Assembly: GCA_015062605.1 (NCBI GenBank)
Contig: SUUI01000002.1
Span: 62,001 to 126,000, forward strand
From: Eggerthellaceae bacterium
Lineage (GTDB): Bacteria > Actinomycetota > Coriobacteriia > Coriobacteriales > Eggerthellaceae
Direction: 5' to 3'
Length of the DNA: 64,000 nt
Shown here: one piece after another, positions 1-64,000 of the stretch
How the letters are laid out: each line of letters starts with the position of its first letter
Position numbering within the stretch: position 1 is the first letter of the stretch
Translations under genes and position numbers: made by a program
Notes under the pieces: generated by a model
Database searches by the model: none
Told to the model about the DNA's origin: nothing
What the model saw: the letters and a program-made list of their open reading frames with translations, nothing else

Positions 1-422
1 TCGGCAACGGGGCTTCGCCAATCTAAGATGAAATGGCGACGATACTCATCGACCATGCCCGCCTCGCCAATGTAGAGCTCACGCGCAGGCGCATCTGGCT
101 TGAACTGCACAGTGATCTTTGCGAAATACGGTCGCTTAAGCAGGAGCAGCGCACGAGAAAGCCTCTCGGCGTTCACATCACGGGTCAGATTGTATTGGTC
201 CATCAGATGGTTGAGATACTCGTACTCGATATGCATCTCGAGGCGCTGGTCGTCATCCGCGCTTCCCAAGAACAGCTCGTCGCGGAATGCCGCAAAATCC
301 TCCCCTGCCTCCTTCGCCAAAGCATCGAGACGCGCTTCGAGAAGATCTCGAATCTCTTCTAGCTTGGCATAGGTGGTGCTCAGATGCTCTTGCTCGAGTA
401 TGAATACTTCATCAGTCGGCAT
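1..422 (-). CDS. HelD/UvrD-type superfamily 1 helicase, N-terminal part (cut by window edge)
   Basis: Reading from an ATG at 422 toward base 1 gives 140 uninterrupted residues that run off the window, so the C-terminal part is missing here. The first about 60 residues are charged and helical (MPTDEVFILEQEHLSTTYAK...), as in the N-terminal coiled coil of HelD proteins. Near residues 116-139 lies YIGEAGMVDEYRRHFILDW followed by RSPVA, which fits the conserved HelD segment iGR.gl.d....iiDWRaPv just before the helicase core. HelD binds RNA polymerase and uses ATP to strip stalled or post-termination complexes from DNA. The Walker A and other helicase motifs are outside the window, so family placement rests on this one segment and the gene could instead be another UvrD-like ATPase. 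Confidence 0.75.
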   Translation of the reverse strand, partial: MPTDEVFILEQEHLSTTYAKLEEIRDLLEARLDALAKEAGEDFAAFRDELFLGSADDDQRLEMHIEYEYLNHLMDQYNLTRDVNAERLSRALLLLKRPYFAKITVQFKPDAPARELYIGEAGMVDEYRRHFILDWRSPVA

Positions 423-613
423 GATGCCCTTTCGAGTCGCACTGAAAAACTGGACGAATTAGTATAGCACGCTCAGGCATGCGAACGAAAGACCCTCTAT
501 GAGCAGCCAGTCATCTGTCCGTTTCCTGCACATGCGCAAAAACCCGCTCATCGCAGCGGCTAAATCGCTATGCTTTACCCAGATGAAACGAACCACGAGA
601 AAGGCTTGCTAAC

Positions 614-1594
614 ATGATTCGCATCGGCATCCTGGGATACGGCAACCTCGGTCGCGGCGTCGAACTCGCGGCCGCCAAGAACGCAGACATCGAGCTTGTC
701 GGCATCTTCACTAGGCGCGACCCGGCATCCATCACCCCGAAAACTGAAGGCTTGCCCGTCTATAGCGCAAGCGAGCTAAAAAACCGCGCAGGCGACATCG
801 ATGTTCTCGTCATCTGTGGAGGCAGTGCAACCGACCTGCCCACGATGACGCCTGAGTATGTAAAGCTCTTCAACGTCGTCGATTCCTTCGATACCCACGC
901 ACGCATCCCCGAACATTTCGCGAACGTGGACAGTGCTGCGAAAGCAACCAACCATGTGGGTATCATCTCCACGGGCTGGGATCCGGGCCTGTTCTCGCTC
1001 GCACGCCTCTATAGCAACTGCGTGTTAACCGATGGATGCGATTACACCTTCTGGGGACGCGGCGTTTCTCAGGGGCATAGCGATGCTATCCGTCGCATCG
1101 AGGGGGTTGTCGATGCGCGGCAATACACCGTCCCCGTTCAAGCGGCGCTCGATTCCGTACGCGCAGGTGAGAATCCCGAGCTTTCGACGCGCGAGAAGCA
1201 CACGCGCGAATGCTATGTCGTCGCCGAGGACGGAGCGGATCTTGCCGCCATAGAAAAAGCCATCGTGACCATGCCGAATTATTTCGCTGATTACGATACG
1301 ACAGTCACGTTCATCAGCCAGGAGGAACTCGATCGCGACCATGCGGGCATCCCTCATGGCGGCTCGGTCATTCGCACGGGTGCAACGGGTGATGGCACAA
1401 ACAAGCACGTGATCGAATTCTCCTTAAAGCTTGATTCGAACCCGGAATTCACGGGAAGCGTGCTCATCGCATGCGCACGCGCTGCAGCCCGTCTTGAGAA
1501 GGACGGTCAATACGGATGCAAGACGCTGTTCGACATTCCGCCTGCGATGCTCTCCCCGCTTTCGGGAGATGAGCTGCGCGCTCATATGCTGTAA
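614..1594 (+). CDS. ddh: meso-diaminopimelate dehydrogenase
   Basis: The 326-residue product has the length and sequence of meso-DAP dehydrogenase. It opens with a Rossmann fingerprint (IGILGYGNLGRGVELAA, residues 4-20), has the conserved STGWDPGLFSLAR segment near residues 118-130, and RGVSQGHSDAIRRIEGV near 150-165 that lines the substrate site. The enzyme makes meso-2,6-diaminopimelate from tetrahydrodipicolinate, ammonia and NADPH in one step, feeding lysine and peptidoglycan synthesis in the cytoplasm. AAAGG lies about 8 bases before the ATG. The gene stands alone on the plus strand and ends at a strong hairpin terminator. Its presence suggests the one-step DAP branch, though other DAP enzymes may exist elsewhere. 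Confidence 0.93.
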   Translation: MIRIGILGYGNLGRGVELAAAKNADIELVGIFTRRDPASITPKTEGLPVYSASELKNRAGDIDVLVICGGSATDLPTMTPEYVKLFNVVDSFDTHARIPEHFANVDSAAKATNHVGIISTGWDPGLFSLARLYSNCVLTDGCDYTFWGRGVSQGHSDAIRRIEGVVDARQYTVPVQAALDSVRAGENPELSTREKHTRECYVVAEDGADLAAIEKAIVTMPNYFADYDTTVTFISQEELDRDHAGIPHGGSVIRTGATGDGTNKHVIEFSLKLDSNPEFTGSVLIACARAAARLEKDGQYGCKTLFDIPPAMLSPLSGDELRAHML

Positions 1595-1618
1595 TTTCGC
1601 GCTATCCGCACTTGAAAC

Positions 1619-1653
1619 GAGGAGCTCCTTTTTCAGGAGCTCCTCGTGTTTTT
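1619..1653 (+). terminator. Rho-independent terminator of ddh
   Basis: An 11-bp perfect stem GAGGAGCTCCT / AGGAGCTCCTC with loop TTTTC is followed by GTGTTTTT on the plus strand. It begins 24 bases after the ddh stop. On the opposite strand it follows the aldo/keto reductase stop but lacks a good U tract there. Confidence 0.8.
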
Positions 1654-1674
1654 GAATCGCATTTCTCAGCAGAG

Positions 1675-2790
1675 CTACTCGCCGAACAACTCGACTGCCC
1701 GTTCGAGCTGAGCGATGATGTCGATGTGTTGCGGGCATGCCGCCTCGCAATTGCCGCACTGCAGGCATTCAGATGCCTTTGGGCCGCCCATTGTGTTGAA
1801 CCTATACCCGAATGTCCCGTTTCTCACGGAAAACGCATCTGCGCGGTTGATTGCCTGCATGATGCCGGGAATATTCATCTCAACTGGACAGTTATCCATG
1901 CAGTAATGGCAATTCGTGCAGGGAATCGCCTTCTGGGCAGCGTAAGCCTCTTGGGCGCGCGCGAGGATCTTGCGCTCATCGTCCGTAAACGGTTTGAAGT
2001 TCTTGAGGCTCGCGATGTTCTGCTCAACTTGCTCAAGCGTCGACATGCCGGAAAGCACGGTGATCAGATTCGGCTTCTCCCACACGAAGCGAAGCGCCCA
2101 ATCGGCTGGCGTCGCATCCGTGCCCGATTCCTCAAGGATCTGCCTCACTTTCGGGAACGGATCCGCAAGCGCGCCTCCGCGCACGGGTTCCATGACGATG
2201 ACGGGTTTCTCGAACTCGGCGGCAACCTCCATGCAGCGCCTCGATTGGATGCTCAGATCATCCCAATCGACGTAATTGACCTGCAGTTGCACGAATTCCA
2301 TTTCAGGATGCTTCGTAAGCTGCTCTCTGAGGATATCGGCATTATCGTGGAACGAGAATCCCACATGCTTGACCAGTCCCTTATCTTTAAGCCCTAAAGC
2401 GAAGTTCCACATGTCCCACTTGTCGAAATAATCGGTTCGCGCATCGCCGATATTGTGCAGCAGGTAGTAATCGAGATAATCAACACCGAGCGTCTCCATC
2501 GAAATATTGAATTGATCTTCGGCTTCCTGCTTGCTCTTCGGACCATCCCAGCACGCATTCTTCGTAGCAAGCTGGAACGCATCGCGCGGGTAGCGCTCGA
2601 TGAGGCATTTTCGGGTGACCTCTTCGGAATCATCGTAAACGCGCGCCGTATCGAAATACGTCAGTCCGGCAGCTAGGAACGTATCGATCATCTGCTTGAT
2701 CTGCTCAAGGTCAGGACTTTTGTCCTCAAGCCTGGGGAGCCGCATCAAACCGAATCCGAGTTTCGGGATATCCTCACCGAGATAAGCCAT
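1675..2790 (-). CDS. Aldo/keto reductase with C-terminal 4Fe-4S ferredoxin domain
   Basis: The 371-residue protein has an N-terminal aldo/keto reductase barrel: GFGLMRLP near residue 12, AGLTYFDTARVY near 41-52 with the catalytic Asp/Tyr, and NACWDGPKSKQ with the active-site Lys. Residues about 285-360 form a ferredoxin domain with two cysteine sets, CTNCHYCMDNCP and CLQCGNCEAACP. This architecture (COG1453) is common in anaerobes and is thought to couple Fe-S electron carriers to an NAD(P)H-type reductase; the substrate is not known. GGAAAGGGG precedes the ATG. It lies 27 bases after truA on the same strand and may share the dnaE-truA transcript. Confidence 0.9.
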   Translation of the reverse strand: MAYLGEDIPKLGFGLMRLPRLEDKSPDLEQIKQMIDTFLAAGLTYFDTARVYDDSEEVTRKCLIERYPRDAFQLATKNACWDGPKSKQEAEDQFNISMETLGVDYLDYYLLHNIGDARTDYFDKWDMWNFALGLKDKGLVKHVGFSFHDNADILREQLTKHPEMEFVQLQVNYVDWDDLSIQSRRCMEVAAEFEKPVIVMEPVRGGALADPFPKVRQILEESGTDATPADWALRFVWEKPNLITVLSGMSTLEQVEQNIASLKNFKPFTDDERKILARAQEAYAAQKAIPCTNCHYCMDNCPVEMNIPGIMQAINRADAFSVRNGTFGYRFNTMGGPKASECLQCGNCEAACPQHIDIIAQLERAVELFGE

Positions 2791-2817
2791 AACGAACCCC
2801 TTTCCAGAACAACGAAC

Positions 2818-3612
2818 CTAGTATGTCACACTCCATAAAACAAGACCTTGCGCGGGCGCCGTCTGGCCCGCTGCCGCTCGATCGCATGCGGCGAGAGCCT
2901 CGCCAATCCACTCCTCGGGCTGCTTGTGCTGCCCTACCGCAACAAGCGAGCCGACCATTGTTCGAACCATGGAATGCAGAAACGCATTCCCGCATACTGT
3001 GATGACGAGCGCATCCTCACCCATAACACACTCATGCGCGAACTCTATGGCGCTCACACTGCGACATGTCGGCTTATCTACTGCCGAAGCCGTCTTACAG
3101 AAGCTCTTGAAATCATGCTCCCCTATCAAACAGCGAGAAGAGCGATACATCGCATCCACATCGAGCGGCTCGGGCAAATGCCAGCTGAATCCATCTAAAA
3201 AAATCGGCGGAAATGTCTGCGTGCATATGAAATATCGATATTCGCGAGATACCGCGTCGAAGCGAGCCGACCACCCGTACTCACGCTCGGAAACGCTCTT
3301 CACGCTGATTGCGCGATCCGTGAGCGCATTGAGCGAAATGCGCATTCGGGAAAGGTCGATACACTCGAACTCTTCTTCGGTCACATCGAAGCTTACGTGC
3401 TGGCAGCGCGCATGCACACCGGCATCGGTGCGTCCCGCGCATGTCGTCTCGACAACGCGCCTAAGGAGGACCTCGAGTGCGACCTCGAGGTTCTCCTGCA
3501 CCGTTTCATGGACGTCCTTCTGGCGTGCAAAGCCAGAAAACGGCTCTCCGTTATATGCCAACTCGATATCGAGCGTTCGCGTGAAAGCGCAGCCTCTCTC
3601 CCCCGTCATCAC
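2818..3612 (-). CDS. truA: tRNA pseudouridine(38-40) synthase TruA
   Basis: The product is 264 residues, usual for TruA, and carries the signature CAGRTDAGVHARCQHVSF near residue 58-75 with the catalytic Asp in RTDAGVHA. The enzyme isomerises U38-U40 in the anticodon arm of many tRNAs. The start is GTG at 3612, seven bases after GGGAG; an ATG follows at once at 3609. Either start overlaps the dnaE stop codon (GTGATG with TGA inside), which predicts translational coupling to dnaE. Low ambiguity in function. Confidence 0.93.
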   Translation of the reverse strand: MMTGERGCAFTRTLDIELAYNGEPFSGFARQKDVHETVQENLEVALEVLLRRVVETTCAGRTDAGVHARCQHVSFDVTEEEFECIDLSRMRISLNALTDRAISVKSVSEREYGWSARFDAVSREYRYFICTQTFPPIFLDGFSWHLPEPLDVDAMYRSSRCLIGEHDFKSFCKTASAVDKPTCRSVSAIEFAHECVMGEDALVITVCGNAFLHSMVRTMVGSLVAVGQHKQPEEWIGEALAACDRAAAGQTAPAQGLVLWSVTY

Positions 3613-6600
3613 GAAAGCACTCCCGGACCGAAGAGGCCGACCATCTCGCTTTTCAGGAGATGGTTCGTTGCATCCACCGTGATCGGCAGCTGGGCGCGGA
3701 ATACGCGGCCATCCGATTGGCTCACGAATAAAATGACGCTGTCACGTCCCGGATAGAGACGCAATATGCGGGAGAGTTGCGCGGATTTGGTCTGATCGAA
3801 ATCGGACGAACGCAGGCGCAGCTCGAGCATTGACGGAAGCGCATCGTTCTCGGAAAGCTCGATCACCTGCGCCTCATGGATGAGAATCTGGTTGCCGCGA
3901 TCGGTGTGCTCGAACTTGCCCTTCACCTTGATGATCGCATCTTCCCTGATAACATCCGCGAAATCCTCGTACTTGAAGCAGATGCACTCGACATGTCCGG
4001 TAGTGTCCTCGAGCGTGAAGGTGGCCATCCTCGTACCGCGCTTTGTAAGCTTGAGCTTCACGGCGCTGACCATACCCACGAACACAGCCGAGTTGATATC
4101 CTTCGTCCGCTCTGCCAAATCTCCAAGCGTGTACTTCGTCATGCGGCTGATGGCATCCTCGTAGGGTCGCAAAGGATGGTCCGACACGAAGATCTTCATG
4201 ATCTCCTTCTCATATGCCAATAGCTGCTGCTTGGGCCACTCGATGCCATCGGGTGCAGGCACTTCCTCCTCGAAGCCGCTTTCAGGATCGTCCCCGAACA
4301 AATCGAACATCGAGACTTGACCATTCTCGCGATCACGCTGACGCTTCGAGGCGCCTTCAAGCAGAGAGGTCTCATCGACGAAGTACATCAGCTGTTTGCG
4401 CGTATATCCCGTGGAATCGAACGCACCTGCCTTGATGAGCGATTCGAGCGTCTTGCGGTTGTAGCATTTGGCATCGAGACGGTTCACGAAATTGTGCAGC
4501 GATGTGTACGGACCATTGGCCTCACGCTCGGCGATGATGGCTTCGGCGACGTTTTGCCCTACGCCGCGTACGCCGACCAGACCGAACAGGATGCCGTTCT
4601 CGACGGGCGTGAACCCGGCATTCGACTGGTTCACATCAGGTGGCAGGACTGGCGTGCCATTATGGTTGCAGCTTGCGATGTACTTGATCAAACGGTCGGT
4701 ATTTCCCATGTAGCTCGTAAGCACCGCAGCCATGAACTCGTTGGGATAATGCGCCTTAAGATAAGCCGTGCGCATAACTAAAATGGCATAGGCAGCCGAG
4801 TGCGACTTGTTGAATGCGTATTCAGCAAAATGCTCGGCATCGGACCAGATCTTTTTCGCTACTTCGAGCGAATAGCCGTTAGCTGCAGCGCCGGAATTCC
4901 AATCGTCCTCGAGCCCCTTCATGACATCGAGCTTCTTCTTGCCCATCGCCTTGCGCAGCTTATCCGCCTTCCCGGCAGAGAATCCGCACATCTCCATGGA
5001 GATCTGCATGATCTGCTCTTGGTAGACGATCGTCCCGTAAGTCTCCTCAAGGATCGGACGCAAGCGATCATCGTAATACGTCGCCTGTTTGCGACCCGAT
5101 GAAACCTCGATGTATTTATCGACGAAGCCGTTCTGCAAAGGACCTGGGCGATTGAGCGCGATGGAGGCTACGACGTCGGCGAAGCGCTTCGGCGGAAGCT
5201 TTGCGAACAAGGACACGTACAGCGCGCCTTCGACTTGGAACAAACCGTCCATGTTGCCGGACTGCATGAGCTTGAAGGCAGCTTCATCATCGAGGGGAAT
5301 GCTACTGGGGTCGATATCGATTCCCCGCGTGTGTTTGACGTTACGGCATGCATCGGAGATGACGTCGAGCGTACGCAGGCCTAAAAAGTCCATCTTGAGC
5401 AATCCGAGATCGGGCGTGTAGTGCCCATCGAATTGCGTGATGATACCGCCGCCCTTCGTGTCACGCTTCATGGGCACGTGATCGCTCATGGGATCGCGGC
5501 AGATGATGGTCGCGCATGCGTGTACGCCCTCACCGCGGATGTGGCCTTCGATGCTTTCCGCAGCATCGAGCACCGCACGGACGTCCTCTTCCGTCTCGTA
5601 GGCCTTCTTAAGGTCGGGGTTCTTTTTCTTGGCAGCATCGATGGTGATGCCGAGCTCATCGCCGATCATCTTGCAGATGCGATCGCCCGTCGAATACGGA
5701 TAGTCGAGCACGCGCGCTGCATCGCGCACGGCATTTTTCGCTTGCAGGGTACCGAAGGTGATGACCTGGGAGACATGGTCTTCACCATAGAACTCCTTGA
5801 TGTGGTCGATGACGCGCTCACGATAGCGCTGCTCGAAGTCGACGTCGATATCGGGCATCTCCACACGCTCAGGGTTGAGGAAACGCTCGAACAGAAGACC
5901 GTTGGGAATCGGATCGAGGTCGGTGATGCCAAGCGCATACGCGACAATGGCGCCTGCCGCCGAACCGCGGCCGGGACCCACGCCGATGCCGTGCTCGCGC
6001 GCCCATGCGATGTACTCCTGAACGATGAGGAAATACGCAGGAAAGCCTTGCTGGATGATAACGTCCATCTCGTAGTCGGCACGTTGCTGATACTCTTCGG
6101 GCACCGGATCGCCATAGCGGCGTTTCAGCCCCTCGTTGACCTTCTTGCGGAAGTAGCTCTCCTCGGTCTCCCCTTCGGGCAAAGGGAAGATCGGCAGGAT
6201 CGAATCGCGCTCGAGCTCCACATTGCACTTCTCAGCGATCTCGATCGTGTTATCGCACGCCTCGGGATACTTCGAGAGCGCAACGCGCATCTCCTCCTCG
6301 GTCTTCATGTACAGCTCTGCGGACATCTTCATACGGGGCTGCTCGTTGATAGTCTTGCCCATGCCGATGCAGAGCATGATGTCCTGCGCGGGCGCATCCT
6401 CGCGCAAAAGGAAGTGGAAATCGTTTGTTGCAACGGTCTTTAAGCCCGCAACCTGCGCGACGCGGTTGAGCATGACGTTGAGCTCATCTTGCGTATGCCC
6501 GCCACGATCGGTCGTAAGCCCTTGGTTTTGCAGTTCGATGTAGAAATCCCCTTCATCGAAACAGCTCGCGAATCGCTTCGCCCAACCGACCGCATCCTTA

Positions 6601-7091
6601 AACTGCACCGTGTTCTCGAAATCCTCAACATGGATCTCGTCTAACCTGCGTTGGATGATACCCGCGATGCATGCGCTCGTCCCGACGATGCCGTGCCCGT
6701 ACTTCTGAAGCATTGCGAACGTGGTACGCGGCTTGTAATAGAAATTGTCGACATGGCTCTCGCTCACCAATTTGAGGAGATTATGATAGCCCTCGTTGGT
6801 CTTCGCCAAAAGCAAGAGATGAAACAGAGGGGGCTTGCGATCCCTGCGCAGCTCATCATCGGTCGTGAAGTACACTTCGCAACCGTAAATCGGCTTGACA
6901 TAGATGCCTGTATCCTTCTTCACGGCCTCAACCGCAGCCGCCAGCTCGGGAACGCCGCTCATCACGCCGTGATCGGTGATGGCGATGGCAGGCATCCCGA
7001 GATCGGCAGCACGGCGCACCATATCCTTGATGTGCGTGAAGCCATCCAAAAGCGAGTATTCCGTGTGATTGTGCAAATGAACGAATGACAT
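3609..7091 (-). CDS. dnaE: DNA polymerase III alpha subunit
   Basis: The 1160-residue product matches DnaE1-type replicative polymerases. An N-terminal PHP domain begins at HLHNHTEYSLLDG (residues 5-17). The polymerase active site includes GVGPGRGSAAGAIVAY near 375-390 and the catalytic Asp triad in PDIDVDFEQRYRERVIDH near 420. Later regions hold the tandem helix-hairpin-helix and OB-fold domains (VFVGMVSAVKLKLTKRGTRM near 1010). The reading frame extends upstream to 7124, but homology begins at MSFVHLHNH, whose ATG at 7091 has AAGGTGG about 6 bases ahead. It is transcribed divergently from pyrE and overlaps truA downstream. Confidence 0.96.
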   Translation of the reverse strand: MSFVHLHNHTEYSLLDGFTHIKDMVRRAADLGMPAIAITDHGVMSGVPELAAAVEAVKKDTGIYVKPIYGCEVYFTTDDELRRDRKPPLFHLLLLAKTNEGYHNLLKLVSESHVDNFYYKPRTTFAMLQKYGHGIVGTSACIAGIIQRRLDEIHVEDFENTVQFKDAVGWAKRFASCFDEGDFYIELQNQGLTTDRGGHTQDELNVMLNRVAQVAGLKTVATNDFHFLLREDAPAQDIMLCIGMGKTINEQPRMKMSAELYMKTEEEMRVALSKYPEACDNTIEIAEKCNVELERDSILPIFPLPEGETEESYFRKKVNEGLKRRYGDPVPEEYQQRADYEMDVIIQQGFPAYFLIVQEYIAWAREHGIGVGPGRGSAAGAIVAYALGITDLDPIPNGLLFERFLNPERVEMPDIDVDFEQRYRERVIDHIKEFYGEDHVSQVITFGTLQAKNAVRDAARVLDYPYSTGDRICKMIGDELGITIDAAKKKNPDLKKAYETEEDVRAVLDAAESIEGHIRGEGVHACATIICRDPMSDHVPMKRDTKGGGIITQFDGHYTPDLGLLKMDFLGLRTLDVISDACRNVKHTRGIDIDPSSIPLDDEAAFKLMQSGNMDGLFQVEGALYVSLFAKLPPKRFADVVASIALNRPGPLQNGFVDKYIEVSSGRKQATYYDDRLRPILEETYGTIVYQEQIMQISMEMCGFSAGKADKLRKAMGKKKLDVMKGLEDDWNSGAAANGYSLEVAKKIWSDAEHFAEYAFNKSHSAAYAILVMRTAYLKAHYPNEFMAAVLTSYMGNTDRLIKYIASCNHNGTPVLPPDVNQSNAGFTPVENGILFGLVGVRGVGQNVAEAIIAEREANGPYTSLHNFVNRLDAKCYNRKTLESLIKAGAFDSTGYTRKQLMYFVDETSLLEGASKRQRDRENGQVSMFDLFGDDPESGFEEEVPAPDGIEWPKQQLLAYEKEIMKIFVSDHPLRPYEDAISRMTKYTLGDLAERTKDINSAVFVGMVSAVKLKLTKRGTRMATFTLEDTTGHVECICFKYEDFADVIREDAIIKVKGKFEHTDRGNQILIHEAQVIELSENDALPSMLELRLRSSDFDQTKSAQLSRILRLYPGRDSVILFVSQSDGRVFRAQLPITVDATNHLLKSEMVGLFGPGVLS

Positions 7092-7113
7092 GCTCTTCCA
7101 CCTTCTGTGCAAC

Positions 7114-7142
7114 CTGAAATCCAATCTGTCGAGGACTATAAT
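7114..7142 (+). promoter_or_regulatory. Promoter of pyrE
   Basis: A perfect -10 TATAAT (7137-7142) sits 17 bases after CTGAAA (7114-7119, 4 of 6 matches to TTGACA). Predicted transcription starts near 7149, leaving a leader of about 29 bases before pyrE. The spacing and -10 support sigma-70 type recognition; no attenuator fits in so short a leader. Confidence 0.65.
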
Positions 7143-7177
7143 AGCAGTATCCGCGCTACACGTACGAGGAGGATTTC

Positions 7178-7876
7178 ATGGAGGATTACAAGCAGAAATT
7201 CATCGATTTCATGGTGGAGTCAGATGTTTTGAAATTCGGCGAATTCACGCTAAAAAGCGGTCGCCGCTCACCCTTCTTCATGAACGCCGGCGCCTACGTC
7301 ACCGGTGAGCAGCTGCACCGCCTCGGGCTGTATTATGCGCAGGCAATCGAGCGGACATTCGGACTCGATTTCGATGTCGTGTTCGGCCCTGCATACAAGG
7401 GCATCCCCCTATCTGTGGTCACCGCCATGGGTATCTTCGAACTATATGGCAAGCAGGTGCGCTACTGCTCGAACCGCAAGGAAGCAAAAGATCATGGTGA
7501 TGCCGGCATGCTTCTTGGCAGCACGCTGAAAGACGGCGACCGCGTCGTCATGGTCGAGGATGTCACCACGAGCGGTAAGTCCATCGATGAGACGTACCCG
7601 CTCATCAAAAGCATCGCCGATGTCGACGTCATCGGTTTGATGGTATCGCTCAACCGTATGGAGCGTGCGGGAAACGCATCGGATGAGGTGGCCTCTGGCA
7701 TGTGCGCGCTTGATGCAATCCAGAAACGTTACGGATTCCCCACGGGCGCTATCGTCACCATGGACGAAGTCATCAGCTATCTGCACAACCAGAAACGAGG
7801 CGGACGCATCGTCATCGATGACGCTATCAAAGCCGCGCTCGATGATTACTATGAGCAATACGGCATCAAAGGATAA
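7178..7876 (+). CDS. pyrE: Orotate phosphoribosyltransferase
   Basis: The 232-residue protein has FTLKSGRRSPFFMNAGAY near residues 24-41, the PyrE orotate-binding segment, and the PRPP-binding signature RVVMVEDVTTSGKSIDET near 122-139. It converts orotate and PRPP to orotidine monophosphate in pyrimidine synthesis. GAGGAGG lies about 6 bases before the ATG. It is a single plus-strand gene between divergent dnaE and a convergent HAD gene that ends 3 bases away. Confidence 0.95.
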   Translation: MEDYKQKFIDFMVESDVLKFGEFTLKSGRRSPFFMNAGAYVTGEQLHRLGLYYAQAIERTFGLDFDVVFGPAYKGIPLSVVTAMGIFELYGKQVRYCSNRKEAKDHGDAGMLLGSTLKDGDRVVMVEDVTTSGKSIDETYPLIKSIADVDVIGLMVSLNRMERAGNASDEVASGMCALDAIQKRYGFPTGAIVTMDEVISYLHNQKRGGRIVIDDAIKAALDDYYEQYGIKG

Positions 7877-7879
7877 CCG

Positions 7880-8572
7880 TTAATCTACCATCAGCTCGCC
7901 AAACGAGCTGATGACCATATCGCATGTCGCTTCGAGCTCCTCACGCGTCGAAACCTCGTTTTCATCGGCCATGCCAATGACGAAGGCGCCTGCCTTCCTG
8001 GCAGTCTGCGCTGCAAGAGCAGTATCCTCGAACACAACGCAATCGGACAGTTCAAGGGGCACATCGAAACGTTTAGACAAACGGCGGGCAGCTTCGAGGA
8101 ACACCGTTGGCTCAAGCTTGCCCGCGCTGGCGAGCTCATCGCAGATGCACAGCTCGTCGAAATAATCGACGATATCGTTGCGCTTGAGCGCCGCCAAGAG
8201 CAGCTTGCGTTGAAGGGATGTCGCAATGGCCATCGGGAACTTTTGGCCACGTACTGCATTCAAATACTCAAGCACGTAGGGCTTGAGTTCTACGGTGCCC
8301 TCATAGAACTGTTGCGAGAGGTCGATCCATTCCTGCACGACCTCATCTGCGGTCATCCCGATATCGAAATGATCGACCACCCATGCTGCACCTGCCTCGA
8401 AGCCGAGCGCGGTGATCAATTGATTGTATTCGTCATCCTCGGGCAGACCATGGCGCTCGAGGAACAATCGATCGACTTCTACCCACAGACCCAACGAATC
8501 GACAAGCGTACCGTCGAAGTCGAAGATGAAGGCCCGCGGAGTAAATCCGTCGAAGGTCACCTTAAACGCCAC
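7880..8572 (-). CDS. HAD-superfamily hydrolase, beta-phosphoglucomutase/phosphatase-like
   Basis: The 230-residue protein has HAD motif I FIFDFDGTLVDS (residues 15-26), motif II in MAIATSLQRK (near 115), a motif III Lys in SAGKLEPTVF, and motif IV DCVVFEDTALAA (near 177) in the usual order, with a helical cap between motifs I and II. It should be a cytosolic phosphatase or phosphomutase; the substrate cannot be told. The start is GTG at 8572 with AAAGGA six bases upstream. It lies 3 bases after an MFS gene and is probably the last gene of a metA-MFS-HAD transcript. Confidence 0.85.
   Translation of the reverse strand: MAFKVTFDGFTPRAFIFDFDGTLVDSLGLWVEVDRLFLERHGLPEDDEYNQLITALGFEAGAAWVVDHFDIGMTADEVVQEWIDLSQQFYEGTVELKPYVLEYLNAVRGQKFPMAIATSLQRKLLLAALKRNDIVDYFDELCICDELASAGKLEPTVFLEAARRLSKRFDVPLELSDCVVFEDTALAAQTARKAGAFVIGMADENEVSTREELEATCDMVISSFGELMVD
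7889..7913. other. Inverted repeat at the convergent pyrE/HAD ends
   Basis: Perfect 10-bp arms CATCAGCTCG / CGAGCTGATG flank CCAAA. It lies inside the last codons of the HAD gene and 12 bases past the pyrE stop. There is no U tract on either strand, so it could slow or protect transcript ends but is not a typical intrinsic terminator. Confidence 0.4.
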
Positions 8573-8575
8573 GTT

Positions 8576-9976
8576 CTATCCTTTCGATTTATAGAAGCAC
8601 AGGATTACCATGCTTATCGCGCAGAAAACAGCCACGCAGCACATCATATGCGAAAAACCAGCCATTCCGGTTCCCGATGTGATGAAACCCACTAAGAGCG
8701 CGGGTGAAAGCGTCGTGCCGATTTGGCGGATGAGCGTGATGGTCGCAATGGCGACCGTGCTCTCACCCTCCGATGTGCTCTCCAGGATCATGTAGTTCGT
8801 GGGAGCTCCCATGGAAAGGCCCATACCCAAACCGATGATGCTAAGCCCGATGATAAGCAAAAGCGAGCTGGGGTGAGCCGTAACGAAGAACGCGACGAGC
8901 ATAAACCCGAGCGCTGTGATGAAAAGCCCTCCCATCAAAGGCTTCTTCGGACCGAGACGATCGATAAGCTTACCAGAGACCAAAGGTCCGAAAAGCGAGA
9001 AGATGCCGATTGCAGCAACGTAGTAGCCACCAGAACCGACGGGAAGGTCGAGCAAGCGTTCCGCGAATTCCGGCACGAGCGTCATCGAGATGATCATACA
9101 GCCGATGAAGAACGACACGCCGCAGGTCGCAAGGATCTGACGATCGCGCAGATACTCTGAGTGGAAGAAGGGATCGTGCGCGCGACGCTCGATGATGACG
9201 AACAGCACGATACCGATGAGCGCGCCTGCAAATGGAATGAGCACATCAGGCGAAACAAGGCTTTCTGCATCGAAGAAATCGACCGAACGGAAGCTTAAAA
9301 GCAAAAGAAGCACCATGAGTACGAAGACGGCGGCGCCAGGGATATCAAGCGCTCCTTTGCTTTCTAAAACCTCGCGTTTCGGAAGGAGCAAAGCGGCAGC
9401 GATGCCGAGCAACGCGCATACGGGAACGCTTATAAAGAACATCCACGGCCAGCCCTCGTTGCCGAATAACGCCAGCAACCCGCTTCCGCAGGCAGCGCCG
9501 AATACGTTGGAAAGACCTGTCACGGCCGCCGCAAGACCAAGCGCCATGCCGCGTCGCTCTTTAGGGAAGCTCGTGCCGATTTCAGCATTTGCCACGGGAA
9601 TCATCCCGCATGCGCCTATCGCCTGCACGATGCGGCCGAAAAGCAGGAGGGGGAACCCACCGGCATAAAGCGAGACACCGCAAAGCACGGAGCCTATGGC
9701 GAATATGATGACGCATGCAACAAACGCGGGCTTGCGACCATATCGGTCGGCAAGTTTGCCGATAACGGGTATGAGCGCGGCATAGAACAGCGTGTAGATG
9801 TTGATCATCCAAATGCCGGTCGCATCATCAAGCGAGAAGCTTTCCTGCACCACCGTGCGCACGGGCGCGACCATACCGACATACAGGCCACCGACTAAAA
9901 GCCCGACCAGATAGATGGCAAGGATGGCGCCGAGGCGCTTCTTAGAGCCGTCCTTATCCAACGCGGATGAAACCAC
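8576..9976 (-). CDS. MFS transporter, DHA2-like drug/metabolite exporter
   Basis: The 466-residue protein is almost wholly hydrophobic with about 14 predicted membrane helices, as in the DHA2 branch of the major facilitator superfamily. Motif A appears as IGKLADRYGRKPAF near residues 71-84 and again as SGKLIDRLGPKKP in the second half. FGRIVQAIGACGMIPV near 110-125 matches motif B/C surroundings. A proton-driven exporter is likely; substrate unknown. The start is GTG at 9976, preceded by AAGGG, 7 bases after the metA stop, so it is probably co-transcribed with metA, which hints at a link to amino-acid metabolism but does not prove it. Confidence 0.85.
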   Translation of the reverse strand: MVSSALDKDGSKKRLGAILAIYLVGLLVGGLYVGMVAPVRTVVQESFSLDDATGIWMINIYTLFYAALIPVIGKLADRYGRKPAFVACVIIFAIGSVLCGVSLYAGGFPLLLFGRIVQAIGACGMIPVANAEIGTSFPKERRGMALGLAAAVTGLSNVFGAACGSGLLALFGNEGWPWMFFISVPVCALLGIAAALLLPKREVLESKGALDIPGAAVFVLMVLLLLLSFRSVDFFDAESLVSPDVLIPFAGALIGIVLFVIIERRAHDPFFHSEYLRDRQILATCGVSFFIGCMIISMTLVPEFAERLLDLPVGSGGYYVAAIGIFSLFGPLVSGKLIDRLGPKKPLMGGLFITALGFMLVAFFVTAHPSSLLLIIGLSIIGLGMGLSMGAPTNYMILESTSEGESTVAIATITLIRQIGTTLSPALLVGFITSGTGMAGFSHMMCCVAVFCAISMVILCFYKSKG

Positions 9977-9983
9977 GATGCCC

Positions 9984-10907
9984 TTAGATCTCGGAGAGCT
10001 CCGACAAATCGTATGGCGTCGCCTGATATACGTAATAGTTCAGCCAGTTGGTATACAGCAGCTGCGCATGCGAACGCCATGTGGAAAGCGGCGTGCGCGA
10101 AGGATCGTCAGCTGGGAAATAATGCGCTGGCACTTCAGGATCGATGCCCTTGGCCACGTCGCGCTCGTATTCCAGCTGAAGCGTCTCGGTATCGTACTCG
10201 GGATGGCCGAATACGAAGAAATGACGGCTGTCGGTGCTCTTCGCGATGAACACCCCCGCCTCATCTGATGCGGCGATGATCTCGAGTTTGGGGTTGGCGA
10301 CGATATCCTCAGCACGCACCTCGGTATAGCGCGAATGCGGCGCATTGAACACATCATCGAAGCCGCGAACGAGCGGCGAGGAGGGCTTCAATACGCGATG
10401 CGGAAACACACCTGAGCATTTCTTGTCGAGTTCGTGCTTGTCGACACCATAGTGATAATAGATGCCAGCCTGTGCACCCCAACAAATGTGCAAGGTGGAG
10501 AATACGTTCGTCTTGCTCCATGCCATGATGCTGCACAGCTCATCCCAATAATCAACATCCTTGAAATCAAGGAGCTCGACTGGCGCTCCCGTGATGATCA
10601 TACCGTCGAAACGCTCGTCTTGGATCTCCTCGAACGTGCGGTAGAACATCGCGAGGTGCTCTTCGGATACGTTCTGCGATTCATGGCTCGCCATGCGCAA
10701 TAGCTCGATATCGATCTGCAGGGGCGTGTTCGAAAGCTTACGCAGGATCTGCGTCTCGGTGACGATCTTGGTCGGCATGAGATTCAAGAGCAGAAGGCGC
10801 AAAGGACGGATGTCCTGATGCATGGCGCGATGCTCGGTGATGACGAAGATGTTCTCATTCTCCAATACACCGGTTGCGGGAAGCAAGTCGGGGATCTTGA
10901 TAGGCAT
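9984..10907 (-). CDS. metA: Homoserine O-acyltransferase (MetA family), probably acetyl-CoA specific
   Basis: The 307-residue protein is a full-length MetA. It starts [11 protein letters not shown], has [18 protein letters not shown] near residues 36-53, the catalytic cysteine in [10 protein letters not shown] near 142, and the HPEYD segment near 236. It acylates the hydroxyl of L-homoserine, the first committed step of methionine synthesis. In this family a Glu rather than Gly in the TGAP-x-x segment is linked to acetyl-CoA over succinyl-CoA use; here the segment is [10 protein letters not shown], with Glu, so acetyl transfer is inferred. AAAGGG lies 5 bases before the ATG. First gene of a metA-MFS-HAD unit. 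Confidence 0.93.
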
Positions 10908-10952
10908 GGCAGCCCTTTCTCGTTACGTTGTGGTCAAAAACGTATGGTGCTC

Positions 10953-10958
10953 ATTATA
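10953..10958 (-). promoter_or_regulatory. Candidate -10 of the metA operon
   Basis: TATAAT on the minus strand lies 45 bases before the metA ATG. No good -35 is seen at 16-18 bases (nearest is TTCCGT). The leader would be under 45 bases, too short for an S-box riboswitch. Confidence 0.45.
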
Positions 10959-11005
10959 CTTTCCTTCTCGGAAAACGGAATACGGAGCCCTCCGAGATAT
11001 ATGCG

Positions 11006-11037
11006 AAGGGGGTGTTGGCTTATGCCAGCACCCCCTT
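11006..11037 (-). terminator. Terminator-like hairpin after the NCS1 permease gene
   Basis: Arms AAGGGGGTGTTGGC and GCCAGCACCCCCTT pair over 14 bp with one wobble and loop TTAT. It lies 35 bases past the permease stop on the minus strand. U tracts are short on both strands, so efficiency is uncertain. Confidence 0.6.
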
Positions 11038-11071
11038 TCAAGTCCGATATGTCTTTTATGGGCTAGCGCGT

Positions 11072-12496
11072 TTACACGATTTCCAGATCGTCGCGATCGC
11101 GCAGGGAGTACTTCTTGCCCCACGGAGTCATCGTGAGGATCAAATAGCACAGACCACCTGTGAGCAGCGTGAAACCGGAACCGGTCGTGACATAGAAGAT
11201 GTCACTGTAAATAACGCCGGTCATGGGGTTGTATACCATAAGACCGCAGATAAGGCCGACGATGACGGAGATCGCACCGATGATATTGACGCCACCGGGA
11301 TACTTGTACGCATCGTGACCAGGCAGCAGGAAGGCCGATTTGAGCGACAGCTTGCGCTTGCGCAGGATGAAGCAGTCGACCAAGATGATGCCGTTGATGG
11401 GACCTTGCAGGTAGGCGGCGATTGAGATGAACGCACCGAAGTTCTCGGAAACGCCACCCCAGATGGTCAATCCGCTGATGAGGATTGCCATGATGATGAC
11501 AAGCGCCTTGTAGGAGACCTTCGGCATGGCGGATTTGATAACCATGTCGTTGACGTATAGGCCGTTGCCCATGGTGCCGATATTAGCGAATGCAACCATG
11601 ATGAGCGCGAGCAACGAAACTCCAGGGCCGACCAAAGTCGCGAGCATGACGGTAGGATCGGAGGTGTACTCGCCGACAGCAGCGTACATGGCGAGAGCCA
11701 TAACGCCACCGAGGAAGACGAAGAACGGAGCGATGAGGCCATATGCAGCGCTCGTTGACCAATAGGCGGAACGTTCGCTGTTGCACAGACGCGGCAGAAC
11801 GTAGGCCTGCGTGGACCATGAGAAGCAGAAGGCGACCATGCCCTCATTCGAATATGCGAACGCTTGGATCGGGCTCTCGTAATCCGAGAGATCAGGCTGG
11901 ACGGCCGTGATGTCGGACGGAGAGACACTGAAGCAGATGAAGAGAACGATGACGCCGACGATCAGCAACGCGGTCACCATGATGCGCGATGCCCATTTGA
12001 TGACGTCGGGACCACCGAGTGCGATAACCACACCCAAGATGACGCATATCACGCCGAGGAACGGCACGATGACCTCTGGAATCGTGACACCGAACACGCC
12101 GAAGAGCTGCACGAGCGAATCCCTGAACAGGTCGGCGGTAACCGCGTACCATCCGAAATTCAGAACAGGGCACAAGAACGCCATGACGGCAACGCCGTTC
12201 TTGCCGAGCGCGGCACGCAACCAAATCCACAAATCGATGCCATAGCGTGTCGAGAACCATAGAGGAAGCATCTCGAGCAGCATGAAGAAGAAGCCTATGC
12301 CGAAGATGGTGATGATCAACTGTTGGAAGTTGACCAGGCCAGCTGAATAGGCGCCCTGCTCATAGCACCATGTTGCAATCGCGAAACCGCTGGTGACTAG
12401 GAAGCAATCCCAGAATCCGTACTTACGGTCGCCCTTGATAAGTGGGACGATGCCGAAGAGCGTTTCGTTGCGGATGAAGTTATCATGCTTTCCCAT
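11072..12496 (-). CDS. NCS1-family permease (purine/cytosine/allantoin type)
   Basis: The 474-residue protein has about 12 membrane helices and the NCS1 layout: a short soluble N-terminus (MGKHDNFIRNETLFGIVPL), then FWDCFLVTSGFAIATWCYEQGA near residues 28-49 (first helix, cargo/sodium site), and late ENFGAFISIAAYLQGPINGIILVDCFILRKRKL with the helix 8-10 region. Such symporters bring in nucleobases, hydantoins or related compounds. Which one is transported cannot be read from the sequence. It starts 2 bases after a 63-residue membrane protein gene, and the two form a compact operon with a palindromic upstream region. Confidence 0.85.
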   Translation of the reverse strand: MGKHDNFIRNETLFGIVPLIKGDRKYGFWDCFLVTSGFAIATWCYEQGAYSAGLVNFQQLIITIFGIGFFFMLLEMLPLWFSTRYGIDLWIWLRAALGKNGVAVMAFLCPVLNFGWYAVTADLFRDSLVQLFGVFGVTIPEVIVPFLGVICVILGVVIALGGPDVIKWASRIMVTALLIVGVIVLFICFSVSPSDITAVQPDLSDYESPIQAFAYSNEGMVAFCFSWSTQAYVLPRLCNSERSAYWSTSAAYGLIAPFFVFLGGVMALAMYAAVGEYTSDPTVMLATLVGPGVSLLALIMVAFANIGTMGNGLYVNDMVIKSAMPKVSYKALVIIMAILISGLTIWGGVSENFGAFISIAAYLQGPINGIILVDCFILRKRKLSLKSAFLLPGHDAYKYPGGVNIIGAISVIVGLICGLMVYNPMTGVIYSDIFYVTTGSGFTLLTGGLCYLILTMTPWGKKYSLRDRDDLEIV

Positions 12497-12498
12497 GA

Positions 12499-12690
12499 TT
12501 ACATCACCCCCGTTGAAAGCGTTGCAAATTCAACGATGGCGATAGATACGACCATGATGACGCCTGCAACGATCCAGTCAATTTTCTTCATTCGCGTGGG
12601 GAATTCATACCCTGGTTCTTGCATGATTGCAAGACGTTTGCTGACCTCTGCTTCGAGTTCAGCCTCAAAATCCATTTCTTCAGTAGACAC
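12499..12690 (-). CDS. Small single-helix membrane protein, possible permease accessory subunit
   Basis: This 63-residue product is not a family I recognise by name. It has an acidic amphipathic N-terminal half (STEEMDFEAELEAEVSKR), a motif MQEPGYEFPTRMKKID near residues 23-38, and one membrane helix WIVAGVIMVVSIAIVEF near 39-55. The start chosen is GTG at 12690, six bases from a strong AAGGAGGAG; the GTG at 12696 would overlap that site. It ends 2 bases before the NCS1 permease. Small one-helix partners are known beside other symporters (for example YhdT with PanF), so a subunit or chaperone role is inferred by analogy only. Confidence 0.72.
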   Translation of the reverse strand: MSTEEMDFEAELEAEVSKRLAIMQEPGYEFPTRMKKIDWIVAGVIMVVSIAIVEFATLSTGVM

Positions 12691-12713
12691 TTTCACTCCT
12701 CCTTAACTAGTGA

Positions 12714-12751
12714 GTGTTCAATATTTTAACAGTTTTCATTTTTTTGAACAC
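12714..12751. promoter_or_regulatory. Dyad flanking the -10 region of the permease operon
   Basis: Perfect 8-bp arms GTGTTCAA (12714-12721) and TTGAACAC (12744-12751) are 22 bases apart. Between them on the minus strand is TAAAAT (12723-12728), a plausible -10, some 35 bases before the small gene. The dyad would place a dimeric regulator over the promoter. The segment is far richer in AT than its surroundings. Regulator unknown. The rest of 12752-12899 shows no gene and no clear terminator for the his operon. Confidence 0.5.
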
Positions 12752-12899
12752 CCACATTAAGAAATGGCTCGCTAACACGTGTGAACGGACGTTTTTCGTA
12801 TGCAAATATGCCCTTTTATGAAGAGTGTATGAAGAAGGTATAGCTATGCCTGCGATGTCGTATCGCAAGACAAAAAACGCTATGGAACCGATTTATGGA

Positions 12900-14081
12900 T
12901 TACTCGAAGCACTCGCCCCACACGCTGGCAAGCTCGCTTGCGCTGTGAGCATCGCTTGTAGTGATGAAGCGCGCACCACGCTCACGCAGATACTCGTAAA
13001 TCGCAGGAGCTGGGTACGGCACGCTTCGCCAACCGCTTGAACGCCCATGTTCGTTGATCTCGAACGCTGCACCTGTAGCAAGGAGCGTATCGCATGCCTT
13101 TTGCCATGCTCGAACATAGCGCGGGTCGTTCTCATCGAAATAACGATTGCCTTCATTGTATTTGGCGAATAGGTCGACATGCCCGATGATGTCGGCACCC
13201 GTGCGCTCGATGACATCGGAAACGGTTTCGTAGTAGGCTTCTGCGAACGCAAGGTAATCGCCCTCGAAACAGGTATACGCAGCCCTCACGAACAAGTCCT
13301 CGGTTTCGTCCACCGAAACGTAGCAGCGCTTGCCATCGCGGCTAACATGCCCGCCTGCTGCTTGCGCGTACTCGATTGGAACCTCCACGTAGTGCGCGGA
13401 GCCGATCAGATAATCGAAACCTAAAGGCGCAGGCTCGCTGAACATGTCCTGCTCCATGCCGCACAGGATAGTGATGCGATCTTTGTAGATCGAGGCAAGA
13501 CGGCGCAGCTCCGCCTGATAAGCGGCCGCCGCGTTCTCCGCCATGCAGTATTCCGTATCGAAATCCGTGAACGAATGGTCGGTAATGCCGATGGCAACAA
13601 GACCCAGCCGTATCGCCTCATCGACCATCTCTTCAGGTGATGCTTCCCCATCGCTTACGGTCGTATGCATATGCAAATCGAATTGCCCAGTCGCATCCTC
13701 GAGGATATCGGCGAGCTTGACGGTTGGCGCCTCGATAACAACCGCATCGTCGCATGACGGCATCTCGATCGGATCGGTGAAGCAACTTACCGTTCCCTTG
13801 TGGCATGCCGGACCATCGGGATGCACTTCAACAAGCAACGTATCGCAGTCGCAATCTGCCGTAATGGATACAACATGCATGTAATTCCCGCTTGTCATGC
13901 CCTTGGTCCAGAGCTCCTGGCGGCTCCTGCTCCAAAACGTCGCCAAGCCTGTGCTCAGGGTTTTTGACAGGCTCTCGGCATTCATCCATGCCACCATGAG
14001 AACTTGACGCGTGTCGCAATCGATAAGTACGGCGGGAACGAGGCCCTTGTCATCGTATTTGATGTCATCGATCGTTGCCAT
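12900..14081 (-). CDS. Fusion: phosphoribosyl-AMP cyclohydrolase (HisI) + PHP-type histidinol-phosphatase (HisK)
   Basis: The 393-residue protein joins two histidine enzymes. Residues 1-105 are His[28 protein letters not shown] near 48-64, the metal-binding [11 protein letters not shown] near 76-86 and CHKGTVSCF near 93-101. Residues about 132-393 are a PHP phosphatase: [35 protein letters not shown] and TTSDAH supply the metal-binding His/Asp set in family order. HisI opens the ring of phosphoribosyl-AMP; HisK removes phosphate from histidinol phosphate. The gene ends a his operon that otherwise lacks a phosphatase. HisE, often fused to HisI, is absent here. AAGGTG precedes the ATG at 14081; 41 bases separate it from hisF. 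Confidence 0.9.
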
Positions 14082-14122
14082 TGCTCACCTTTTCTTTTTC
14101 AAACCTCGCCATGCAGGTTTCG

Positions 14123-14884
14123 TTACAGCAGTCGGATCGGGATGCCCTCAGACGCAAGCAGCTGCTTGAGGTCCGAGATGCTCACTTCTCCGAAGTGGAA
14201 GATGCTTGCAGCTAATCCGGCGCTCATCTCGGGTACGCGCTCCCATAAATCCACGAAATCCTGTGCGCAACCTGCACCGCCACTCGCAACGACGGGCACA
14301 TTGACCAAATCGCATACGAGCGCCAATAGCTCCAGATCGAAGCCACCCTTCACGCCATCGGTATCGATGGAGTTGATGACAAGCTCGCCTGCTCCGCGAG
14401 AAACACCCTCGCTTATCCATTGAAGCGCATCGCGACCCGTATCGGTACGGCCGCCCGTGGAAAACACATGGAAGCCATCGCCCACACGTGCGATATCGGC
14501 AGAAAGCACGACGCATTGATCGCCGTAGCGTTTCGCGGCTTCATCGATTAAGTCAGGATTTGCTAGAGCGCCCGAGTTTACACTCACCTTGTCAGCGCCG
14601 CAGGAAAGCACGCGCTCGAAGTCATCGACGGATTTGATGCCTCCACCCACAGTAAGCGGGATAAATACGCTCGATGCCACCTCGGTAAGCGCGTCCGTGA
14701 ACAAAGCGCGCTCCTCGAACGAGGCGATGATGTCGTAGAACACGAGCTCATCGGCACCTTGCTCGTTGTAGAAGCGAGCAAGCTCAACAGGCGAAGAAAC
14801 ATCTTGGAGGCCTTGGAAATTCGTGCCCTTGACGACGCGGCCGTGCTTCACGTCCAAGCATGGGATGATGCGCTTTGCTAGCAT
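14123..14884 (-). CDS. hisF: Imidazole glycerol phosphate synthase, cyclase subunit HisF
   Basis: The 253-residue protein shows the HisF barrel: MLAKRIIPCLDVKHGRVVKG at the start (catalytic Asp in PCLDV), PLTVGGGIKS near 79-88, the second catalytic Asp in VVLSADIA near 129, and GELVINSIDTDGVKGGFD. With HisH it forms the heterodimer that makes imidazole glycerol phosphate and AICAR. The ATG overlaps the hisA stop by 7 bases, with GGGAG 8 bases ahead, so the two are translationally coupled. Confidence 0.95.
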   Translation of the reverse strand: MLAKRIIPCLDVKHGRVVKGTNFQGLQDVSSPVELARFYNEQGADELVFYDIIASFEERALFTDALTEVASSVFIPLTVGGGIKSVDDFERVLSCGADKVSVNSGALANPDLIDEAAKRYGDQCVVLSADIARVGDGFHVFSTGGRTDTGRDALQWISEGVSRGAGELVINSIDTDGVKGGFDLELLALVCDLVNVPVVASGGAGCAQDFVDLWERVPEMSAGLAASIFHFGEVSISDLKQLLASEGIPIRLL

Positions 14885-15609
14885 GATGGCATCTCCCCTT
14901 TCGCGACCGCGATGGCCTCTTTAAGATCGATGTATCCCTCGTAATAGGCCTTACCCACGATAGCGGCATACAACCCCATATCGCGCAAAGCCTTAATATC
15001 GGCGATAGACGACACGCCTCCTGATGCGACGATATCCATGTTGAAGCATTTCGCGAGACGCGCGTATAGTTCGCGGTTCGCGCCAGCGAGCATGCCATCC
15101 TTGGAGATGTCGGTGCAGATGATCGTGCGTACGCCAAGCTCCTCGAGATCGGCGCAAAACGCATCAACAGCAAGGCCCGAGCTCTCCGTCCAGCCCTTGA
15201 TGGCAACCATGCCATCAAGCAAATCGACGCCGACCGCGATCTTGGCGCCATATGTAGAGACCGCCTCGCGTAAAAACGCAGGGTCTTTTACCGCCGCCGT
15301 GCCCAGTATCACTCGGCCCACACCAGCATTCAGGTATGCTTCAATGACTTCCATAGAACGGATGCCTCCGCCCACTTCCGTGAACAGGCCCGACTCTTGC
15401 GCGATGGCTCGTATCGTATCCAGATTCGGGGTCTCACCGCTTTTGGCGCCTTCCAAATCAACCATGTGCAAGCACGTCGCGCCCGCATCCGCAAAAGCGC
15501 GGGCGAACTCGACAGGGTTATCGCTATAGACGGTCTTTTGCGCGTAATCGCCTTTGATAAGGCGCACCGCGCATCCATCGATGATATCGATTGCTGGAAA
15601 GATCAGCAT
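14878..15609 (-). CDS. hisA: ProFAR isomerase HisA
   Basis: The 243-residue protein opens MLIFPAIDIIDGCAVRLIKGDY, the HisA start with catalytic Asp in AIDI, followed by HMVDLEGAK near 48-56, VGGGIRS near 80-86 and the second catalytic Asp in TDISKDGMLAG near 168-178. It catalyses the Amadori rearrangement of ProFAR to PRFAR. AAGGAGG precedes the ATG by about 9 bases, and the gene begins 5 bases after hisH. In many actinobacteria this enzyme (PriA) also serves tryptophan synthesis; the sequence alone does not decide that here. Confidence 0.93.
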   Translation of the reverse strand: MLIFPAIDIIDGCAVRLIKGDYAQKTVYSDNPVEFARAFADAGATCLHMVDLEGAKSGETPNLDTIRAIAQESGLFTEVGGGIRSMEVIEAYLNAGVGRVILGTAAVKDPAFLREAVSTYGAKIAVGVDLLDGMVAIKGWTESSGLAVDAFCADLEELGVRTIICTDISKDGMLAGANRELYARLAKCFNMDIVASGGVSSIADIKALRDMGLYAAIVGKAYYEGYIDLKEAIAVAKGEMPSC

Positions 15610-15614
15610 GTGCT

Positions 15615-16274
15615 TTACGCCTCCTTAATAAGGTCGCAGAACGCGGTGAGAATCTGTAAGCCCACTTTGCCGCTCTTCTCTGGATGGAACTGGCAGCCGA
15701 ACACGTTATCCTTCTGCACCGCAGCCGTAACGGGCACATCGTAATCGGTCACGGCAATCGTGTTTGCCGCGCAATCGGTCGCATAGAACGAGTGCACGAA
15801 ATACACGTAGGCGCCCTCGCTCACTTCGGCGAACAAAGGCCCACCAGCTTGCTCGAGGCCGTCTTTGCACACGTCTTCGCCGCTTGTAAGATGCAGCGCG
15901 TTCCAACCGATGTGCGGCACGAGCGTATCGGGATTAACGACCTCTTTCAATGAGCGCACCTCGCCAGGGATAAGGCCCAATCCCTGATGCTCGCCGTACT
16001 CGTAGCTTTTATCAAAGAGCATCTGCATGCCAAGGCAAATGCCGAGCAAAGGCTTTCCGCTTTCGGCAATCTCGATGACGACTTTATCGAGTCCGGTCGC
16101 ACGTAAGGCATCGATTGCATCACCGAATGCGCCCACGCCAGGCAATACGACCGCATCGGCAGCACGCAAGGTTTCAGGGTCGCTCGTCACACACACATCT
16201 TGACCAATGGCTGAGAATGAGCATGTAAGCGAGTACAGGTTTCCAACCCCGTAATCGACGATGGCGACGTTCAT
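15615..16274 (-). CDS. hisH: Imidazole glycerol phosphate synthase, glutaminase subunit HisH
   Basis: The 219-residue class I glutamine amidotransferase starts MNVAIVDYGVGNLYSLTCSF and has VLPGVGAFGDA near 44-54, the nucleophile Cys in LGICLGMQMLFD near 78-89, and the His-x-Glu pair in GCQFHPEKSGKVG near 195-207. It passes ammonia to HisF. Its ATG overlaps the hisB stop as TAATG. The product is slightly longer than usual (about 200), with a loop around ALHLTSGEDVCKDGLEQ. Confidence 0.94.
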   Translation of the reverse strand: MNVAIVDYGVGNLYSLTCSFSAIGQDVCVTSDPETLRAADAVVLPGVGAFGDAIDALRATGLDKVVIEIAESGKPLLGICLGMQMLFDKSYEYGEHQGLGLIPGEVRSLKEVVNPDTLVPHIGWNALHLTSGEDVCKDGLEQAGGPLFAEVSEGAYVYFVHSFYATDCAANTIAVTDYDVPVTAAVQKDNVFGCQFHPEKSGKVGLQILTAFCDLIKEA

Positions 16275-16948
16275 TAGAGGCTCCCCTTCGATGAGGGCAC
16301 AACGCCCGCTGCTTGCGCCTCTTTGTCAACCGCGACAGCCTGACGCAGGGCACGTGCGATGCACTTGAACGCACATTCGATGATGTGGTGGGAATTCGTT
16401 CCCGCCAGCTGTTGGATGTGCAGCGTGATATTCGCATTGCGCACAAAACCCAACCAGAACTCCTCCACAAGCTCGGTGTCGAAAGTTCCGACCTTCTCTG
16501 TAGGGATAAACAGCCCATACGCCAACAGATCGCGGCCCGAGATATCGACAGCAGAGAGAATGACCGGCTCTTCCTCGCCACCTTCCGCTTCATCTTCTGC
16601 ACGCTCAACGGCTTCACGGATAGCAACTTCGCTCATGCAGAGCGCCTCGTCCATCGGAAGCACCATGAAACCATAGCGCGCGATGCCCGCCTTATCACCG
16701 ATTGCCTTGGCAAAAGCCTGACCTAAGCAGATGGCGATGTCTTCGGTCGAGTGATGATCATCCACATAGGTATCGCCTATGCACTTCACATCCAAATCGA
16801 AATTGCCATGCACGGCAAGAAGCGTCAGCATGTGGTCGAGAAAACCGATACCCGTATCGATGCTTGCCTTCCCCGAGCCATCGAGGTTGAGCGTAAGCGC
16901 CACATCGGTTTCAGCGGTAATGCGGCGGATGTCAGCGATTCGGTTCAC
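16274..16948 (-). CDS. hisB: Imidazoleglycerol-phosphate dehydratase HisB with an acidic insertion
   Basis: The 224-residue protein holds the two metal-binding repeats of HisB: GFLDHMLTLLAVHG (37-50), DDHHSTEDIA (64-73), and in the second half TNSHHIIECAFK (about 181-192). It dehydrates imidazole glycerol phosphate. Monofunctional HisB is normally about 195 residues; the extra length is a Glu-rich stretch, roughly residues 114-133 (EAVERAEDEAEGGEEEP), between the usual MDEAL and DISGR segments. The start is GTG at 16948, seven bases after GGAG. It carries no phosphatase domain, consistent with the separate HisK fused to HisI. Confidence 0.93.
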   Translation of the reverse strand: MNRIADIRRITAETDVALTLNLDGSGKASIDTGIGFLDHMLTLLAVHGNFDLDVKCIGDTYVDDHHSTEDIAICLGQAFAKAIGDKAGIARYGFMVLPMDEALCMSEVAIREAVERAEDEAEGGEEEPVILSAVDISGRDLLAYGLFIPTEKVGTFDTELVEEFWLGFVRNANITLHIQQLAGTNSHHIIECAFKCIARALRQAVAVDKEAQAAGVVPSSKGSL

Positions 16949-16968
16949 GGAGCAACTCCTTCCTTGGC

Positions 16969-18027
16969 CTAGCCAAGCAATTCTTTCAACGTGTCGAGCA
17001 GTGTCTGCATCTGCTCGGGCGTCCCTATCGATATGCGATTGTAATCGCAGATTCTCTCATTGTCGAAGTGGCGTACCAGAATTCCCCGCTCTTTAAGCGC
17101 ACGGTAGAGCTCCCCTCCTGCCATCTTCGGCGTACGAGCAAACACGAAGTTAGCGTATGAATCGGGCATCTCAAAGCCTAAAGCCTTAAGCCCGTCCACC
17201 GTGAACGCGCGGGTCTCTTCGATAGCGGTGCAGTTATCGCGAAACGCATCATCATCCGCAAGCGAGCCCAAGCCGTACGCGACGGTCGCGTTATTCACGT
17301 TATAGGGATTGATTGAATTACGTAGCGTATTCAAATCGGCAATGAGCTCAGTGCAACCAATGGCGAAACCTAAGCGGGCGCCCGCCAAGGACCGGCTCTT
17401 CGAGAACGTACGTGTAACTAAAAGGTTATCGTATTTCCTGATGAGCGGCACTACTGTCTCTCCCCCGAAATCTATGTACGCCTCATCGATGACGACAACG
17501 TTTTCGGGATTGGCCTCGATGATGCGCTCTATGTCGGAAACGCCCAAGAGGACGCCCGTTGGCGCATTCGGATTCGCGATAAAAATGGTTCCCTTCGCAT
17601 CAAGGTAATCATCGGGGTTGATTCGAAGATCGTCGGTCAAGGGAATCGTTTCATACGGCACGCGGCACATATCCGCGAACACAGGATAGAAACCATACGT
17701 GATATCGGCGAACACTGCTGGCGTCTTTTCATCGCAGAATGCCGAAAACGCCAGATACAGCGTCTCATCAGAGCCGTTTACAGCCATCACCTCGTCAGCA
17801 GAAACACCGATAGACTCTGCGAACGCACGGCGAAGCTCGCCGTATTCCGGATCGGGATAGAGCTGTAAGGGGCGAAGCGATGCGAACGCGTACGCCAAAG
17901 CCGCTTTTGAAAGCCCGTAAGGAGACTCGTTGGTATTGAGCTTGATGTAGCGATCGATATCGACGGGCTGCTCGCCGGGAACGTAAGGCGTAAGGTTCGC
18001 CCGTGTTTGACTCAAGAACTTCGACAT
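16969..18027 (-). CDS. hisC: Histidinol-phosphate aminotransferase HisC
   Basis: The 352-residue class I/II PLP aminotransferase has KLNTNESPYGLS near 29-40, NGSDETLYLAF near 83-93, FIANPNAPTG (PLP-contacting Asn-Pro), VIDEAYIDFGG, and the PLP lysine in RTFSKSRSLAGARLGFAIG near 214-232. It transaminates imidazole acetol phosphate to histidinol phosphate. I place the start at ATG 18027, five bases after GGAG; an in-frame GTG at 18033 overlaps the hisD stop. Fourth gene of the his operon. Confidence 0.94.
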   Translation of the reverse strand: MSKFLSQTRANLTPYVPGEQPVDIDRYIKLNTNESPYGLSKAALAYAFASLRPLQLYPDPEYGELRRAFAESIGVSADEVMAVNGSDETLYLAFSAFCDEKTPAVFADITYGFYPVFADMCRVPYETIPLTDDLRINPDDYLDAKGTIFIANPNAPTGVLLGVSDIERIIEANPENVVVIDEAYIDFGGETVVPLIRKYDNLLVTRTFSKSRSLAGARLGFAIGCTELIADLNTLRNSINPYNVNNATVAYGLGSLADDDAFRDNCTAIEETRAFTVDGLKALGFEMPDSYANFVFARTPKMAGGELYRALKERGILVRHFDNERICDYNRISIGTPEQMQTLLDTLKELLG

Positions 18028-18029
18028 GC

Positions 18030-19313
18030 TCACTCCTTAACACCGTGCGTGCGGATCAGCGCACTTGCGGCGTGGCCGGTAAGGCCTTCTTTGTTCGCGA
18101 AGAGCGCGATGCCCTCCGCAACTTCGGCCAGCGCATCCTTCGTATAGTAGATGAACTGGGATTTCTTAATGTAATCATCGACGCTCAAAGGACTCGAGAA
18201 ACGCGCTGTCCCGCTCGTTGGCAGCGTGTGGTTCGGTCCCGCGAAATAATCCCCGAGTGCCTCGGGGCAATTACGACCCAAAAAGATGCTTCCCGCGTTC
18301 TTCACGGCATCAAGCCACTCAAATGGATCCTCTACGCACAATTCCAAGTGCTCGGGAGCGATTTGGTTCGCGATATCGATGGCACTTGCCAGGTCGTCCG
18401 CGACGATGATCTTGCCGTTGTTTTCGATGGACGCGCGGGCGATCTCCTCACGAGCGAGAAACGGCAATTGCTCCTCAATCTGCGCTTGCACAGCTTTCGC
18501 GAGCTCTACTGAATCGGTAACGAGCACGGCGCTCGCCATCTTATCATGCTCAGCTTGGCTTAAAAGGTCGGCTGCCACATGGGCGGGATCCATCTCCCCA
18601 TCTGCCACGACTAAGATCTCGGAGGGACCCGCTATCATGTCGATGGACACAATGCCGAACACCTGGCGCTTCGCCTCAGCAACGAAAGCGTTGCCGGGAC
18701 CGACGATCTTATCGACACGGGGAACGGTTTCGGTGCCGTATGCGAGCGCGGCGATGGCCTGCGCCCCGCCGACCTTATAGATCTCATCGATGCCCGCCTC
18801 GTTCGCAGCTGCAAGAATTGCAGGATTGACCTTGCCGTCCTTACCAGGAGGTGTGGTCATCACGACACGAGGACAGCCGGCAATCTTTGCTGGAATCGCG
18901 TCCATGAGCACGGTTGAGGGATATGCCGCTGTACCACCAGGAACATAAAGGCCAACACGCTCAATCGGCATGATCTTTTGACCGATGACGATGCCGCCTT
19001 CCTTTTCGAGCTTAAAGCCCTCACGTACCTGTGCCGCATGGAAAGTGCGGATGTTCTCTGCAGCTTTATGCAGCACCTCTAGGAATTCGGAATCGACAGA
19101 CATAAGCGCTTCATCGATCTCCTCAGGCGATACACGCAAATCACTAAGCGCGACTTTATCGAAGCGCTCCGTGTATTCGTAAAGCGCATCGTCACTGCGC
19201 TCGCGCACGGTTTCGATAATGTCGGTGACGATATCGGTCACGCTTGCAGTAGTCTCATTTCGAGCGAAGATCTCCTCGAAAGACACCTCTCCGCATTTGA
19301 GGATACGGATCAT
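18030..19313 (-). CDS. hisD: Histidinol dehydrogenase HisD
   Basis: The 427-residue protein has the HisD landmarks: GLYVPGGTAAYPSTVLM near 122-138, GGAQAIAALAYGTETVPRVDKIVGPGN near 188-214, the IDMIAGPSEILVVAD segment, the catalytic HLEL (QIAPEHLEL), and GPNHTLPTSGTARFSSPL near 365-382. It oxidises histidinol to histidine in two NAD steps using zinc. The frame extends to 19343, but MIRILKCG at 19313 fits the family start and has AAAGGA 7 bases ahead, leaving 4 bases after the hisG stop. Confidence 0.95.
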   Translation of the reverse strand: MIRILKCGEVSFEEIFARNETTASVTDIVTDIIETVRERSDDALYEYTERFDKVALSDLRVSPEEIDEALMSVDSEFLEVLHKAAENIRTFHAAQVREGFKLEKEGGIVIGQKIMPIERVGLYVPGGTAAYPSTVLMDAIPAKIAGCPRVVMTTPPGKDGKVNPAILAAANEAGIDEIYKVGGAQAIAALAYGTETVPRVDKIVGPGNAFVAEAKRQVFGIVSIDMIAGPSEILVVADGEMDPAHVAADLLSQAEHDKMASAVLVTDSVELAKAVQAQIEEQLPFLAREEIARASIENNGKIIVADDLASAIDIANQIAPEHLELCVEDPFEWLDAVKNAGSIFLGRNCPEALGDYFAGPNHTLPTSGTARFSSPLSVDDYIKKSQFIYYTKDALAEVAEGIALFANKEGLTGHAASALIRTHGVKE

Positions 19314-19317
19314 CTCT

Positions 19318-19944
19318 TTATCCTTTCTGCGTTGTGAGCGCACCGATGAGTTTTAGGATGCGTTCGCGCTTGAATTCGTAATTCGCTTTGTTGGCGATCA
19401 GCCGAGCGCTGATCGGCTCGACATCCTCGATGACCTCGAGGCCATTCTCCTTAAGCGTCTGACCTGTTTGCACGATATCGACGATAACATCGGAGAGACC
19501 CAAAACCGGCGCAAGCTCAATGGAACCATTGAGCTTGATGATATCGATATCGCGTCCGATCGACTCATAGTACGCACGCGTGCAATTGACGTATTTGGTC
19601 GCCACGCGCAACACTGAACGACCATCATCGGAAAAGCCCTTTCGGGCGGCAACGGCAAGCTTGCAGTTGCCAATGTCAAGGTCCATGAGCTCATAAACAT
19701 CGGGTGACTGCTCCATCAGGCAATCCTTACCCACGATGCCAACATCGGCGGCACCGCGCTCAACATAGACGCCTACATCAGAGGGCTTCGCCCAGAAATA
19801 GCGGATACCGAGCTTTTCGTTCTCGAAAATGAGCTTTCTGCTATCCTCTTCGAGGCCTTCGCAAGTATAGCCTGCTGAAGCGAGGATGGCATATGCCTCA
19901 TCACCGAGGCGGCCTTTGGGAAGCGCGATATTAAGCATCTGCAT
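19318..19944 (-). CDS. hisG: ATP phosphoribosyltransferase, short form HisG
   Basis: At 208 residues this is the short HisG lacking the C-terminal regulatory domain. It has NIALPKGRLGDEAYAIL near 5-21, DVGIVGKDCLMEQ near 72-84 and the PRPP loop LGLSDVIVDIVQTGQTLKENGLEV near 150-173. Short HisG needs HisZ for activity and feedback control, and hisZ is the next gene upstream, overlapping by 14 bases. GGAGG stands six bases before the chosen ATG. It starts histidine synthesis by joining ATP and PRPP. Confidence 0.95.
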   Translation of the reverse strand: MQMLNIALPKGRLGDEAYAILASAGYTCEGLEEDSRKLIFENEKLGIRYFWAKPSDVGVYVERGAADVGIVGKDCLMEQSPDVYELMDLDIGNCKLAVAARKGFSDDGRSVLRVATKYVNCTRAYYESIGRDIDIIKLNGSIELAPVLGLSDVIVDIVQTGQTLKENGLEVIEDVEPISARLIANKANYEFKRERILKLIGALTTQKG

Positions 19945-20872
19945 TGGAAGCCTCCTTCGCGAAGCTGCCGAGCGCGTCTACGTATACTGCGAATCCAACT
20001 GCATTGCCGGACTTGCCCAGCTTGCGCATGAGCTTGTCGTACTGGCCCCCCGAAAGCACCTCGGTCGGCACACCGAGCACATAGCCCATAAACACGATGC
20101 CGTTGTAGTAGGACGTATCATTCATAAGCGAGAAATCGAAACGCAATGTTTCTAGGATGCCTTCGGCATCGAAAGCATCGATGATAGCTTTGATAGTGCT
20201 GATGGCTTTTCTGTCAAAACCCTGGGCATCGAGCCATGCAGGAAGGTCAGCGGTTAGCCCTTCATAGTTGAGAAGCGCAAGAAGAACGTTAACCTCTTCT
20301 GCTGGGATATCACAGCTTGAGCACAGGCGCTCAAGTTCGTGATAGTTCTTACGAGCGATAAAGGCGTAAATGGCCTGTTGATCAACCAAAGGAAGATTCC
20401 AGCTCTCAACCATATCAGACACGAGATCAAGATCGGTGACGATGAGCTTATTGTCCTGGGAAATGCAAGCAAGGCTTGATGCTGCTAGCAGAAGCACGTC
20501 GATGACGCATTGCTGGTCAACAGTACCGAGGCACTCAACGCCAGACTGCATAAGTTCCTTAAAAGCTCCCGTGCTCTGCGAGACACGATACACGTTCTCG
20601 TCATAACAGATCTTCACAAGCTCATCAGGATTGAAGCGGCAATTACGAACAAGCGAAAGAGTAACATCAGGTTTAAGCGCCATAAGCTTGCCGTTCGTAT
20701 CTGTGAACGAGATGACGTTATCGGAGATAAGGAATTCCTTGTTCGTAGCATAAAGGTCATATGGCTCAAACTTACTCATCTTGTAGCGCTTGTATCCCTG
20801 CGAGCGATACAAGGCACGCAAGGAGAACACCAAGCTCTCCTCGTAGCTCATCAATGAATCATCGATATACAC
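19931..20872 (-). CDS. hisZ: ATP phosphoribosyltransferase regulatory subunit HisZ
   Basis: The 313-residue protein is a histidyl-tRNA-synthetase paralog without tRNA-binding domain. It has the class II motif 2-like segment LMALKPDVTLSLVRNCR near 61-77 and CYDENVYRVSQSTGAFKELMQSGVECLG near 88-115, typical of HisZ. It forms a hetero-octamer with short HisG and senses histidine. The start is GTG at 20872, six bases after GGAG. It is the first gene of the his operon, with a TATAAT 33 bases upstream and a conspicuous dyad further up. Confidence 0.9.
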   Translation of the reverse strand: MYIDDSLMSYEESLVFSLRALYRSQGYKRYKMSKFEPYDLYATNKEFLISDNVISFTDTNGKLMALKPDVTLSLVRNCRFNPDELVKICYDENVYRVSQSTGAFKELMQSGVECLGTVDQQCVIDVLLLAASSLACISQDNKLIVTDLDLVSDMVESWNLPLVDQQAIYAFIARKNYHELERLCSSCDIPAEEVNVLLALLNYEGLTADLPAWLDAQGFDRKAISTIKAIIDAFDAEGILETLRFDFSLMNDTSYYNGIVFMGYVLGVPTEVLSGGQYDKLMRKLGKSGNAVGFAVYVDALGSFAKEASNADA

Positions 20873-20904
20873 GAAATACTCCTTTTGTATGTAGTGCCGT
20901 GCGT

Positions 20905-20910
20905 ATTATA
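20905..20910 (-). promoter_or_regulatory. Candidate -10 of the his operon
   Basis: TATAAT on the minus strand, 33 bases before the hisZ GTG. No recognisable -35 lies 16-18 bases upstream, which would fit a promoter that depends on an activator or other factor. The leader is too short for a His leader-peptide attenuator or T-box. Confidence 0.5.
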
Positions 20911-20960
20911 CGCGGTCTGCGCATGGCACGTCCGCGCTTCCTGGTTAATAACACATTGCT

Positions 20961-20986
20961 ACTTTAGCACAGTAGAGTGCTAAAGT
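20961..20986. promoter_or_regulatory. 26-bp dyad upstream of the his operon
   Basis: Perfect 10-bp arms ACTTTAGCAC / GTGCTAAAGT flank AGTAGA. The arms contain the CIRCE half-sites TTAGCAC and GAGTGCTAA, but the spacing is much shorter than in CIRCE. It lies about 50 bases upstream of the hisZ -10. No U tract follows, and no gene ends next to it, so an operator is more likely than a terminator. The binding protein is unknown. Confidence 0.5.
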
Positions 20987-21082
20987 GCATAGATATCGGC
21001 AGGCGGTTTCATGGAACGAACACATTAATAAAGGCGAGCGAACATAGAACGACTCCATCCCCTACCCTGAACAGCACTACGC

Positions 21083-21121
21083 ATAAATAAAAGCGGGTCG
21101 GATGAGTAGACATCCGACCCG
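21083..21121 (-). terminator. Terminator of tRNA-Thr
   Basis: A perfect 11-bp stem CGGGTCGGATG / CATCCGACCCG with a six-base loop is followed on the minus strand by CTTTTATTTAT. It starts 9 bases after the encoded CCA of the tRNA. Confidence 0.85.
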
Positions 21122-21129
21122 AGATTTCG

Positions 21130-21204
21130 TGGAGCCAGTGACAGGAATCGAACCCGCAACCCACTGATTACAAATCAGTTGCTCTACCGTTGAGCCACAC
21201 TGGC
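21130..21204 (-). tRNA. tRNA-Thr (anticodon TGT)
   Basis: The minus strand folds into a full cloverleaf of 75 bases including encoded CCA. The acceptor stem is GCCAGTG / CACTGGC with discriminator U, the D arm contains GGCTCAACGGTAGAGC, the anticodon arm is ACTGA-TTTGTAA-TCAGT giving anticodon TGT, and the T arm is GCGGG-TTCGATT-CCTGT. The anticodon reads ACA threonine codons and probably others by wobble. Confidence 0.96.
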
Positions 21205-21257
21205 GAATTGTCCACGCGCTCGGCATGCTATCCCCTGCCGCACACGCAACGTGCGTC

Positions 21258-21288
21258 ATTCTACCACAAATGGCGCACCTCGATTCAA
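21258..21288 (-). promoter_or_regulatory. Candidate promoter of tRNA-Thr
   Basis: On the minus strand TTGAAT (21283-21288) and TAGAAT (21258-21263) are 19 bases apart, the latter preceded by TGG (extended -10). The spacer is longer than ideal. The remaining 21205-21257 and 21289-21374 show nothing else. Confidence 0.4.
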
Positions 21289-21374
21289 CATGTCCGCAGG
21301 CGAGCACTACATGCCCAATATTGAAGCGTTAAAATGCCCGCTCCCCTGCTAATTGCGCGCCATAAGAAGAGGGA

Positions 21375-21399
21375 GAGGGCCCGCATGAAGCGGGCCCTC
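21375..21399 (-). terminator. Terminator of the LPQTG surface protein gene
   Basis: A perfect 10-bp stem GAGGGCCCGC / GCGGGCCCTC with loop ATGAA, 41 bases past the stop codon. On the minus strand it is followed by TCTCCCTCTTCTTATG, pyrimidine-rich but not a pure U tract. Confidence 0.7.
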
Positions 21400-21440
21400 A
21401 AATCGCTTTTGAATGGCTCAGAGCGGTATGCGTATAACGC

Positions 21441-24400
21441 TTACGCTACTTCGTAGTCCTCCTCGCGCATGCGGCGACGAGCAACCACGAGTGCGAGCAG
21501 CGACAACAGCGATGCGCCACCCAGCACGCCCGCGGTGGTGCCGCGGTCATCGCCGGTCTGCGGCAGCACAGGCTTCTCAGCGTTCTTCGCCCACTCAGCC
21601 GTGAAGGTATGGTCACCTTCAACCTTGTAGGTGTCGCCCGGCTGATACTCAGAGCCACGCCAGTACAGGAACGTGTAACCGGTACGCGTCGGAGCCTCAA
21701 TGATCGTGAAGTCGCGGTCGGCCTCCTTGCCTACCGTAACCGGAATTTCGAGGACGTCGGTGCTGCCGCGCAGGATGCCACCGTTCGGATCGAACTTAAG
21801 CGTGTACTCTGCCGGATTGATAGTGAAGGTGCCATCCTTGACGGTGACTGTGTAGTTCAGGTTCTCAACCGTTGCCTTTGCGGTGATGGCGTACTCGCCA
21901 GCATCCTGGCCTTCCTCACGGCTCACTTCGATGCCAAGAACCTCAGTGGGATCCTCGCCCTCAACAACGCCTTCAATCACATAGGTGAGCTCGGGGTCAG
22001 TGGCCGGATTGTTGTCGTAGGTCTTGGACTGGTCGTCAATCGTCACGGTAACAGGCGCAGGCTTGATAGTGTAGCTGGTGTTAATCGTACCCTCGTAGTT
22101 GCCCTTGCCTGATACGGTCACGGTGATTTCACCGGCATCAGTGATGTCGTCACCATCCTTAGCATCAGTGTAGGTGATCTCATAATCTTCACCTGGAACG
22201 AGCGGCTTTCCGGTCACTGTGTCAGTGATGGTGACAGGCTGCTTCTGCTCCTGACCGTTGTAGGTTGTGTCCACAGGATCGGTGATTTCGAAGCGAGCGT
22301 CATCGTCGATGGAGGCCGCCGTGATGGTGAAGGTGCCGGTTTCGTACTTGACCGTGTAGTTGGTGATCGCGTCGGGGCCGGTGGCGGTCATCGTGTAGGT
22401 GGCCACGTCCTCGCCCGTCGCGCGGGTCACGGTGGCGCCGATGAGGGCCTTGACGGCCGCCTCGGTGTCGCCGTTCTGCATGCCGGTCACGGTGTAGTCG
22501 AACGGCGTCGGGTCGTCGGCGCCGTAGACCTTGGAGGCGTCAACGGGCTTGACGGTCAGCTCGGCCGCCGTGATGGTGAAGGTGCCGGTTTCGTACTTGA
22601 CCGTGTAGTTGGTGATCGCGTCGGGGCCGGTGGCGGTCATCGTGTAGGTGGCCACGTCCTCGCCCGTCGCGCGGGTCACGGTGGCGCCGATGAGGGCCTT
22701 GACGGCCGCCTCGGTGTCGCCGTTCTGCATGCCGGTCACGGTGTAGTCGAACGGCGTCGGGTCGTCGGCGCCGTAGACCTTGGAGGCGTCAACGGGCTTG
22801 ACGGTCAGCTCGGCAGGATTAATCTTAACCGTAACAGTTCCAGTCGCATGCGCTGGAAGCGGATTGCCAATCTTCTTGGCAATTGCATACCCTTCACTTG
22901 TGATGATATAGGTGGTATCGCCTGAAGTTATTTCAGTACCAGAAGCGTTCAAGAAAACCGATGCAGTTGCGGTATACGTACCCGCATTTATCGCACTCAG
23001 ATTCTTTCCGCTGATGGTCGAACCCTCGACCTTGTCTGCGAGGGACTCGGTAGCAGTAATCCCTGTACCATCGAGTGAAGCAAGCGTCTCACTGCCTGCT
23101 TTGTATGTAACGGTATAGGTCGCGGTGTGCTCTGCGCCATCAAAGGTCGCTTCGGTCGTTTCGCCAGTAACCTCAGCAGTTACGATTGGCGCCCACACGG
23201 CAAACATCGCATGGTACGGCAATGCCTCATCGGCAGCTACCTGCGTAGCAGGGTCGCCGTAATGCTCGTTTTCTTCGTCGGCGATGATATAGACAGGCTC
23301 AGCTCCAGATGTGTCATACCTCACCAGCAAATTGGCCGCGGTAAGAGCCTGTTCGTAGTTACCCTCGTCAGCCTCCCATGCTTCTGCCTGCTCTGCTGCT
23401 TCCGCGGGATCTTCGCTCGTACTGGTTGCAACGCGCGCCCAACCCAGGAAGATATACCCCTCACGCGGCTGAGGATCTTGGATGGCCACAGCTTCGTTGA
23501 TTCCTAGTGCAGGGGTTGTAGTCTTGTCGACATGGAACGCTTCTTCACCGTCATTGTTGAACCAGCTGATGTGCGTCGGAGTGGCTTCCTCTACGGCTTT
23601 GTACTTGGCACGCAGCTGGATGGTGTACGTGTGCTTCTGCACGCACAGGCTTTCCCAGCCTTCTTTCGTCTGGTCGATGACTTTGCCATTCTCATCGAGA
23701 TATTGGCCTGCGGAATTGGTGACATATACAGGATGACCATCATCATCCACTACGGCTTCGGAGCGCGCATTTGCTTCGAGTACCTCGTAGGCTTGACCGG
23801 CATAGATGACACTGCCTTTCGATCCTTCAGGAACATCAACATACTTGTTCTGGGTAGAATCCCACTTCTGCATGATCCAGTAATCGAACACGTAACCATC
23901 GGGCGGCGTCACAGCCGGAACCGCCGTTGCTTCTACGTTATCTTTGTATAGTTTCTTGTCCTCAGCAATTCCGCTTCCAGTTTCGTCAACATCGGAATCG
24001 TACAGGCTATAGAGAACGCCGATGCCATCGGCACCGTCAAGCGTCTTGCTCCATTTCGCATAGAGGTTAAGCTCCCTGGTAATCCAGAAACGATCCTTGC
24101 CTGGAGTCTCCGGATTATGATCGTCATCCCAACCGGTGATATCGGAGTTCGACGTTGCGCCGTTGCCCCATTTGTCCATCGGATCAGTCATGTGGGTCGT
24201 CTTGTCGTACGACGTCGTTACCGTGCTATCGGTCAGGAGGGTCGTCTCGGCCTTGAACATATGCGTTTTAGCCTCATCGCTATACCAGCCGATGAACTTA
24301 TAGCCATTGCGCATACCGGTTGGAGCACTAACGCGATCGCCATAGCTGACACGGAAGTTCATTTGCTGGCTTCCCGAGCCCCAATCAAGCGTTGAATCAC

Positions 24401-27400
24401 CGTCCGCATCGGGATGAAGGAACACGCGGTATTGGATCTGCCGCCATTTGGCGTAAACCGTCATGCCGCCTTCGGGCATGGTGGTGAAGGTGTACGGCGT
24501 GTTGCCGGCACTATCGAGGAACCAACCTTCGAATACGTAGCCATCGGGCGTGGTCTCGGGCGTGTAGGAATTGTAGGAGGATACGTCAGCCTCATACGAA
24601 ATACCGTCGGCATGATCAATCTGACCTTGACTAGGTTGGCCAGTAATCGGATTGCCGTTGCCATCGACATAGGCACCATCCATGAAGTTGATGGTGAACG
24701 TTTGGCGCGTGTAATAGAAACGGATAGTACCGCCCGAGCCCGGATCGGCTTCCCCGTCATTGTTGAATGCAGGATCGGAACCGAGCTTCGTATAACCGGT
24801 CAAATCGATGAAGTCTTCAGCCTCGGTAAAGAAATTGTACTTTGCAGGAATCGTATTGCCATGCTTTACAAAGCTCCTACCGTTCCAAGTCCTATCCGGA
24901 GTTTGACCGGGAAGAGCCTCTACGTAGAACTCCATGTATCTTGTTCCCGCCGTGCTTGTACTAGGATAGAATGTCACATTCTCGGCGGGCATGATATCGA
25001 TATACACCAGCACCTGATTGAAGGTGCTGCTCTCTTGCGGATCCCAACGCCATTCGGAACTCGCCCCGTTATCTGTAATCGGGAAATTCTCACCTATCGG
25101 TTGTTGATACAATGCCGTGATGGTCTTATAGACTCCAGTATCCGCAGGTGGCGTATACTCAGAACTTGAAATACTAACTTGGTAATACTGATTATTATTC
25201 CACCTTGACATGCGGAGATAGCCTCCGGGAGTTACGTTTGAATCGCTACGAATCGTTCTGTTTTCCCAGACGCGATATGGATCAGCTGCGCTAGATCCAG
25301 TGCCTCGTGTAAGCTGATACCATGTCCCATTGATTTTGATATAGTAAGAATAGCCACTGCCACCATTATTCACGCGCATCAAGTCGTAACCGTCTTTTGT
25401 CGTAGTCTCGACATTGCCGCTACCGCTGTTTTCCGCTCTGAACGTCAACGTGTACTCGTTTCGGTTGTAGTACACGTTAACAACAGCGTTGTCCTCGGGA
25501 GTAATGGTGACATCCTCGTCGAATTCCGTCAAATGGAAGCCTGTGTATTGTTTACTCACGCCATTAACGCGGACGTAGGCAGAATCGCCATCACCCACTT
25601 GAGATACAGTGTTTACGGTCGTATCCGTGGTGCCCTGAAGCGTTATTGCCTCGCCGAAGTCATAGCCTGAACCGGAAATATTCTGTTTCCAGATAATGAC
25701 CGTGTAATAGGAAGGGGTCTTCGCAGTCCACTTTGCGTAGACTGTGATTCCTTCTTGGAGCTCATGACCAAAACTGAACTCATTTCCAGCGGTGCAAGCA
25801 GCGTTGGTAAACCAACCGCCGAACGTATAGCCCTTGCGTTGCATCGGAAGCAGGTTATTAACCGTCACTTCACCGGATTTGACGAATTGTGGGGCGTTAT
25901 AGGTTGCACCCTTGCCGTTCTCGTCGAAGACCAACCAATGGCCCTCAGGGGTATCGACGGAGAATTCAACATCACCTTTTATCGTGACGGTATCGCCGAG
26001 CTGATACAGAGTATCTGCGGTCCAACCCTGGATGTTTTCCTCTGGATTGCCATGCCATCCAGCAAAGCTGTGCTCATCGTCTTCGGGCACATAGCCCAAG
26101 CTTATGGTATAGGACTTCCAATCGCCTGACGTATCATCGGCGCGGAAGACAACCTGATCCTTGCCAAGCGAGGCGCCAGTTGCATCTACGTAGTTGATAT
26201 CGTATTGCTTGGCAATCATCGCGTAGTAGGTAATGACCGTGCCGCCATCGCTGCCGGCGTCGGTAACGGTATCCCAATCGATGCCAGCTACCTCAGTACG
26301 CACATCAGCGATGGTAAGAGGAGCGGTTGCGGGCTTAACGACAACCTGCTCATCTCCTTCGCCCTCAGTTATGGGAGTAAAAATGTAATCCTCATCGGTC
26401 GTCCAACCCTTGAAGATGGAAGGTGCGGTAACGGTCAGTTCAGAACTCGGATCGTAGAGAACCTGAGCAAGGATATTGGAATCGGTAATATCTTTTTTCT
26501 TGACGTACATGGTAGCAAGCGTGGAAGCAGTGCTGCCCTTGCCATTCTTGAACTCCACCTTGACGCGGGCGCCTTCGCCCTGCTCGACCACGACATAGAC
26601 AGAGAACTTATCGGAATTGAACTCCATGGTGGTAAGACCGGCCTTCTTCTCGGCAACGATCTTGCCGACAACAGCTCCGTCATCCTTCTCGTCGATATGC
26701 ACGACAACCGGGTCATCGGCGGTAAGCATGGCCCAGGATTGCATCTTCACTTTGATTGGCACGAGGGGCTCGATTTCGGCGCCCTCAGCGTTGAAGAAGG
26801 TGATATCGACAGCGGTAACGTTCTTGGCGACCTTGCCATCGGGCAGCGCGTCGGCGACGGCATCCATGATGGTGTCGTCAGCCTCGACCGGCTTGACCTT
26901 CATGGTAGCGCCTGCGGGCAGCGCGCCCACGGGAGCGGTCACGTCAACGGTAAGACCGCTGGCAGAGTCATTGAAGGCTTGAGCGGGATAGGCCTTGGCG
27001 AGCTCAGCCGCGGCTTCAGCGTCGGCAGGCTCGGTTGCCTCAGGCTCATCGGCCTCGGTTCCCTCCTCGCCTTCGTCATCCGCGTCGGCATCATCGCCGT
27101 CTTCGGTGATTGCCTCGTCATCGATTTCAACATCGTCGACGTCTTCGGCGTATTCGCCTTCATCGTCGAGCGCTTCGCCGTCGAGCGACTCGCCTACTTC
27201 GTCGGCAACCCCATCAACGGCATCAGCCGCCTCGTCGCCTTCGAGCGCATCACTCACGCCTTCCACTTCATCGATGGCTGACTCATCAACGATCTTATCG
27301 CTGATTTCCGAGGCGATGACATCCGTACCAACCTCATCGTCGGCGAATGCCATCGAGATGTTGACTGGATTCCATGCCATGAGTGAAAGGGACAACGTCA

Positions 27401-27473
27401 ACAAGGTCGCAACGATCTTGCCCTCGATTGTCTTTCCACCCTTGCCGATTCTGTCAAGTGCTCTGTTCAACAT
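21441..27473 (-). CDS. Large LPQTG-anchored surface protein with InlB-type B repeats and MBG domains
   Basis: The 2010-residue product has an N-terminal signal peptide (KIVATLLTLSLSLMAWNPVNIS near 22-43, cleavage after AFA), then an Asp/Glu-rich linker to about residue 145. Several Listeria-Bacteroides (InlB B) repeats follow, recognised by GYTFGGWFTNAA, GYVFEGWFLDSAG and GYKFIGWYSDEA each ending YAKW, roughly residues 530-1240. Near residues 1550-1720 are two identical MBG-type domains (DASKVYGADDPTPFDYTVTG), then another MBG-like region and a final B repeat. The C-terminus at 1970 is LPQTGDD, a hydrophobic stretch GVLGGASLLSLLALVVA and RRRMR, a sortase signal. An adhesin or host-contact protein is inferred. 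ATG 27473 has AGGTGG 8 bases ahead; GTG 27485 is the alternative. No sortase gene is adjacent. Confidence 0.88.
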   Translation of the reverse strand: MLNRALDRIGKGGKTIEGKIVATLLTLSLSLMAWNPVNISMAFADDEVGTDVIASEISDKIVDESAIDEVEGVSDALEGDEAADAVDGVADEVGESLDGEALDDEGEYAEDVDDVEIDDEAITEDGDDADADDEGEEGTEADEPEATEPADAEAAAELAKAYPAQAFNDSASGLTVDVTAPVGALPAGATMKVKPVEADDTIMDAVADALPDGKVAKNVTAVDITFFNAEGAEIEPLVPIKVKMQSWAMLTADDPVVVHIDEKDDGAVVGKIVAEKKAGLTTMEFNSDKFSVYVVVEQGEGARVKVEFKNGKGSTASTLATMYVKKKDITDSNILAQVLYDPSSELTVTAPSIFKGWTTDEDYIFTPITEGEGDEQVVVKPATAPLTIADVRTEVAGIDWDTVTDAGSDGGTVITYYAMIAKQYDINYVDATGASLGKDQVVFRADDTSGDWKSYTISLGYVPEDDEHSFAGWHGNPEENIQGWTADTLYQLGDTVTIKGDVEFSVDTPEGHWLVFDENGKGATYNAPQFVKSGEVTVNNLLPMQRKGYTFGGWFTNAACTAGNEFSFGHELQEGITVYAKWTAKTPSYYTVIIWKQNISGSGYDFGEAITLQGTTDTTVNTVSQVGDGDSAYVRVNGVSKQYTGFHLTEFDEDVTITPEDNAVVNVYYNRNEYTLTFRAENSGSGNVETTTKDGYDLMRVNNGGSGYSYYIKINGTWYQLTRGTGSSAADPYRVWENRTIRSDSNVTPGGYLRMSRWNNNQYYQVSISSSEYTPPADTGVYKTITALYQQPIGENFPITDNGASSEWRWDPQESSTFNQVLVYIDIMPAENVTFYPSTSTAGTRYMEFYVEALPGQTPDRTWNGRSFVKHGNTIPAKYNFFTEAEDFIDLTGYTKLGSDPAFNNDGEADPGSGGTIRFYYTRQTFTINFMDGAYVDGNGNPITGQPSQGQIDHADGISYEADVSSYNSYTPETTPDGYVFEGWFLDSAGNTPYTFTTMPEGGMTVYAKWRQIQYRVFLHPDADGDSTLDWGSGSQQMNFRVSYGDRVSAPTGMRNGYKFIGWYSDEAKTHMFKAETTLLTDSTVTTSYDKTTHMTDPMDKWGNGATSNSDITGWDDDHNPETPGKDRFWITRELNLYAKWSKTLDGADGIGVLYSLYDSDVDETGSGIAEDKKLYKDNVEATAVPAVTPPDGYVFDYWIMQKWDSTQNKYVDVPEGSKGSVIYAGQAYEVLEANARSEAVVDDDGHPVYVTNSAGQYLDENGKVIDQTKEGWESLCVQKHTYTIQLRAKYKAVEEATPTHISWFNNDGEEAFHVDKTTTPALGINEAVAIQDPQPREGYIFLGWARVATSTSEDPAEAAEQAEAWEADEGNYEQALTAANLLVRYDTSGAEPVYIIADEENEHYGDPATQVAADEALPYHAMFAVWAPIVTAEVTGETTEATFDGAEHTATYTVTYKAGSETLASLDGTGITATESLADKVEGSTISGKNLSAINAGTYTATASVFLNASGTEITSGDTTYIITSEGYAIAKKIGNPLPAHATGTVTVKINPAELTVKPVDASKVYGADDPTPFDYTVTGMQNGDTEAAVKALIGATVTRATGEDVATYTMTATGPDAITNYTVKYETGTFTITAAELTVKPVDASKVYGADDPTPFDYTVTGMQNGDTEAAVKALIGATVTRATGEDVATYTMTATGPDAITNYTVKYETGTFTITAASIDDDARFEITDPVDTTYNGQEQKQPVTITDTVTGKPLVPGEDYEITYTDAKDGDDITDAGEITVTVSGKGNYEGTINTSYTIKPAPVTVTIDDQSKTYDNNPATDPELTYVIEGVVEGEDPTEVLGIEVSREEGQDAGEYAITAKATVENLNYTVTVKDGTFTINPAEYTLKFDPNGGILRGSTDVLEIPVTVGKEADRDFTIIEAPTRTGYTFLYWRGSEYQPGDTYKVEGDHTFTAEWAKNAEKPVLPQTGDDRGTTAGVLGGASLLSLLALVVARRRMREEDYEVA
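22314..22811 (-). repeat. Exact 249-bp tandem duplication inside the surface protein gene
   Basis: Bases 22314-22562 and 22563-22811 appear identical by direct reading, each encoding the same 83-residue MBG-type domain in frame. Base composition is clearly richer in GC, with G/C-ending codons, than the flanking parts of the gene. Identity at silent sites points to a recent duplication or gene conversion. Confidence 0.9.
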
Positions 27474-27925
27474 TTCCCTTACCACCTTTTTACCGTCTAC
27501 AGCTTTGTGATCGCTTACGCAAAACTCTCTTGCAGACCTATACGCCCTGTCGATTCCACGCCCTCAAATTGTCGTTTGAGAGCCTGCAAATCTGCTTGAG
27601 CACACAGGTAGCGATACTAACCCATAGTAAAACTATTATATTCTACCATAGAATGCAGGTTTTAGGGGAAACAAATGAACGAGTTTGATTAATTGAACTT
27701 CCTGAAAAATCGCCTCGCATCAGGCATTTTCATGAGGCATGTCATTTTCAAAATGAGATGTATGTACAAAATTTCGGACTTTCTCGAAGCATCATAAAAC
27801 CTGCTGCATACGCACTCAGTTTTTATAGGAACCTCTGCAACAATTCGCACCTCGATGTGCGCATGCGCTATCGCATGCGCGCTTCCCCATAAGACATGTC
27901 GCATATCAGATTGCCAAGTGCCATA
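27474..27925. other. Long intergenic region with the surface protein leader
   Basis: No gene is supported. On the minus strand a TATAAT (27635-27640) would give a leader of about 155 bases for the surface protein gene. The leader contains CTCAAA/TTTGAG and TTGCAG/CTGCAA complementary pairs, so it may fold, but I recognise no riboswitch. Further away are a 15-bp palindrome TCATTTT-C-AAAATGA (27742-27756) and a 9-bp hairpin GCGCATGCG-CTAT-CGCATGCGC (27859-27880) without a U tract. The stretch is richer in AT than its neighbours. Confidence 0.4.
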
Positions 27926-27952
27926 AAGAAAGGCCCCCATGGGGACCTTTCT
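27926..27952 (-). terminator. Terminator of the YdcZ-type transporter gene
   Basis: On the minus strand AGAAAGG-(T)-CCCC pairs with GGGG-CCTTTCT around ATG with one bulge, followed by TTTATGG. It lies about 45 bases past the stop. Confidence 0.7.
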
Positions 27953-27995
27953 GAAGAGCACAGTTGTTGGGGGGCGTGTGTCCCTATCCTTTTCG

Positions 27996-28934
27996 TTACA
28001 CCATCGTTTTTCCGATGACCGTGCAGATGATGCCGATGCCGATGCATATAAGCGCGATGATACGTCCGCGGCTCACCTTTATCTTCCGGCTTTGGAACCA
28101 TCCCAAGGTATCGACGACCATGCCGCCACCGATCTGACCGAACATGATGCCTGCCATGACCAAGCCCACGCCGACAATCGGCGTAGCGATGACGTTGCCG
28201 AGAATGCCTAAAATCGCATAGAGGCCGGGCAGATACTGCCACGCGGGGATGCCCTTGAGCGAGATCAGCTTGCCGCGCTGCTTAATCAAAAACGCAATGG
28301 AGAAGATGATGAAAGCAACCGTGCAGCTCACAAGCGTCGCCTCGAAGTTACCCACCGTCTTGGCGAGCGTTGCGTTCGTGGGGCTCTGGAATGCGCTCGC
28401 GAAGCCCGCGGAAAGCGCCAGGATCGCATACAGCACAAGCTTCACACTTGACTTGCCCGCATTGCCCTGCCCTGCCAGATTCTTCGTATTGGTGCCTTTC
28501 GCATCGAAATACATCACGAGGATGCCTGCGCACACGAACAAGCAGCCGACCAAGCGCAACGGGGAGAACGGAATCGGCGTCGTCGCGAACCAACCGAATG
28601 CATCGATGGCCATACCCATCGACACCTGGCCGAACATCATAAGAGCGCCAGTGAGCACCACGCCGAGCTTCGGAGTGGCGAGCGTCATGCAGAGCACGAT
28701 GTATCCGCCGTATGCACCGCCGATAAGCTGCCAGAACGGCACCTGCGTGATTAAAGCTAAGTTTCCCGTGCCGAAGATGAGCACTATGATGATTTGAAGC
28801 ACGGTGCCGACGCCGAACGTAAGCACTGTAGCTCCCAGACCGTTGAGCTTGCGGCTCAAAGCCGCATTCGTCGGAGCTTGAGCAGCCATCAGAAGGCCGC
28901 AGCATACCGGAATCAGAACAGCAAGAGAACTCAT
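27996..28934 (-). CDS. DMT-superfamily transporter with two YdcZ (DUF606) domains
   Basis: The 312-residue protein has about ten membrane helices arranged as two repeats. Each repeat opens with the YdcZ pattern: GLLMAAQAPTNAALSRKLNGLGATVLTFGVGT near 13-44 and AGFASAFQSPTNATLAKTVGNFEATLVSCTVAF in the second half, and each ends with a GQIGGGMVVDTLGWF or GQVSMGMAIDAFGWF segment. These are inner-membrane drug/metabolite-type carriers of unknown substrate; usual YdcZ proteins are about 150 residues, so this is the fused form. The frame reaches 29042 but the ATG at 28934 with AAGGA upstream begins the homology. TATAAT on the minus strand at 28971-28976 is a likely -10. Confidence 0.86.
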   Translation of the reverse strand: MSSLAVLIPVCCGLLMAAQAPTNAALSRKLNGLGATVLTFGVGTVLQIIIVLIFGTGNLALITQVPFWQLIGGAYGGYIVLCMTLATPKLGVVLTGALMMFGQVSMGMAIDAFGWFATTPIPFSPLRLVGCLFVCAGILVMYFDAKGTNTKNLAGQGNAGKSSVKLVLYAILALSAGFASAFQSPTNATLAKTVGNFEATLVSCTVAFIIFSIAFLIKQRGKLISLKGIPAWQYLPGLYAILGILGNVIATPIVGVGLVMAGIMFGQIGGGMVVDTLGWFQSRKIKVSRGRIIALICIGIGIICTVIGKTMV

Positions 28935-28984
28935 GAGCGTGGTTTCCTTCCTTGTCGTTTCGCGTTTCGCATTATAAACGAAAA

Positions 28985-29008
28985 GGGTCCGACGAAACCG
29001 TCGGACCC
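28985..29008 (-). terminator. Terminator of the GGGtGRT gene
   Basis: Perfect 10-bp stem GGGTCCGACG / CGTCGGACCC with loop AAAC; on the minus strand TTTTCGTTT follows directly. It lies 58 bases after the stop, just upstream of the next promoter. Confidence 0.82.
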
Positions 29009-29066
29009 CATGTGGTAGCGTATATGCCGCTATCGGTCGCATTTATGCATACGACATGCGAAAACC

Positions 29067-30065
29067 TTACTTGAGCGCTTGCTCCACGGCGACGGCGACG
29101 GCGACGGTAGCACCGACCATCGGGTTGTTGCCCATGCCCAGATACCCCATCATCTCGACATGAGCCGGCACGCTCGAGGAGCCTGCGAACTGCGCATCGG
29201 AATGCATGCGACCCATCGTGTCGGTCATGCCATAGCTTGCAGGACCAGCCGCCATGTTATCGGGATGCAACGTGCGGCCCGTGCCGCCGCCACTCGCCAC
29301 GCTGAAGTACTTCTTACCCTGCTCGATGCACTCCTTCTTGTACGTGCCCGCAACCGGATGCTGGAAGCGCGTCGGGTTCGTGGAGTTGCCCGTGATCGAC
29401 ACATCGACGCCCTCATGATGCATGATGGCGACGCCTTCGCGCACATCATCTGCGCCGAAGCAGCGCACCCCTGCGCGCTCACCTGTTGAATACGGCACCT
29501 CGCGCACGATGGTAAGCTCGCCTGTGTAGTAGTCGAACTGCGTCTGCACGTAGGTGAACCCGTTGATGCGGCTGATGATCTGCGCCGCGTCCTTACCCAA
29601 GCCGTTCAGGATGACGCGAAGCGGCTTCTTTCTCGCCTTATTGGCGTTCTTGCAGATGCCGATGGCGCCTTCAGCAGCCGCGAAGCTCTCGTGACCTGCC
29701 AGAAACGCGAAGCACTCGGTCTCGTCGCGAAGCAGCATGGCGGCAAGATTGCCGTGGCCAAGTCCGACCTTGCGGTCATCTGCGACCGAGCCGGGAATGC
29801 AGAAGCTCTGGAGTCCGATGCCTATGGCCTCTGCGGCCTCGGCTGCAGTCGTAACACCTTTTTTGATGGCAATGGCGGCGCCCACGCAATACGCCCAGCA
29901 CACGTTCTCGAAGCAGATGGGCTGTACGCCCTTGGCGATCTCGTAAGGGTCGAAGCCCGCATCCTGGCAGATCTCTCGGCACTGCTCGATGCTGTCGATG
30001 CCATAGGTGGCGAGGACGGGCATGATCTGGTCGATGCGACGCTCGTAACTTTCAAACAAAGCCAT
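29067..30065 (-). CDS. GGGtGRT family protein
   Basis: The 332-residue protein contains the motif that names this family, SGGGTGRTLHPDNMAAG near residues 271-287, and a conserved C-terminal part MGRMHSDAQFAGSSSVPAHVEMMGYLG. Other fixed segments are CFENVCWAYCVGAAIAIKKG near 50-69 and VGLGHGNLAAMLLRDETECFAFLAGHESFAAAEGA near 99-133. No enzymatic function is established for the family. Cysteines at about 32, 50, 55, 59 and 88 are not in a ferredoxin pattern. It follows a NifU-like gene by 15 bases, a pairing often seen in anaerobes, so a role in Fe-S or metal-cluster chemistry is inferred from context only. Confidence 0.9.
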   Translation of the reverse strand: MALFESYERRIDQIMPVLATYGIDSIEQCREICQDAGFDPYEIAKGVQPICFENVCWAYCVGAAIAIKKGVTTAAEAAEAIGIGLQSFCIPGSVADDRKVGLGHGNLAAMLLRDETECFAFLAGHESFAAAEGAIGICKNANKARKKPLRVILNGLGKDAAQIISRINGFTYVQTQFDYYTGELTIVREVPYSTGERAGVRCFGADDVREGVAIMHHEGVDVSITGNSTNPTRFQHPVAGTYKKECIEQGKKYFSVASGGGTGRTLHPDNMAAGPASYGMTDTMGRMHSDAQFAGSSSVPAHVEMMGYLGMGNNPMVGATVAVAVAVEQALK

Positions 30066-30080
30066 GATATCCGTCCTTTC

Positions 30081-30773
30081 CTACTCTTGACGTGGGTCGA
30101 TGTATTTCGCGGCATCGTCGAACTGACCGTAATGGCCCTTCGCTTTCTCGAGCGCATCGTTCGCGTCCATGCCGCCCTTGATGTATTCCATCATCTTGCC
30201 CAGGTTCACGAACTCATAGCCGATGATCTCGTCATCGGCGTTAAGCGCCTGGCGCGTGATGTAGCCTTCGGTGAGGTTTAAGTAGCGCGGACCCTTGACC
30301 TTCGTGGCATAGGTCGTGCCGACCTGGCTCGAAAGGCCCTTTCCCAGATCCTCCAAGCCGCCGCCGATGACAAGTCCGCCCTCGCTAAATGCGCTTTGGC
30401 TGCGACCGTAGACGATCTGCAGGAACAGCTCGCGCATAGCGGTGTTGATAGCGTCGCATACAAGGTCGGTGTTGAGCGCCTCCAGAATCGTCTTGCCGAT
30501 CAAGATCTCGGATGCCATGGCTGCCGAATGCGTCATGCCCGAGCAGCCGATGGTCTCGACGAGCGCCTCCTCGATGATGCCGTCCTTCACGTTAAGCGTC
30601 AGCTTGCAACCGCCCTGCTGCGGTGCGCACCAGCCGATGCCGTGCGTAAATCCGCTGACGTCCTCGATTTGCTTGACTTGCACCCATTTGCCCTCTTCAG
30701 GGATGGGAGCAGGACCGTGATATGCACCCTTTGCGACGGGGCACATATGCTCTACTTCGGTTGAATAGATCAT
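30081..30773 (-). CDS. NifU_N-like iron-sulfur scaffold-related protein
   Basis: The 230-residue protein has the fold signature of IscU/NifU N-terminal scaffolds: GWCAPQQGGCKLTLNVKDGIIEEALVETIGCSGMTHSAAMASEIL near residues 47-91, with the cysteine-containing GCSGMTHS in place of the usual GCAxS. A third canonical cysteine is not obvious in the second half, so cluster binding may differ from IscU. The start is ATG 30773 with AAGGAG 7 bases ahead; the frame is open to 30842. Cytosolic. It is followed by the GGGtGRT gene and preceded by a LysR gene on the same strand; TAGAAT at 30821-30826 is a possible own promoter. Confidence 0.78.
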   Translation of the reverse strand: MIYSTEVEHMCPVAKGAYHGPAPIPEEGKWVQVKQIEDVSGFTHGIGWCAPQQGGCKLTLNVKDGIIEEALVETIGCSGMTHSAAMASEILIGKTILEALNTDLVCDAINTAMRELFLQIVYGRSQSAFSEGGLVIGGGLEDLGKGLSSQVGTTYATKVKGPRYLNLTEGYITRQALNADDEIIGYEFVNLGKMMEYIKGGMDANDALEKAKGHYGQFDDAAKYIDPRQE

Positions 30774-30890
30774 GAGGCCTCTCCTTGGTATGTAGGATTC
30801 TCGATACCTTCGATACTGCCATTCTAGCCCAAAGGCACACAACGCGGCAGCATGCGAACGATATTTCGGGCGAAAGATTTTTGAAATGTA

Positions 30891-31823
30891 TTACCGAAGC
30901 GGTGGCAGAACTGCGTTGCGGAATTCCTCGTCCGAAAACATCGTCTTCGTCGTATTGATGAAGCGGTTGAGCGCATCGGATTTATCGGATTTGCGCCAGA
31001 TGGCGCACACATCGAACTCGAGTCGTTCATCCGTTATCGGCACGAACGCCATGCCCCGCATCTCGGTGATATGAATCGCATGGCTGACAACCAGACCAAC
31101 ACCGTATCCGCGACGCGCATACATCGCGATTTCGTCCGGGTCGCTCAAGACGTCCTGCATCTTCACGTCGCTGCCGAACTCATCGGTAAGTATGCGGCTT
31201 AAGTAGTTGTAGTGCGACTCGAAATATTTGCGTGATGGCAGGATGAACGTCTCATCTGCCAGATCCGCCAAGGTAAGCGCAGCAGATTGCGCAAGCGGGT
31301 GATCCTTCGGCAGGATGACGCCATACCTATCGCCGTACAGCGCAAGCTTATCGAAGCGTGCGGGGTCATAGCCGCTCAAGTCCATATCGAAGATCAAGTC
31401 GAAGGTGCCGTTCTGCAGGTTTTGGCGCAAGATCTCGCCCTGACCACGGACGAAACGCACCTCGGCGGTCGGGTTCTCCTCCGCGAACACGCCGTACACG
31501 CCCATGATGAGACGATGCGCTGCAGCGTACAGATAGCCGACGTTGAGCTTGACAGGAGAGCTGTTCTTCATCTGGTCGACAACGCTGATGCACTTGTTGT
31601 AGGCCTCGATCACGGCGCTTGCGTTGTCTTTGAGCGCCTGGCCGATGGGCGTCAGCACGACCTGGCGGTTGTTGCGCTCGAAGACCTGGCAACCAAGCTC
31701 GCGTTCGAGCGCGCCTATGTGCTTGCTCAAGGTGGATTGGCTGATGAAGCACTTCTTCGCCGCCACCCCGAAATTCAAGGTGTTAGCAAGGCAAACGAAT
31801 TCTTCAAGCACTTCGATCTTCAT
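30891..31823 (-). CDS. LysR-family transcriptional regulator
   Basis: The 310-residue protein has a LysR winged-helix N-terminus: EVLEEFVCLANTLNFGVAAKKCFISQSTLSKHIGALERELGCQVFERN over residues 3-50, then a two-lobe effector domain (KLNVGYLYAAAHRLIMG, FDLIFDMDLSG, YGVGLVV). It likely binds a small aromatic or organic acid effector, but which one is unknown. ATG 31823 (MKIEVLEEF) fits the family start. It sits between the NifU-like pair and the molybdoenzyme operon and could control either; all are on the minus strand. Confidence 0.9.
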   Translation of the reverse strand: MKIEVLEEFVCLANTLNFGVAAKKCFISQSTLSKHIGALERELGCQVFERNNRQVVLTPIGQALKDNASAVIEAYNKCISVVDQMKNSSPVKLNVGYLYAAAHRLIMGVYGVFAEENPTAEVRFVRGQGEILRQNLQNGTFDLIFDMDLSGYDPARFDKLALYGDRYGVILPKDHPLAQSAALTLADLADETFILPSRKYFESHYNYLSRILTDEFGSDVKMQDVLSDPDEIAMYARRGYGVGLVVSHAIHITEMRGMAFVPITDERLEFDVCAIWRKSDKSDALNRFINTTKTMFSDEEFRNAVLPPLR

Positions 31824-31901
31824 GTGATGCACCATTTGAGAGAAAAGCGGTCGCGCAGGTGCAATTCTATGGGAAACAAACGAACTGTCAAGCGCGGCGC
31901 A

Positions 31902-31927
31902 AGAAGCCCTGAAGCTGCATCAGGCTT
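31902..31927 (-). terminator. Possible terminator at the end of the molybdoenzyme operon
   Basis: On the minus strand GAAGCC-TGA pairs with TCA-(G)-GGCTTC, followed by TTGCG. It overlaps the last codons of the preceding small gene. The U tract is poor. Confidence 0.45.
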
Positions 31928-32234
31928 CGTCGGGATGAGGAATCGGCACGCTGCGCGAGGGACAGGTTTCGCTCTCGGTGTTCTCTATGGGGTCTTGGTT
32001 CGCCTGCGCGCAGGGATTGCCGCAGTCGATCTGATAGCGTCCGCAGAATTTCGCGCGCGGGACGGTCGACCACGTGAGGTCGCATCCGCACTTCGCGCAC
32101 GATCGCGGCTCGGGGTCAGGTGTCATCTGGTAGTCGAAAACGGCGATGGTTCCGCAATCGGGGCAGGTCACACCCACCATGCGCGGCGGCGTGCATTTGC
32201 CACACAGCGGATTGCATGACCAGCACAGCGCCAT
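31920..32234 (-). CDS. Small cysteine-rich (zinc-ribbon-like) protein, last gene of the molybdoenzyme operon
   Basis: The 104-residue protein has ten or more cysteines arranged as CWSCNPLCGKC (residues 4-14), CPDCG (24-28), CAKCGC (about 46-51), CGRYQIDCGNPC (about 64-75) and a single Cys in ETCPSRS. The CxxC pairs look like zinc knuckles or rubredoxin-like sites. I do not recognise a family. The ATG at 32234 is 4 bases after the stop of the gene before it, and the reading frame open upstream to 32495 is only chance extension. Its place after a molybdopterin catalytic subunit and an Fe-S subunit suggests an assembly, electron-transfer or regulatory role. Confidence 0.7.
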   Translation of the reverse strand: MALCWSCNPLCGKCTPPRMVGVTCPDCGTIAVFDYQMTPDPEPRSCAKCGCDLTWSTVPRAKFCGRYQIDCGNPCAQANQDPIENTESETCPSRSVPIPHPDEA

Positions 32235-32238
32235 CTTA

Positions 32239-32580
32239 CTAAGCCTCGGTCCCCTCGTCGTCGGGAACGATCTTGCCGTCCTTGATCTTGATCTTTTTGA
32301 GCGGCAGACCGGCGATATCAGTGCCTTCGCCCCCGTGGGCCGCACCGCCGCCGTAGATGAGGCCCGATGGGTCATAGCCTTCTTGGAAGCCCGGGCCATC
32401 GGTCGGATAGCTGATATAGCGGAGCTTGATGTTCGTGCTCGAGCAGCTCGTGCATACGGCCGCATCCACCTCTTCCTTGGGACCAGAGACGACAAACTCG
32501 ATCTCGCAGTCGAGGCAGCGCATGGTGTATTCGGGATAGGTGTTCCACCCGGGAATGTAATGGCCGTTCGTTTCCGTCAT
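32239..32580 (-). CDS. Small CxxC-pair protein in the molybdoenzyme operon
   Basis: The 113-residue protein starts TETNGHYIPGWNTYPEY, then has two cysteine pairs, MRCLDCEIEF near residue 21 and AVCTSCSSTN near 43, consistent with one four-Cys zinc ribbon. The C-terminal half is Gly-rich (SGLIYGGGAAHGGEGTDIAG) and ends acidic (KIVPDDEGTEA). No family recognised. Two ATGs lie in tandem; 32580 has AAGGAG at 7 bases, 32583 at 4. It follows two strong hairpins that separate it from the Fe-S subunit gene and is followed closely by another Cys-rich gene. Confidence 0.7.
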   Translation of the reverse strand: MTETNGHYIPGWNTYPEYTMRCLDCEIEFVVSGPKEEVDAAVCTSCSSTNIKLRYISYPTDGPGFQEGYDPSGLIYGGGAAHGGEGTDIAGLPLKKIKIKDGKIVPDDEGTEA

Positions 32581-32629
32581 CATCTATCTCCTTCGCTATC
32601 CTTCTTAAGATCATCTTATTTTGCAAGAA

Positions 32630-32661
32630 GGAGTGGACATGATACCACACATGCCCACTCC
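32630..32661 (-). terminator. Intra-operon hairpin, probable partial terminator
   Basis: Arms GGAGTGGACATG / CATGCCCACTCC (12 bp, one wobble) with an 8-base loop; on the minus strand TTCTTGCAAAAT follows. It lies between the Fe-S subunit gene and the two small Cys-rich genes and would lower their expression. Confidence 0.55.
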
Positions 32662-32688
32662 CCTTATCTCGAACGTACGGCAGTATCG

Positions 32689-32718
32689 CCGTGCAGGGAG
32701 CAAATCCTCCCCGCACGG
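32689..32718 (-). other. Second intra-operon hairpin
   Basis: CCGTGC-AGGGAG and CTCCCC-GCACGG pair over 12 bp with one wobble around CAAATC. It begins 16 bases after the Fe-S subunit stop, with no U tract. It may stabilise the upstream mRNA end. Confidence 0.5.
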
Positions 32719-32733
32719 TCAACACCAAAGTAC

Positions 32734-33069
32734 TTACTTCGTAATGATGTAGGTCTTGCCCTCGGCTTCCTCAGCCTTCTTGGCCAGCTCCTCGATCGTG
32801 CCGTATTCCATGCAGAATGCCAGGCAGTGATGCACGCATGCCGGCTTCTTGCCAGCGGCGACGCGATCCTCGCAGAAGTTGCAGAGCGTGGTCAGGATAG
32901 GAGCGTAGTCGAAGTTCCACGTACGCTCATCAATCTGGAAAGGACCGATCTGCTCAAGCTTGATGCCCCACTCGCCTAAACCCAGACCGAGCTCGTTACG
33001 GCATGCGATTTCGCAGCTATGGCAGCCAGTGCAATACTCGTAATTGATAAGCAATGCTTTCTTGCTCAT
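32734..33069 (-). CDS. 4Fe-4S electron-transfer subunit of a molybdopterin oxidoreductase
   Basis: The 111-residue protein has cysteine sets CTGCHSCEIACR (residues 13-24) and, further on, CNFCEDRVAAGKKPACVHHC near 63-82 plus Cys in AFCMEYG. This is a shortened version of the DmsB/NrfC-type Fe-S subunits, enough for about two clusters. No signal peptide or membrane helix, so it is cytosolic like its partner. The gene lies 24 bases after the catalytic subunit gene. It likely passes electrons from ferredoxin or a reductase to the molybdenum cofactor. Confidence 0.85.
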   Translation of the reverse strand: MSKKALLINYEYCTGCHSCEIACRNELGLGLGEWGIKLEQIGPFQIDERTWNFDYAPILTTLCNFCEDRVAAGKKPACVHHCLAFCMEYGTIEELAKKAEEAEGKTYIITK

Positions 33070-33093
33070 GTTCTCTCCTCCTTCGCTGTTCCT

Positions 33094-35337
33094 CTAGCCG
33101 TCGAGCCCTTGGGCCTTGTAGATCTTGCACATCATGCACTTATGGATGGAGCCGAAGCCCAGCTTGTTCGTGCAGAAGTGCGGAAGCAGCATGTTGATGT
33201 TGGACTTCCAGACACCGTACAGGTTCGGCTCTGCGCCCTCCTGCTCCGGATACCACCAACCATGCTCGCAGTGGACGACGCCCTCGAGGATGGACGGCGT
33301 GACCCAGCACTTCATCTGGCACTTGCCGAGCCAGTTCTCGATGGTGACCCAGTCGCCATCCTGGATACCGTACTTCTCGGCATCGGCAGGATGGATGGTG
33401 ATCTTGGCCCACGGATCGATCTCGCGCAAAGTGGCGATCATGCGATGCTCGGAGTGGAACGACGTGTACTTGCGACCGCCGGTGGTGAGGATGAGCGGAT
33501 ACTCCTCGGCCAAATCAGGATTGCGGACCGGGCTGTAGTGCGGCTCATCGTAGTACGGCAGCGGATCCTCGCCCCACATCGTGTACATGAGCGAGAACAG
33601 CTCGACACGGCCGGAAGGCGTATTGAAGCCGGGCTTTCCATCGCCGCGGAGCAGACCGCTTGCATACTTCCTGTAGTTGTACTCGGCCTGATACACGCCC
33701 ATGCGGCGGAGATCATCGAAGCCGAAGTCATAGGAAGCGCGGATCTGCTTGTCGAAGAAGTCGGCAGCATCCTTGTAGTCCCATGCCTCGGGGTTCGTGC
33801 GCTTGCCGATGTTGATGCACATCTCGATGTCGGAATGGACGCCAGGATTGTCGATGGCCTTGTTCATCGCGCCGATGAAGTGCGGGTTGCGGCCGAAGTG
33901 CGGCAACGCGACGCCATCATGCTCGGGGAAGGTCGCAATGGGCAGGAACAAATCGCCCAGGGCAACTGCCGACGGGGTCATGAACAGGTCGGTGACAACC
34001 GTGAATTCCATCTTCTGCAACGCCTTGTACCAACGCTGAGGCTGGACGTTGTTCGATGCGGAGATGATGTTGGAGCTCTGCAGATAGAGCATGCGGATGA
34101 TCTGCGGATCATCGTTCTCGATGCTCTCGAGAACGACGTCGGGCTGGCAGACCCACTGAGCGGCCGCGAAGGCCGGGAACTGCTTGGCACCGAGGCGGTT
34201 CTCGAACTGGCCGGGCTGCAGGTTCGAACGCGTATCAACGCGCCACTTGCCCAAGAACGTGGACGGCTGGCCGACGGTAACGCCGCCGGGAACGTCAACG
34301 TAACCGCAGATGGCGAGCATGGCGAGCACGGCATGGCCGGCCTGACCACCAGTGGAGATGGCGTCGAACGTGAGGCCCCACAGAATGGAGGACGGCTTGG
34401 ATGTCGCGAACTTGCGGGCAGCCTCGATGATGAGCTCCTCGGGAACCCAGGTGATCTCGGAAGCACGTGACGGCGGATACTCATGGCAGCGCTCTGCGAA
34501 CTGCTCGAAGCCGTAGCACCAATTCTCAACGAACTCATGGTCATACAGGTCCTCGGAGATGATGACGTCGAGCATCGCGAGAGCCAGAGCGGCGTCAGTG
34601 CCGGGACGCAGCTGCAACACGATATCGGCATGGGCGCCGAGCCACGTGATGCGCGGGTCGACGCAGATGATCTTCGTGCCGCGCTTCATCAAGTCAATCA
34701 GCGAGTGGCCGAAGAAGCCGTCGGGGTTACTCGTCAGCGGCATCTTGCCCCAGCTGATGACGTATTTGGGAATCTCATAGCCAGGATGATCATAGCGATC
34801 GGGATAATATGCGGCGAAGTCAAGTTCCGGATAACCGGTACCGAACACGAACTCGGCGACGGCGCAACGCGGGCCGTAGCATGCTTGGCCGGAAAGGCCC
34901 ATGAGGTTCGTGGCGGAGCGGAACACGGCGAAGCCCGTCGGAGGAGCATACAGGGCAGCCTCGCGGCCCGTGCCCTGAATGACGGCGACGGTATCCATGC
35001 CGTACTTGGCCTGGATCTCCGTGGCCTTCTGAGCGACCATATCGAAGGCCTCTTCCCACTCGATCGGCGCCCACTTGTTCTCGCCGCGCTCGCCTACGCG
35101 AACGAGCGGATGGGTGATACGTTGCGGGTGATTAAGATACTCGGGGAGCGTAAGGCAGCGAACGCAGAGACGGCCCTGTGATACAGGGTGCTCGGGATCG
35201 CCTTCGACACCGACTAGCTTGTTGTCAACCACGTGCAGGTACAAACCGCAGCTAACTGGGTGGCAACCAGGCGCGGACCAGGCACACGTCCTGACCCAAT
35301 AATCGTTATCGGACCCCCACTTCCATTCCTCCTTCAT
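33094..35337 (-). CDS. Cytosolic molybdopterin oxidoreductase, transhydroxylase/dehydroxylase-like
   Basis: The 747-residue protein is of the DMSO-reductase superfamily. N-terminal cysteines at residues 18, 25, 30, 58 and 61 (TCAWSAPGCHPVSCGL and GRLCVRC) can hold a 4Fe-4S cluster. GEQ-type cofactor segments follow: WEEAFDMVAQK near 113, SWGKMPLTSNPDGF, IICVDPRITWLGAHADIVLQLRPGTDAALALAM near 230-262, and a late TTGGRKYTSFHSEHR and HPADAEKYGIQDGDWV. There is no Tat signal, so it works in the cytoplasm. In my judgement the N-terminus resembles acetylene hydratase, pyrogallol transhydroxylase and coriobacterial catechol dehydroxylases. Extra cysteines close the C-terminus (HKCMMCK). Substrate unknown. 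First gene of the operon, with a promoter 60 bases upstream. Confidence 0.83.
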   Translation of the reverse strand: MKEEWKWGSDNDYWVRTCAWSAPGCHPVSCGLYLHVVDNKLVGVEGDPEHPVSQGRLCVRCLTLPEYLNHPQRITHPLVRVGERGENKWAPIEWEEAFDMVAQKATEIQAKYGMDTVAVIQGTGREAALYAPPTGFAVFRSATNLMGLSGQACYGPRCAVAEFVFGTGYPELDFAAYYPDRYDHPGYEIPKYVISWGKMPLTSNPDGFFGHSLIDLMKRGTKIICVDPRITWLGAHADIVLQLRPGTDAALALAMLDVIISEDLYDHEFVENWCYGFEQFAERCHEYPPSRASEITWVPEELIIEAARKFATSKPSSILWGLTFDAISTGGQAGHAVLAMLAICGYVDVPGGVTVGQPSTFLGKWRVDTRSNLQPGQFENRLGAKQFPAFAAAQWVCQPDVVLESIENDDPQIIRMLYLQSSNIISASNNVQPQRWYKALQKMEFTVVTDLFMTPSAVALGDLFLPIATFPEHDGVALPHFGRNPHFIGAMNKAIDNPGVHSDIEMCINIGKRTNPEAWDYKDAADFFDKQIRASYDFGFDDLRRMGVYQAEYNYRKYASGLLRGDGKPGFNTPSGRVELFSLMYTMWGEDPLPYYDEPHYSPVRNPDLAEEYPLILTTGGRKYTSFHSEHRMIATLREIDPWAKITIHPADAEKYGIQDGDWVTIENWLGKCQMKCWVTPSILEGVVHCEHGWWYPEQEGAEPNLYGVWKSNINMLLPHFCTNKLGFGSIHKCMMCKIYKAQGLDG

Positions 35338-35397
35338 ACTTTCCTCCTTTTCCTTCTTCTCCGATAAACCTGTGAATCGGGCATTAACAGCACCTTC

Positions 35398-35426
35398 ATT
35401 ATATCAGCGTCACACGTTGGGCTTAA
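35398..35426 (-). promoter_or_regulatory. Candidate promoter of the molybdoenzyme operon
   Basis: On the minus strand TTAAGC (35421-35426) and a perfect TATAAT (35398-35403) are 17 bases apart. The -35 is poor (3 of 6), as in activator-dependent promoters. The start codon is about 60 bases downstream. Confidence 0.5.
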
Positions 35427-35455
35427 CGATTCGACATTTCGATTATTGGATTACT

Positions 35456-35470
35456 ATTCCAAAATGGAAT
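35456..35470. promoter_or_regulatory. Possible activator-binding dyad upstream of the molybdoenzyme promoter
   Basis: ATTCCA-AAA-TGGAAT lies about 30 bases upstream of the -35, within a strongly AT-rich block (about 35435-35505). Position fits an activator site. The regulator is unknown; the nearby LysR protein is one candidate. Confidence 0.35.
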
Positions 35471-35553
35471 TATTCTATATTATTCGTAATTAGGAATGAT
35501 TACGCCTTGGGAATACCCTGTGCGAGACAGGCTGAATGGTCCGGAACACAAAA

Positions 35554-35582
35554 AAGTGGTGCGCGAAAAACGCGCACCACTT
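35554..35582 (-). terminator. Strong terminator of the 153-residue protein gene
   Basis: Perfect 12-bp stem AAGTGGTGCGCG / CGCGCACCACTT with loop AAAAA; on the minus strand TTTTTTGTG follows at once. It lies 55 bases past the stop codon. Confidence 0.88.
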
Positions 35583-35636
35583 GCGTGTGAATTACTCAGC
35601 TAAAACCGGCGCCGATTTTAGAATGAGAGCTCGATC

Positions 35637-36098
35637 TTAGACCTCGCCTGCACCGATGAGGGCGTTGACGATATCGTACATGGCTGCGTAATAATCCTTC
35701 TCGACTGCGCAATCCTCGGGGGCACCCGTCTCAGTGGCGCCACCGGCAAGGTTCGCAAGAGCCATCTTACCGCCCTGCATCAGGGCGACAGCGCCTGCAC
35801 GGTTGATGCCATTGGCGCTTTCACCGGTGACGGAAGCGCTCAAAGCTGCCAGCATGCCCGGCACTTCGAAGTCGACGACGATCTTGTAGTAATCATCCTT
35901 ATGATCAGGATTGAAAAGGACCAGGCAGTCCTGCATGGTGCCGCCGTTATCGATCTGATCGGTTTCCCAAGCAAGTGCCACACCGAACTTCTCGGAGAAC
36001 TCAGCGGCGTGAGCCTCGAGGATCTCGATGGACATTCCCTCTGGGCCCAAAAGGCGGAACGACTTCCTGATGTTCAAAAGTTCTTCACGGTTGTACAT
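35637..36098 (-). CDS. Unrecognised 153-residue protein
   Basis: I do not recognise the family. The start is placed at ATG 36098 (MYNREELLNIRKSFRLLGPEGMS); AAGGAAGGA lies rather far upstream (about 12 bases). The sequence is soluble, with a helical N-terminus (EILEAHAAEFSEKFGVALAWE), a beta-like core (QDCLVLFNPDHKDDYYKIVVDFE) and a small-residue-rich middle (ALSASVTGESANGINRAGAVALMQGGKMALANLAGG). Two cysteines only. It ends in a strong own terminator and is separated from the molybdoenzyme operon downstream, so it is probably a monocistronic gene. Steady coding bias and RBS support it being real. A possible -10 TATACT is at 36246-36251. Confidence 0.7.
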   Translation of the reverse strand: MYNREELLNIRKSFRLLGPEGMSIEILEAHAAEFSEKFGVALAWETDQIDNGGTMQDCLVLFNPDHKDDYYKIVVDFEVPGMLAALSASVTGESANGINRAGAVALMQGGKMALANLAGGATETGAPEDCAVEKDYYAAMYDIVNALIGAGEV

Positions 36099-36343
36099 GT
36101 GCAGCCAACCATCCTTCCTTCTTCCCATAACGCTCCAATGAAACACGCTGCGCACGACTGCGTTTATTCACAGGTTTATCGATAGAACCATTTCGTTGGC
36201 TGTTATCAGGTTCTAGCGGTCGCAGAAACGCCCACAGCGTTTACAGTATATACCATTGCTTCGGCGTTTTTCCATACCGTATGTACGGCTTTTTCTTTGC
36301 GCCTACCCTGCACGCTACGCGCAAATCTCCATAGTTTGTTCGA

Positions 36344-36372
36344 TTGACAATACTGCACCGCGCTCCTAAAAT
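36344..36372 (+). promoter_or_regulatory. Promoter of the radical SAM/DUF4130 operon
   Basis: A perfect -35 TTGACA (36344-36349) and TAAAAT (36367-36372) with 17-base spacing, the best promoter in the window. Transcription would start near 36379, giving a leader under 30 bases. The rest of 36099-36343 holds no gene; it contains the leader and promoter of the divergent gene. Confidence 0.8.
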
Positions 36373-36373
36373 A

Positions 36374-36387
36374 CGAACAAATATTCG
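36374..36387. promoter_or_regulatory. SOS (LexA) box over the transcription start
   Basis: CGAACAAATATTCG matches 13 of 14 positions of the Gram-positive LexA consensus CGAACRNRYGTTYG (A instead of G at position 10). It starts one base after the -10, a place where bound LexA would block transcription. A lone half-site TGTTCG lies at 36337-36342, just before the -35. LexA control is predicted, not shown. Confidence 0.7.
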
Positions 36388-36407
36388 ATAGAACGGATGT
36401 ACGTTTC

Positions 36408-37760
36408 ATGGAAACCATGCAAAAGCTCGAAATACTCGCCGATGCCGCGAAATACGATGTCGCTTGCACCTCATCGGGCATCAAACGACGTGCGAAGCGC
36501 GGATCGCTCGGCAACGCCTCCCCTGCTGGATGCTGCCACAGCTTCTCGGCTGATGGACGCTGCATCACGCTGCTCAAGGTGCTCATGACCAACGTATGCA
36601 TCTGCGATTGCGCCTACTGCGTCAACCGCAGATCCAACGATGTGGTGCGCGCGGCGTTCGATCCGCGCGAACTCGCAGACCTAACCATAGCGTTCTATCG
36701 GCGCAACTTCATCGAGGGGCTGTTCCTAAGCTCCGGCGTCATAAAAAGCCCCGATTACACATCTGAGCTCATGGAGCGCACTTTGCGCATCCTGCGCGAG
36801 GAATACCGCTTCCGCGGATACATCCACGCCAAAGCGGTGCCCGGCACCTCGCCAGATCTCATCGAGCGCATCGGACAGCTTGCCGACCGCATGAGCGTCA
36901 ACCTCGAACTCCCCTCTAAAGAAAGTCTTTCGCTTCTCGCTCCAGATAAGAGCCAACATGATATCGTCGCGCCCATGAGGCAGATCCGCGACAGCATCGC
37001 CACCGATGCCGATACCCGTGCGCTCATGCGAAAGCGCACGACCTATGCAACCCAGATAGCCGTACCAAAGAAAAGCCGTCCGTTCTCCCCCGCCGGCCAA
37101 TCAACGCAGATGATCATCGGTGCGACGCCCGAATCCGATTTCGAGATCTTGTCGCTTTCCGCAGCGCTGTATAAGACCATGTCGCTCAAACGCGTCTTCT
37201 TCTCAGCGTATCTGCCCGTCACGACCGACCCTCGCCTGCCTCAAGACGGTGCTGTGCAGCTCAATCGGGAGCATCGCCTCTACCAAGCCGACTGGCTGTT
37301 GCGCTTCTACGGCTTCGATGTCACCGAGATCATCGATGCGAACCATCCGTTCTTAGAAACCGACGTCGATCCGAAAGTCACGTGGGCCCTAAACCATCTC
37401 GAAGTGTTCCCCGTCGAAGTCAACACCGCACCGCTCGATGTGCTTTTGCGCGTGCCTGGCATCGGCGCCACGGGAGCGCGCAAGATCATACGCGCTCGCA
37501 AAGCCCGCGCTCTAGGCGAGGACGAACTCAGAAAACTCGGCATCGCATACAAGCGGGCGCGGTATTTCATCACCGCAGGCGGCCGCTACTGCGGCAAGGG
37601 CATGCGGTTTTCGCGCGAGGAGCTGCACGGCGCTCTCGCAGCACCCATCAACGCAGGCCGGCATGGCATACGCGCTAAGCAGAACTGCGAAGGCCAGATG
37701 AGTTTGTTCGACCTTCAGGGACACGAGCTTACAAGCGGGGTGAACGCTATCGCGATATGA
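36408..37760 (+). CDS. Radical SAM protein of the putative DNA modification/repair family (TIGR03916-like)
   Basis: The 450-residue protein has the radical SAM cluster motif CxxxCxxC in CICDCAYCVNRRSND near residues 65-79, preceded by GRCITLLKVLMTN as usual for this family, then SSGVIKSPDYTSELMERTL. A C-terminal helix-hairpin-helix, LDVLLRVPGIGATGARKIIRARKAR near residues 344-368, indicates nucleic acid binding. The family is named for its genetic link to uracil-DNA glycosylase; its reaction is unknown. The stop overlaps the next gene start as ATGA. Promoter and SOS box upstream suggest induction by DNA damage. Shine-Dalgarno is weak at ATG 36408; ATG 36417 is an alternative. Confidence 0.87.
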   Translation: METMQKLEILADAAKYDVACTSSGIKRRAKRGSLGNASPAGCCHSFSADGRCITLLKVLMTNVCICDCAYCVNRRSNDVVRAAFDPRELADLTIAFYRRNFIEGLFLSSGVIKSPDYTSELMERTLRILREEYRFRGYIHAKAVPGTSPDLIERIGQLADRMSVNLELPSKESLSLLAPDKSQHDIVAPMRQIRDSIATDADTRALMRKRTTYATQIAVPKKSRPFSPAGQSTQMIIGATPESDFEILSLSAALYKTMSLKRVFFSAYLPVTTDPRLPQDGAVQLNREHRLYQADWLLRFYGFDVTEIIDANHPFLETDVDPKVTWALNHLEVFPVEVNTAPLDVLLRVPGIGATGARKIIRARKARALGEDELRKLGIAYKRARYFITAGGRYCGKGMRFSREELHGALAAPINAGRHGIRAKQNCEGQMSLFDLQGHELTSGVNAIAI

Positions 37761-38755
37761 GCACGGTCTCCGCAACATATGTGGAAGGACCCTTCTTCGA
37801 GGTCGCCTATGCGCACGATGGCACGCTCGAGGGCTTGCTTTCTGCCGTGTTCGAAGCATATGCACGGCATGAAGACCCTACGGATATCATGCCAGCCGAT
37901 CGTGTGCAGCTGCGCCTCGGCCAGATGCAGCGCACGATCCGTACCGACGTAGCCCATGCACTGCGCGTACAAAGACAGCTCTGCCTGCGCCATGGCGAGT
38001 CAACCTTCAACACCATCAAAGTCGCATCGCTTTCCGACGAGCCGCATACGGGAACGACGATTTACCGCTTCATACGCTACGCCATGGATACGGGTACGTC
38101 ACGAGCTTGCACGTGGTGCGCGAAACGGAGCACCTGTGCTCGATGCACCGGCTCATGCGAGAAACCGTTCGGTAAAAGCCGCCGCGCATTGGCCGATGTC
38201 ACGCACCCAATCGTCGCCCCATTGCTCGAGCTCGAGCGCAGCGTGGCCAACGAACGCCACCTCATGATGCAATTCATCCGCTTCGAGCATATGAGCAACG
38301 GCGTCTGGTTCGCACGATGCAACCCCAAAGCCTCGGTCGTGCCTTTGCTCATGGATTACTTCAGCGCGCGCTTCAATACGCAAGCATTCATCGTATACGA
38401 CGAGAACCACCATATCGCGGGTGTGTATGATGGGCGCGATTGGTACCTCGTCAAGGTCGAAACCGCCTTAAGCACGCTTGAATATGCCGATGAGGAACGA
38501 CTGGCACAGGATGCATGGCGCACGTTCTACAACACCATCGCCATAGAATCGCGTTACAACCCCGACCTACGCCGCCAGTTCATGCCTATGCGATTCTGGA
38601 AGAATCTGACCGAGATGCAGCCCGCACCCTTTGCGACCAAAGGATGCGACCTTGCGCGCGAGGAGCCGAAGAACCAGGCGGAACTGCTTCGCCAAGCAGA
38701 GACGGCCGGCGCGCAGAAGGCAGCTAAACGCCCGTTAAGTCGAATGCTGGAATAA
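37757..38755 (+). CDS. DUF4130 / TIGR03915-type probable DNA metabolism protein with Cys-rich insertion
   Basis: The 332-residue protein matches the partner of TIGR03916 radical SAM proteins: an N-terminal part with GTLEGLLSAVFEAYARHEDP near residues 22-41 and a DUF4130 part with LMMQFIRFEHMSNGVWFARCNPK near 171-193, HIAGVYDGRDWYLV near 219-232 and FYNTIAIESRYNPDLRRQFMPMRFWKNL near 258-285. The usual family member is about 250 residues. Extra here are a five-cysteine segment CTWCAKRSTCARCTGSC (residues 118-134) and a polar tail of about 40 residues. Some members are fused to uracil-DNA glycosylase; this one is not. It overlaps the upstream gene by 4 bases and the convergent gene downstream by 32. 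Confidence 0.85.
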   Translation: MSTVSATYVEGPFFEVAYAHDGTLEGLLSAVFEAYARHEDPTDIMPADRVQLRLGQMQRTIRTDVAHALRVQRQLCLRHGESTFNTIKVASLSDEPHTGTTIYRFIRYAMDTGTSRACTWCAKRSTCARCTGSCEKPFGKSRRALADVTHPIVAPLLELERSVANERHLMMQFIRFEHMSNGVWFARCNPKASVVPLLMDYFSARFNTQAFIVYDENHHIAGVYDGRDWYLVKVETALSTLEYADEERLAQDAWRTFYNTIAIESRYNPDLRRQFMPMRFWKNLTEMQPAPFATKGCDLAREEPKNQAELLRQAETAGAQKAAKRPLSRMLE

Positions 38756-39671
38756 AGCTTTCCAGCGATGCCGGGCCATCTTGCCAGTAGTAGTCCTCAA
38801 CACCGATCTCGTCGGCGAATGCGAGCAGGGCTTCGTATTCCCCATCTGGCACGCGCTCCAATAGTTCGGGGAAACGCATGCCAGCCACAGAGTCCGATGC
38901 GATGATCGGCGTGTACTGATTCATTATCGAGAGTCTTACCGCATCGCCGTAACGGTTATGGATAAGCGCGATTGCCTCGGCAGACTCCTCTACGTGCCCA
39001 GGCAAAAGCAAATGCCTAACGATAACCCCAGAGCGCATCACCGGCTCTCCGTTCACATCCGAATCGAATAGGGGGCTTCCGACCTGCTCGACCATAGCAT
39101 CAATCGCCGCGAGCGCAACCTGAGGATAATCCGGCGCATTAGAATAATCCGCAGCTGTTTGCGAGCGCGCATACTTGAAGTCGGCCAGGTAGATGTCCAC
39201 GAACCCGCAAAGGGACCGGATCGACTCTACCGTCTCATAACCGGAGGTGTTCCACACGATGGGAAGCGATAAGCCCTGTTTGCGCGCTTCATCGATGGCA
39301 ACACGGATTATCGGAGCGTAATGAGTTGGCGTGACCATGTTGATGTTGAGCGCACCAGCGCGCTCAAGCTCGAACATCATCTGAACGAGGCGCTCGAAGC
39401 TTACCTCTTTGCCGGCATGCCCTTGTGCGATATCGGCATTCTGGCAATAGACGCACCGAAGCGGGCAGTTGGAGAAGAAGATGGTGCCGCTTCCCGCCTC
39501 GCCCGAAAGGCATGGCTCCTCCCAGTAATGCAATGCGCTTCTGGCGACCTTGATCGTATCGTCGGCACCGCATGCGCCTATTCGCCCATGCGCTCGGTCG
39601 GCACCGCATGCGCGCGGGCACCAATCGCATGAGCTTAAGAGCATCTCGGTTATGCGAGCGACATCACCCAT
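38724..39671 (-). CDS. Radical SAM protein, PflX-like (pyruvate-formate-lyase activase related)
   Basis: The 315-residue protein has an N-terminal Cys set CDWCPRACGADRAHGRIGACG (first Cys near 15), then the radical SAM motif SNCPLRCVYCQNADIAQ near 68-84 (CxxxCxxC), YLADFKYARS, and HLLLPGHVEES near 215. This order is that of COG1313/PflX proteins, whose targets are unknown. It likely activates a protein or modifies a substrate through a 5'-deoxyadenosyl radical. The start ATG is 14 bases after a dehydrogenase-like gene, so the two are probably co-transcribed; the 3' end runs into the convergent DUF4130-type gene. Confidence 0.87.
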   Translation of the reverse strand: MGDVARITEMLLSSCDWCPRACGADRAHGRIGACGADDTIKVARSALHYWEEPCLSGEAGSGTIFFSNCPLRCVYCQNADIAQGHAGKEVSFERLVQMMFELERAGALNINMVTPTHYAPIIRVAIDEARKQGLSLPIVWNTSGYETVESIRSLCGFVDIYLADFKYARSQTAADYSNAPDYPQVALAAIDAMVEQVGSPLFDSDVNGEPVMRSGVIVRHLLLPGHVEESAEAIALIHNRYGDAVRLSIMNQYTPIIASDSVAGMRFPELLERVPDGEYEALLAFADEIGVEDYYWQDGPASLESFIPAFDLTGV

Positions 39672-39685
39672 GACGTCTGTGTGGA

Positions 39686-40675
39686 TTAGAAACCAGTTCG
39701 GTCGATGAAGTGCTCGAAGTCGTCATCGTCGAAATCATCGTCATCGTAATCGTCGTCGTCATCATCGTCATGCGAATGGAATGAGAATGCCTCGGCGCGT
39801 TCCCAGTCGATCCCGAAAGGCTTCGCTTCCTCTTCGGAGGAATAATCGAGTGCGACAGCCGCAGGATTCAGATCGCTGCCGCCGACAACCGACAGAAGCT
39901 CGAGCAGATGATCACATGCTTCCAATACCGGGAAGGTAAGTTCCGCATCCTCTGCAGCGCGTATCGCAGCTTCCAAGTCCCCACGGAGCATCTCGACCGT
40001 ATATCCTCCCATAAAGCGCTTCTCGCACATCGCACGCAGGATGGTTTCTGATTCCTTCGTCAATGCGGGCGGGCATTTCGAGGAGGAAGCGCATCCGCAT
40101 CCCTCATGGGCACACGCATCGCTAAACGCGCCTGTTGCCTCCCCCGCATTCACCGAGAAGAGCGCATATGCTTCCGCGCTCGTCGCCAAAAGCGCCGCAA
40201 GCTGCATCGCATACGCCGCATGCGCGAGTTGAGCTGCCCCCGCGCTCCCGCAGACATGGATCTGGGAGAACAGCACATCCAAAAACGGCCACGCGGCGCG
40301 TATCGCGTCATCGGTTCCCGCAACGCAGCACGTCACGTTGTCGCGCGAGCAGAATGCATCGGCTATCGTGGTATCGATAAGCGCTATAGGAGCTTCAACA
40401 AAGTGAATGCCACTAACCTGGGCCAATGCGGAAAGCTCGCGCGCGAAGGAGGGCGAAATCGAGCTCAGATCGACGATCAGCGCATCTTGCTGGGCGACTT
40501 GGAACAAACCGTCCGAATCGAGGTAGACGGTCTCCACGTCTGCCTCCGATGTGAAATACGTGAAGCAGACGCTCGCCTCGCCAGGGTCGTACACTTCGAA
40601 GCAATCGGCAGCCTCTAGGCGATCACGCACGTAATCACCGACTGATTTGTTCCCCGCAAAATAGAATGTCGCCAT
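39686..40675 (-). CDS. Degenerate 3-hydroxyisobutyrate-dehydrogenase-like protein with Asp-rich tail
   Basis: The 329-residue protein keeps the beta-hydroxyacid dehydrogenase layout: LIVDLSSISPSFARELS near 66-82 (family DxST.sP), FVEAPI near 92, and a helical C-terminal domain. Key residues are altered. The Rossmann motif is AGNKSVGDYV, lacking the middle Gly of GxGxxG; the catalytic Lys region is GSAGAAQLAHAAYAMQ with His152 at the Lys place. A Cys cluster (188, 193, 195, 201; ACAHEGCGCASSSKC) interrupts the linker helix, and the C-terminus carries HSHDDDDDDDYDDDDFDDDD before EHFIDRTGF. Catalysis as a normal dehydrogenase seems doubtful; metal binding is possible. AGGCGGAGG precedes the ATG. 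Downstream partner is a PflX-like gene. Confidence 0.75.
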   Translation of the reverse strand: MATFYFAGNKSVGDYVRDRLEAADCFEVYDPGEASVCFTYFTSEADVETVYLDSDGLFQVAQQDALIVDLSSISPSFARELSALAQVSGIHFVEAPIALIDTTIADAFCSRDNVTCCVAGTDDAIRAAWPFLDVLFSQIHVCGSAGAAQLAHAAYAMQLAALLATSAEAYALFSVNAGEATGAFSDACAHEGCGCASSSKCPPALTKESETILRAMCEKRFMGGYTVEMLRGDLEAAIRAAEDAELTFPVLEACDHLLELLSVVGGSDLNPAAVALDYSSEEEAKPFGIDWERAEAFSFHSHDDDDDDDYDDDDFDDDDFEHFIDRTGF

Positions 40676-40695
40676 ATCAAACCTCCGCCTTGAAC

Positions 40696-40719
40696 AGCGC
40701 CGCTCGATCGAGCGGCGCT
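40696..40719 (-). terminator. Hairpin after pncB
   Basis: A perfect 24-bp palindrome AGCGCCGCTCGATCGAGCGGCGCT lies 24 bases past the pncB stop. No clear U tract follows, so it may only partly stop transcription into the next gene. Confidence 0.5.
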
Positions 40720-40743
40720 AATAACATTAAGGGAATCGACGCT

Positions 40744-42204
40744 TTACTTGATGCCGCGCAATCGTGCGACAAGATCGAGACGGCGCTCGAAGAGGGTGCG
40801 CTCCAAGCCAACCGGATACGTGTGCGGATTGAGCATGCGCTTCTGGCTCTCATCGAGCGTCTCGAGCCCTTGCTTCACGCGGGCCTGCGCGGCCATCGCA
40901 TCACGGTCCTCATCGGAAAGGACGCTTACGCCAGCGCGTGCGAGGGGTTGGAACAAGGTCTCGTAGCGCAAGCCAAGAAGGTGCTTTCTACGCAACCCGT
41001 CCATCGGGTCGACGATGGTCTCGTCTTCGGCTATCGGAGCGTTGACATCGAAGACCATATCGCCTGCGATGCGGCCATCCTCCAGATAATAGCGTCGCAC
41101 GTCAAGCACACCAGGGACCGTGAGCTTCGCCGCCGATTCGGAGATCTTCAAGGTGTATTGCCACTCCGCGTCATCGACATCCTTGGTTGCGGAAAGCTTG
41201 TAGACGCCACCGAGCGTCGGCTGGTCATACGCAGTCGCAAGCTTCGTTCCAACACCCCACGACATGACAGGCGTGCCCTCGTCGCGGATCGACTTGATGG
41301 AGTACTCGTCCAAATCGTTCGACAGCACGATGCCGCAATCATCGAGCCCAGCCTCATCGAGCATCTCGCGTGCCATCTTGGCAAGCCATGATAGGTCGCC
41401 TGAGTCGATGCGGATGCCCATGAGCCTCTCACCGCGCTCGCGCATCTCCAAGCCGACGGTGATGGCGTTTTTGATGCCCTGCTTCACGTCGTAGGTATCC
41501 ACAAGCAGGATGCAGTTGGTCGGGAACGCCTTCGCATACTCCCGAAACGCCGTAAGCTCATCATCGAAGAGCATCACCCATGAATGGGCATGCGTGCCCG
41601 ATACGGGGATGTCGAATAGCTTGCCTGCAAGCACGTTCGACGTTGAGGCGCAGCCGCCGATGACAGATGCGCGGGAAGCCCACAGGCCGCCTGCAGCACC
41701 TTGAGAGCGGCGCAAGCCGAATTCTGCAACAGGAGATTGGGCGGCGAGACACACACGTGCCGCCTTCGTGGCGATGAGCGTCTCGAAGTTAACGCAATTG
41801 AGCAACGCAGTCTCAAGCATCTGGCATTCCATTGCAGGACCCATGACCCTAACGATGGGCTCATAGGGAAACACGATGGTGCCTTCGATGACCGCATCGA
41901 TGTCGACGGAAAGATGGAAATCCGCAAGATAATCTAGAAAGCCCTTATGGAAGAGCTTTCCACCGCCTGGAGCCGGCAAGGACGCGAGATATGCGATGTC
42001 TTCTTCAGAAAACGTGAAGCCCTCAACGAGCTCGGCAAGCTGGGCCATGCCGCATGCGACGGCGTAACCGCCCTTGAACGGATAATCGCGGAAGTACATA
42101 TGGAAGCACGCTTGAGTGTCAGCCTTGCCACACTCCCAATAGCCCTGCGCCATGGTCAACTGGTACAGGTCGGTCAAAAGCGCTTGGTTGAGTCTCATAT
42201 CCAC
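40744..42204 (-). CDS. pncB: Nicotinate phosphoribosyltransferase
   Basis: The 486-residue protein starts LNQALLTDLYQLTMAQGYW, the typical entry of this family, has VNFETLIATKAARVCLAA near 134-151, EFGLRRSQGAAGGLWASRASVIGGCASTSN with the catalytic region near 160-190, and GTHAHSWVMLF near 202. It makes nicotinate mononucleotide from nicotinate and PRPP for NAD salvage. Start is GTG at 42204, nine bases after GGAGG. It lies 55 bases after ricT on the same strand. Confidence 0.92.
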   Translation of the reverse strand: MDMRLNQALLTDLYQLTMAQGYWECGKADTQACFHMYFRDYPFKGGYAVACGMAQLAELVEGFTFSEEDIAYLASLPAPGGGKLFHKGFLDYLADFHLSVDIDAVIEGTIVFPYEPIVRVMGPAMECQMLETALLNCVNFETLIATKAARVCLAAQSPVAEFGLRRSQGAAGGLWASRASVIGGCASTSNVLAGKLFDIPVSGTHAHSWVMLFDDELTAFREYAKAFPTNCILLVDTYDVKQGIKNAITVGLEMRERGERLMGIRIDSGDLSWLAKMAREMLDEAGLDDCGIVLSNDLDEYSIKSIRDEGTPVMSWGVGTKLATAYDQPTLGGVYKLSATKDVDDAEWQYTLKISESAAKLTVPGVLDVRRYYLEDGRIAGDMVFDVNAPIAEDETIVDPMDGLRRKHLLGLRYETLFQPLARAGVSVLSDEDRDAMAAQARVKQGLETLDESQKRMLNPHTYPVGLERTLFERRLDLVARLRGIK

Positions 42205-42259
42205 GATACAGTCCCTCCTCTATCTCAAAAGATCCGTAAATCGTGCGCGTATTGTTTCG

Positions 42260-43810
42260 TTACTCGCCTGTTTGCGTGCCGCCAGATCCCTCGCGGCGCT
42301 TACGGAACCTGCGGCGTGGCTTGCGGGATGAATCTTGCTTGGAAGCGGAAGCATCAGCCTGCTTTGCCTGTGCCCCTGACGCGGGCTTTGCCGCATCGGC
42401 ATCCTTGCGGATCACACCGCCGCGGCGACGTGATCTTTCCTTCTTCTGGGAGTTCGCCTGCTTCTCGTCTGCCGCCGGCTTCTCCGTATTCTTACGCATT
42501 GCATTCTGGGACTGCCTCACCCCGGAAGACTTCTGTCCAGGGCGCACACCCGTCTTCGCCTGCTTTTGATTCTCTTCGCGGCTTGGCTGCACTTCTGCGC
42601 GCGATACGCTCGCAGAACGATTCCCGCGACGGCGCTTGCGCGGCGCTTGCGCGCTTGATGCCTCTTGATTCTTCGCCTTATCACTACGGCCGGTCGTCTG
42701 CTCGGCAGCTTGCTCGGTTGTAGACGTTGCGACCTTGGTGGAACGGCGGCGCTTGCGTAACTTGGCCGTCGCACGCTCCGTCTGCGCGGAATCCTGCGTC
42801 TTCTGGCGCTTGGCAGGCTGCTTCTTGGAGGGCATCGACTTGCCTGAAGGCTCATGACGGACCGCCACCGCATCGCCTACCTTGGCTTCCTGCGTAAATT
42901 GCGAGGTTAAGAATACCGTCTTCGCCATGACGCCCATCGATGCTGCTTCCTTAGCGCGATCCCATGCCTCTTGGCATACACAGCACGGACGCGTCGACCC
43001 CTCCGCAGGAGGATCGAACTCGTCAAGCGGGATCTTGATGGTCTTATCATCCTCGAGCTTCAAGGTGACGATCTCACGCGGGACATCGAGGTTGGTGACC
43101 TTCGCAGGGCCGTCCGGGGTCTGGATAGTCGCGTTTTGCTTCGGTGCGCGGCTCTTGAATTCCTTGTACGCATCGTACTCGTAGCGCAGACAGCACATCA
43201 ATCTTCCGCACAAACCTGATATCTTCTGCGGATTGAGCGAGAGATCCTGCTCCTTTGCCATGCGGATGGATACGGGATTGAATTCCCCGCCCAATCTCTT
43301 GCAACACAGCTCTTGGCCGCAGTGGCCGAGTCCGCCTACTAAGCGCGCCTCGTCGCGCACGCCGATCTGGCGCATGTCGACGCGCACGCGGAAGTGCGAT
43401 GCGAGCTTGCGCACCAGCTCACGGAAATCGACGCGATCATCTGCTTCGAAGTAGAACACCGCCTTGTCACCCTCGAAGAGGTACTCGACTGAGACGGGAT
43501 GCATATCCTCGTTCGTCTCGGCAGCCATCTCGCGGAAGATGGGCAACGCCTCTTCGCTAAGCGCGTCCATGCGAGCCGCCTGCTCGATATCCTCGTCGCT
43601 TGCAATGCGCTTGACGGGTTTCAAGGGCGATTTGAGTTGGGCGACCTGCTCTTCGGTTGCCTCGAACACCTCATCGGTCAAATGACCGAACTCGACGCCG
43701 CGCGCCGTGAGCACGACCACGGCCATATCCTTGGATAGTTCGAGATCGAGGGCATCGAACCAAAGCGTTGCGCTTGAATGTGAAAGCCTTATCGGGGCGA
43801 TTCTTACCAT
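42260..43810 (-). CDS. ricT: PSP1-domain protein RicT (YaaT) with long basic tail
   Basis: The 516-residue protein has the PSP1 domain: RVDMRQIGVRDEARLVGGLGHCGQELCCKR near 148-177 and PQKISGLCGRLMCCLRYEYD near 202-221, with the family cysteines. RicT belongs to the RicAFT complex that binds Fe-S clusters and assists mRNA processing by RNase Y in Bacillus. Beyond residue about 330 lies a tail of some 190 residues, low complexity and rich in Lys/Arg, Ser, Ala and Gln (KLRKRRRSTK, RKRRRGNRS, RRRFRKRREG), likely disordered and RNA-binding. ATG 43810 has AAAGGAAG just upstream. The order tmk-holB-ricT is as in Bacillus. Confidence 0.88.
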   Translation of the reverse strand: MVRIAPIRLSHSSATLWFDALDLELSKDMAVVVLTARGVEFGHLTDEVFEATEEQVAQLKSPLKPVKRIASDEDIEQAARMDALSEEALPIFREMAAETNEDMHPVSVEYLFEGDKAVFYFEADDRVDFRELVRKLASHFRVRVDMRQIGVRDEARLVGGLGHCGQELCCKRLGGEFNPVSIRMAKEQDLSLNPQKISGLCGRLMCCLRYEYDAYKEFKSRAPKQNATIQTPDGPAKVTNLDVPREIVTLKLEDDKTIKIPLDEFDPPAEGSTRPCCVCQEAWDRAKEAASMGVMAKTVFLTSQFTQEAKVGDAVAVRHEPSGKSMPSKKQPAKRQKTQDSAQTERATAKLRKRRRSTKVATSTTEQAAEQTTGRSDKAKNQEASSAQAPRKRRRGNRSASVSRAEVQPSREENQKQAKTGVRPGQKSSGVRQSQNAMRKNTEKPAADEKQANSQKKERSRRRGGVIRKDADAAKPASGAQAKQADASASKQDSSRKPRRRFRKRREGSGGTQTGE

Positions 43811-43827
43811 ATGAACTTCCTTTATCA

Positions 43828-44973
43828 TTAACGCTTCGCGCTATACGGCGCGAAAGCCGAATCAAACAACGTATCACGCAAGGACAGCAAAAGCGCGTCC
43901 ATGCAAGATTGCGGAGAAACATTATACGCGAACATCGCGTCGTAACGCTGTATCTGCGCAAGCGCGCTCGCTGCGCGCACTTCATCGGTTTGCGCGGCGG
44001 CATCATCTATCGAGCCACGGACATCAACGTTTATCACCAGATCGGGCGTGCCTGCGCACGTGACCATGATGTCGCGTACCCACGAGCGGATGATGGCCGT
44101 GAGCTCATGGAGCGACTCAAACGACTTCGCGCTGATGGCGCGCTTGTTGCGGGCCTCGATCTGCTTGAGCGCGCTTCGGGAAAGATACTCGCCGTACTCC
44201 TCGAATTCCTGCTCCTGCGCCAGCTTTACCGCCTGAAGGGGCACCTTGGCATCGGCGATGAACGCCGATGAGAGCGAGAGGATGTCCCAATCATCGCCAT
44301 CGATGAGCTGGGCTAGCCCCGAAAGCACGCGCGTTCGGAATGCCATACGCTCGTTCGAGGAACAAAATGCGATGGCGCGGGAGATCGACCCATCGCAGGC
44401 TTCGAGCGCAACACGTGCTCGCTGCTCGGATACCGCAGCCTTCTGGCAGATGATGCCACACGCCTCCTTAGGAGGGATGAAGCGGAACGGCACGACCTGG
44501 CAACGCGACACGATGGTCGGAAGCACTGCCTCCACCGTTCTACCCAAAAGGATGATGAGCACATCGCTCGGCGGTTCCTCGAGGGATTTCAGAAACGCAT
44601 TCGCGCTTGCCGCGTTGAGCATGTCGGCGCGGTCGAGGATGTAGATCTTTCTCGATGCCTGGATGGGGGCCAGAGACATGTCCGACACGATCTCCCTGAT
44701 CTGCTCCACCAGATACCCGTTGGCACCTGCCGGCGTAAAGAAGCGGACATCGGGATGCTTGCGACGTGCGATCTTCCGGCAGGTCTCGCACGTACGGCAT
44801 CCGCCCGTATCGCACAGAAGCGCCGAAGCGAATGCGTAGGCAGCGGATGTCTTGTTCGATCCTGCGGGTCCCGTGAACAAATACGCGTGGCTCACACGTC
44901 CGCTCTCGATGCAACGGCGCAAGTAGGTCCGAACCTGCGGTTGTCCCAATATGCCATCGAAGATATCAGCCAT
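43828..44973 (-). CDS. holB: DNA polymerase III delta' subunit with atypical P-loop
   Basis: The 381-residue AAA+ protein has the clamp-loader delta' plan: FDGILGQPQVRTYLRRCIESGRVSHAYLFTGPAG at the start, a zinc module CDTGGCRTCETC near 54-65, KIYILDRADMLNAASANAFLKSLEEPPSDVLIILL near 108-142 with sensor-1 surroundings. The P-loop reads GPAGSNKTSAA, with Asn for the usual Gly before Lys, so ATP binding may be weak, which is tolerated in delta' subunits. It starts 5 bases after the tmk stop with no clear Shine-Dalgarno, suggesting translational coupling. Confidence 0.9.
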   Translation of the reverse strand: MADIFDGILGQPQVRTYLRRCIESGRVSHAYLFTGPAGSNKTSAAYAFASALLCDTGGCRTCETCRKIARRKHPDVRFFTPAGANGYLVEQIREIVSDMSLAPIQASRKIYILDRADMLNAASANAFLKSLEEPPSDVLIILLGRTVEAVLPTIVSRCQVVPFRFIPPKEACGIICQKAAVSEQRARVALEACDGSISRAIAFCSSNERMAFRTRVLSGLAQLIDGDDWDILSLSSAFIADAKVPLQAVKLAQEQEFEEYGEYLSRSALKQIEARNKRAISAKSFESLHELTAIIRSWVRDIMVTCAGTPDLVINVDVRGSIDDAAAQTDEVRAASALAQIQRYDAMFAYNVSPQSCMDALLLSLRDTLFDSAFAPYSAKR

Positions 44974-44978
44974 AATGG

Positions 44979-45695
44979 TTATTTTTGCGCCTTACGTATA
45001 TCGAGCGGTGCGAAGTATTCGGGCTTATCATCGATGAGCTCGCGCATCCATGGGAACAGATCGGAAAGCTCCTCGAAGATGAGCTTCGATGTTTGCGATT
45101 TCGCAGCGGCGGACTCAACTACGCGTACACGCGAGGGGTCCTCCTTTGCGATGCGCGTGAATCCTGCATTCACGCGCTCATGGAATGCCGCACCCTCAAG
45201 CTCGAGTCGGTCGGCCTCATGATGCAGCGTCGCGCGGGTCAGGCCTTTCTGCGCCGTAGAGCCCGTCGTCAGAAGGATGGTGCGGTCCGGCCATACGCCT
45301 TGGCATGCGAACTCATTCGCGCGCATTACCTCGTCAAGGGAAAGCCCACGGCCATACACCTGATAGGCGATGGTGGAATCGGCAAAGCGGTCGCACAGAA
45401 CCACTGCCCCGCGCTCAAGAGCAGGTTTGATCACCTCGCATACGATCTGCGCACGGGCCGCCTCGTAGATCAATAGCTCCGTATGGATGCCGAGTTGCGT
45501 ATTCGCGGGATCGAGCACGATGGCACGCAGCTGCTCGCCTACGGTGGTACCACCGGGTTCACGCAAGCGCACGACCTCATAGCCGTGCTCGATCAAAGCG
45601 TTCGCCAGAAAGGAGGCATGCGTGGTCTTCCCCGCACCTTCTCCGCCTTCGAACGTTATGAACAAGCCGTTTGGCTTTTGTGCTTGGTCCGTCAA
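44979..45695 (-). CDS. tmk: Thymidylate kinase
   Basis: The product has the P-loop LFITFEGGEGAGKTTHASFLANAL, the VVRLREPGGTTVGEQLR segment with dTMP-binding Arg, and CDRFADSTIAYQVYGRGL. It phosphorylates dTMP to dTDP. No ATG lies close to the homology start: I place it at TTG 45695 because GGAGG lies 8 bases ahead, giving 238 residues; an ATG at 45758 would add 21 unrelated residues. It is followed by holB and preceded 67 bases upstream by fumarase on the same strand. Confidence 0.9.
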   Translation of the reverse strand: MTDQAQKPNGLFITFEGGEGAGKTTHASFLANALIEHGYEVVRLREPGGTTVGEQLRAIVLDPANTQLGIHTELLIYEAARAQIVCEVIKPALERGAVVLCDRFADSTIAYQVYGRGLSLDEVMRANEFACQGVWPDRTILLTTGSTAQKGLTRATLHHEADRLELEGAAFHERVNAGFTRIAKEDPSRVRVVESAAAKSQTSKLIFEELSDLFPWMRELIDDKPEYFAPLDIRKAQK

Positions 45696-45762
45696 GTCGC
45701 CATCCTCCGTGCACCGCGCATGCGCGCATCGTCTGCGCATGCGGCGAGTACATTGCATGTCG

Positions 45763-47220
45763 TTAAACGCGATAGATATCGTTTCCTTGCGTATCCAATG
45801 CGACGAACACGGGAAAATCGGTCACATGGATGCGACGCAAGGCCTCGGTTCCCAAATCATCATATCCCAAGGTCTCGGAAGAATCTACGCACTTCGCAAG
45901 AAAAGCAGCTGCGCCGCCGACCGCCGCGAAATACACCGATCCGGTCTCGATGCACGCCTCGCGGACTGCTTCAGAGCGCTTACCCTTCCCTATCGTGGCA
46001 ACCACCCCCGCGCGCAGAAGCGCTGGTGTCGCGAAGTCCATCCTGCTCGCCGTCGTTGGCCCGATGGCACCGAACGGACGGCCGCAAGCCTCGGGAGTCG
46101 GGCCAGCATAGAAGATGATCTGGCCCTCTAAGCCGTATGGCAAGCTTCCCTTCTGCTCCAGCTCGTTGATGAGGCGCATGTGCCCTGCATCGCGCAAGGT
46201 GTAGATATCGCCCGTGAGCAGGCATACGTCACCAACACGCAAAGCCGAAAGCTGGGCACGGTTCAGGGGAAGATCGATGCGATGGCCATCGATGATGGGC
46301 GATTGGGCCTCGTCATTCTCATCAGGCACGTTCGATGAACCTTCCTGGATGCATTCGTTAAAAGATTCCTTCTCCGTCAAATCGATTGTGCAGCGACGAA
46401 GCGCACTACATCCCATATTGATAGCAAGAGGCAGTGCGGCGATATGGCATGGCGCCGTTTCGATATGCACGGCGAGCGCGGTATGCGATCCTCCCAAGCC
46501 TCCTGCGCCGACGCCCGATGCGTTCACCGCTTCAAGCAATTCCCTCTCGAATGCAGCGACTTCCGAGTCTTTAGACGGTGTGCCGATTTCGCGCATGAGC
46601 GCATGCTTGGCAAGGCCCGCGACCTTATCGAAGGTGGCGCCTATGCCGATGCCGATGACGAGCGGAGGGCACGCGTTAGCGCCCTTCGCACGTACGCAAT
46701 CAAGCACCTCATCGATGATGCCGCGCCTTCCCGCTCCGGGAACAAGCATGGTCACGCGGCTCGCGTTATCCGAGCCGCCGCCCTTGAGCATGATGTGCAA
46801 GCGAGCAACACCAGGCTCGTCAACCATCTTGATCTCCGCGAAGGCAGGGGCATTCGTTGTGGTGTTCGCACGGTTGACAAGCGCATCGACGACGACCGAT
46901 TTACGCAAGTGCGCGGCCTCATATGCTTCTCCAACAGCCTCATCGACACGTGAAAGCACATCCCCTGCTACCTCGATGTCGCTACCTATTTCCAAGCACA
47001 CCCATACCGTTCCGGTATCTTGGCATATCGGAACATAGTCGCAGCGTGCGATACGCTCGTTCTCTATGAGTTGGCTAAGCGCGCACTTGGCAAATGGCGC
47101 CTCTTCCTCATCGCTTGCCGAAGAAAGGGCGCGCGCCACATCACGCGGGAGCACACAAGCAAGGCGCGGGATAGCATCCCGCACCGCGCTGTAAATGGTA
47201 TCTTTACTGATCGTTTGCAT
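45763..47220 (-). CDS. Class I fumarate hydratase, alpha and beta parts fused
   Basis: The product of about 485 residues joins the TtdA/FumA alpha domain (PICQDTGTVWVCLEIG near 64-79, and the cluster cysteines in NACPPLVIGIGIG and NMGCSALRRC) to the beta domain (RVGDVCLLTGDIYTLRDAGHMR, FYAGPTPEACGRPFGAIGPTTASRMD and GKGKRSE near the end). Such oxygen-sensitive 4Fe-4S hydratases interconvert fumarate and malate. A related dehydratase (tartrate) cannot be wholly excluded, but mdh directly upstream favours fumarase. Start ATG 47220 chosen by homology (MQTISKDTIYSAVRDAI); ATGs at 47241 and 47253 are alternatives. Confidence 0.88.
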   Translation of the reverse strand: MQTISKDTIYSAVRDAIPRLACVLPRDVARALSSASDEEEAPFAKCALSQLIENERIARCDYVPICQDTGTVWVCLEIGSDIEVAGDVLSRVDEAVGEAYEAAHLRKSVVVDALVNRANTTTNAPAFAEIKMVDEPGVARLHIMLKGGGSDNASRVTMLVPGAGRRGIIDEVLDCVRAKGANACPPLVIGIGIGATFDKVAGLAKHALMREIGTPSKDSEVAAFERELLEAVNASGVGAGGLGGSHTALAVHIETAPCHIAALPLAINMGCSALRRCTIDLTEKESFNECIQEGSSNVPDENDEAQSPIIDGHRIDLPLNRAQLSALRVGDVCLLTGDIYTLRDAGHMRLINELEQKGSLPYGLEGQIIFYAGPTPEACGRPFGAIGPTTASRMDFATPALLRAGVVATIGKGKRSEAVREACIETGSVYFAAVGGAAAFLAKCVDSSETLGYDDLGTEALRRIHVTDFPVFVALDTQGNDIYRV

Positions 47221-47275
47221 TCCGTCTCGGTTTCCTCGCATATTCCCGCGCACGGTGCGCGGAAAACTGATTGGC

Positions 47276-48193
47276 TTAGAGACCCGCTAGACCTGCACGC
47301 ACGCTCTCGGCGCTTGCATGCAGCGCGGCTTTCTCCTCATCGTTCAGATCGAATTCAACGATCTCTTCCATACCCTTAGCGCCAAGGCGAACGGGCACAT
47401 TCATGAACAGGCCGTCCTCGCCATATTCGCCGGTAAGGAGCGCGCAGACGCTCATCACTTCACCAGAATCGGTAAGGATCGCCTCGACCATCTTGGCGAT
47501 GGAGGCGCCAGGCGCATAGTAGGCGCTGCCAGTTTTCAGAAGCGAGACGACCTTCGCGCCGCCGCCGATGCATGCGGCAACGACTTCATCGACTTCCTCG
47601 GGCTCCAAAAGATCCGTGATCGGCGTATCCTTGACGGTCGTGAAGCGCGGCCAGCATACCATGCCCTCGCCGTGCGCGCCGACGGCCCATGCCTCGACAT
47701 CGGTCGGATCGCAGCTAAGCTTCTCGCAGACCGCTGCGGACAGACGCGATGAATCAAGCACGCCGCCCATGCCCATGATGCGGTTCTTCGGAAGGCCCGA
47801 CATCTTGTATGCCAGATACACCATCACATCAAGCGGATTGGTGACGCAGATGAAGATCGCGTTGGGCGATGCTTCGAGCGCTTGGGTGATGACGGATTTC
47901 ATGATGCCGGCATTCACATCGAGCAGATCCTCGCGCGTCATGCCGGGCTTGCGAGCGATGCCCGCCGTGATGACGACGACGTCGGAATTCGCGGTGTCAG
48001 CGTAATCGTTCGTACCCGTGATCTTCGATGTGAACATCTCGACGCTGCGCATCTGCATCATATCGAGCGCCTTGCCCTGCGGCAGGCCCTCGACCACATC
48101 GATCAACACGACGTCAGCGATATCCTTAAGCGCAAGTGCATGGGCAGCGGTTGCCCCGACATTGCCAGCTCCCACGATGGTAACCTTCGGCAT
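47276..48193 (-). CDS. mdh: Malate dehydrogenase, LDH-like type
   Basis: The 305-residue protein starts MPKVTIVGAGNVGATAAHALAL (NAD-binding GxGxxG), has the NAD-selecting Asp in VVLIDVVEGLPQGKALDM, the mobile loop VITAGIARKPGMTREDLLDVNAGI near 76-99 in which the Arg after GIA and Arg in MTRED suit malate, and GAHGEGMVCWPR near 172-183 with the catalytic His. It interconverts malate and oxaloacetate. AAAGGAG is 8 bases before ATG 48193. The fumarase gene follows 55 bases later, so both serve the reductive branch from oxaloacetate to fumarate in this anaerobe. Confidence 0.94.
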   Translation of the reverse strand: MPKVTIVGAGNVGATAAHALALKDIADVVLIDVVEGLPQGKALDMMQMRSVEMFTSKITGTNDYADTANSDVVVITAGIARKPGMTREDLLDVNAGIMKSVITQALEASPNAIFICVTNPLDVMVYLAYKMSGLPKNRIMGMGGVLDSSRLSAAVCEKLSCDPTDVEAWAVGAHGEGMVCWPRFTTVKDTPITDLLEPEEVDEVVAACIGGGAKVVSLLKTGSAYYAPGASIAKMVEAILTDSGEVMSVCALLTGEYGEDGLFMNVPVRLGAKGMEEIVEFDLNDEEKAALHASAESVRAGLAGL

Positions 48194-48331
48194 TCTTTGG
48201 TCTCCTTTAATCGGATGGTACATTTTAAGAAAGCGTAGCACAGTCACGACATGTTGGCATGATGATGCCTGCCTTACGGCATACATGCGGAGAGTGCGGT
48301 GTGCACCACTGTCCCGATTGCGGTTATGCGG

Positions 48332-50854
48332 TTACTTGGAGGCTTTGGTCGTCTTCGCCGACTTCGCGGAGGAGGTTTTCTTGGTGCGCTTAGGCGTGCG
48401 GGACCCTTTCGCGGAAGCCTTCTTCTCCTTGCCCGGACACGCATCGTTCAAGCACAGCGCCCACGGACCGCGACGACCGGCCACCATGACCTGCAAGCCG
48501 CCGCAATGCGGACACGGCTCTTCGGTCGGCGTGATGGCGCCGTTTCTAGGCAGAGGATAACTCGCACCGCACATCTCGTAATGATCGCAACGCGCGAAGC
48601 GCTTGAGCGTCCGCGGATTGCGCTGAGCGATGATGCGTCCTTCGCGTCCCGCCTTTGCGCACTCAGGGCATGCGCCGATATCGATGGGTGCCTCGTAATT
48701 CGTGGAACAATTCGGGTCGATGCAGCAGGTGCGCGCCTTCTGGCGGAACGCTGTCACCTTAAGCTGAGGCAAACCGCATGCAGGACACGGTTCGTCAACC
48801 ACTTCCACCTTGCCGTTGGGCATGGGGTATTTCACATCGCATTCCGGCCAACCGGAACAGCCGATGAACTTGCCTCCCGTCCTGCGATTGACGCGGAATT
48901 GAAGGCTCTTGCCGCACTCAGGGCAGATGCCCACATACGCATCGGCGGCGATGGCCTCCGAAAGCGCAGCAGCGACCTCTTGTTTTTTGGGAAGCAAGGC
49001 CTCGAGCTCCTTTGCGAGCAGGTTGCGCGAAATCATGACGACATCGTCTTTGGTGCGAGCGCCAGACGCGATGTCGCTCATATCATCTTCGAGCTCGGCA
49101 GTCATCTGCGGATGAGTGATGCGCGGCGCATAGTTGTCGAGCGCATCGATGACGGCCATGCCGAGCTGCGAAGGCTCTATCGGGTCGTTTTGGATATAGC
49201 TCACATCGTAGAGGCGCTCGATAATCGAGTGACGCGTCGATTTGGTGCCGAGGCCGAGCTTCTCCATCTCTTGGATGAGCGCGCCCTGGCTGTAGCGCGG
49301 TTTCGGCTCGGTCTGCTTTTTGGTGCACGTGGCGCCGTTGAACGCGACGAGAGAACCCTCCGTAAGCGCAGGCAACTGATCGTCCTTCTTCACACCATAC
49401 GGATAAATGGCGCGGAATCCCGGATCGACCGTCACATCGCCATGGGCGATGAACGGCTCGCGTGGGCCACTCGACTCGCCGGGCACTTCAAGCTTCACCG
49501 TGGTGCCTTCCACGACCGCTGCCTTCGAAACCGTAGCGAGGAAGCGGCGGGCGATGAGGTTGTAGAGCTTGTAGTCGGCGGCGGAAAGATCATCGGGCGT
49601 CGCAGCGGCCGTCGGGTAGATCGGCGGATGGTCCGTTTCCTCCTTCTTGCCACGCGTGGCCTTGAGCTTGCCAGCGGCGAGCAGCTTGTTGCAGTACGTG
49701 CTATACGCGGGATTGCCCGCGAGCATGCGAACGACCTCGCCTAAGTTCAGCGACGACGGATATACGGTGTTGTCGACGCGCGGATACGAGATGTAGCCGG
49801 CCATATAGAGGCTCTCTGCGATGCGCATCGTGCGTGCAGGGCTTATGCCCTCGGATGCTGCGGCAGCCATGAGACTCGTGGTGTTGAATGGCACGGGTGC
49901 CGGAATCCTGCGCGTTTTCTTCTCAATGCTCGAAACGAGCGCTGTCTTCGCGCCTTCGACGGCATCCATGACGGCTTGGGCAGCCGCCTCGGTTTCGAAT
50001 TTCTTCGTGGCATGCGGCGCCTCAAAGGCATCGTCACCCTCGCCGAACGAACCCTTGATGACCCAGTAGTCCTTGGGCACGAATGCCAGACGCTCCTTCT
50101 CGCGCGCCACGATGAGCGCCAAGGTGGGGGTTTGGACACGACCGGCACTGCGCACGTCGCCGTTTTTCACGAGCGTCAGATAGCGTGTGAGCGCCGCGCC
50201 CCAGATGAGGTCTATGAACCTGCGGGACTCTCCTGCCGCCGCCAAATCGTCATCGAGTGCAACCAGGTTCGAGAACGCGTGGGTGATCTCTTCTTTCGTG
50301 AACGCCGAATAGCGCGCACGGGATACCGGAGCCGTCGGGTTCGCCTCCCGGATGCATGCAAGCGCATCCGCGCCGATAAGCTCGCCTTCTCGATCGAAGT
50401 CGGTAGCGATGCAGATCGAATCCGCCTTCTTCGCAAGATTCTTCAGCGAGCGGATGATGTCCTTTTCCTTAGGGAGCTTCTCGATGGGCGCATACACCAG
50501 ATACGGAAGCGCTTCCATCTTCCAACGCTTTCCATTGGTCTCCACGCCGTCTTCCGTAAAGGGTTTGCGCTTCGTAAATGGAGGCTTGGGAAGGCTTGCA
50601 GGCACATTGGCGGGAATAATCTCGCCATCGGCCGTCACGCCGCGCCAACCGCCGCGCTTCTTGTACACGAGTTCATAGGGGAAGTCGAGCTCGAGGATAT
50701 GACCGCGCAGACCGATGGTCACCCACTCCTCGCCATCGACCGTGAAACGATAGATTGGCGTGGAGTACACCTTATCGGCCTTGGGCTTGCCAGACCCCAA
50801 AAGACTCGCGATCTTCTGGGCGGCATCGTTCTTCTCGGTTACGACTAATTTCAC
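48332..50854 (-). CDS. topA: DNA topoisomerase I, type IA, archaeal-like
   Basis: The 840-residue protein has an N-terminal Toprim domain (KLVVTEKNDAAQKIA; DxDxE in CIATDFDREGELIGADAL near 150-167) and the type IA core with SAGRVQTPTLALIVARE near 240-256 and the active-site Tyr in GYISYPRVDNTVYP near 360. The end holds about four zinc modules (CPECGKSLQFRVNRR...CSGWPEC, CPACGL, CPECAK, CPHCGG) and a Lys/Ser-rich tail. GHILELDFP near the start and ISYPR rather than ITYMRTD resemble archaeal TopA and topoisomerase III more than E. coli TopA. It relaxes negative supercoils. GTG start with AGGAG six bases ahead. Confidence 0.9.
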   Translation of the reverse strand: MKLVVTEKNDAAQKIASLLGSGKPKADKVYSTPIYRFTVDGEEWVTIGLRGHILELDFPYELVYKKRGGWRGVTADGEIIPANVPASLPKPPFTKRKPFTEDGVETNGKRWKMEALPYLVYAPIEKLPKEKDIIRSLKNLAKKADSICIATDFDREGELIGADALACIREANPTAPVSRARYSAFTKEEITHAFSNLVALDDDLAAAGESRRFIDLIWGAALTRYLTLVKNGDVRSAGRVQTPTLALIVAREKERLAFVPKDYWVIKGSFGEGDDAFEAPHATKKFETEAAAQAVMDAVEGAKTALVSSIEKKTRRIPAPVPFNTTSLMAAAASEGISPARTMRIAESLYMAGYISYPRVDNTVYPSSLNLGEVVRMLAGNPAYSTYCNKLLAAGKLKATRGKKEETDHPPIYPTAAATPDDLSAADYKLYNLIARRFLATVSKAAVVEGTTVKLEVPGESSGPREPFIAHGDVTVDPGFRAIYPYGVKKDDQLPALTEGSLVAFNGATCTKKQTEPKPRYSQGALIQEMEKLGLGTKSTRHSIIERLYDVSYIQNDPIEPSQLGMAVIDALDNYAPRITHPQMTAELEDDMSDIASGARTKDDVVMISRNLLAKELEALLPKKQEVAAALSEAIAADAYVGICPECGKSLQFRVNRRTGGKFIGCSGWPECDVKYPMPNGKVEVVDEPCPACGLPQLKVTAFRQKARTCCIDPNCSTNYEAPIDIGACPECAKAGREGRIIAQRNPRTLKRFARCDHYEMCGASYPLPRNGAITPTEEPCPHCGGLQVMVAGRRGPWALCLNDACPGKEKKASAKGSRTPKRTKKTSSAKSAKTTKASK

Positions 50855-50974
50855 AAAAAACTCCTAGGAGATATGCTTCCGTACTTTTGCATGGTGCACA
50901 GAATACACCGTTTTGCCGTCCTTCACGCGAAAATTTTTCATTTCTTTCCTTCAGCGAACGCAGGCAAATCGGCT

Positions 50975-50991
50975 CCTTGCCTATGGCAAGG
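50975..50991. other. Small hairpin between topA and an MFS gene
   Basis: CCTTGCC-TAT-GGCAAGG, about 50 bases past the MFS stop on the minus strand; no U tract on either side. It may be a weak terminator for the MFS operon. The rest of 50855-51038 contains the topA upstream region without a clear promoter. Confidence 0.35.
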
Positions 50992-51038
50992 GGGTAGAAA
51001 ACGCCTTCGGATTATGTGGTTGAATTGTGAACGAAGCC

Positions 51039-52280
51039 TTATGACATCTGCTTTTTATGGAACTCGCCAATGCGTTTTTTGCCCGCACCCATGAAGATCG
51101 CGCAACCGATGAGCGGGAAGATTGCCAGTGCGAAATACATCCCGGCATAACCGACGAAGGATGCGATGATGCCACCTAAAAACGAACCGACGCCGATACC
51201 GATATCGAAGAAGAAGAAATAGGTCGATGTCGCGACACCGCGGCGGGAGGGCTCAACGGTGGCAACCGCCATCGGTTGGAGCACGCTCATGCCCCACCCC
51301 AATCCGATGCCGACGAAGAAGCCGCCGACACCGAACATGAGAAGCGAGTCCGCGAATCCGATCATGACAAGCGAGAGCGAGAAGCAGATGCATGACCAGA
51401 TACCCACGCCCCAATAGCCATGGTGGTCGACATAGCGTCCCACGATCGGCCTCGTGACGACATTCGTGATCGCGTTGACGATGAAATAGACCGAGACGTT
51501 CGAGATGCCCTTATCGGCAGCATGCAGGGCGATGAATGCGCTGATGGTGCCGAACGCGACGCAAAGCATCATCACCACCATGGAGGGCAGAAGCGCCTGC
51601 TTCTCGAACAGATTCGACAGCTTGAAATAATCCTTGCCGAATGTGGTCTTTTTGAGCGGTGGTTGCTTGTATTCCGTTACAAAGAAGGTAGCGGCAACGA
51701 TAAGCGCGACGATCGTGAACGCGGCGGAGACATATATCATGCCCGTGGAGTTGCCAGCGTCGATCAGACCATACGCAACGATGGGACCGAGCGCGAGTGC
51801 GAGCGAATTCGTCATCGCGATGTATCCCATGCCCTCGGCAAAACGCCTCTTCGGAACGACATCCGCGCAAATGGTCGCATTCGAGGTCGCCGCAAAACCC
51901 CACCCGATACCGTGGAGTATGCGCACACTTAAAACGATGCCCACGATTGGGAAGATGGCATAGGCGATCGTCGAAGCGATCATGAGCACGAGGCCCCACG
52001 CCAAAAAGACCTTGCGGCCGTATCGATCGGCCAACGTGCCCGCAAACGGACGGATGGCCGTCGCGACGATTGTGACGATGGTCATGGATAGCCCGACTTC
52101 GACCTCGGTACCACCCAGCTCTGCAATATAGACGGGGATGCCCACGGAAGCCATCTGCCAGCCCATGAAAATGAGCAGGTTGGTCATCCCGGCGTAGATG
52201 AGCGCCTTGGTGAACAGCACGTCCTTTTGCACGTGCTGCCCTTCTTTGGGCATCTTTTCTTCTTGCCGGGTTTCTTCCAT
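51039..52280 (-). CDS. MFS transporter, 12 helices
   Basis: The 413-residue membrane protein has about 12 helices and MFS motif A AGTLADRYGRKVFLAWG near residues 79-95, with VRILHGIGWGFAATSNATICADVVPKRRFAEGMG near 118-151 (motifs B/C region), typical of the DHA1-like or Bcr/sugar-efflux branch. A soluble, charged N-terminus of about 24 residues precedes the first helix. Substrate unknown. It is the last gene of a thyX-DUF1385-lipid kinase-MFS run, starting 22 bases after the kinase. Confidence 0.83.
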   Translation of the reverse strand: MEETRQEEKMPKEGQHVQKDVLFTKALIYAGMTNLLIFMGWQMASVGIPVYIAELGGTEVEVGLSMTIVTIVATAIRPFAGTLADRYGRKVFLAWGLVLMIASTIAYAIFPIVGIVLSVRILHGIGWGFAATSNATICADVVPKRRFAEGMGYIAMTNSLALALGPIVAYGLIDAGNSTGMIYVSAAFTIVALIVAATFFVTEYKQPPLKKTTFGKDYFKLSNLFEKQALLPSMVVMMLCVAFGTISAFIALHAADKGISNVSVYFIVNAITNVVTRPIVGRYVDHHGYWGVGIWSCICFSLSLVMIGFADSLLMFGVGGFFVGIGLGWGMSVLQPMAVATVEPSRRGVATSTYFFFFDIGIGVGSFLGGIIASFVGYAGMYFALAIFPLIGCAIFMGAGKKRIGEFHKKQMS

Positions 52281-52301
52281 GGCGGTTGCTTCCCTGCTCC
52301 C

Positions 52302-53213
52302 CTACGCGTTCGACAGAACGGTAAGCGCCTGTTGCAAGATCGAGATGTCGTACGAATCGGCGATGTGCGCCTCGCCATCCATCTGGCACGGCGGACGGCG
52401 ATCGAACGAAAGCTTTATCGATGAGCCTTTCGTGAAATGGATTTCCTTGTACTTGCCGTGCTTACCGCCCTTCGCCTTCGCGAAGATGTAGACAGAACGC
52501 AAAAGGCCCATACCGCCATCGGCATAGCAGATATCGAATATGCCGTCATCGACGAGCGCATCCGGGCAGATGATGAATCCGCCGCCATAGGTGCGACCGA
52601 TCTGTATGGCCATCATGAAGGCATCCCCTGAAATCTGCGCGCGACCATCGATCTCCATCGTGAAATGATAAGTATCACGGTGATGAAGGAGCTGGTCGAT
52701 GCCCGATTCGAAGTACAGTGCCGCTTCGGTCTTGTTCGTATGCTTGCGGCGCTCGACCGTATCGAGTGCGATGGCAGCATCGAGACCGAACGAAAGCGTC
52801 TCAACGAAGTACTCCCCATTGCAACATCCCACATCGACTCTTTTGAGCTTTGCGGTAAGCAGGTCTTCTATTGCTTCCTTTACGCCCGTGCGGATAGAAA
52901 GCGTACGAGCATAATCGTTTCCCGAGCCCATCGGGATGACGCTGAATGCGGGGCGTTCTTCGAACGGGAGCTTCATGATTCCGTTGGCGATCTCGTGGAC
53001 AACACCGTCGCCGCCCAGTCCGATGATCGTGTCATACCCGTGTGAATTCGCGGCAACGTCGATTGCGTGACCCGCATACTCCGTAAGCACGACATCCAGA
53101 TCCTCGCCAAGATGCGTTCTTAAAAGCCCTTCCGCTTCCTTGGCCGCATTCATCCCCTTTCCGCTCTGGGAAACCGGATTGGCGATAAGCAGGGTATGGC
53201 CGAATTGCTCCAC
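52302..53213 (-). CDS. Diacylglycerol kinase-family lipid kinase
   Basis: The 303-residue protein has the DAGK catalytic signature: LLIANPVSQSGKGMNAAKEAE near 8-28, the nucleotide-binding IIGLGGDGVVHEIANGIM near 62-79 (GGDGxxxE), and IPMGSGNDYARTL near 92-104. It should phosphorylate diacylglycerol or a related lipid (DgkB/YegS type) at the membrane. Start is GTG at 53213, one base after the stop of the DUF1385 gene. The precise lipid cannot be told. Confidence 0.9.
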   Translation of the reverse strand: MEQFGHTLLIANPVSQSGKGMNAAKEAEGLLRTHLGEDLDVVLTEYAGHAIDVAANSHGYDTIIGLGGDGVVHEIANGIMKLPFEERPAFSVIPMGSGNDYARTLSIRTGVKEAIEDLLTAKLKRVDVGCCNGEYFVETLSFGLDAAIALDTVERRKHTNKTEAALYFESGIDQLLHHRDTYHFTMEIDGRAQISGDAFMMAIQIGRTYGGGFIICPDALVDDGIFDICYADGGMGLLRSVYIFAKAKGGKHGKYKEIHFTKGSSIKLSFDRRPPCQMDGEAHIADSYDISILQQALTVLSNA

Positions 53214-53214
53214 G

Positions 53215-54315
53215 TTAGCTCTCCTTCACTACCTTGTCGCGCTCCTCTCGCGCCACGACCATCTTCATGGCCGCGATCGCGCATTCGAGCATCGAATCGT
53301 CTGGTTCGTTCGTAGTCAGGTACTGCATCTGCATGCCCGGCCACAAGATGACCTTGACAATGGGGCTTTCGGGATGCGCTCCTGCCCATTTGACGGTGAT
53401 TTCGTATGAGACACCTGCGATAACAGGTAAGAAGATGATACGCACTATGATGACGAGAAGCAATTTGACGAAGCCATCGGGAACGCCCCATGCAGCGATA
53501 AGCGGTTTGAGCGGCACGATGGTGTACACCAGAATGGCGATGATCATCACCATGATCAGAAACGCCGTGCCGCAACGCACGTGCAGACGCGGGAAGCTTC
53601 TGGCGTTCTCAGGCGTGAGTTCCAATCCATGCTCGTAGCAATGGATGGTCTTATGCTCGGCACCATGGTAGGAGAACATGCGCTTGATATCTTCCATGCG
53701 GCCGATAAGCCAGATGTATAGGATGAACACGGCGACACGCAGGATGCCGTCCACGACATTCCAAAGGATCGTCTTATCATCGTACTCGCCGACGATGAGA
53801 TTCGTAAGTGCAGCAGGTGCCACGATGAACAGCACGATGCCCAAGATAAGGCCGAGGATCATCGAGACGGTCATCGCGCCCTTCCCGAAACCGCCTTCCT
53901 CCCCTTGCCCGGCTTCTTCGGTTTCCTCGATGGATTCAGGCTGAGGCGTTTCAGCCATTTCGACGGTTGCCTCATCACGCGCTTCTGCCGATACCTCGTC
54001 GTGGCCCTGCTCTTCATCGCCGTACGCATGCAAGGCGGCGATTTCGAGCGCCTTGTACCCGAGCCCGAGCGACTCGACCAACGCGACGCAGCCCCTGACA
54101 AGAGGCCAATACATCCACTTGTTCTTCTTTTTGCCCGATGCAAGGTCATGCTCTTCGGTATAGATGTTGCCCGACGGTTCGCGAACCGCGACCGCCCAAT
54201 TGAGCTTGCCGCGCATCATGATGCCCTCGATGAGCGCTTGGCCGCCTATATGGGTTTTATGCTCGCCATCTTCCGTAAAGGCACGGGAAAGATCGCTTTT
54301 GGGCTTGTCTGACAT
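53215..54315 (-). CDS. DUF1385 membrane protein
   Basis: The 366-residue protein has the DUF1385 entry IGGQALIEGIMMRGKLNWAVAVREPSG near 23-49, WPLVRGCVALVESLGLGYKAL, and the conserved MFSYHGAEHKTIHCYEHGLELTPENA near 212-237 with several His/Cys, followed by FPRLHVRCGTAF. Four or five membrane helices lie between and after these. The His/Cys pattern suggests metal binding; the function is unknown. An acidic insert of about 45 residues (near 98-142, many Glu) separates the first conserved part from the helices. It starts 24 bases after thyX. Confidence 0.88.
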   Translation of the reverse strand: MSDKPKSDLSRAFTEDGEHKTHIGGQALIEGIMMRGKLNWAVAVREPSGNIYTEEHDLASGKKKNKWMYWPLVRGCVALVESLGLGYKALEIAALHAYGDEEQGHDEVSAEARDEATVEMAETPQPESIEETEEAGQGEEGGFGKGAMTVSMILGLILGIVLFIVAPAALTNLIVGEYDDKTILWNVVDGILRVAVFILYIWLIGRMEDIKRMFSYHGAEHKTIHCYEHGLELTPENARSFPRLHVRCGTAFLIMVMIIAILVYTIVPLKPLIAAWGVPDGFVKLLLVIIVRIIFLPVIAGVSYEITVKWAGAHPESPIVKVILWPGMQMQYLTTNEPDDSMLECAIAAMKMVVAREERDKVVKES

Positions 54316-54339
54316 ACCGGATAGCTTCGATTCCGCTTG

Positions 54340-55020
54340 CTACTCGCGTGTTTTCTTCGGATAGGGATTCCCGCAGCACATCTTACCCTCGTGGCAGCGG
54401 TCATACACGCACGGCGGACCAGCCACTGCGAACACGTACGGTGCCGTTGGAGCAGCCAGCTCGAGCATCTTCCATGCAAGCGCGCGGATCTCCCACTGCG
54501 CGCGATTGCAGCAGCGGACGCTGAAGAAGTGCAGCAGCTCCCGAGCGTTCATCGTGATGACGATCTTCGTCTCCGCAGCATTCGGGAATACATATCGTGC
54601 ATCCTCGGCAGGAATGCCCATGTCCAATAAAGCACGGTACACTTCGTTGGATGTGTCGATCGCACGCGCGAATAGCTCATGCGCTTCGGGATTCTCGGCG
54701 ACGCTGGGCGGTTCGATGATCGGCGTGCCGCCCGCGAACTTCACATAGCGTTGGCTTTGCTGGTTATAGCTTGCCAAGCGGTGACGGACGAGCTGATGCG
54801 TCAGCGCACGGGAAACGCCATCGACCGCGAAGGTGAAGCTTGCATGCTCGAGCGTTGAGAAATGGCCGCCCTCGAGAACGACCTTGAGAACTTTGCGAAC
54901 CTGCTCATCCGTCATGGTCTCCATCAGCTCAGCGGCGCCTACCGGCGCATAGCACAAGCGTGCGGATGTAGCGATGGCGCGCTCGGGATCGGGCGTGTGA
55001 TACAGCAATTCGACATGCAT
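54340..55020 (-). CDS. thyX: Flavin-dependent thymidylate synthase ThyX
   Basis: The 226-residue protein has the ThyX motif RHRLASYNQQSQRY near 77-90 (RHRxxS), EHASFTFAVDGVSRALTHQLVRHR before it, and NARELLHFFSVRCCNRAQWEIRAL near 167-190. It methylates dUMP with methylene-tetrahydrofolate and reduced FAD. A short C-terminal Cys-rich tail (CVYDRCHEGKMCCGNP) follows. ATG 55020 has AAGGAG seven bases ahead. First gene of a run with DUF1385, lipid kinase and MFS genes. Confidence 0.95.
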   Translation of the reverse strand: MHVELLYHTPDPERAIATSARLCYAPVGAAELMETMTDEQVRKVLKVVLEGGHFSTLEHASFTFAVDGVSRALTHQLVRHRLASYNQQSQRYVKFAGGTPIIEPPSVAENPEAHELFARAIDTSNEVYRALLDMGIPAEDARYVFPNAAETKIVITMNARELLHFFSVRCCNRAQWEIRALAWKMLELAAPTAPYVFAVAGPPCVYDRCHEGKMCCGNPYPKKTRE

Positions 55021-55143
55021 GGCGACACTCCTTAAACATACGTAGCCTAGCACATCGTATTGTATCCCCTCTTGGTGCCGACAGGCAGATGACGTGCGCC
55101 ATTTCCCTGCAAAAACCGCGAAGAGGGGCGAAGTGGAGACTAA

Positions 55144-55174
55144 ATGATGGGCTCGGGAAACCCGAGCCCATCAT
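55144..55174 (-). terminator. Terminator of the pyruvate:ferredoxin oxidoreductase gene
   Basis: Perfect 14-bp stem ATGATGGGCTCGGG / CCCGAGCCCATCAT with loop AAA, 24 bases past the stop; TTTAG follows on the minus strand. Confidence 0.75.
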
Positions 55175-55198
55175 GTAATACCGTTTGCAGCAGGCGCT

Positions 55199-58100
55199 TT
55201 ATGCGTCAGCGTACATGTCCTTGAGCTTGAGCAGATGCTCATAGCGGGCTATCGCGGCTTGCTCGTTCGCCTCGAACAGCTCGGTGGCGCGCTCGGGGAA
55301 CTCGCGGGTCAAGCGGCTGTAACGGGCTTCGTTCATCAGGAATTCCTGATAACCGCCCGCGGGCTCCTTGGAGTCGAGCGTGAATTTCTTACCCACCTCG
55401 GCTGCCGGGTTGTAGCGCAGAAGATTCCAGTAGCCGCACTCGACCGCACGCTTCATCTCATCCTGGCAATTCTTCATGCCACCCTTGATGGAGTGCATCT
55501 CGCACGGGCTGTAGCCGATGATAAGCGACGGTCCGGGATAAGCTTCGGCCTCTACGATTGCCTTGATGGTCTGCGCTGGCTTCGCGCCCATGGCAACCTG
55601 CGCCACGTACACATAGCCATAGCTCATCGCCATTTCGGCAAGGCTCTTCTTCTTGGTCTCCTTGCCTGCTGCCGCGAACTGCGCGACCTGGCCGATGTTG
55701 GAAGCCTTGGAAGCCTGACCACCGGTATTGGAGTAGACCTCGGTGTCGAACACGAAGACGTTGACATCCTTGCCGGATGCAAGCACGTGATCGAGTCCGC
55801 CATAGCCGATGTCGTACGCCCAACCATCGCCGCCGAAGATCCAGAAGGATTTCTTCGTCAAAAACTCCTTCTTCTCGAGAATCTGCGGAGAGACCTTGCA
55901 ACCTGGGTTCTTCTCGAGATGCTCTTCCAAAAGCTCCACGTAACGCGCCGCAGCATCTTTGCTCGCTTCTGCATCGTCGCGGGCGTCAAGCCAAGCCTGA
56001 GCTGCGGCCTTCAAGTCATCAGAAGGCTTCTCGGCCTTCAGGATGATTCCTGTGAGCTCCACGATGATGTCACGAACAGCCTCGTAACCCAAAAGCATGC
56101 CCATGCCGTGCTCGGCATTGTCCTCGAACAGCGAGTTGCTCCATGCAGGGCCGCGGCCTTCCTTGTTCACAGTATACGGGGACGTGCCTGCCGGACCACC
56201 CCAAATGGACGAGCAGCCCGTAGCGTTCGAGACATACATGCGATCGCCGAAGAGCTGCGTGACCAGACGTGCGTAGGAGGTCTCAGCACAACCTGCGCAG
56301 CTGCCCGAGAACTCTAAAAGCGGCTGCTTGAATTGGCTGCCTTTGACCGTGGCGTCCTGGAGCGCGGGCTTATCGGAGACATTCGCGACGCAGTAGTCGA
56401 ACACAGCCTGCTGGTCGAGCTCACCATCGGTCGGAACCATGGTAAGCGAGTTGGTCGGGCACTGGCCGATGCACACGCCGCAGCCCATGCAGTCGAGCGG
56501 GCTTAAGGCGAGCGTGTACTTCAGGCCTGCCGCCGCCTTGCCCTTCGCGGCAGCGAGCTTGATGGCCGCAGGTGCTTGGGCGGCTTCCTCATCGGTTAAG
56601 GCATACGGACGGAGCGTGGCATGCGGGCACACGAACGCGCAGTTATTGCACTGGATGCACTTCTCGGCATCCCATGTGGGAACCGTGACGGCGACGCCGC
56701 GCTTCTCATATGCGGACGCACCTTGCTCGAACTGGCCGTCAGCATGGTCGACGAATGCGGAAACGGGCAGGTTGTGGCCTTCCATACGACCCACAGGCTC
56801 CATGATGGTGGTGACCATCTTCACGAGCTCGGGACGGCCTTCGAGCACGACTTCCTTCTCTTCGTCGACCGCATCGGCCCACGATGCAGGGACATCGACC
56901 GCGACGAATGCGGTTGCGCCGGCATCGATGGCCTTGTGGTTCATGTCGACGACATCCTGGCCCTTCTTGAGATAGGACTTGGTAGCAGCATCCTTCATGT
57001 ACTGGATGGCATCCTCTTGCGGAAGCACCTTCGCAAGCGTGAAGAACGCGGACTGCAGGATCGTGTTGGTGCGCTTGCCCATGCCAACCTCGATAGCGAG
57101 GTCGATGGCATTGATGGTGTAGAGCTTGATGTTGTTCTTGGCGATATAGCGCTTCGATGCGGCATCGAGATGCTTTTCGAGTTCATCGAAATCCCACTGG
57201 CAGTTGATCATGAACGTGCCGCCAGGCTTGACATCATCGACCATGCGGAAGCCCTTGGTCACATAAGACGGATTATGGCATGCCACGAAGTCGGCCTTGT
57301 TGATGTAATACGGGCTGCGAATTGGGCTATCGCCGAAGCGCAGGTGGCTGATGGTGATACCGCCCGTCTTCTTGGAGTCGTACTGGAAATACGCCTGGAC
57401 GTACTTGTCGGTATGGTCGCCGATGATCTTGATGGAGTTCTTGTTCGCGCCGACCGTGCCATCGCCGCCGAGACCCCAGAACTTGCACTCGATGGTACCT
57501 TCCGCTGCCGTGTTCGGGCAGTTGGGATCCTCGGGAAGCGAGAGATTGGTTACATCGTCGACGATTCCGACCGTGAAGATTCGCTTCGGCTCGTCTTTCT
57601 CGAGTTCCTTATAGACCGCGAATGCGCTCGCAGGCGGGGTGTCCTTCGAACCTAAGCCATAGCGACCGCCGATGACGGTGATGCCGGTGACACCCTCGAC
57701 TGCCAATGCGTTAATGACATCCATGTACAAAGGCTCGCCGATGGCGCCTGGCTCCTTCGTACGATCCATGACGGCGATCTTCTTTACCGTCTTTGGAAGC
57801 GCGGCGACGAACTTCTCGGTGACGAAAGGACGATACAGGCGAACCTTTACAAGGCCGACCTTCTCGCCGTGGGCGTTCAGGTAATCGACGACTTCCTCGA
57901 ATACATCGCAGAAGCTGCCCATGCAGACGACAACGCGATCCGCATCAGGGGCTCCGTAGTAATTGAATAGCTCGTAATCGGTGCCGAGCTTGTCGTTGAT
58001 CTTATGCATGTACTCTTCGACGACTGCTGGGAGCTCATCGTAATGCGCATTGCATGCCTCACGGTTCTGGAAGAAGATGTCGTCGTTCTCGTGGCTGCCG

Positions 58101-58747
58101 CGCATGGCAGGATGCTCGGGATTGAGAGCATGCGCACGGAATTCCTTGACCGCATCCATGTCGCACAACTCAGCGAGGTCATCGTAGTCCCACACGGCGA
58201 TCTTCTGGATCTCATGCGAGGTCCTGAAACCATCGAAGAAATTGAGGAACGGCGCGCGACCCTTGATGGCAGCAAGATGCGCAACCGCGGAAAGGTCCAT
58301 AACTTCCTGCACATTGCCTTCCGCAAGCATTGCGAAACCGGTTTGACGGCACGCCATGACGTCGGAGTGGTCACCGAAGATGTTCAGGGCATGCGTGGCG
58401 ACGCAGCGTGCGCTCACATGGAATACCGACGGGAGCATCTCGGCAGCGATCTTGTACATGTTAGGAATCATCAGAAGCAGGCCTTGGCTTGCGGTATAGG
58501 TCGTCGTCAACGCACCTGCGGCAAGCGAGCCGTGAACGGCACCCGAAGCACCGCCCTCTGATTGCATTTCACAGACCTTCACCGTCGTGCCGAAGATGTT
58601 CTTCCGACCAGCAGCAGCCCATTGGTCGACGGAGTCTGCCATGGGACTCGAAGGGGTGATGGGATAGATGCCGGCAACCTCGGTGAACGCGTACGAGACA
58701 TGCGCCGCAGCGGTGTTGCCATCCATGGATTTGAATTCACGTGCCAT
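55199..58747 (-). CDS. nifJ: Pyruvate:ferredoxin (flavodoxin) oxidoreductase, single chain
   Basis: The 1182-residue protein has the full domain order: an N-terminal pyruvate site (AGIYPITPSSPMADSVDQWA near 23-42, MQSEGGASGAVHGSLAAGAL near 58-77), the middle domains, two ferredoxin clusters (CIQCNNCAFVCP near 690 and CMGCGVCIGQCP near 750), a further cluster Cys in SGSCAGCAETSYARL near 815, and the thiamine diphosphate site GGDGWAYDIGYGGLDH near 970 with VYSNTGGQASKAS. It oxidises pyruvate to acetyl-CoA and CO2, reducing ferredoxin. ATG 58747 has AGAGGAG close by. Monocistronic between two terminators. Confidence 0.96.
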   Translation of the reverse strand: MAREFKSMDGNTAAAHVSYAFTEVAGIYPITPSSPMADSVDQWAAAGRKNIFGTTVKVCEMQSEGGASGAVHGSLAAGALTTTYTASQGLLLMIPNMYKIAAEMLPSVFHVSARCVATHALNIFGDHSDVMACRQTGFAMLAEGNVQEVMDLSAVAHLAAIKGRAPFLNFFDGFRTSHEIQKIAVWDYDDLAELCDMDAVKEFRAHALNPEHPAMRGSHENDDIFFQNREACNAHYDELPAVVEEYMHKINDKLGTDYELFNYYGAPDADRVVVCMGSFCDVFEEVVDYLNAHGEKVGLVKVRLYRPFVTEKFVAALPKTVKKIAVMDRTKEPGAIGEPLYMDVINALAVEGVTGITVIGGRYGLGSKDTPPASAFAVYKELEKDEPKRIFTVGIVDDVTNLSLPEDPNCPNTAAEGTIECKFWGLGGDGTVGANKNSIKIIGDHTDKYVQAYFQYDSKKTGGITISHLRFGDSPIRSPYYINKADFVACHNPSYVTKGFRMVDDVKPGGTFMINCQWDFDELEKHLDAASKRYIAKNNIKLYTINAIDLAIEVGMGKRTNTILQSAFFTLAKVLPQEDAIQYMKDAATKSYLKKGQDVVDMNHKAIDAGATAFVAVDVPASWADAVDEEKEVVLEGRPELVKMVTTIMEPVGRMEGHNLPVSAFVDHADGQFEQGASAYEKRGVAVTVPTWDAEKCIQCNNCAFVCPHATLRPYALTDEEAAQAPAAIKLAAAKGKAAAGLKYTLALSPLDCMGCGVCIGQCPTNSLTMVPTDGELDQQAVFDYCVANVSDKPALQDATVKGSQFKQPLLEFSGSCAGCAETSYARLVTQLFGDRMYVSNATGCSSIWGGPAGTSPYTVNKEGRGPAWSNSLFEDNAEHGMGMLLGYEAVRDIIVELTGIILKAEKPSDDLKAAAQAWLDARDDAEASKDAAARYVELLEEHLEKNPGCKVSPQILEKKEFLTKKSFWIFGGDGWAYDIGYGGLDHVLASGKDVNVFVFDTEVYSNTGGQASKASNIGQVAQFAAAGKETKKKSLAEMAMSYGYVYVAQVAMGAKPAQTIKAIVEAEAYPGPSLIIGYSPCEMHSIKGGMKNCQDEMKRAVECGYWNLLRYNPAAEVGKKFTLDSKEPAGGYQEFLMNEARYSRLTREFPERATELFEANEQAAIARYEHLLKLKDMYADA

Positions 58748-58881
58748 GATATCTCCTCTTGTAGAAAGGCTATGAACCAACTGCTTTGATGATATCAGCT
58801 TCTAAGCCTGAGCGAACGGACTTGTCGTGTCCTTCGGTGAGCGATGCGCCGCGGAATGGTTTTTTTCGGTGACGGACATGG

Positions 58882-58920
58882 GAAGAAAAACATGCGAGGC
58901 GCCGTGAACGGCGCCTCGCA
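58882..58920 (-). terminator. Terminator of adk / end of the spc operon transcript
   Basis: Perfect 12-bp stem TGCGAGGCGCCG / CGGCGCCTCGCA with loop TGAA, followed on the minus strand by TGTTTTTCTTCCC. It starts 31 bases past the adk stop. Confidence 0.85.
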
Positions 58921-58950
58921 AGATTCCATGATGGCTTTTCTGAATATGCA

Positions 58951-59580
58951 TTACAGACCCAGAAGCTCCTTGATGTCAGCGAAGACCTTGTCGGGCTCCT
59001 GGCAGCCATTGACGGTGACCAAAAGATCGCTACCGCGATAGTAATCGATCAGTGGAGCAGTCGACTTCGCATACACATCGAGACGATTGCGGACCGTATC
59101 CTCGTTGTCATCATCACGCTGATACATCTCGCCTGCGCATTTCGGACAGGTATCCCCATCGGAAACATTGCCGATATAACCGCACTCGCGGCACATGCGA
59201 CGGGACGTCAAGCGTGCGACGATGACCTCGGGATCGACATCGATCAGCAAAGCAGCATCGAGCGGACGCTCGAGCTCGGCAAGCAGGCTGTCAAGGGCGA
59301 CTGCCTGAACCGTCGTGCGCGGGAAACCGTCCAAAATGACGCCTTCAGCGGTATCGGGCTGCTGGAAGCGCTCCTTCATCATATCGATGATCAGGTCATC
59401 GGGAACCAAATCGCCAGCATCCATGTAACCCTTGGCCTTCTTACCAAGTTCGGTTCCTGCCTTGACGGCGCCGCGGAGAATATCTCCCGTGGAGATGTGG
59501 CAGAAGCCAAACGCGTCCACGAGCTTATCGGACTGCGTGCCTTTACCTGCACCGGGACCACCCAATAAAACGATATTCAT
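58951..59580 (-). CDS. adk: Adenylate kinase, zinc-LID type
   Basis: The 209-residue protein opens MNIVLLGGPGAGKGTQSDKL (P-loop), has ISTGDILRGAV near 29-39, GVILDGFPRTTVQA near 80-93, and a long LID carrying four cysteines, CRECG and CPKCA near 130-150, that hold zinc, as in Gram-positive enzymes. It balances AMP, ADP and ATP. Two ATGs lie in tandem; 59580 has AAAGG at 7 bases. It follows secY by 115 bases, and the map and infA genes usually next are not here. Confidence 0.95.
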   Translation of the reverse strand: MNIVLLGGPGAGKGTQSDKLVDAFGFCHISTGDILRGAVKAGTELGKKAKGYMDAGDLVPDDLIIDMMKERFQQPDTAEGVILDGFPRTTVQAVALDSLLAELERPLDAALLIDVDPEVIVARLTSRRMCRECGYIGNVSDGDTCPKCAGEMYQRDDDNEDTVRNRLDVYAKSTAPLIDYYRGSDLLVTVNGCQEPDKVFADIKELLGL

Positions 59581-59695
59581 CATGTTTCCTTTCTACGCGC
59601 ATCGCGCTTTCGCGATACGCCTCATCTGATACGAGCGCAGACATCGGCGCGCAATCGGAGAAGATCCGATATGCGCTGCCGATGGATAAGCGCGA

Positions 59696-60976
59696 TTACT
59701 TAAAGAATCCGTCGTAGTTGTACATCTTCAGCTGCGACTCGACCTTGCTCATGGTATCGAGCGCTACGCCGATCATAATCAGGATTGACGTGCCGCCGAA
59801 TGCCTGAACCAACGCGTTCCCCGTGAAATAGAAGATGATGGTCGGCACAACGGCGATGAGCGCGATGAACAAGCCACCTGGCAGCGTGATGCGCTTGATG
59901 ACGTTCTTGATATAGGTCGCGGTAGCCGTACCCGGACGGACGCCAGGAATGAATCCACCTTGCTTACGCAGGGTATCCGACGTCTCATCGGGATTGAATA
60001 CCATCGACGTATAGAAGTACGCGAAGAATACGATCAGAAGCACCGTCAAGATCCAGTTGATCCATCCCGTGGAAACCGCATCCGCGAACGACTGGAGCCA
60101 ACCGACGTTGAACAGCGCAGCCAGCTGAGCCGGGAAGTACAGGATGCAGCTTGCGAAGATGATCGGGATAACGCCCGCGGAGTTCACCTTCAGGGGGATG
60201 TAGCTTGACTGTCCGCCCATCATCTTGCGGCCGACGACGCGCTTCGCGTAATTGACCGGGATGCGGCGCTGTGCACGCTCGACATAGATGATCAGCGGGA
60301 TGCAGACGAGCACGATGATCAGCGTGACGACCGTAATCGCGATGCCCGAGGCAAGATCGTTGTTCAGGTTGATGGACGAGAAGATCGCTGCCGGCACGCG
60401 GGACACGATGCTGATGAAGATGATCAGCGACATGCCGTTGCCGATGCCGCGCTGCGTGATAAGTTCGCCCATCCACATGATGAACGCGGTGCCTGCAACA
60501 AGCGTGAACACGATGATGAAGCTGGTCAACCACGTCGGAACCTCATTGCTGAACACGACGCCGTATTGCGGAGATTGGAACAAAAGCAAATAGCCGATGG
60601 CGTTGATCAAGCCGAGCACCAGCGTCAGATAACGGGTGATCTGCGTGATGCGGCGACGACCGGTTTCGCCTTCGCGAGCCCAACGGCCGACCGCGGGGAT
60701 GACACCCTGCATCAACTGCATGATGATCGATGCGGTGATGTAGGGCATGATGCCCAGCGAGAAGACCGAGAAGTTCGAGAGCGCGCCGCCAGTGAACAAG
60801 TCGAGCATCGCCATCGAAACGCCGGAATCCTCGAACGATGCCGCGAATTCATGGAACGGAATACCGGGAACGGGCACATAGGCACCGAAGCGATACAAGG
60901 CCAGAATCGCGAGCGTGAAGAGGATCTTCTTACGCAGTTCGGGAACTTTGAACGCGTCAACAAGGGACCTTAGCAA
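59696..60976 (-). CDS. secY: Preprotein translocase subunit SecY
   Basis: The 426-residue membrane protein has ten helices and SecY landmarks: the start [46 protein letters not shown] near 60-84, and the cytosolic loops [25 protein letters not shown] near 218-242 and [18 protein letters not shown] near 343-360. It forms the protein-conducting channel with SecE and SecG. The start codon is TTG at 60976, overlapping the rplO stop; no ATG or GTG lies nearby in frame. Confidence 0.96.
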
Positions 60977-61419
60977 GGCTCTTCAACCTTTCCTCCAGCT
61001 GCTTCGATCTTAGCTTTAGCCGAAGCAGAGACCTTATCCACCTTCACAGTCAAAGCTTTGGTGATCTCGCCATCGCCAAGCACCTTGACCAATGCGTCAG
61101 CGTGCTTGATGATGCCCTTTGCCGCGAGACTCTCACCATCGACCACATCGCCGGCCTCGAACTTCTCTTCGAGACGGGAGACGTTAACAGGCAGATACTC
61201 GACACGGTTGATGTTCGTAAATCCCGGAAGCTTCGGGAGACGACGTGCCAGAGGAGTCTGGCCGCCCTCGAAACCGGCACCCTTGCCGCCACCAGCGCGG
61301 GACTTCTGACCATTAAGACCACGACCAGCGGTCTTACCAGTACCGGAACCGCCACCGCGGCCGAGGCGCTTGCGCGCATGCCGTGAACCTTCTGCGGGAC
61401 GCAGGTCCTTCAATTCCAT
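60970..61419 (-). CDS. rplO: 50S ribosomal protein L15
   Basis: The 149-residue protein starts [22 protein letters not shown] and has the Gly-rich [18 protein letters not shown] and [18 protein letters not shown] segments of L15. ATG 61419 follows GGAG by 8 bases; the frame is open three codons upstream. The stop overlaps the secY start. Large-subunit assembly protein. Confidence 0.96.
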
Positions 61420-61445
61420 AGGAAACACTCCTTTGTTTCGCTTCT

Positions 61446-61483
61446 CTGGGCTTTTCGCCCAGCGCTGGCAGCTCGCCGCCAGC
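61446..61483. other. Two adjacent hairpins between rpmD and rplO
   Basis: CTGGGC-TTTTC-GCCCAG (61446-61462) and GCTGGC-N8-GCCAGC (61464-61483) lie in the 98-base gap before rplO. No U tract is present in the direction of transcription. They could be mRNA processing or regulatory elements. Confidence 0.5.
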
Positions 61484-61517
61484 TAACTTCCAATTATCGT
61501 ATGCGGTGAGGAAACGC

Positions 61518-61709
61518 TTAGATTTCCTCAACCTTCACCAGATGCTTGACCTTGAAGATCATGCCCCTGATGGAAGGGTTATCGACCTGGTCGACCGTGC
61601 GGCCGATCTTGCCAAGACCCAATGCCTTGAGGGTCTGAAGCTGATCGCCAGGACGGGCGATGGTGCTTTTAACCTGCGTGATGCGCAGGGTCTTCTTCGT
61701 CTCTGCCAT
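61518..61709 (-). CDS. rpmD: 50S ribosomal protein L30
   Basis: The 63-residue protein [26 protein letters not shown] followed by [19 protein letters not shown] is a bacterial L30 of normal length. Starts 2 bases after the rpsE stop and is translationally coupled to it. Confidence 0.95.
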
Positions 61710-61711
61710 GA

Positions 61712-62242
61712 TTAGTTCTCCTTCCAGCCGAAGATCTGGCCAACGGAGACGCCGCGGCGGGCAGCAACCTGCTCGGGGCTCTGCATCTGCTTCAAGCCCT
61801 CTGCAGTCGCCTTCACGACGTTCATGCAGTTATCGGTGCCGAGTGACTTGGCGAACACGTCGGTGATACCTGCAAGCTCCATGACGGCACGAGCCGCTCC
61901 GCCAGCGATAACGCCGGTACCGGGAGTGGCCGGCTTGATCAGCACGCGACCGGCACCATACTCGCCGATGATCTCATGCGGGAGCGTGTGCTCTGCGGTC
62001 AGCGGAACGGTGAACATGTTCTTCTTCGCGTCCTCGACGCCCTTCTTGATAGCGATCGGCACTTCTTGGGACTTGCCCATACCGACACCGACGTGGCCAT
62101 TGCCGTCACCGACGACAACGAGCGCGGTCAGACCGAAACGACGACCGCCCTTGACAACCTTGGAAACGCGGTTGATGTAGACAACGCGCTCTTGGAGCTC
62201 GGGAGCTCCGGCGTTTTCCTGCTGCTGCTGTTTACGAGCCAT
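61712..62242 (-). CDS. rpsE: 30S ribosomal protein S5
   Basis: The 176-residue protein has the S5 double-stranded-RNA-like domain ([19 protein letters not shown] near 20-38, [21 protein letters not shown] near 42-62) and the C-terminal lobe ([27 protein letters not shown] near 99-125). It helps accuracy and assembly of the small subunit. A Gln-rich N-terminus ([13 protein letters not shown]) precedes the fold. Confidence 0.96.
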
Positions 62243-62259
62243 ATGCTTCCAACTCCTTC

Positions 62260-62628
62260 TTAGAAAATAAGTCCGGCTTCGCGGGCAGCATCGCCCAGAG
62301 CCTTGATACGGCCGTGATACAGGTTGCCACCGCGATCGAAGACGATCGTCGTGATGCCCTGCTCCTGGGCCTTCTTGCTGATGATAGTGCCGAGCTCAGC
62401 AGCGCCCTCGACGGTCGCGCCGCTTTTACCCGTTGCCTTGAACTCCGGACCGAGCGTGGAAACGCCGCACAGGGTAACGCCCTTAACATCATCGATAACC
62501 TGAGCATACAGGTTCGAGTTGCTACGGGTTACGCACAGGCGCGGACGATCAGCGGTGCCAGAAACCTTGCCGCGAACACGCGTGTGGCGACGAGCCAGAT
62601 TTGCTTGCTTTTTCTTGAGTTTCTTCAT
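62260..62628 (-). CDS. rplR: 50S ribosomal protein L18
   Basis: The 122-residue protein has [34 protein letters not shown] near 14-47 and a terminus [26 protein letters not shown], as in bacterial L18, which binds 5S rRNA. It lies between rplF and rpsE in the standard order. Confidence 0.96.
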
Positions 62629-62649
62629 TTCGTTACCTCACACCTTCGC

Positions 62650-63192
62650 TTAGTCGCCCTTGGCTGCCTTGCCGAGCTTGCGGCGGATAACCTCGTTCTC
62701 ATAACGGATGCCCTTGCCCTTGTAAGGCTCAGGCTTGCGCCACTTGCGCACGTCGGCTGCGATTTGGCCGACCTGCTCCTTGCTGCAACCGGAGATGATG
62801 ATCTCGGTCGGAGAAGGAACTTCGAACGTGATGCCCTCGGGGCACTCGACCTTGACAGGATGCGAGTAGCCGAGCTGCATCTCGAGATCCTTGCCCTTGA
62901 GCGCTGCACGATAGCCGACGCCGACCATGACGAGCTTCTTGGAAAAGCCGGTCGAGACGCCGATGACCATGTTGTTCAAAAGCGAACGGGTAAGGCCGTG
63001 AATGCTCTTCGCCTCGCGGGAATCGTCAGGACGCTCGACAGTGATCGTGTCGCCATCCTGCTTAATCGTCATGAGCGCCGAGAAATCGCGGGTGAGCTCA
63101 CCCTTGGGGCCCTTGACGGTGACCGTGGTGCCGTCGACGGTCATTTCGACGCCGGCAGGAACGGTGATGGGCATCTTGCCAATACGTGACAT
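62650..63192 (-). CDS. rplF: 50S ribosomal protein L6
   Basis: The 180-residue protein starts MSRIGKMPITVPAGVEMTV and ends with KWRKPEPYKGKGIRYENE near 155-172, the L6 signature. The frame is open to 63261, but ATG 63192 is the family start with GGGAGGG upstream. The gene follows rpsH by 19 bases. Confidence 0.96.
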   Translation of the reverse strand: MSRIGKMPITVPAGVEMTVDGTTVTVKGPKGELTRDFSALMTIKQDGDTITVERPDDSREAKSIHGLTRSLLNNMVIGVSTGFSKKLVMVGVGYRAALKGKDLEMQLGYSHPVKVECPEGITFEVPSPTEIIISGCSKEQVGQIAADVRKWRKPEPYKGKGIRYENEVIRRKLGKAAKGD

Positions 63193-63211
63193 GATTCTAT
63201 CCCTCCCTTTC

Positions 63212-63610
63212 CTACCAGATAAAGGCGACGACCTCGCCGCCGATGCCCTTCTTGCGAGCATCGCGGTCGGTCATGACGCCGCTGCTTGTAGAGATGATGG
63301 CCGTGCCCAAGCCGCCCAGAACGCGGGGCAGCTCGTCCTTGCCGGCATAGATGCGCAGACCCGGCTTGGAAATGCGCTTGATGCCGCGGATGGTCTTGGC
63401 CTTCTTGTCGCCATACTTCAACGTGATCTCGAGCGTAGCACGCGGCTGGCCGTCGATCACCTCATAGCCCGCAATGTATCCTTCTTGATTCATGATGCGA
63501 GCGATTTCGACAAGCTTCTTGCTTGACGGCATGGAAACCGTCTGCTTGCCGGCAGAGTTTGCATTACGCACACGCGTAAGCATATCTGCAATAGGATCGG
63601 TCATGCTCAT
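63212..63610 (-). CDS. rpsH: 30S ribosomal protein S8
   Basis: The 132-residue protein has [21 protein letters not shown] at the start and [26 protein letters not shown] at the end, the S8 core and signature. ATG 63610 has AAGGAG 9 bases upstream; ATG 63604 is an alternative. In E. coli S8 represses this operon by binding its own mRNA; the 116-base gap upstream of this gene has no structure I can assign to that role. Confidence 0.96.
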
Positions 63611-63726
63611 TGTTGTTTTCTCCTTTGGTCCTTGATGAACCACTCGGCCGGTTCGAAAGGCGCCCTTAGCGTCTTCGCCTCCCCCGAGGGTACACCCATA
63701 AGCGTAATGACGTTAAGAATCGCGGA

Positions 63727-63912
63727 TTACCACGAAGACTTGGTCACGCCGGGGAGTTCGCCCTTGCTGGCAAGTTCGCGTACGCACACACGGCACAGAC
63801 CGAACTTGCGATAGTAGCCGCGGGGACGCCCGCAGCGGGTGCAACGGTTGTGCTGGCGCGTAGAGAACTTCGGCTCACGCTTTGCCTTGGCGATCATCGA
63901 TTTCTTAGCCAT
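63727..63912 (-). CDS. rpsN: 30S ribosomal protein S14, zinc-binding type
   Basis: The 61-residue protein is the short, zinc-containing S14 (type Z): four cysteines in [20 protein letters not shown] near 23-42. The first part is [28 protein letters not shown] precedes the ATG. It is the most upstream spc-operon gene fully in the window. Confidence 0.95.
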
Positions 63913-64000
63913 GCAATTCCTTCTTTCTTCTTTCCTAACCCGTTCCTTCTAAACGGATTTAAAAGCCATGCGGTTTACTCGATGCCCTTTAGGCATCAGG
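63913..64000 (-). other. Upstream flank of rpsN at the window edge
   Basis: rplE would be expected to end here, but too few bases remain to identify its last codons. A short hairpin GATGCC-CTTTA-GGCATC lies at 63982-63998. Confidence 0.3.

Follow-up and report, generated by a model that had tools for sequence, protein, structure and literature searches.

The small one-helix protein and the NCS1-family permease encoded next to each other in the window (the whole stretch of 64,000 nucleotides analyzed here) probably constitute a two-component importer of small organic cations, with choline as the most likely cargo in this lineage; we put the probability of this reading at roughly 0.68. The first-pass annotation had predicted an overlooked two-component NCS1 transporter, and this prediction is supported by a pairing that holds in both search directions and by other NCS1 branches that are without the small gene.

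The small gene and the permease of the window

The open reading frames agreed with the initial description of a 63-residue one-helix protein encoded 2 bases from an NCS1 permease behind a strong ribosome-binding site, as did hydropathy and helical moment with its acidic amphipathic part and single membrane helix (Table 1). The only hydrophobic stretch, residues 39-57 (Kyte-Doolittle 19-mer mean of 2.5), is followed by 6 residues, and the N-terminus probably lies in the cytosol, as judged from the basic residues directly before the helix. The core motif of the family, RL-x2-M-x4-YxFP, falls in the acidic amphipathic helix, and a structure model of the homologue from locus L038 has a helix at residues 6-21. 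M23, Y28 and D38 are invariant in an alignment of 46 rows, and the membrane helix is present in all 45 rows of the small-protein profile A2. Scans of several copies gave no significant Pfam or NCBIfam match, known small transporter subunits included.

Between the window and locus L025, the small gene shows 20.0 synonymous versus 1.0 non-synonymous differences, and dN/dS among six coriobacterial copies was 0.008-0.30 wherever dS was unsaturated. These values mark the frame as a genuine gene maintained by purifying selection and not as a chance ORF.

Table 1. Coordinates of the features discussed (window positions, unless a locus is named).
Feature	Position	Strand	Remark
Inverted-repeat operator GTGTTCA-N24-TGAACAC, putative	12714..12751	.	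in front of the small gene
Ribosome-binding site AAGGAGGAG	12696..12704	-	5 bases 5' of the GTG at 12690
Small one-helix protein gene	12499..12690	-	63 aa from GTG 12690
Alternative starts of the small gene	GTG 12696; ATG 12675	-	GTG in frame, giving 65 aa and overlapping the ribosome site
Small-protein codons 4-21, acidic amphipathic stretch	12628..12681	-	helical moment 0.27
Small-protein codons 39-57, predicted membrane helix	12520..12576	-	hydropathy
NCS1-family permease	11072..12496	-	474 aa; PF02133, fold of homologue L038, tree
Trp43 codon of the permease	12368..12370	-	same alignment column as Trp43 of the MetT-type permease L186
Glu218 codon of the permease	11843..11845	-	alignment; window numbering
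Small gene before the metformin permease	L186:3792-4001; L191:510-701; L192:510-701

The permease matched PF02133 (E 2e-18; 66.7 bits versus a curated cut-off of 23.5). Its score against NCBIfam TIGR00800, the model for classical nucleobase NCS1 proteins, was 57.4 bits and thus far below the cut-off of 353.1, which makes it a divergent NCS1 member. A phmmer search of the PDB with the window permease returned no match, and the fold is known instead from a model of the L038 homologue, in which small protein and permease were fused by reading through the intervening stop (mean pLDDT 79.5, pTM 0.80). The best fold match of the permease part was CodB (7qoa; Z 35.0, rmsd 2.5, 399 aligned residues), and it also matched Mhp1 (4d1a; Z 29.3, rmsd 3.4, 429 aligned); the model thereby suggests that the large subunit has the LeuT-type fold of both. 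SGLT2-MAP17 entries were also amongst the matches of the L038 permease by Foldseek and by structure comparison. The fused model placed the small protein's membrane helix poorly (pLDDT blocks of 62 and 46). The short linker of the fusion, which probably joins the outer end of the helix to the permease's inner end, is at odds with the topology expected, and no interface was therefore read from the model.

Conservation of the pairing

A permease search of genome contigs gave 58 loci in Actinomycetota, Bacillota, Spirochaetota and one metagenome-assembled genome labelled Bacteroides; the close relatives among them indicate that the window comes from a gut bacterium of Eggerthellaceae type. In all 57 loci that could be evaluated, the permease is directly preceded by a homologous small ORF; locus L077, which ends at a contig end, was left out of this count. 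With few exceptions the gap between the two genes ranges from -4 to +20 bases, and the 131 bases of L054 follow from a permease start assigned by script. In the reverse direction, the small protein was searched as a single sequence (100 relatives) and by the profiles A1 and A2 in partly overlapping sets of 296, 392, 398, 149 and 147 genomes. An NCS1 permease adjoins each of the 37 distinct small-protein loci found at E<=1e-5, including L007 and L162, where the contig ends within the permease. The profile search and co-occurrence check proposed with the original annotation thus returned the pairing from either side, and a family occurring mainly away from transporters, which had been named there as the contrary outcome, is contradicted. 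The family itself is sporadic, with seven real matches in 296 Coriobacteriia genomes and six in 392 genomes of the order to which L038 belongs. Matches weaker than E 1e-5 were without an NCS1 neighbor, except for the remnant L175; that of L154 (E 2.8e-5) has two in-frame stops and no NCS1 gene nearby, and was taken as chance.

An abutting small membrane ORF was found in none of 17 other NCS1 genes, comprising 15 evaluable clostridial ones, CytX of the window's genome and CodB of E. coli. In the control L127 a hydrophobic ORF of 73 aa ends 96 bases upstream and does not match the small-protein profile. An unrooted maximum-likelihood tree of 56 rows, from which L126 (odd length) and L129 (no readable start) had been dropped, splits 40 paired from 16 unpaired permeases, and the dividing branch has 100/100 support. 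The two groups also differ in signature residues. Glu218 is conserved in 40/40 paired versus 1/16 unpaired permeases, and the Trp43 column holds W in 38 of the 40 versus none of the 16. The column of Trp117 of the metformin importer MetT holds W in 39/40 paired and 16/16 unpaired permeases and, since W occurs there in nearly all NCS1 rows, is not specific to the branch.

The paired branch extends to several other genomic settings. Eight clostridial and lactic loci are of an acyltransferase type, in which either the permease ORF is ~890-910 aa long or a second gene follows. Pfam scans covered three of them: the fused ORF of L139 and the gene following the L135 permease each contain an acyltransferase, and the corresponding gene of L138 matched below threshold; the other five were assigned by sequence likeness. 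As a separate observation, NCS1 permease ORFs of 886-909 aa occur in L137, L139, L140, L141 and L179, and that of L139 (L139:5139-7799), which has an AMP-binding acyl-CoA synthetase-like gene in its vicinity, carries a PlsC-type acyltransferase at its C-terminus. Genes for MttB methyltransferase and corrinoid proteins surround the pair in L177 and L178; the MttB of L177 scored above its NCBIfam cut-off and contains an in-frame TAG, and an MttB homologue was also found. L176 has no MttB or corrinoid neighbor, and a wider search of 5 genomes of that order added no member to the MttB-linked branch. The gene next to the pair in L183 encodes the choline dehydrogenase BetA (above cut-off), in L189 a protein with a choline kinase domain is encoded two genes downstream, and agmatinase-family genes recur.

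Distant paired permeases were also found on plasmids of Proteobacteria, Bacillus and Arthrobacter. Eight of the first 9 plasmid records have a one-helix ORF of 50-75 aa, annotated or not, ahead of the permease, mostly abutting it but 67 bases away in Bacillus badius; in the ninth, L186, the ORF is interrupted by a stop. Apart from that of the metformin plasmid (E 1e-5), these ORFs matched the small-protein profile at E 0.1 or worse, and their kinship therefore rests on place, size and make-up.

The metformin plasmids connect this branch with a characterized transporter. MetT has been described as an NCS1 metformin importer of Aminobacter sp. NyZ550 that forms a separate clade, with a Km of 15.9 uM and a requirement for Trp43, Trp117 and Trp231, and is reported to be probably H+-coupled (PMC13390362, 2026). 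Its plasmid homologue L186, whose operon corresponds to the metformin operon of PMC9800807, sits among the paired permeases in the tree, which suggests that MetT itself falls in the paired branch. Like MetT, the window permease belongs to an NCS1 branch apart from CodB, Mhp1 and PucI and has W at the columns of MetT Trp43, Trp117 and Trp231, where MetT numbering beyond 47 appears to be offset by one in L186. Unlike the proposed choline pair, MetT transports a biguanide, itself cationic, and in a term search of the accessible text of that paper, small, accessory and hypothetical proteins all went unmentioned; the MetT homologue H20 is just 24.1% identical to the window permease. The metformin small gene abuts the permease and is intact in plasmid KHPS2, where it encodes 63 aa. 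In KHPS1 and pMET-2, whose strains are described as metformin degraders (PMC9800807), it has an in-frame stop before the helix. According to the accessible part of the MetT report, metT alone complements its own deletion, with the state of the small gene there not given, and two MetT homologues failed when expressed alone, for which the authors name expression level as a possible reason (PMC13390362).

Choline genes and a shared operator

A gene of ~590 aa product length that fuses a winged helix (HTH) to LicC-like nucleotidyltransferase and LicA-like choline kinase domains was found in the flanks of 53/58 loci, usually directly upstream of the pair. LicC and LicA activities serve CDP-choline synthesis. 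The gene lies downstream of the pair in L039, L044, L047, L079, L080 and L081, so that small gene and permease stay together while the position of LicC-LicA moves between loci. In the window's genome it is located on another contig (L087:6593-8362, contig C27), with a GDPD gene two genes upstream, and no choline genes adjoin the window pair, whose neighbors are metA and hisI-PHP. The best solved match of this LicC-LicA protein was the CTP:phosphocholine cytidylyltransferase 1jyk (E 3e-37), and that of its kinase part the choline kinase 4r77 (E 8e-26). In L038 a LicD gene directly follows the permease. From this gene context, the substrate in the window's lineage is probably choline. HTH-LicC-LicA is a single protein, and may be an enzyme that regulates its own operon.

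A TGTTCA-N24-TGAACA inverted repeat stands in front of both the small gene and LicC-LicA in the window's genome. The 56 upstream regions compared belong to LicC-LicA ORFs of 550 aa or more, or to small genes leading their unit; TGTTCA-N20-33-TGAACA with at most one mismatch was detected in 49 of them, 39 being exact. Among letter-shuffled sequences, 1.1% had the repeat when one mismatch was allowed, and an exact repeat did not occur. Of the seven regions without it, four (L030, L031, L065 and L082) have an exact copy farther upstream. The exact operator occurs once in the whole window versus 0.01 expected, and is absent from the distant loci that have no LicC-LicA (L135-L141, L176-L189). Its putative binder is likely the winged helix of LicC-LicA. 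An upstream riboswitch was not found with Rfam, which returned a tRNA alone in the window and tRNAs in 2 of 13 loci.

Proposed mechanism, alternatives and related systems

Under the proposed mechanism, the large subunit would be a permease with a LeuT fold, from a separate NCS1 branch that has small organic cations as substrates. The small subunit, with one membrane helix and an acidic amphipathic helix in the cytosol, would pack against the permease and may be needed for its stability, assembly or turnover, by analogy to MAP17 and 4F2hc, which serve other LeuT-fold carriers as partners. Imported choline would feed the LicA choline kinase and the LicC cytidylyltransferase, yielding CDP-choline. 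Substrate identity, the physical complex, the role of the small protein and ion coupling are elements that we infer.

The frequent presence of LicC-LicA beside the pair and the operator in common would also suit a metabolic role, in which the small protein tethers or regulates LicC-LicA at the membrane and is no transporter subunit. We regard such a role as very improbable, as the pair persists without LicC-LicA in the eight acyltransferase-type loci, in the MttB loci L177 and L178 and on plasmids, and the window's genome keeps the small gene with the permease while LicC-LicA is on another contig. Alternatively, the small ORF could be mainly a translated leader that sets permease expression by coupling, its peptide being functionless. 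The short gaps between the genes and the copies with a stop before the helix agree with a leader, but the three invariant residues, the conservation of amino acids across phyla, the helix in every A2 row and the low dN/dS do not; from the conservation and dN/dS it follows that the peptide itself is selected, leaving the leader explanation a very slight chance.

A two-component importer could also carry ethanolamine, a choline analogue, another amino alcohol or a nucleobase. PF01633 is common to choline and ethanolamine kinases, the permease is annotated as PF02133 alone and its neighbors are metA and hisI. However, the co-regulated enzyme has LicC and choline kinase as best solved matches, other members repeatedly have MttB, BetA or choline kinase in their vicinity, and nearly all other NCS1 rows lack the combination of Trp43 and Glu218; we therefore consider a different cargo unlikely.

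Some loci complicate the two-component importer of organic cations that we favor. The second tandem permeases of S. oralis-type loci (L045, L046, L048, L049 and L057) have an open ORF with a small-gene remnant just upstream; each of the five loci also has, one unit farther upstream, an intact small gene that could serve both permeases. Broken partners such as these and those of KHPS1 and pMET-2, together with the metT complementation, mean that the partner can be lost, supplied elsewhere, or dispensable in some settings.

A broader proposal, to which we give somewhat less than an even chance, is that the whole MetT-containing NCS1 branch is two-subunit and imports organic cations at Trp43-Glu218, and that LicC-LicA forms a self-controlled regulon. 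The family of 50-75-residue one-helix proteins would then have escaped notice owing to the very small size of its members and their frequent lack of annotation, and the cargo across the branch would include choline, betaines and methylamines, and guanidino compounds and biguanides. In phosphocholine lineages, the winged helix of LicC-LicA would control a single regulon made up of the pair and LicC-LicA, and the enzyme may act as a sensor of choline or CDP-choline and as the repressor of its own importer.

A literature search, at the level of listings apart from the papers cited, found no small NCS1 partner and no NCS1 choline carrier. Small membrane proteins encoded beside a secondary carrier are known in MetP-MetS and PanF-YhdT, whose carriers belong to other families (NSS and SSS, respectively). 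Both resemble the window pair in layout; the small protein of the window is without a Pfam or NCBIfam match. SGLT2-MAP17 likewise combines a one-helix protein with a LeuT-fold carrier, but SGLT2 is human SLC5, and the likeness is one of fold. LplT, an MFS carrier, resembles the paired permease L139 in that LplT-Aas fuses carrier and acyltransferase, and differs from it in family, L139 being an NCS1 protein with a small partner. In the lic1 pathway the choline permease LicB supplies LicA and LicC (PMC10434233), and LicB is assigned to the EamA carrier family (PMC12155760). The same choline supply is predicted for the window pair, by an EamA carrier there and by an NCS1 permease with a small partner beside LicC-LicA here. 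Methanogen MttP had been considered as an NCS1 relative and was rejected, as MttP and LicB are the top matches of an EamA protein (PMC12155760).

If the proposal is true, it would provide a choline importer for many gut and oral bacteria bearing LicC-LicA, amongst them Lachnospiraceae, oral streptococci, Gemella, Treponema and Coriobacteriia, and the NCS1 family would gain a cation-carrying branch with a small subunit. A missing small partner would also be one possible reason why the two lone MetT homologues failed (PMC13390362). Choline uptake by gut bacteria bears on the choline supply of the host and on phosphocholine decoration of the bacterial surface.

A methionine link, suggested by the neighbor metA, was dropped, as the metA neighborhood is confined to close relatives. 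The MetA protein itself (window 9984-10907) scored above the NCBIfam cut-off for homoserine O-acetyltransferase and below that of the succinyl form. On the other side of the pair, HisI-PHP (window 12900-14081), a fusion of phosphoribosyl-AMP cyclohydrolase with a PHP domain, ends a run of his genes.

Follow-up and report, generated by a model that had tools for sequence, protein, structure and literature searches.

The window, a 64,000-nucleotide stretch of an Eggerthellaceae contig, carries on its minus strand, between positions 31920 and 35337, four open reading frames coding for proteins of 747, 111, 114 and 104 aa, with intergenic gaps of 24, 150 and 4 bp. They form a compact operon running from a bis-MGD catalytic subunit (P0004; 33094..35337; Pfam domains Molybdop_Fe4S4, Molybdopterin and Molydop_binding) through an Fe-S protein (32734..33069) and a predicted zinc-ribbon protein (32239..32583) to a protein with 13 cysteines (P0001; 31920..32234). 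A first-pass annotation of this DNA had described a molybdoenzyme and its Fe-S subunit followed by two small genes with CxxC pairs, the second with at least ten cysteines. The four genes, the pairs (two in the 114-aa protein, several in the 104-aa protein) and the high cysteine count were all recovered. As to the sizes it gave, 104 residues stands and 113 applies to the other protein if a second Met start is used; the gene set itself was correctly described except for the omission of a conserved fifth gene, coding for a 153-aa protein (35637..36098, minus strand). In the GC-rich loci used for comparison genes were called by homology seeding, longest-ORF calling having missed Cys-rich genes.

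The order of the quartet is kept in two other genomes, giving three genera in all, with identities for the catalytic, Fe-S, 114-aa and 104-aa proteins of 77, 69, 51 and 55% in one (L003/L086) and 76, 77, 52 and 59% in the other (L225/L199); this recurrence excludes chance ORFs. In both L003 and L225 the 153-aa gene (54% identical homologues) lies directly after the 104-aa gene. A Pfam search with the 153-aa protein found no family, and an AlphaFold2 model from 3 sequences (pLDDT 56) was too weak to read. In the window a Rho-independent terminator-like hairpin with a 12 bp stem and a T tract (35554..35582, minus strand), the longest stem of four such sites whose total is not above chance, separates the 153-aa and catalytic genes, which are therefore probably on two separate transcripts here. 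A LysR-type regulator (30891..31835, minus strand; Pfam HTH_1 and LysR_substrate) is encoded beyond the 104-aa gene, preceded by a promoter-like site, TTGACA-16-TAGAAT (31864..31891, minus strand), with 11/12 matches in a consensus scan in which the site total was not above chance. The regulator probably controls the quartet; a LysR homologue (39% identical) also borders the corresponding operon in L003 and in L225.

P0004 belongs to the section of the bis-MGD family that includes acetylene hydratase and catechol dehydroxylases, as proposed earlier, and its best PDB match is acetylene hydratase (2e7z, E 4.9e-77); no transhydroxylase (pyrogallol hydroxytransferase) occurs among the 52 PDB matches. 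Opposite the cysteine that serves as metal ligand in acetylene hydratase, P0004 has Cys153, which is conserved in every alignment row having a residue there (96/100 rows). P0004 departs from acetylene hydratase, a single-subunit enzyme with no Fe-S partner, by its neighbouring Fe-S gene, by a changed N-terminal cluster motif and by Tyr154 in place of Ile in the hydrophobic ring beside the metal-ligand cysteine. Its N-terminus, MKEEWKWGSDNDYWVRTCAW, is devoid of a TAT signal, in agreement with the cytosolic location assumed in the first-pass annotation, and a search of 99 relatives for an RR motif found none. The Fe-S partner has nine cysteines and two 4Fe-4S-type motifs, matches Fer4_11 above cut-off and DmsB/FdhB-like models partially, and is 69-77% identical to its counterparts in L003 and L225.

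Gordonibacter-type catechol dehydroxylases combine a soluble bis-MGD subunit of ~750 aa, lacking a TAT signal, with an adjacent small 4Fe-4S protein (PMC7028382, PMC11887054, PMC12771579). The window operon resembles these enzymes (Dodh, Gp Hcdh, Eadh1-3) in its MopB domain set, the absence of a TAT signal, the adjacent Fe-S gene (32734-33069) and a closest characterised bis-MGD relative outside the family that is acetylene hydratase rather than pyrogallol hydroxytransferase, and differs in having a LysR in place of a LuxR regulator, no adjoining MFS transporter and a pair of small Cys proteins encoded within the operon. The earlier view that no enzyme of this kind was known with such partners was thus overstated, the pairing of a MopB subunit with a small 4Fe-4S protein being a published architecture (PMC7028382, PMC11887054, PMC12771579). 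An enzyme from Gordonibacter sp. 28C (L006) shares 50% identity with P0004, and relatives from that strain share a 92-row group with P0004 from which acetylene hydratase stands apart, a grouping in which characterised dehydroxylases were not identified among the loci. The substrate may be a catechol. Loci related to the window operon also contain MmgE/PrpD genes. Elen_2451-2454, the glucocorticoid 21-dehydroxylase locus, was considered as a matching operon and rejected, its genes coding for FdhD, a ferredoxin, a molybdopterin oxidoreductase and an SPFH protein (PMC11835702).

In the 114-aa protein a CxxC..CxxC array is followed by the motif SYPxxGPGFQEGY, which is invariant across four aligned homologues. 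Its profile scores fall short of the cut-offs for Zn_ribbon_8 (18.3 against 34.4 bits), HypA (12.6 against 28.9) and FmdB (13.7 against 31.3), and by these sequence criteria it is a diverged protein of the zinc-ribbon type, with a relationship to the general models but scores below their cut-off. All four loci at which homologues were found adjoin the enzyme subclade of P0004 and none lies elsewhere, so the suggested co-occurrence with the molybdoenzyme survived this check.

The 104-aa protein, with the signature CWxCNPxCGxCxPP..CPxCG..CxxCG..C(x6)C(x3)C..C, has homologues in which 12 cysteines are near-invariant and the central module is zinc-ribbon-like. It has no Pfam match, its best NCBIfam match (ECs_2282_CxxC) reaches 15.3 bits against a cut-off of 37, and judged by these searches it defines a family for which neither database has a model. 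TorD/NarJ-type models match neither small protein, and the profile searches agree with the first-pass annotation in finding no known chaperone or carrier model for either. Scattered family members give low E-values with several different ribbon models, as expected with a central ribbon. The AlphaFold2 model (5 sequences, pLDDT 60) was too weak to read, and Foldseek returned nothing with E < 0.001. The family is essentially confined to Eggerthellales. A DNA pattern for the Cys motif gave 33 matches in 23 of 138 family genomes and none with the reversed control. The motif is missing from the near-identical MAG and from two other genomes of the same genus, of 66 and 89% completeness.

In an enlarged set of 56 distinct copies of the 104-aa gene, 44 have a P0004-like molybdoenzyme within 5 kb, 24 have a folding factor nearby (an FKBP of SlyD type or a divergent homologue of trigger factor), and 50 have the enzyme or a folding factor nearby; the first count upholds the proposed co-occurrence with the molybdoenzyme, with about one-fifth of copies lying away from such enzymes. 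For 36 copies we used as background 40 evenly spaced regions from the same genomes. Within 5 kb, P0004-like enzymes were found at 27/36 copies against 9/40 background regions (p 8e-6), trigger factors at 12/36 against 0/40 (p 4e-5) and FKBPs at 8/36 against 0/40 (p 0.002), p values that overstate independence as many of these loci are mutually orthologous. The associations include operons with the order MopB-FeS-FKBP-104aa (L087, L229) or MopB-FeS-86aa-104aa-TF (L110, L228). In one locus (L168:6532-7977), immediately after a MopB and Fe-S pair, the family's N-terminal Cys motif and a trigger-factor homologue are fused into a single protein. The FKBPs are SlyD-like, those of L087 and L091 being without a Cys-rich tail, and the trigger-factor homologues score under the housekeeping trigger-factor cut-off. 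The window operon itself is adjoined by neither an FKBP nor a trigger factor; in the same genome a second MopB-FeS pair (L183) has both an FKBP gene and a gene for a small Cys-rich protein as neighbours.

These neighbourhoods bear on whether both small proteins might be generic zinc-ribbon regulators, or nucleic-acid- or ribosome-associated proteins, carried incidentally. The trigger-factor, EF-G and LuxR genes nearby would then suggest control of translation or transcription, with LuxR genes near 18/56 copies and an EF-G-like gene adjoining three copies of one orthologous group, and the best weak matches are ribosomal eS27, LysW, RPAB4 and TFIIIB ribbons. However, LuxR genes are frequent around these enzymes in any case (7/40 background regions), generic ribbons have neither the flanking eight cysteines nor the CNPxCG motif, and 104-aa copies lie inside the MopB-FeS operons of many enzyme subclades; we consider this explanation unlikely.

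An extra electron-transfer role, with the 104-aa protein as an Fe-S or rubredoxin-like subunit or carrier of the dehydroxylase, would fit the co-transcription with the Fe-S subunit, the capacity of 12 conserved cysteines to hold several metal sites and the weak rubredoxin-like and zinc-ribbon matches of the family. However, the gene is retained next to molybdoenzymes with none of their Fe4S4 cysteines left; in the SYN clade (L088, L093, L095) the Fe-S cluster ligands are gone from both subunits and the 104-aa gene is kept, usually along with the FKBP. This argues against electron transfer. Association and fusion with folding factors would also be unexpected, and the central module is closer to zinc ribbons than to ferredoxins. 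Of the two roles offered in the first-pass annotation, that of maturation factor is strengthened in the case of the 104-aa protein, and that of redox subunit, which we regard as improbable, is weakened.

The Cys-rich composition, one locus where an FKBP-104aa pair lies beside MoaA and a solute-binding ABC transporter (L093), and the weak resemblance of the 114-aa protein to HypA could instead speak for delivery or buffering of metal (zinc, molybdenum or iron), or trapping of substrate or product, without a role in folding. The presence of a separate copy at each enzyme locus, varying in parallel with the enzyme beside it, is better explained by a client-specific helper, and we give this alternative little credence. 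In a Mantel comparison the 104-aa family and the neighbouring enzyme correlate strongly (r 0.82; 0/2000 permutations as high), with no correlation among pairs below 60% identity, so that the result shows co-inheritance within subclades only. The description of the small proteins as dedicated is only partly right: the 104-aa family serves many subclades, and the closest own-genome paralogue L244, with an enzyme 79% identical to P0004, has an operon with neither small gene, and relatives at 50-55% (L004, L005, L006, L024) likewise have no adjacent 104-aa gene.

We therefore favour a maturation or chaperone cofactor role for the 104-aa protein, and judge it somewhat probable that the operon specifies a cytosolic dehydroxylase-type enzyme with the 104-aa protein as its maturation factor and the 114-aa protein as a second accessory factor. 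The gene order, conservation, family distribution, associations and single fusion are observed; metal binding, a chaperone partnership in the window genome, cofactor insertion and the substrate class are what we infer from them. Weighing against this reading are the lack of a folding factor next to the window operon, the paralogue and relatives with no neighbouring 104-aa gene, the copies away from molybdoenzymes, the genomes without the motif and the weak structure model. The genes from 35337 to 32734 would yield a cytosolic two-subunit bis-MGD oxidoreductase of Gordonibacter-type layout, in which electrons would pass from the small Fe-S subunit to a molybdenum site held by Cys153, and the substrate would there lose a hydroxyl or similar group by reduction. 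The 104-aa protein may bind zinc or Fe-S by means of the ribbon at its centre and the Cys clusters that flank it. Together with a SlyD-like FKBP or trigger-factor-like chaperone, it may keep the newly made cytosolic apo-enzyme ready to fold and to receive bis-MGD, a role that would parallel the task of TorD-type chaperones for exported relatives. For the window operon such a partner would act in trans, and the 114-aa zinc ribbon would be an accessory limited to P0004's enzyme subclade.

In hydrogenase nickel insertion by SlyD, HypA and HypB, an FKBP chaperone and Cys-rich or zinc-ribbon partners serve a metalloenzyme. The present systems differ in that the FKBPs (L087, L091) are without a Cys-rich tail, a separate 12-Cys protein is encoded alongside and the client is a molybdoenzyme. 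It is conceivable, if somewhat short of an even prospect, that the 12-Cys family and the tail-less SlyD-like FKBPs or trigger-factor paralogues make up a maturation system, so far undescribed and independent of TorD, that serves cytosolic bis-MGD enzymes in gut Eggerthellales, a split SlyD of sorts, with the metal-binding part of SlyD as a separate protein. The Eggerthella lenta Dadh system offers another parallel, its accessory proteins DadhD-H (including the hypothetical DadhE and TorD-like DadhF) being needed for activity (PMC11887054). Both systems co-encode small accessory proteins with a dehydroxylase, DadhE being compared by description only; unlike DadhD-H, whose clients are TAT-exported and membrane-bound, the small proteins of the window have no TorD-like match.

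What becomes of dietary polyphenols, host catechols and other compounds in the gut is shaped by the soluble dehydroxylases of Coriobacteriia. Standard expression systems yield such enzymes only with difficulty (PMC11887054). The literature searched describes no maturation factor for the soluble type. The 104-aa family, travelling with soluble enzymes and folding catalysts, is a testable candidate for this missing factor, and could enable heterologous expression of these enzymes in ordinary hosts.

The operon consists of four minus-strand genes, which encode in order a 747-aa bis-MGD (MopB) catalytic subunit (P0004; 35337-33094), a 111-aa Fe-S protein (33069-32734), a 114-aa zinc-ribbon protein (32583-32239) and a 104-aa Cys-rich protein (32234-31920), separated by gaps of 24, 150 and 4 bp. 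This bears out the first-pass annotation of a molybdoenzyme and its Fe-S subunit followed by two small Cys-containing proteins. A LysR gene with its own promoter-like site comes after the 104-aa gene (31835-30891), and downstream of it, outside the conserved gene set, lie minus-strand genes for a GGGtGRT protein and a NifU-like scaffold protein (29067-30842). The minus strand also encodes a repeat-rich, 2014-aa surface protein (21441-27485) whose C-terminus carries an LPQTG-type anchor. In the genome, a 1.7 Mb assembly in 31 contigs that is 98% complete, the molybdopterin oxidoreductase model has 21 matches, fragments among them, and close relatives of the operon occur in genomes labelled as Eggerthellaceae and Coriobacteriaceae.

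P0004 contains the three standard MopB domains, and acetylene hydratase is its best solved relative (E 4.9e-77) among 52 hits in a PDB search, from which transhydroxylase is absent. Its Cys153 aligns with the acetylene hydratase cysteine preceding Ile, the known metal ligand of that enzyme, and is retained in 96 of 100 alignment rows, i.e. every row having a residue at that position. No TAT signal was detected in P0004, and 99 relatives show no RR motif within their first 45 residues. A soluble MopB enzyme paired with a small Fe-S protein is the published architecture of Gordonibacter-type catechol dehydroxylases (PMC7028382, PMC11887054, PMC12771579), the likeness to P0004 and its 111-aa partner being one of architecture. 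P0004 is of a known enzyme type, and the first-pass interpretation of the operon is partly supported.

Loci L003/L086 and L225 share the gene order MopB, Fe-S, 114-aa, 104-aa, 153-aa and MmgE/PrpD, bordered by LysR genes. The 153-aa homologue of the window is encoded upstream of the catalytic gene (35637-36098), with a terminator-like hairpin between the two. A second copy in the same genome (L244) combines MopB (79%) and Fe-S (67%) counterparts with MmgE/PrpD and has none of the three small genes (114-aa, 104-aa and 153-aa); in the tree its enzyme clusters with those of L003 and L225, and not with the window copy. The conserved set seems to be divided between these two copies, and the small proteins would therefore serve either both enzymes in trans or the window copy alone. 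MmgE/PrpD-family genes adjoin the enzyme subclade of P0004 in L003, L225, L121 and L244, which may hint that the substrate is a carboxylic acid.

The 114-aa protein displays two CxxC pairs followed by SYPxxGPGFQEGY, invariant across four homologues, and its matches to Zn_ribbon_8, HypA and FmdB fall far under the cut-offs. Clear homologues are confined to loci whose enzyme is 60-77% identical to P0004, weak hits in other loci being UvrA-type zinc modules; the simplest interpretation is a subclade-specific accessory role. A second small family recurring beside soluble MopB genes is a 'MCFRPA' zinc ribbon whose tail is rich in Pro, Gly and Ala (L018:9926-10168, L024:1036-1269, L088:8244-8522, L228:7531-7848, L229:2685-2894, L231:1128-1430 and L247:8863-9126).

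A profile built on about 40 homologues of the 104-aa protein revealed 10 invariant cysteines, with others near-invariant. They fall into three groups, with CWxCNPxCGxC at the N-terminus, a CPxCG..CxxCG ribbon in the centre and C(x6)C(x3)C..C at the C-terminus. For the window protein, Pfam gives no match and NCBIfam a single one far under the cut-off, and scattered family members match various zinc-ribbon models. At E 0.01 the family is found in 41 of 299 sampled Eggerthellales-level genomes, part of these matches being weak; 23 of 138 genomes of the window's family carry the strict motif (reversed control: 0), as do two of 296 sampled phylum genomes, both from that same family. Outside it, two copies occur in one Peptococcaceae MAG, which itself has soluble MopB relatives. 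A CWxCNPxCGKC motif also forms the N-terminus of a protein that weakly matches Peptidase_U32 and is encoded after MopB-FeS-MFS-like genes (L167:6445-7380).

We compared the surroundings of 36 family genes, out to 5 kb, with 40 evenly spaced background regions of the same genomes and found a P0004-like enzyme in 27/36 versus 9/40 (p 8e-6), a trigger factor in 12/36 versus 0/40 (p 4e-5) and an FKBP in 8/36 versus 0/40 (p 0.002). In an enlarged set of 56 distinct copies, the same distance takes in the enzyme in 44, an FKBP or trigger factor in 24 and at least one of the three in 50; many loci are orthologous to one another, and these counts are therefore not independent. The associated enzymes are nonetheless scattered across many branches of the enzyme tree, and in a comparison with rows having a chaperone neighbour only, the label requires at least five changes on the starred branches. 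FKBP or trigger-factor genes are also near 11 of 57 enzymes lacking a 104-aa copy. The FKBPs resemble SlyD, their PDB matches spanning the insert-in-flap region, and the Cys-rich tail is absent from both sequences examined; the trigger-factor homologues score 122.8, 145.9 and 73.5 bits, under the housekeeping cut-off of 180.2 bits. Gene orders include MopB-FeS-FKBP-104aa (L087, L229) and MopB-FeS-86aa-104aa-TF (L110, L228), and L093 has FKBP and 104-aa genes that separate MopB-FeS from a solute-binding ABC transporter and MoaA. In L168, a single 481-aa ORF directly after the MopB and Fe-S genes carries the N-terminal Cys motif fused with a trigger-factor homologue, and in L183, from the window's own genome, MopB-FeS is adjoined by an FKBP and a 74-aa Cys-rich protein. 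The gene for the 86-aa, 9-Cys protein (WARCGGCCEC) has the Fe-S gene on one side and the 104-aa family or trigger-factor gene on the other (L110:8403-8663, L168:6250-6510, L228:4215-4475); the one sequence tested had no Pfam match.

The first-pass annotation had proposed that the small proteins are either maturation factors or extra redox subunits. In 11 soluble relatives of P0004, the three checked Fe4S4 cysteines are gone and Cys153 is retained (L007, L008, L009, L011, L088, L093 and L095 of the SYN clade; L108, L114 and L116 of the EWS clade; and L021:5262-7631), and the partner 'Fe-S' protein of the SYN clade is likewise poor in cysteines, having lost those of its cluster. Such enzymes may catalyze non-redox chemistry. 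A 104-aa family gene is nearby in six of the 11, and an FKBP or trigger factor in eight. Because the gene is retained where the electron path is lost, the 104-aa protein probably does not carry electrons, which tells against the redox-subunit proposal; this retention, together with the L168 fusion and the gene neighbours, favours a role in maturation, in which we infer that the protein binds metal and assists cofactor insertion. The 104-aa proteins form a new accessory family whose role in maturation has good circumstantial support.
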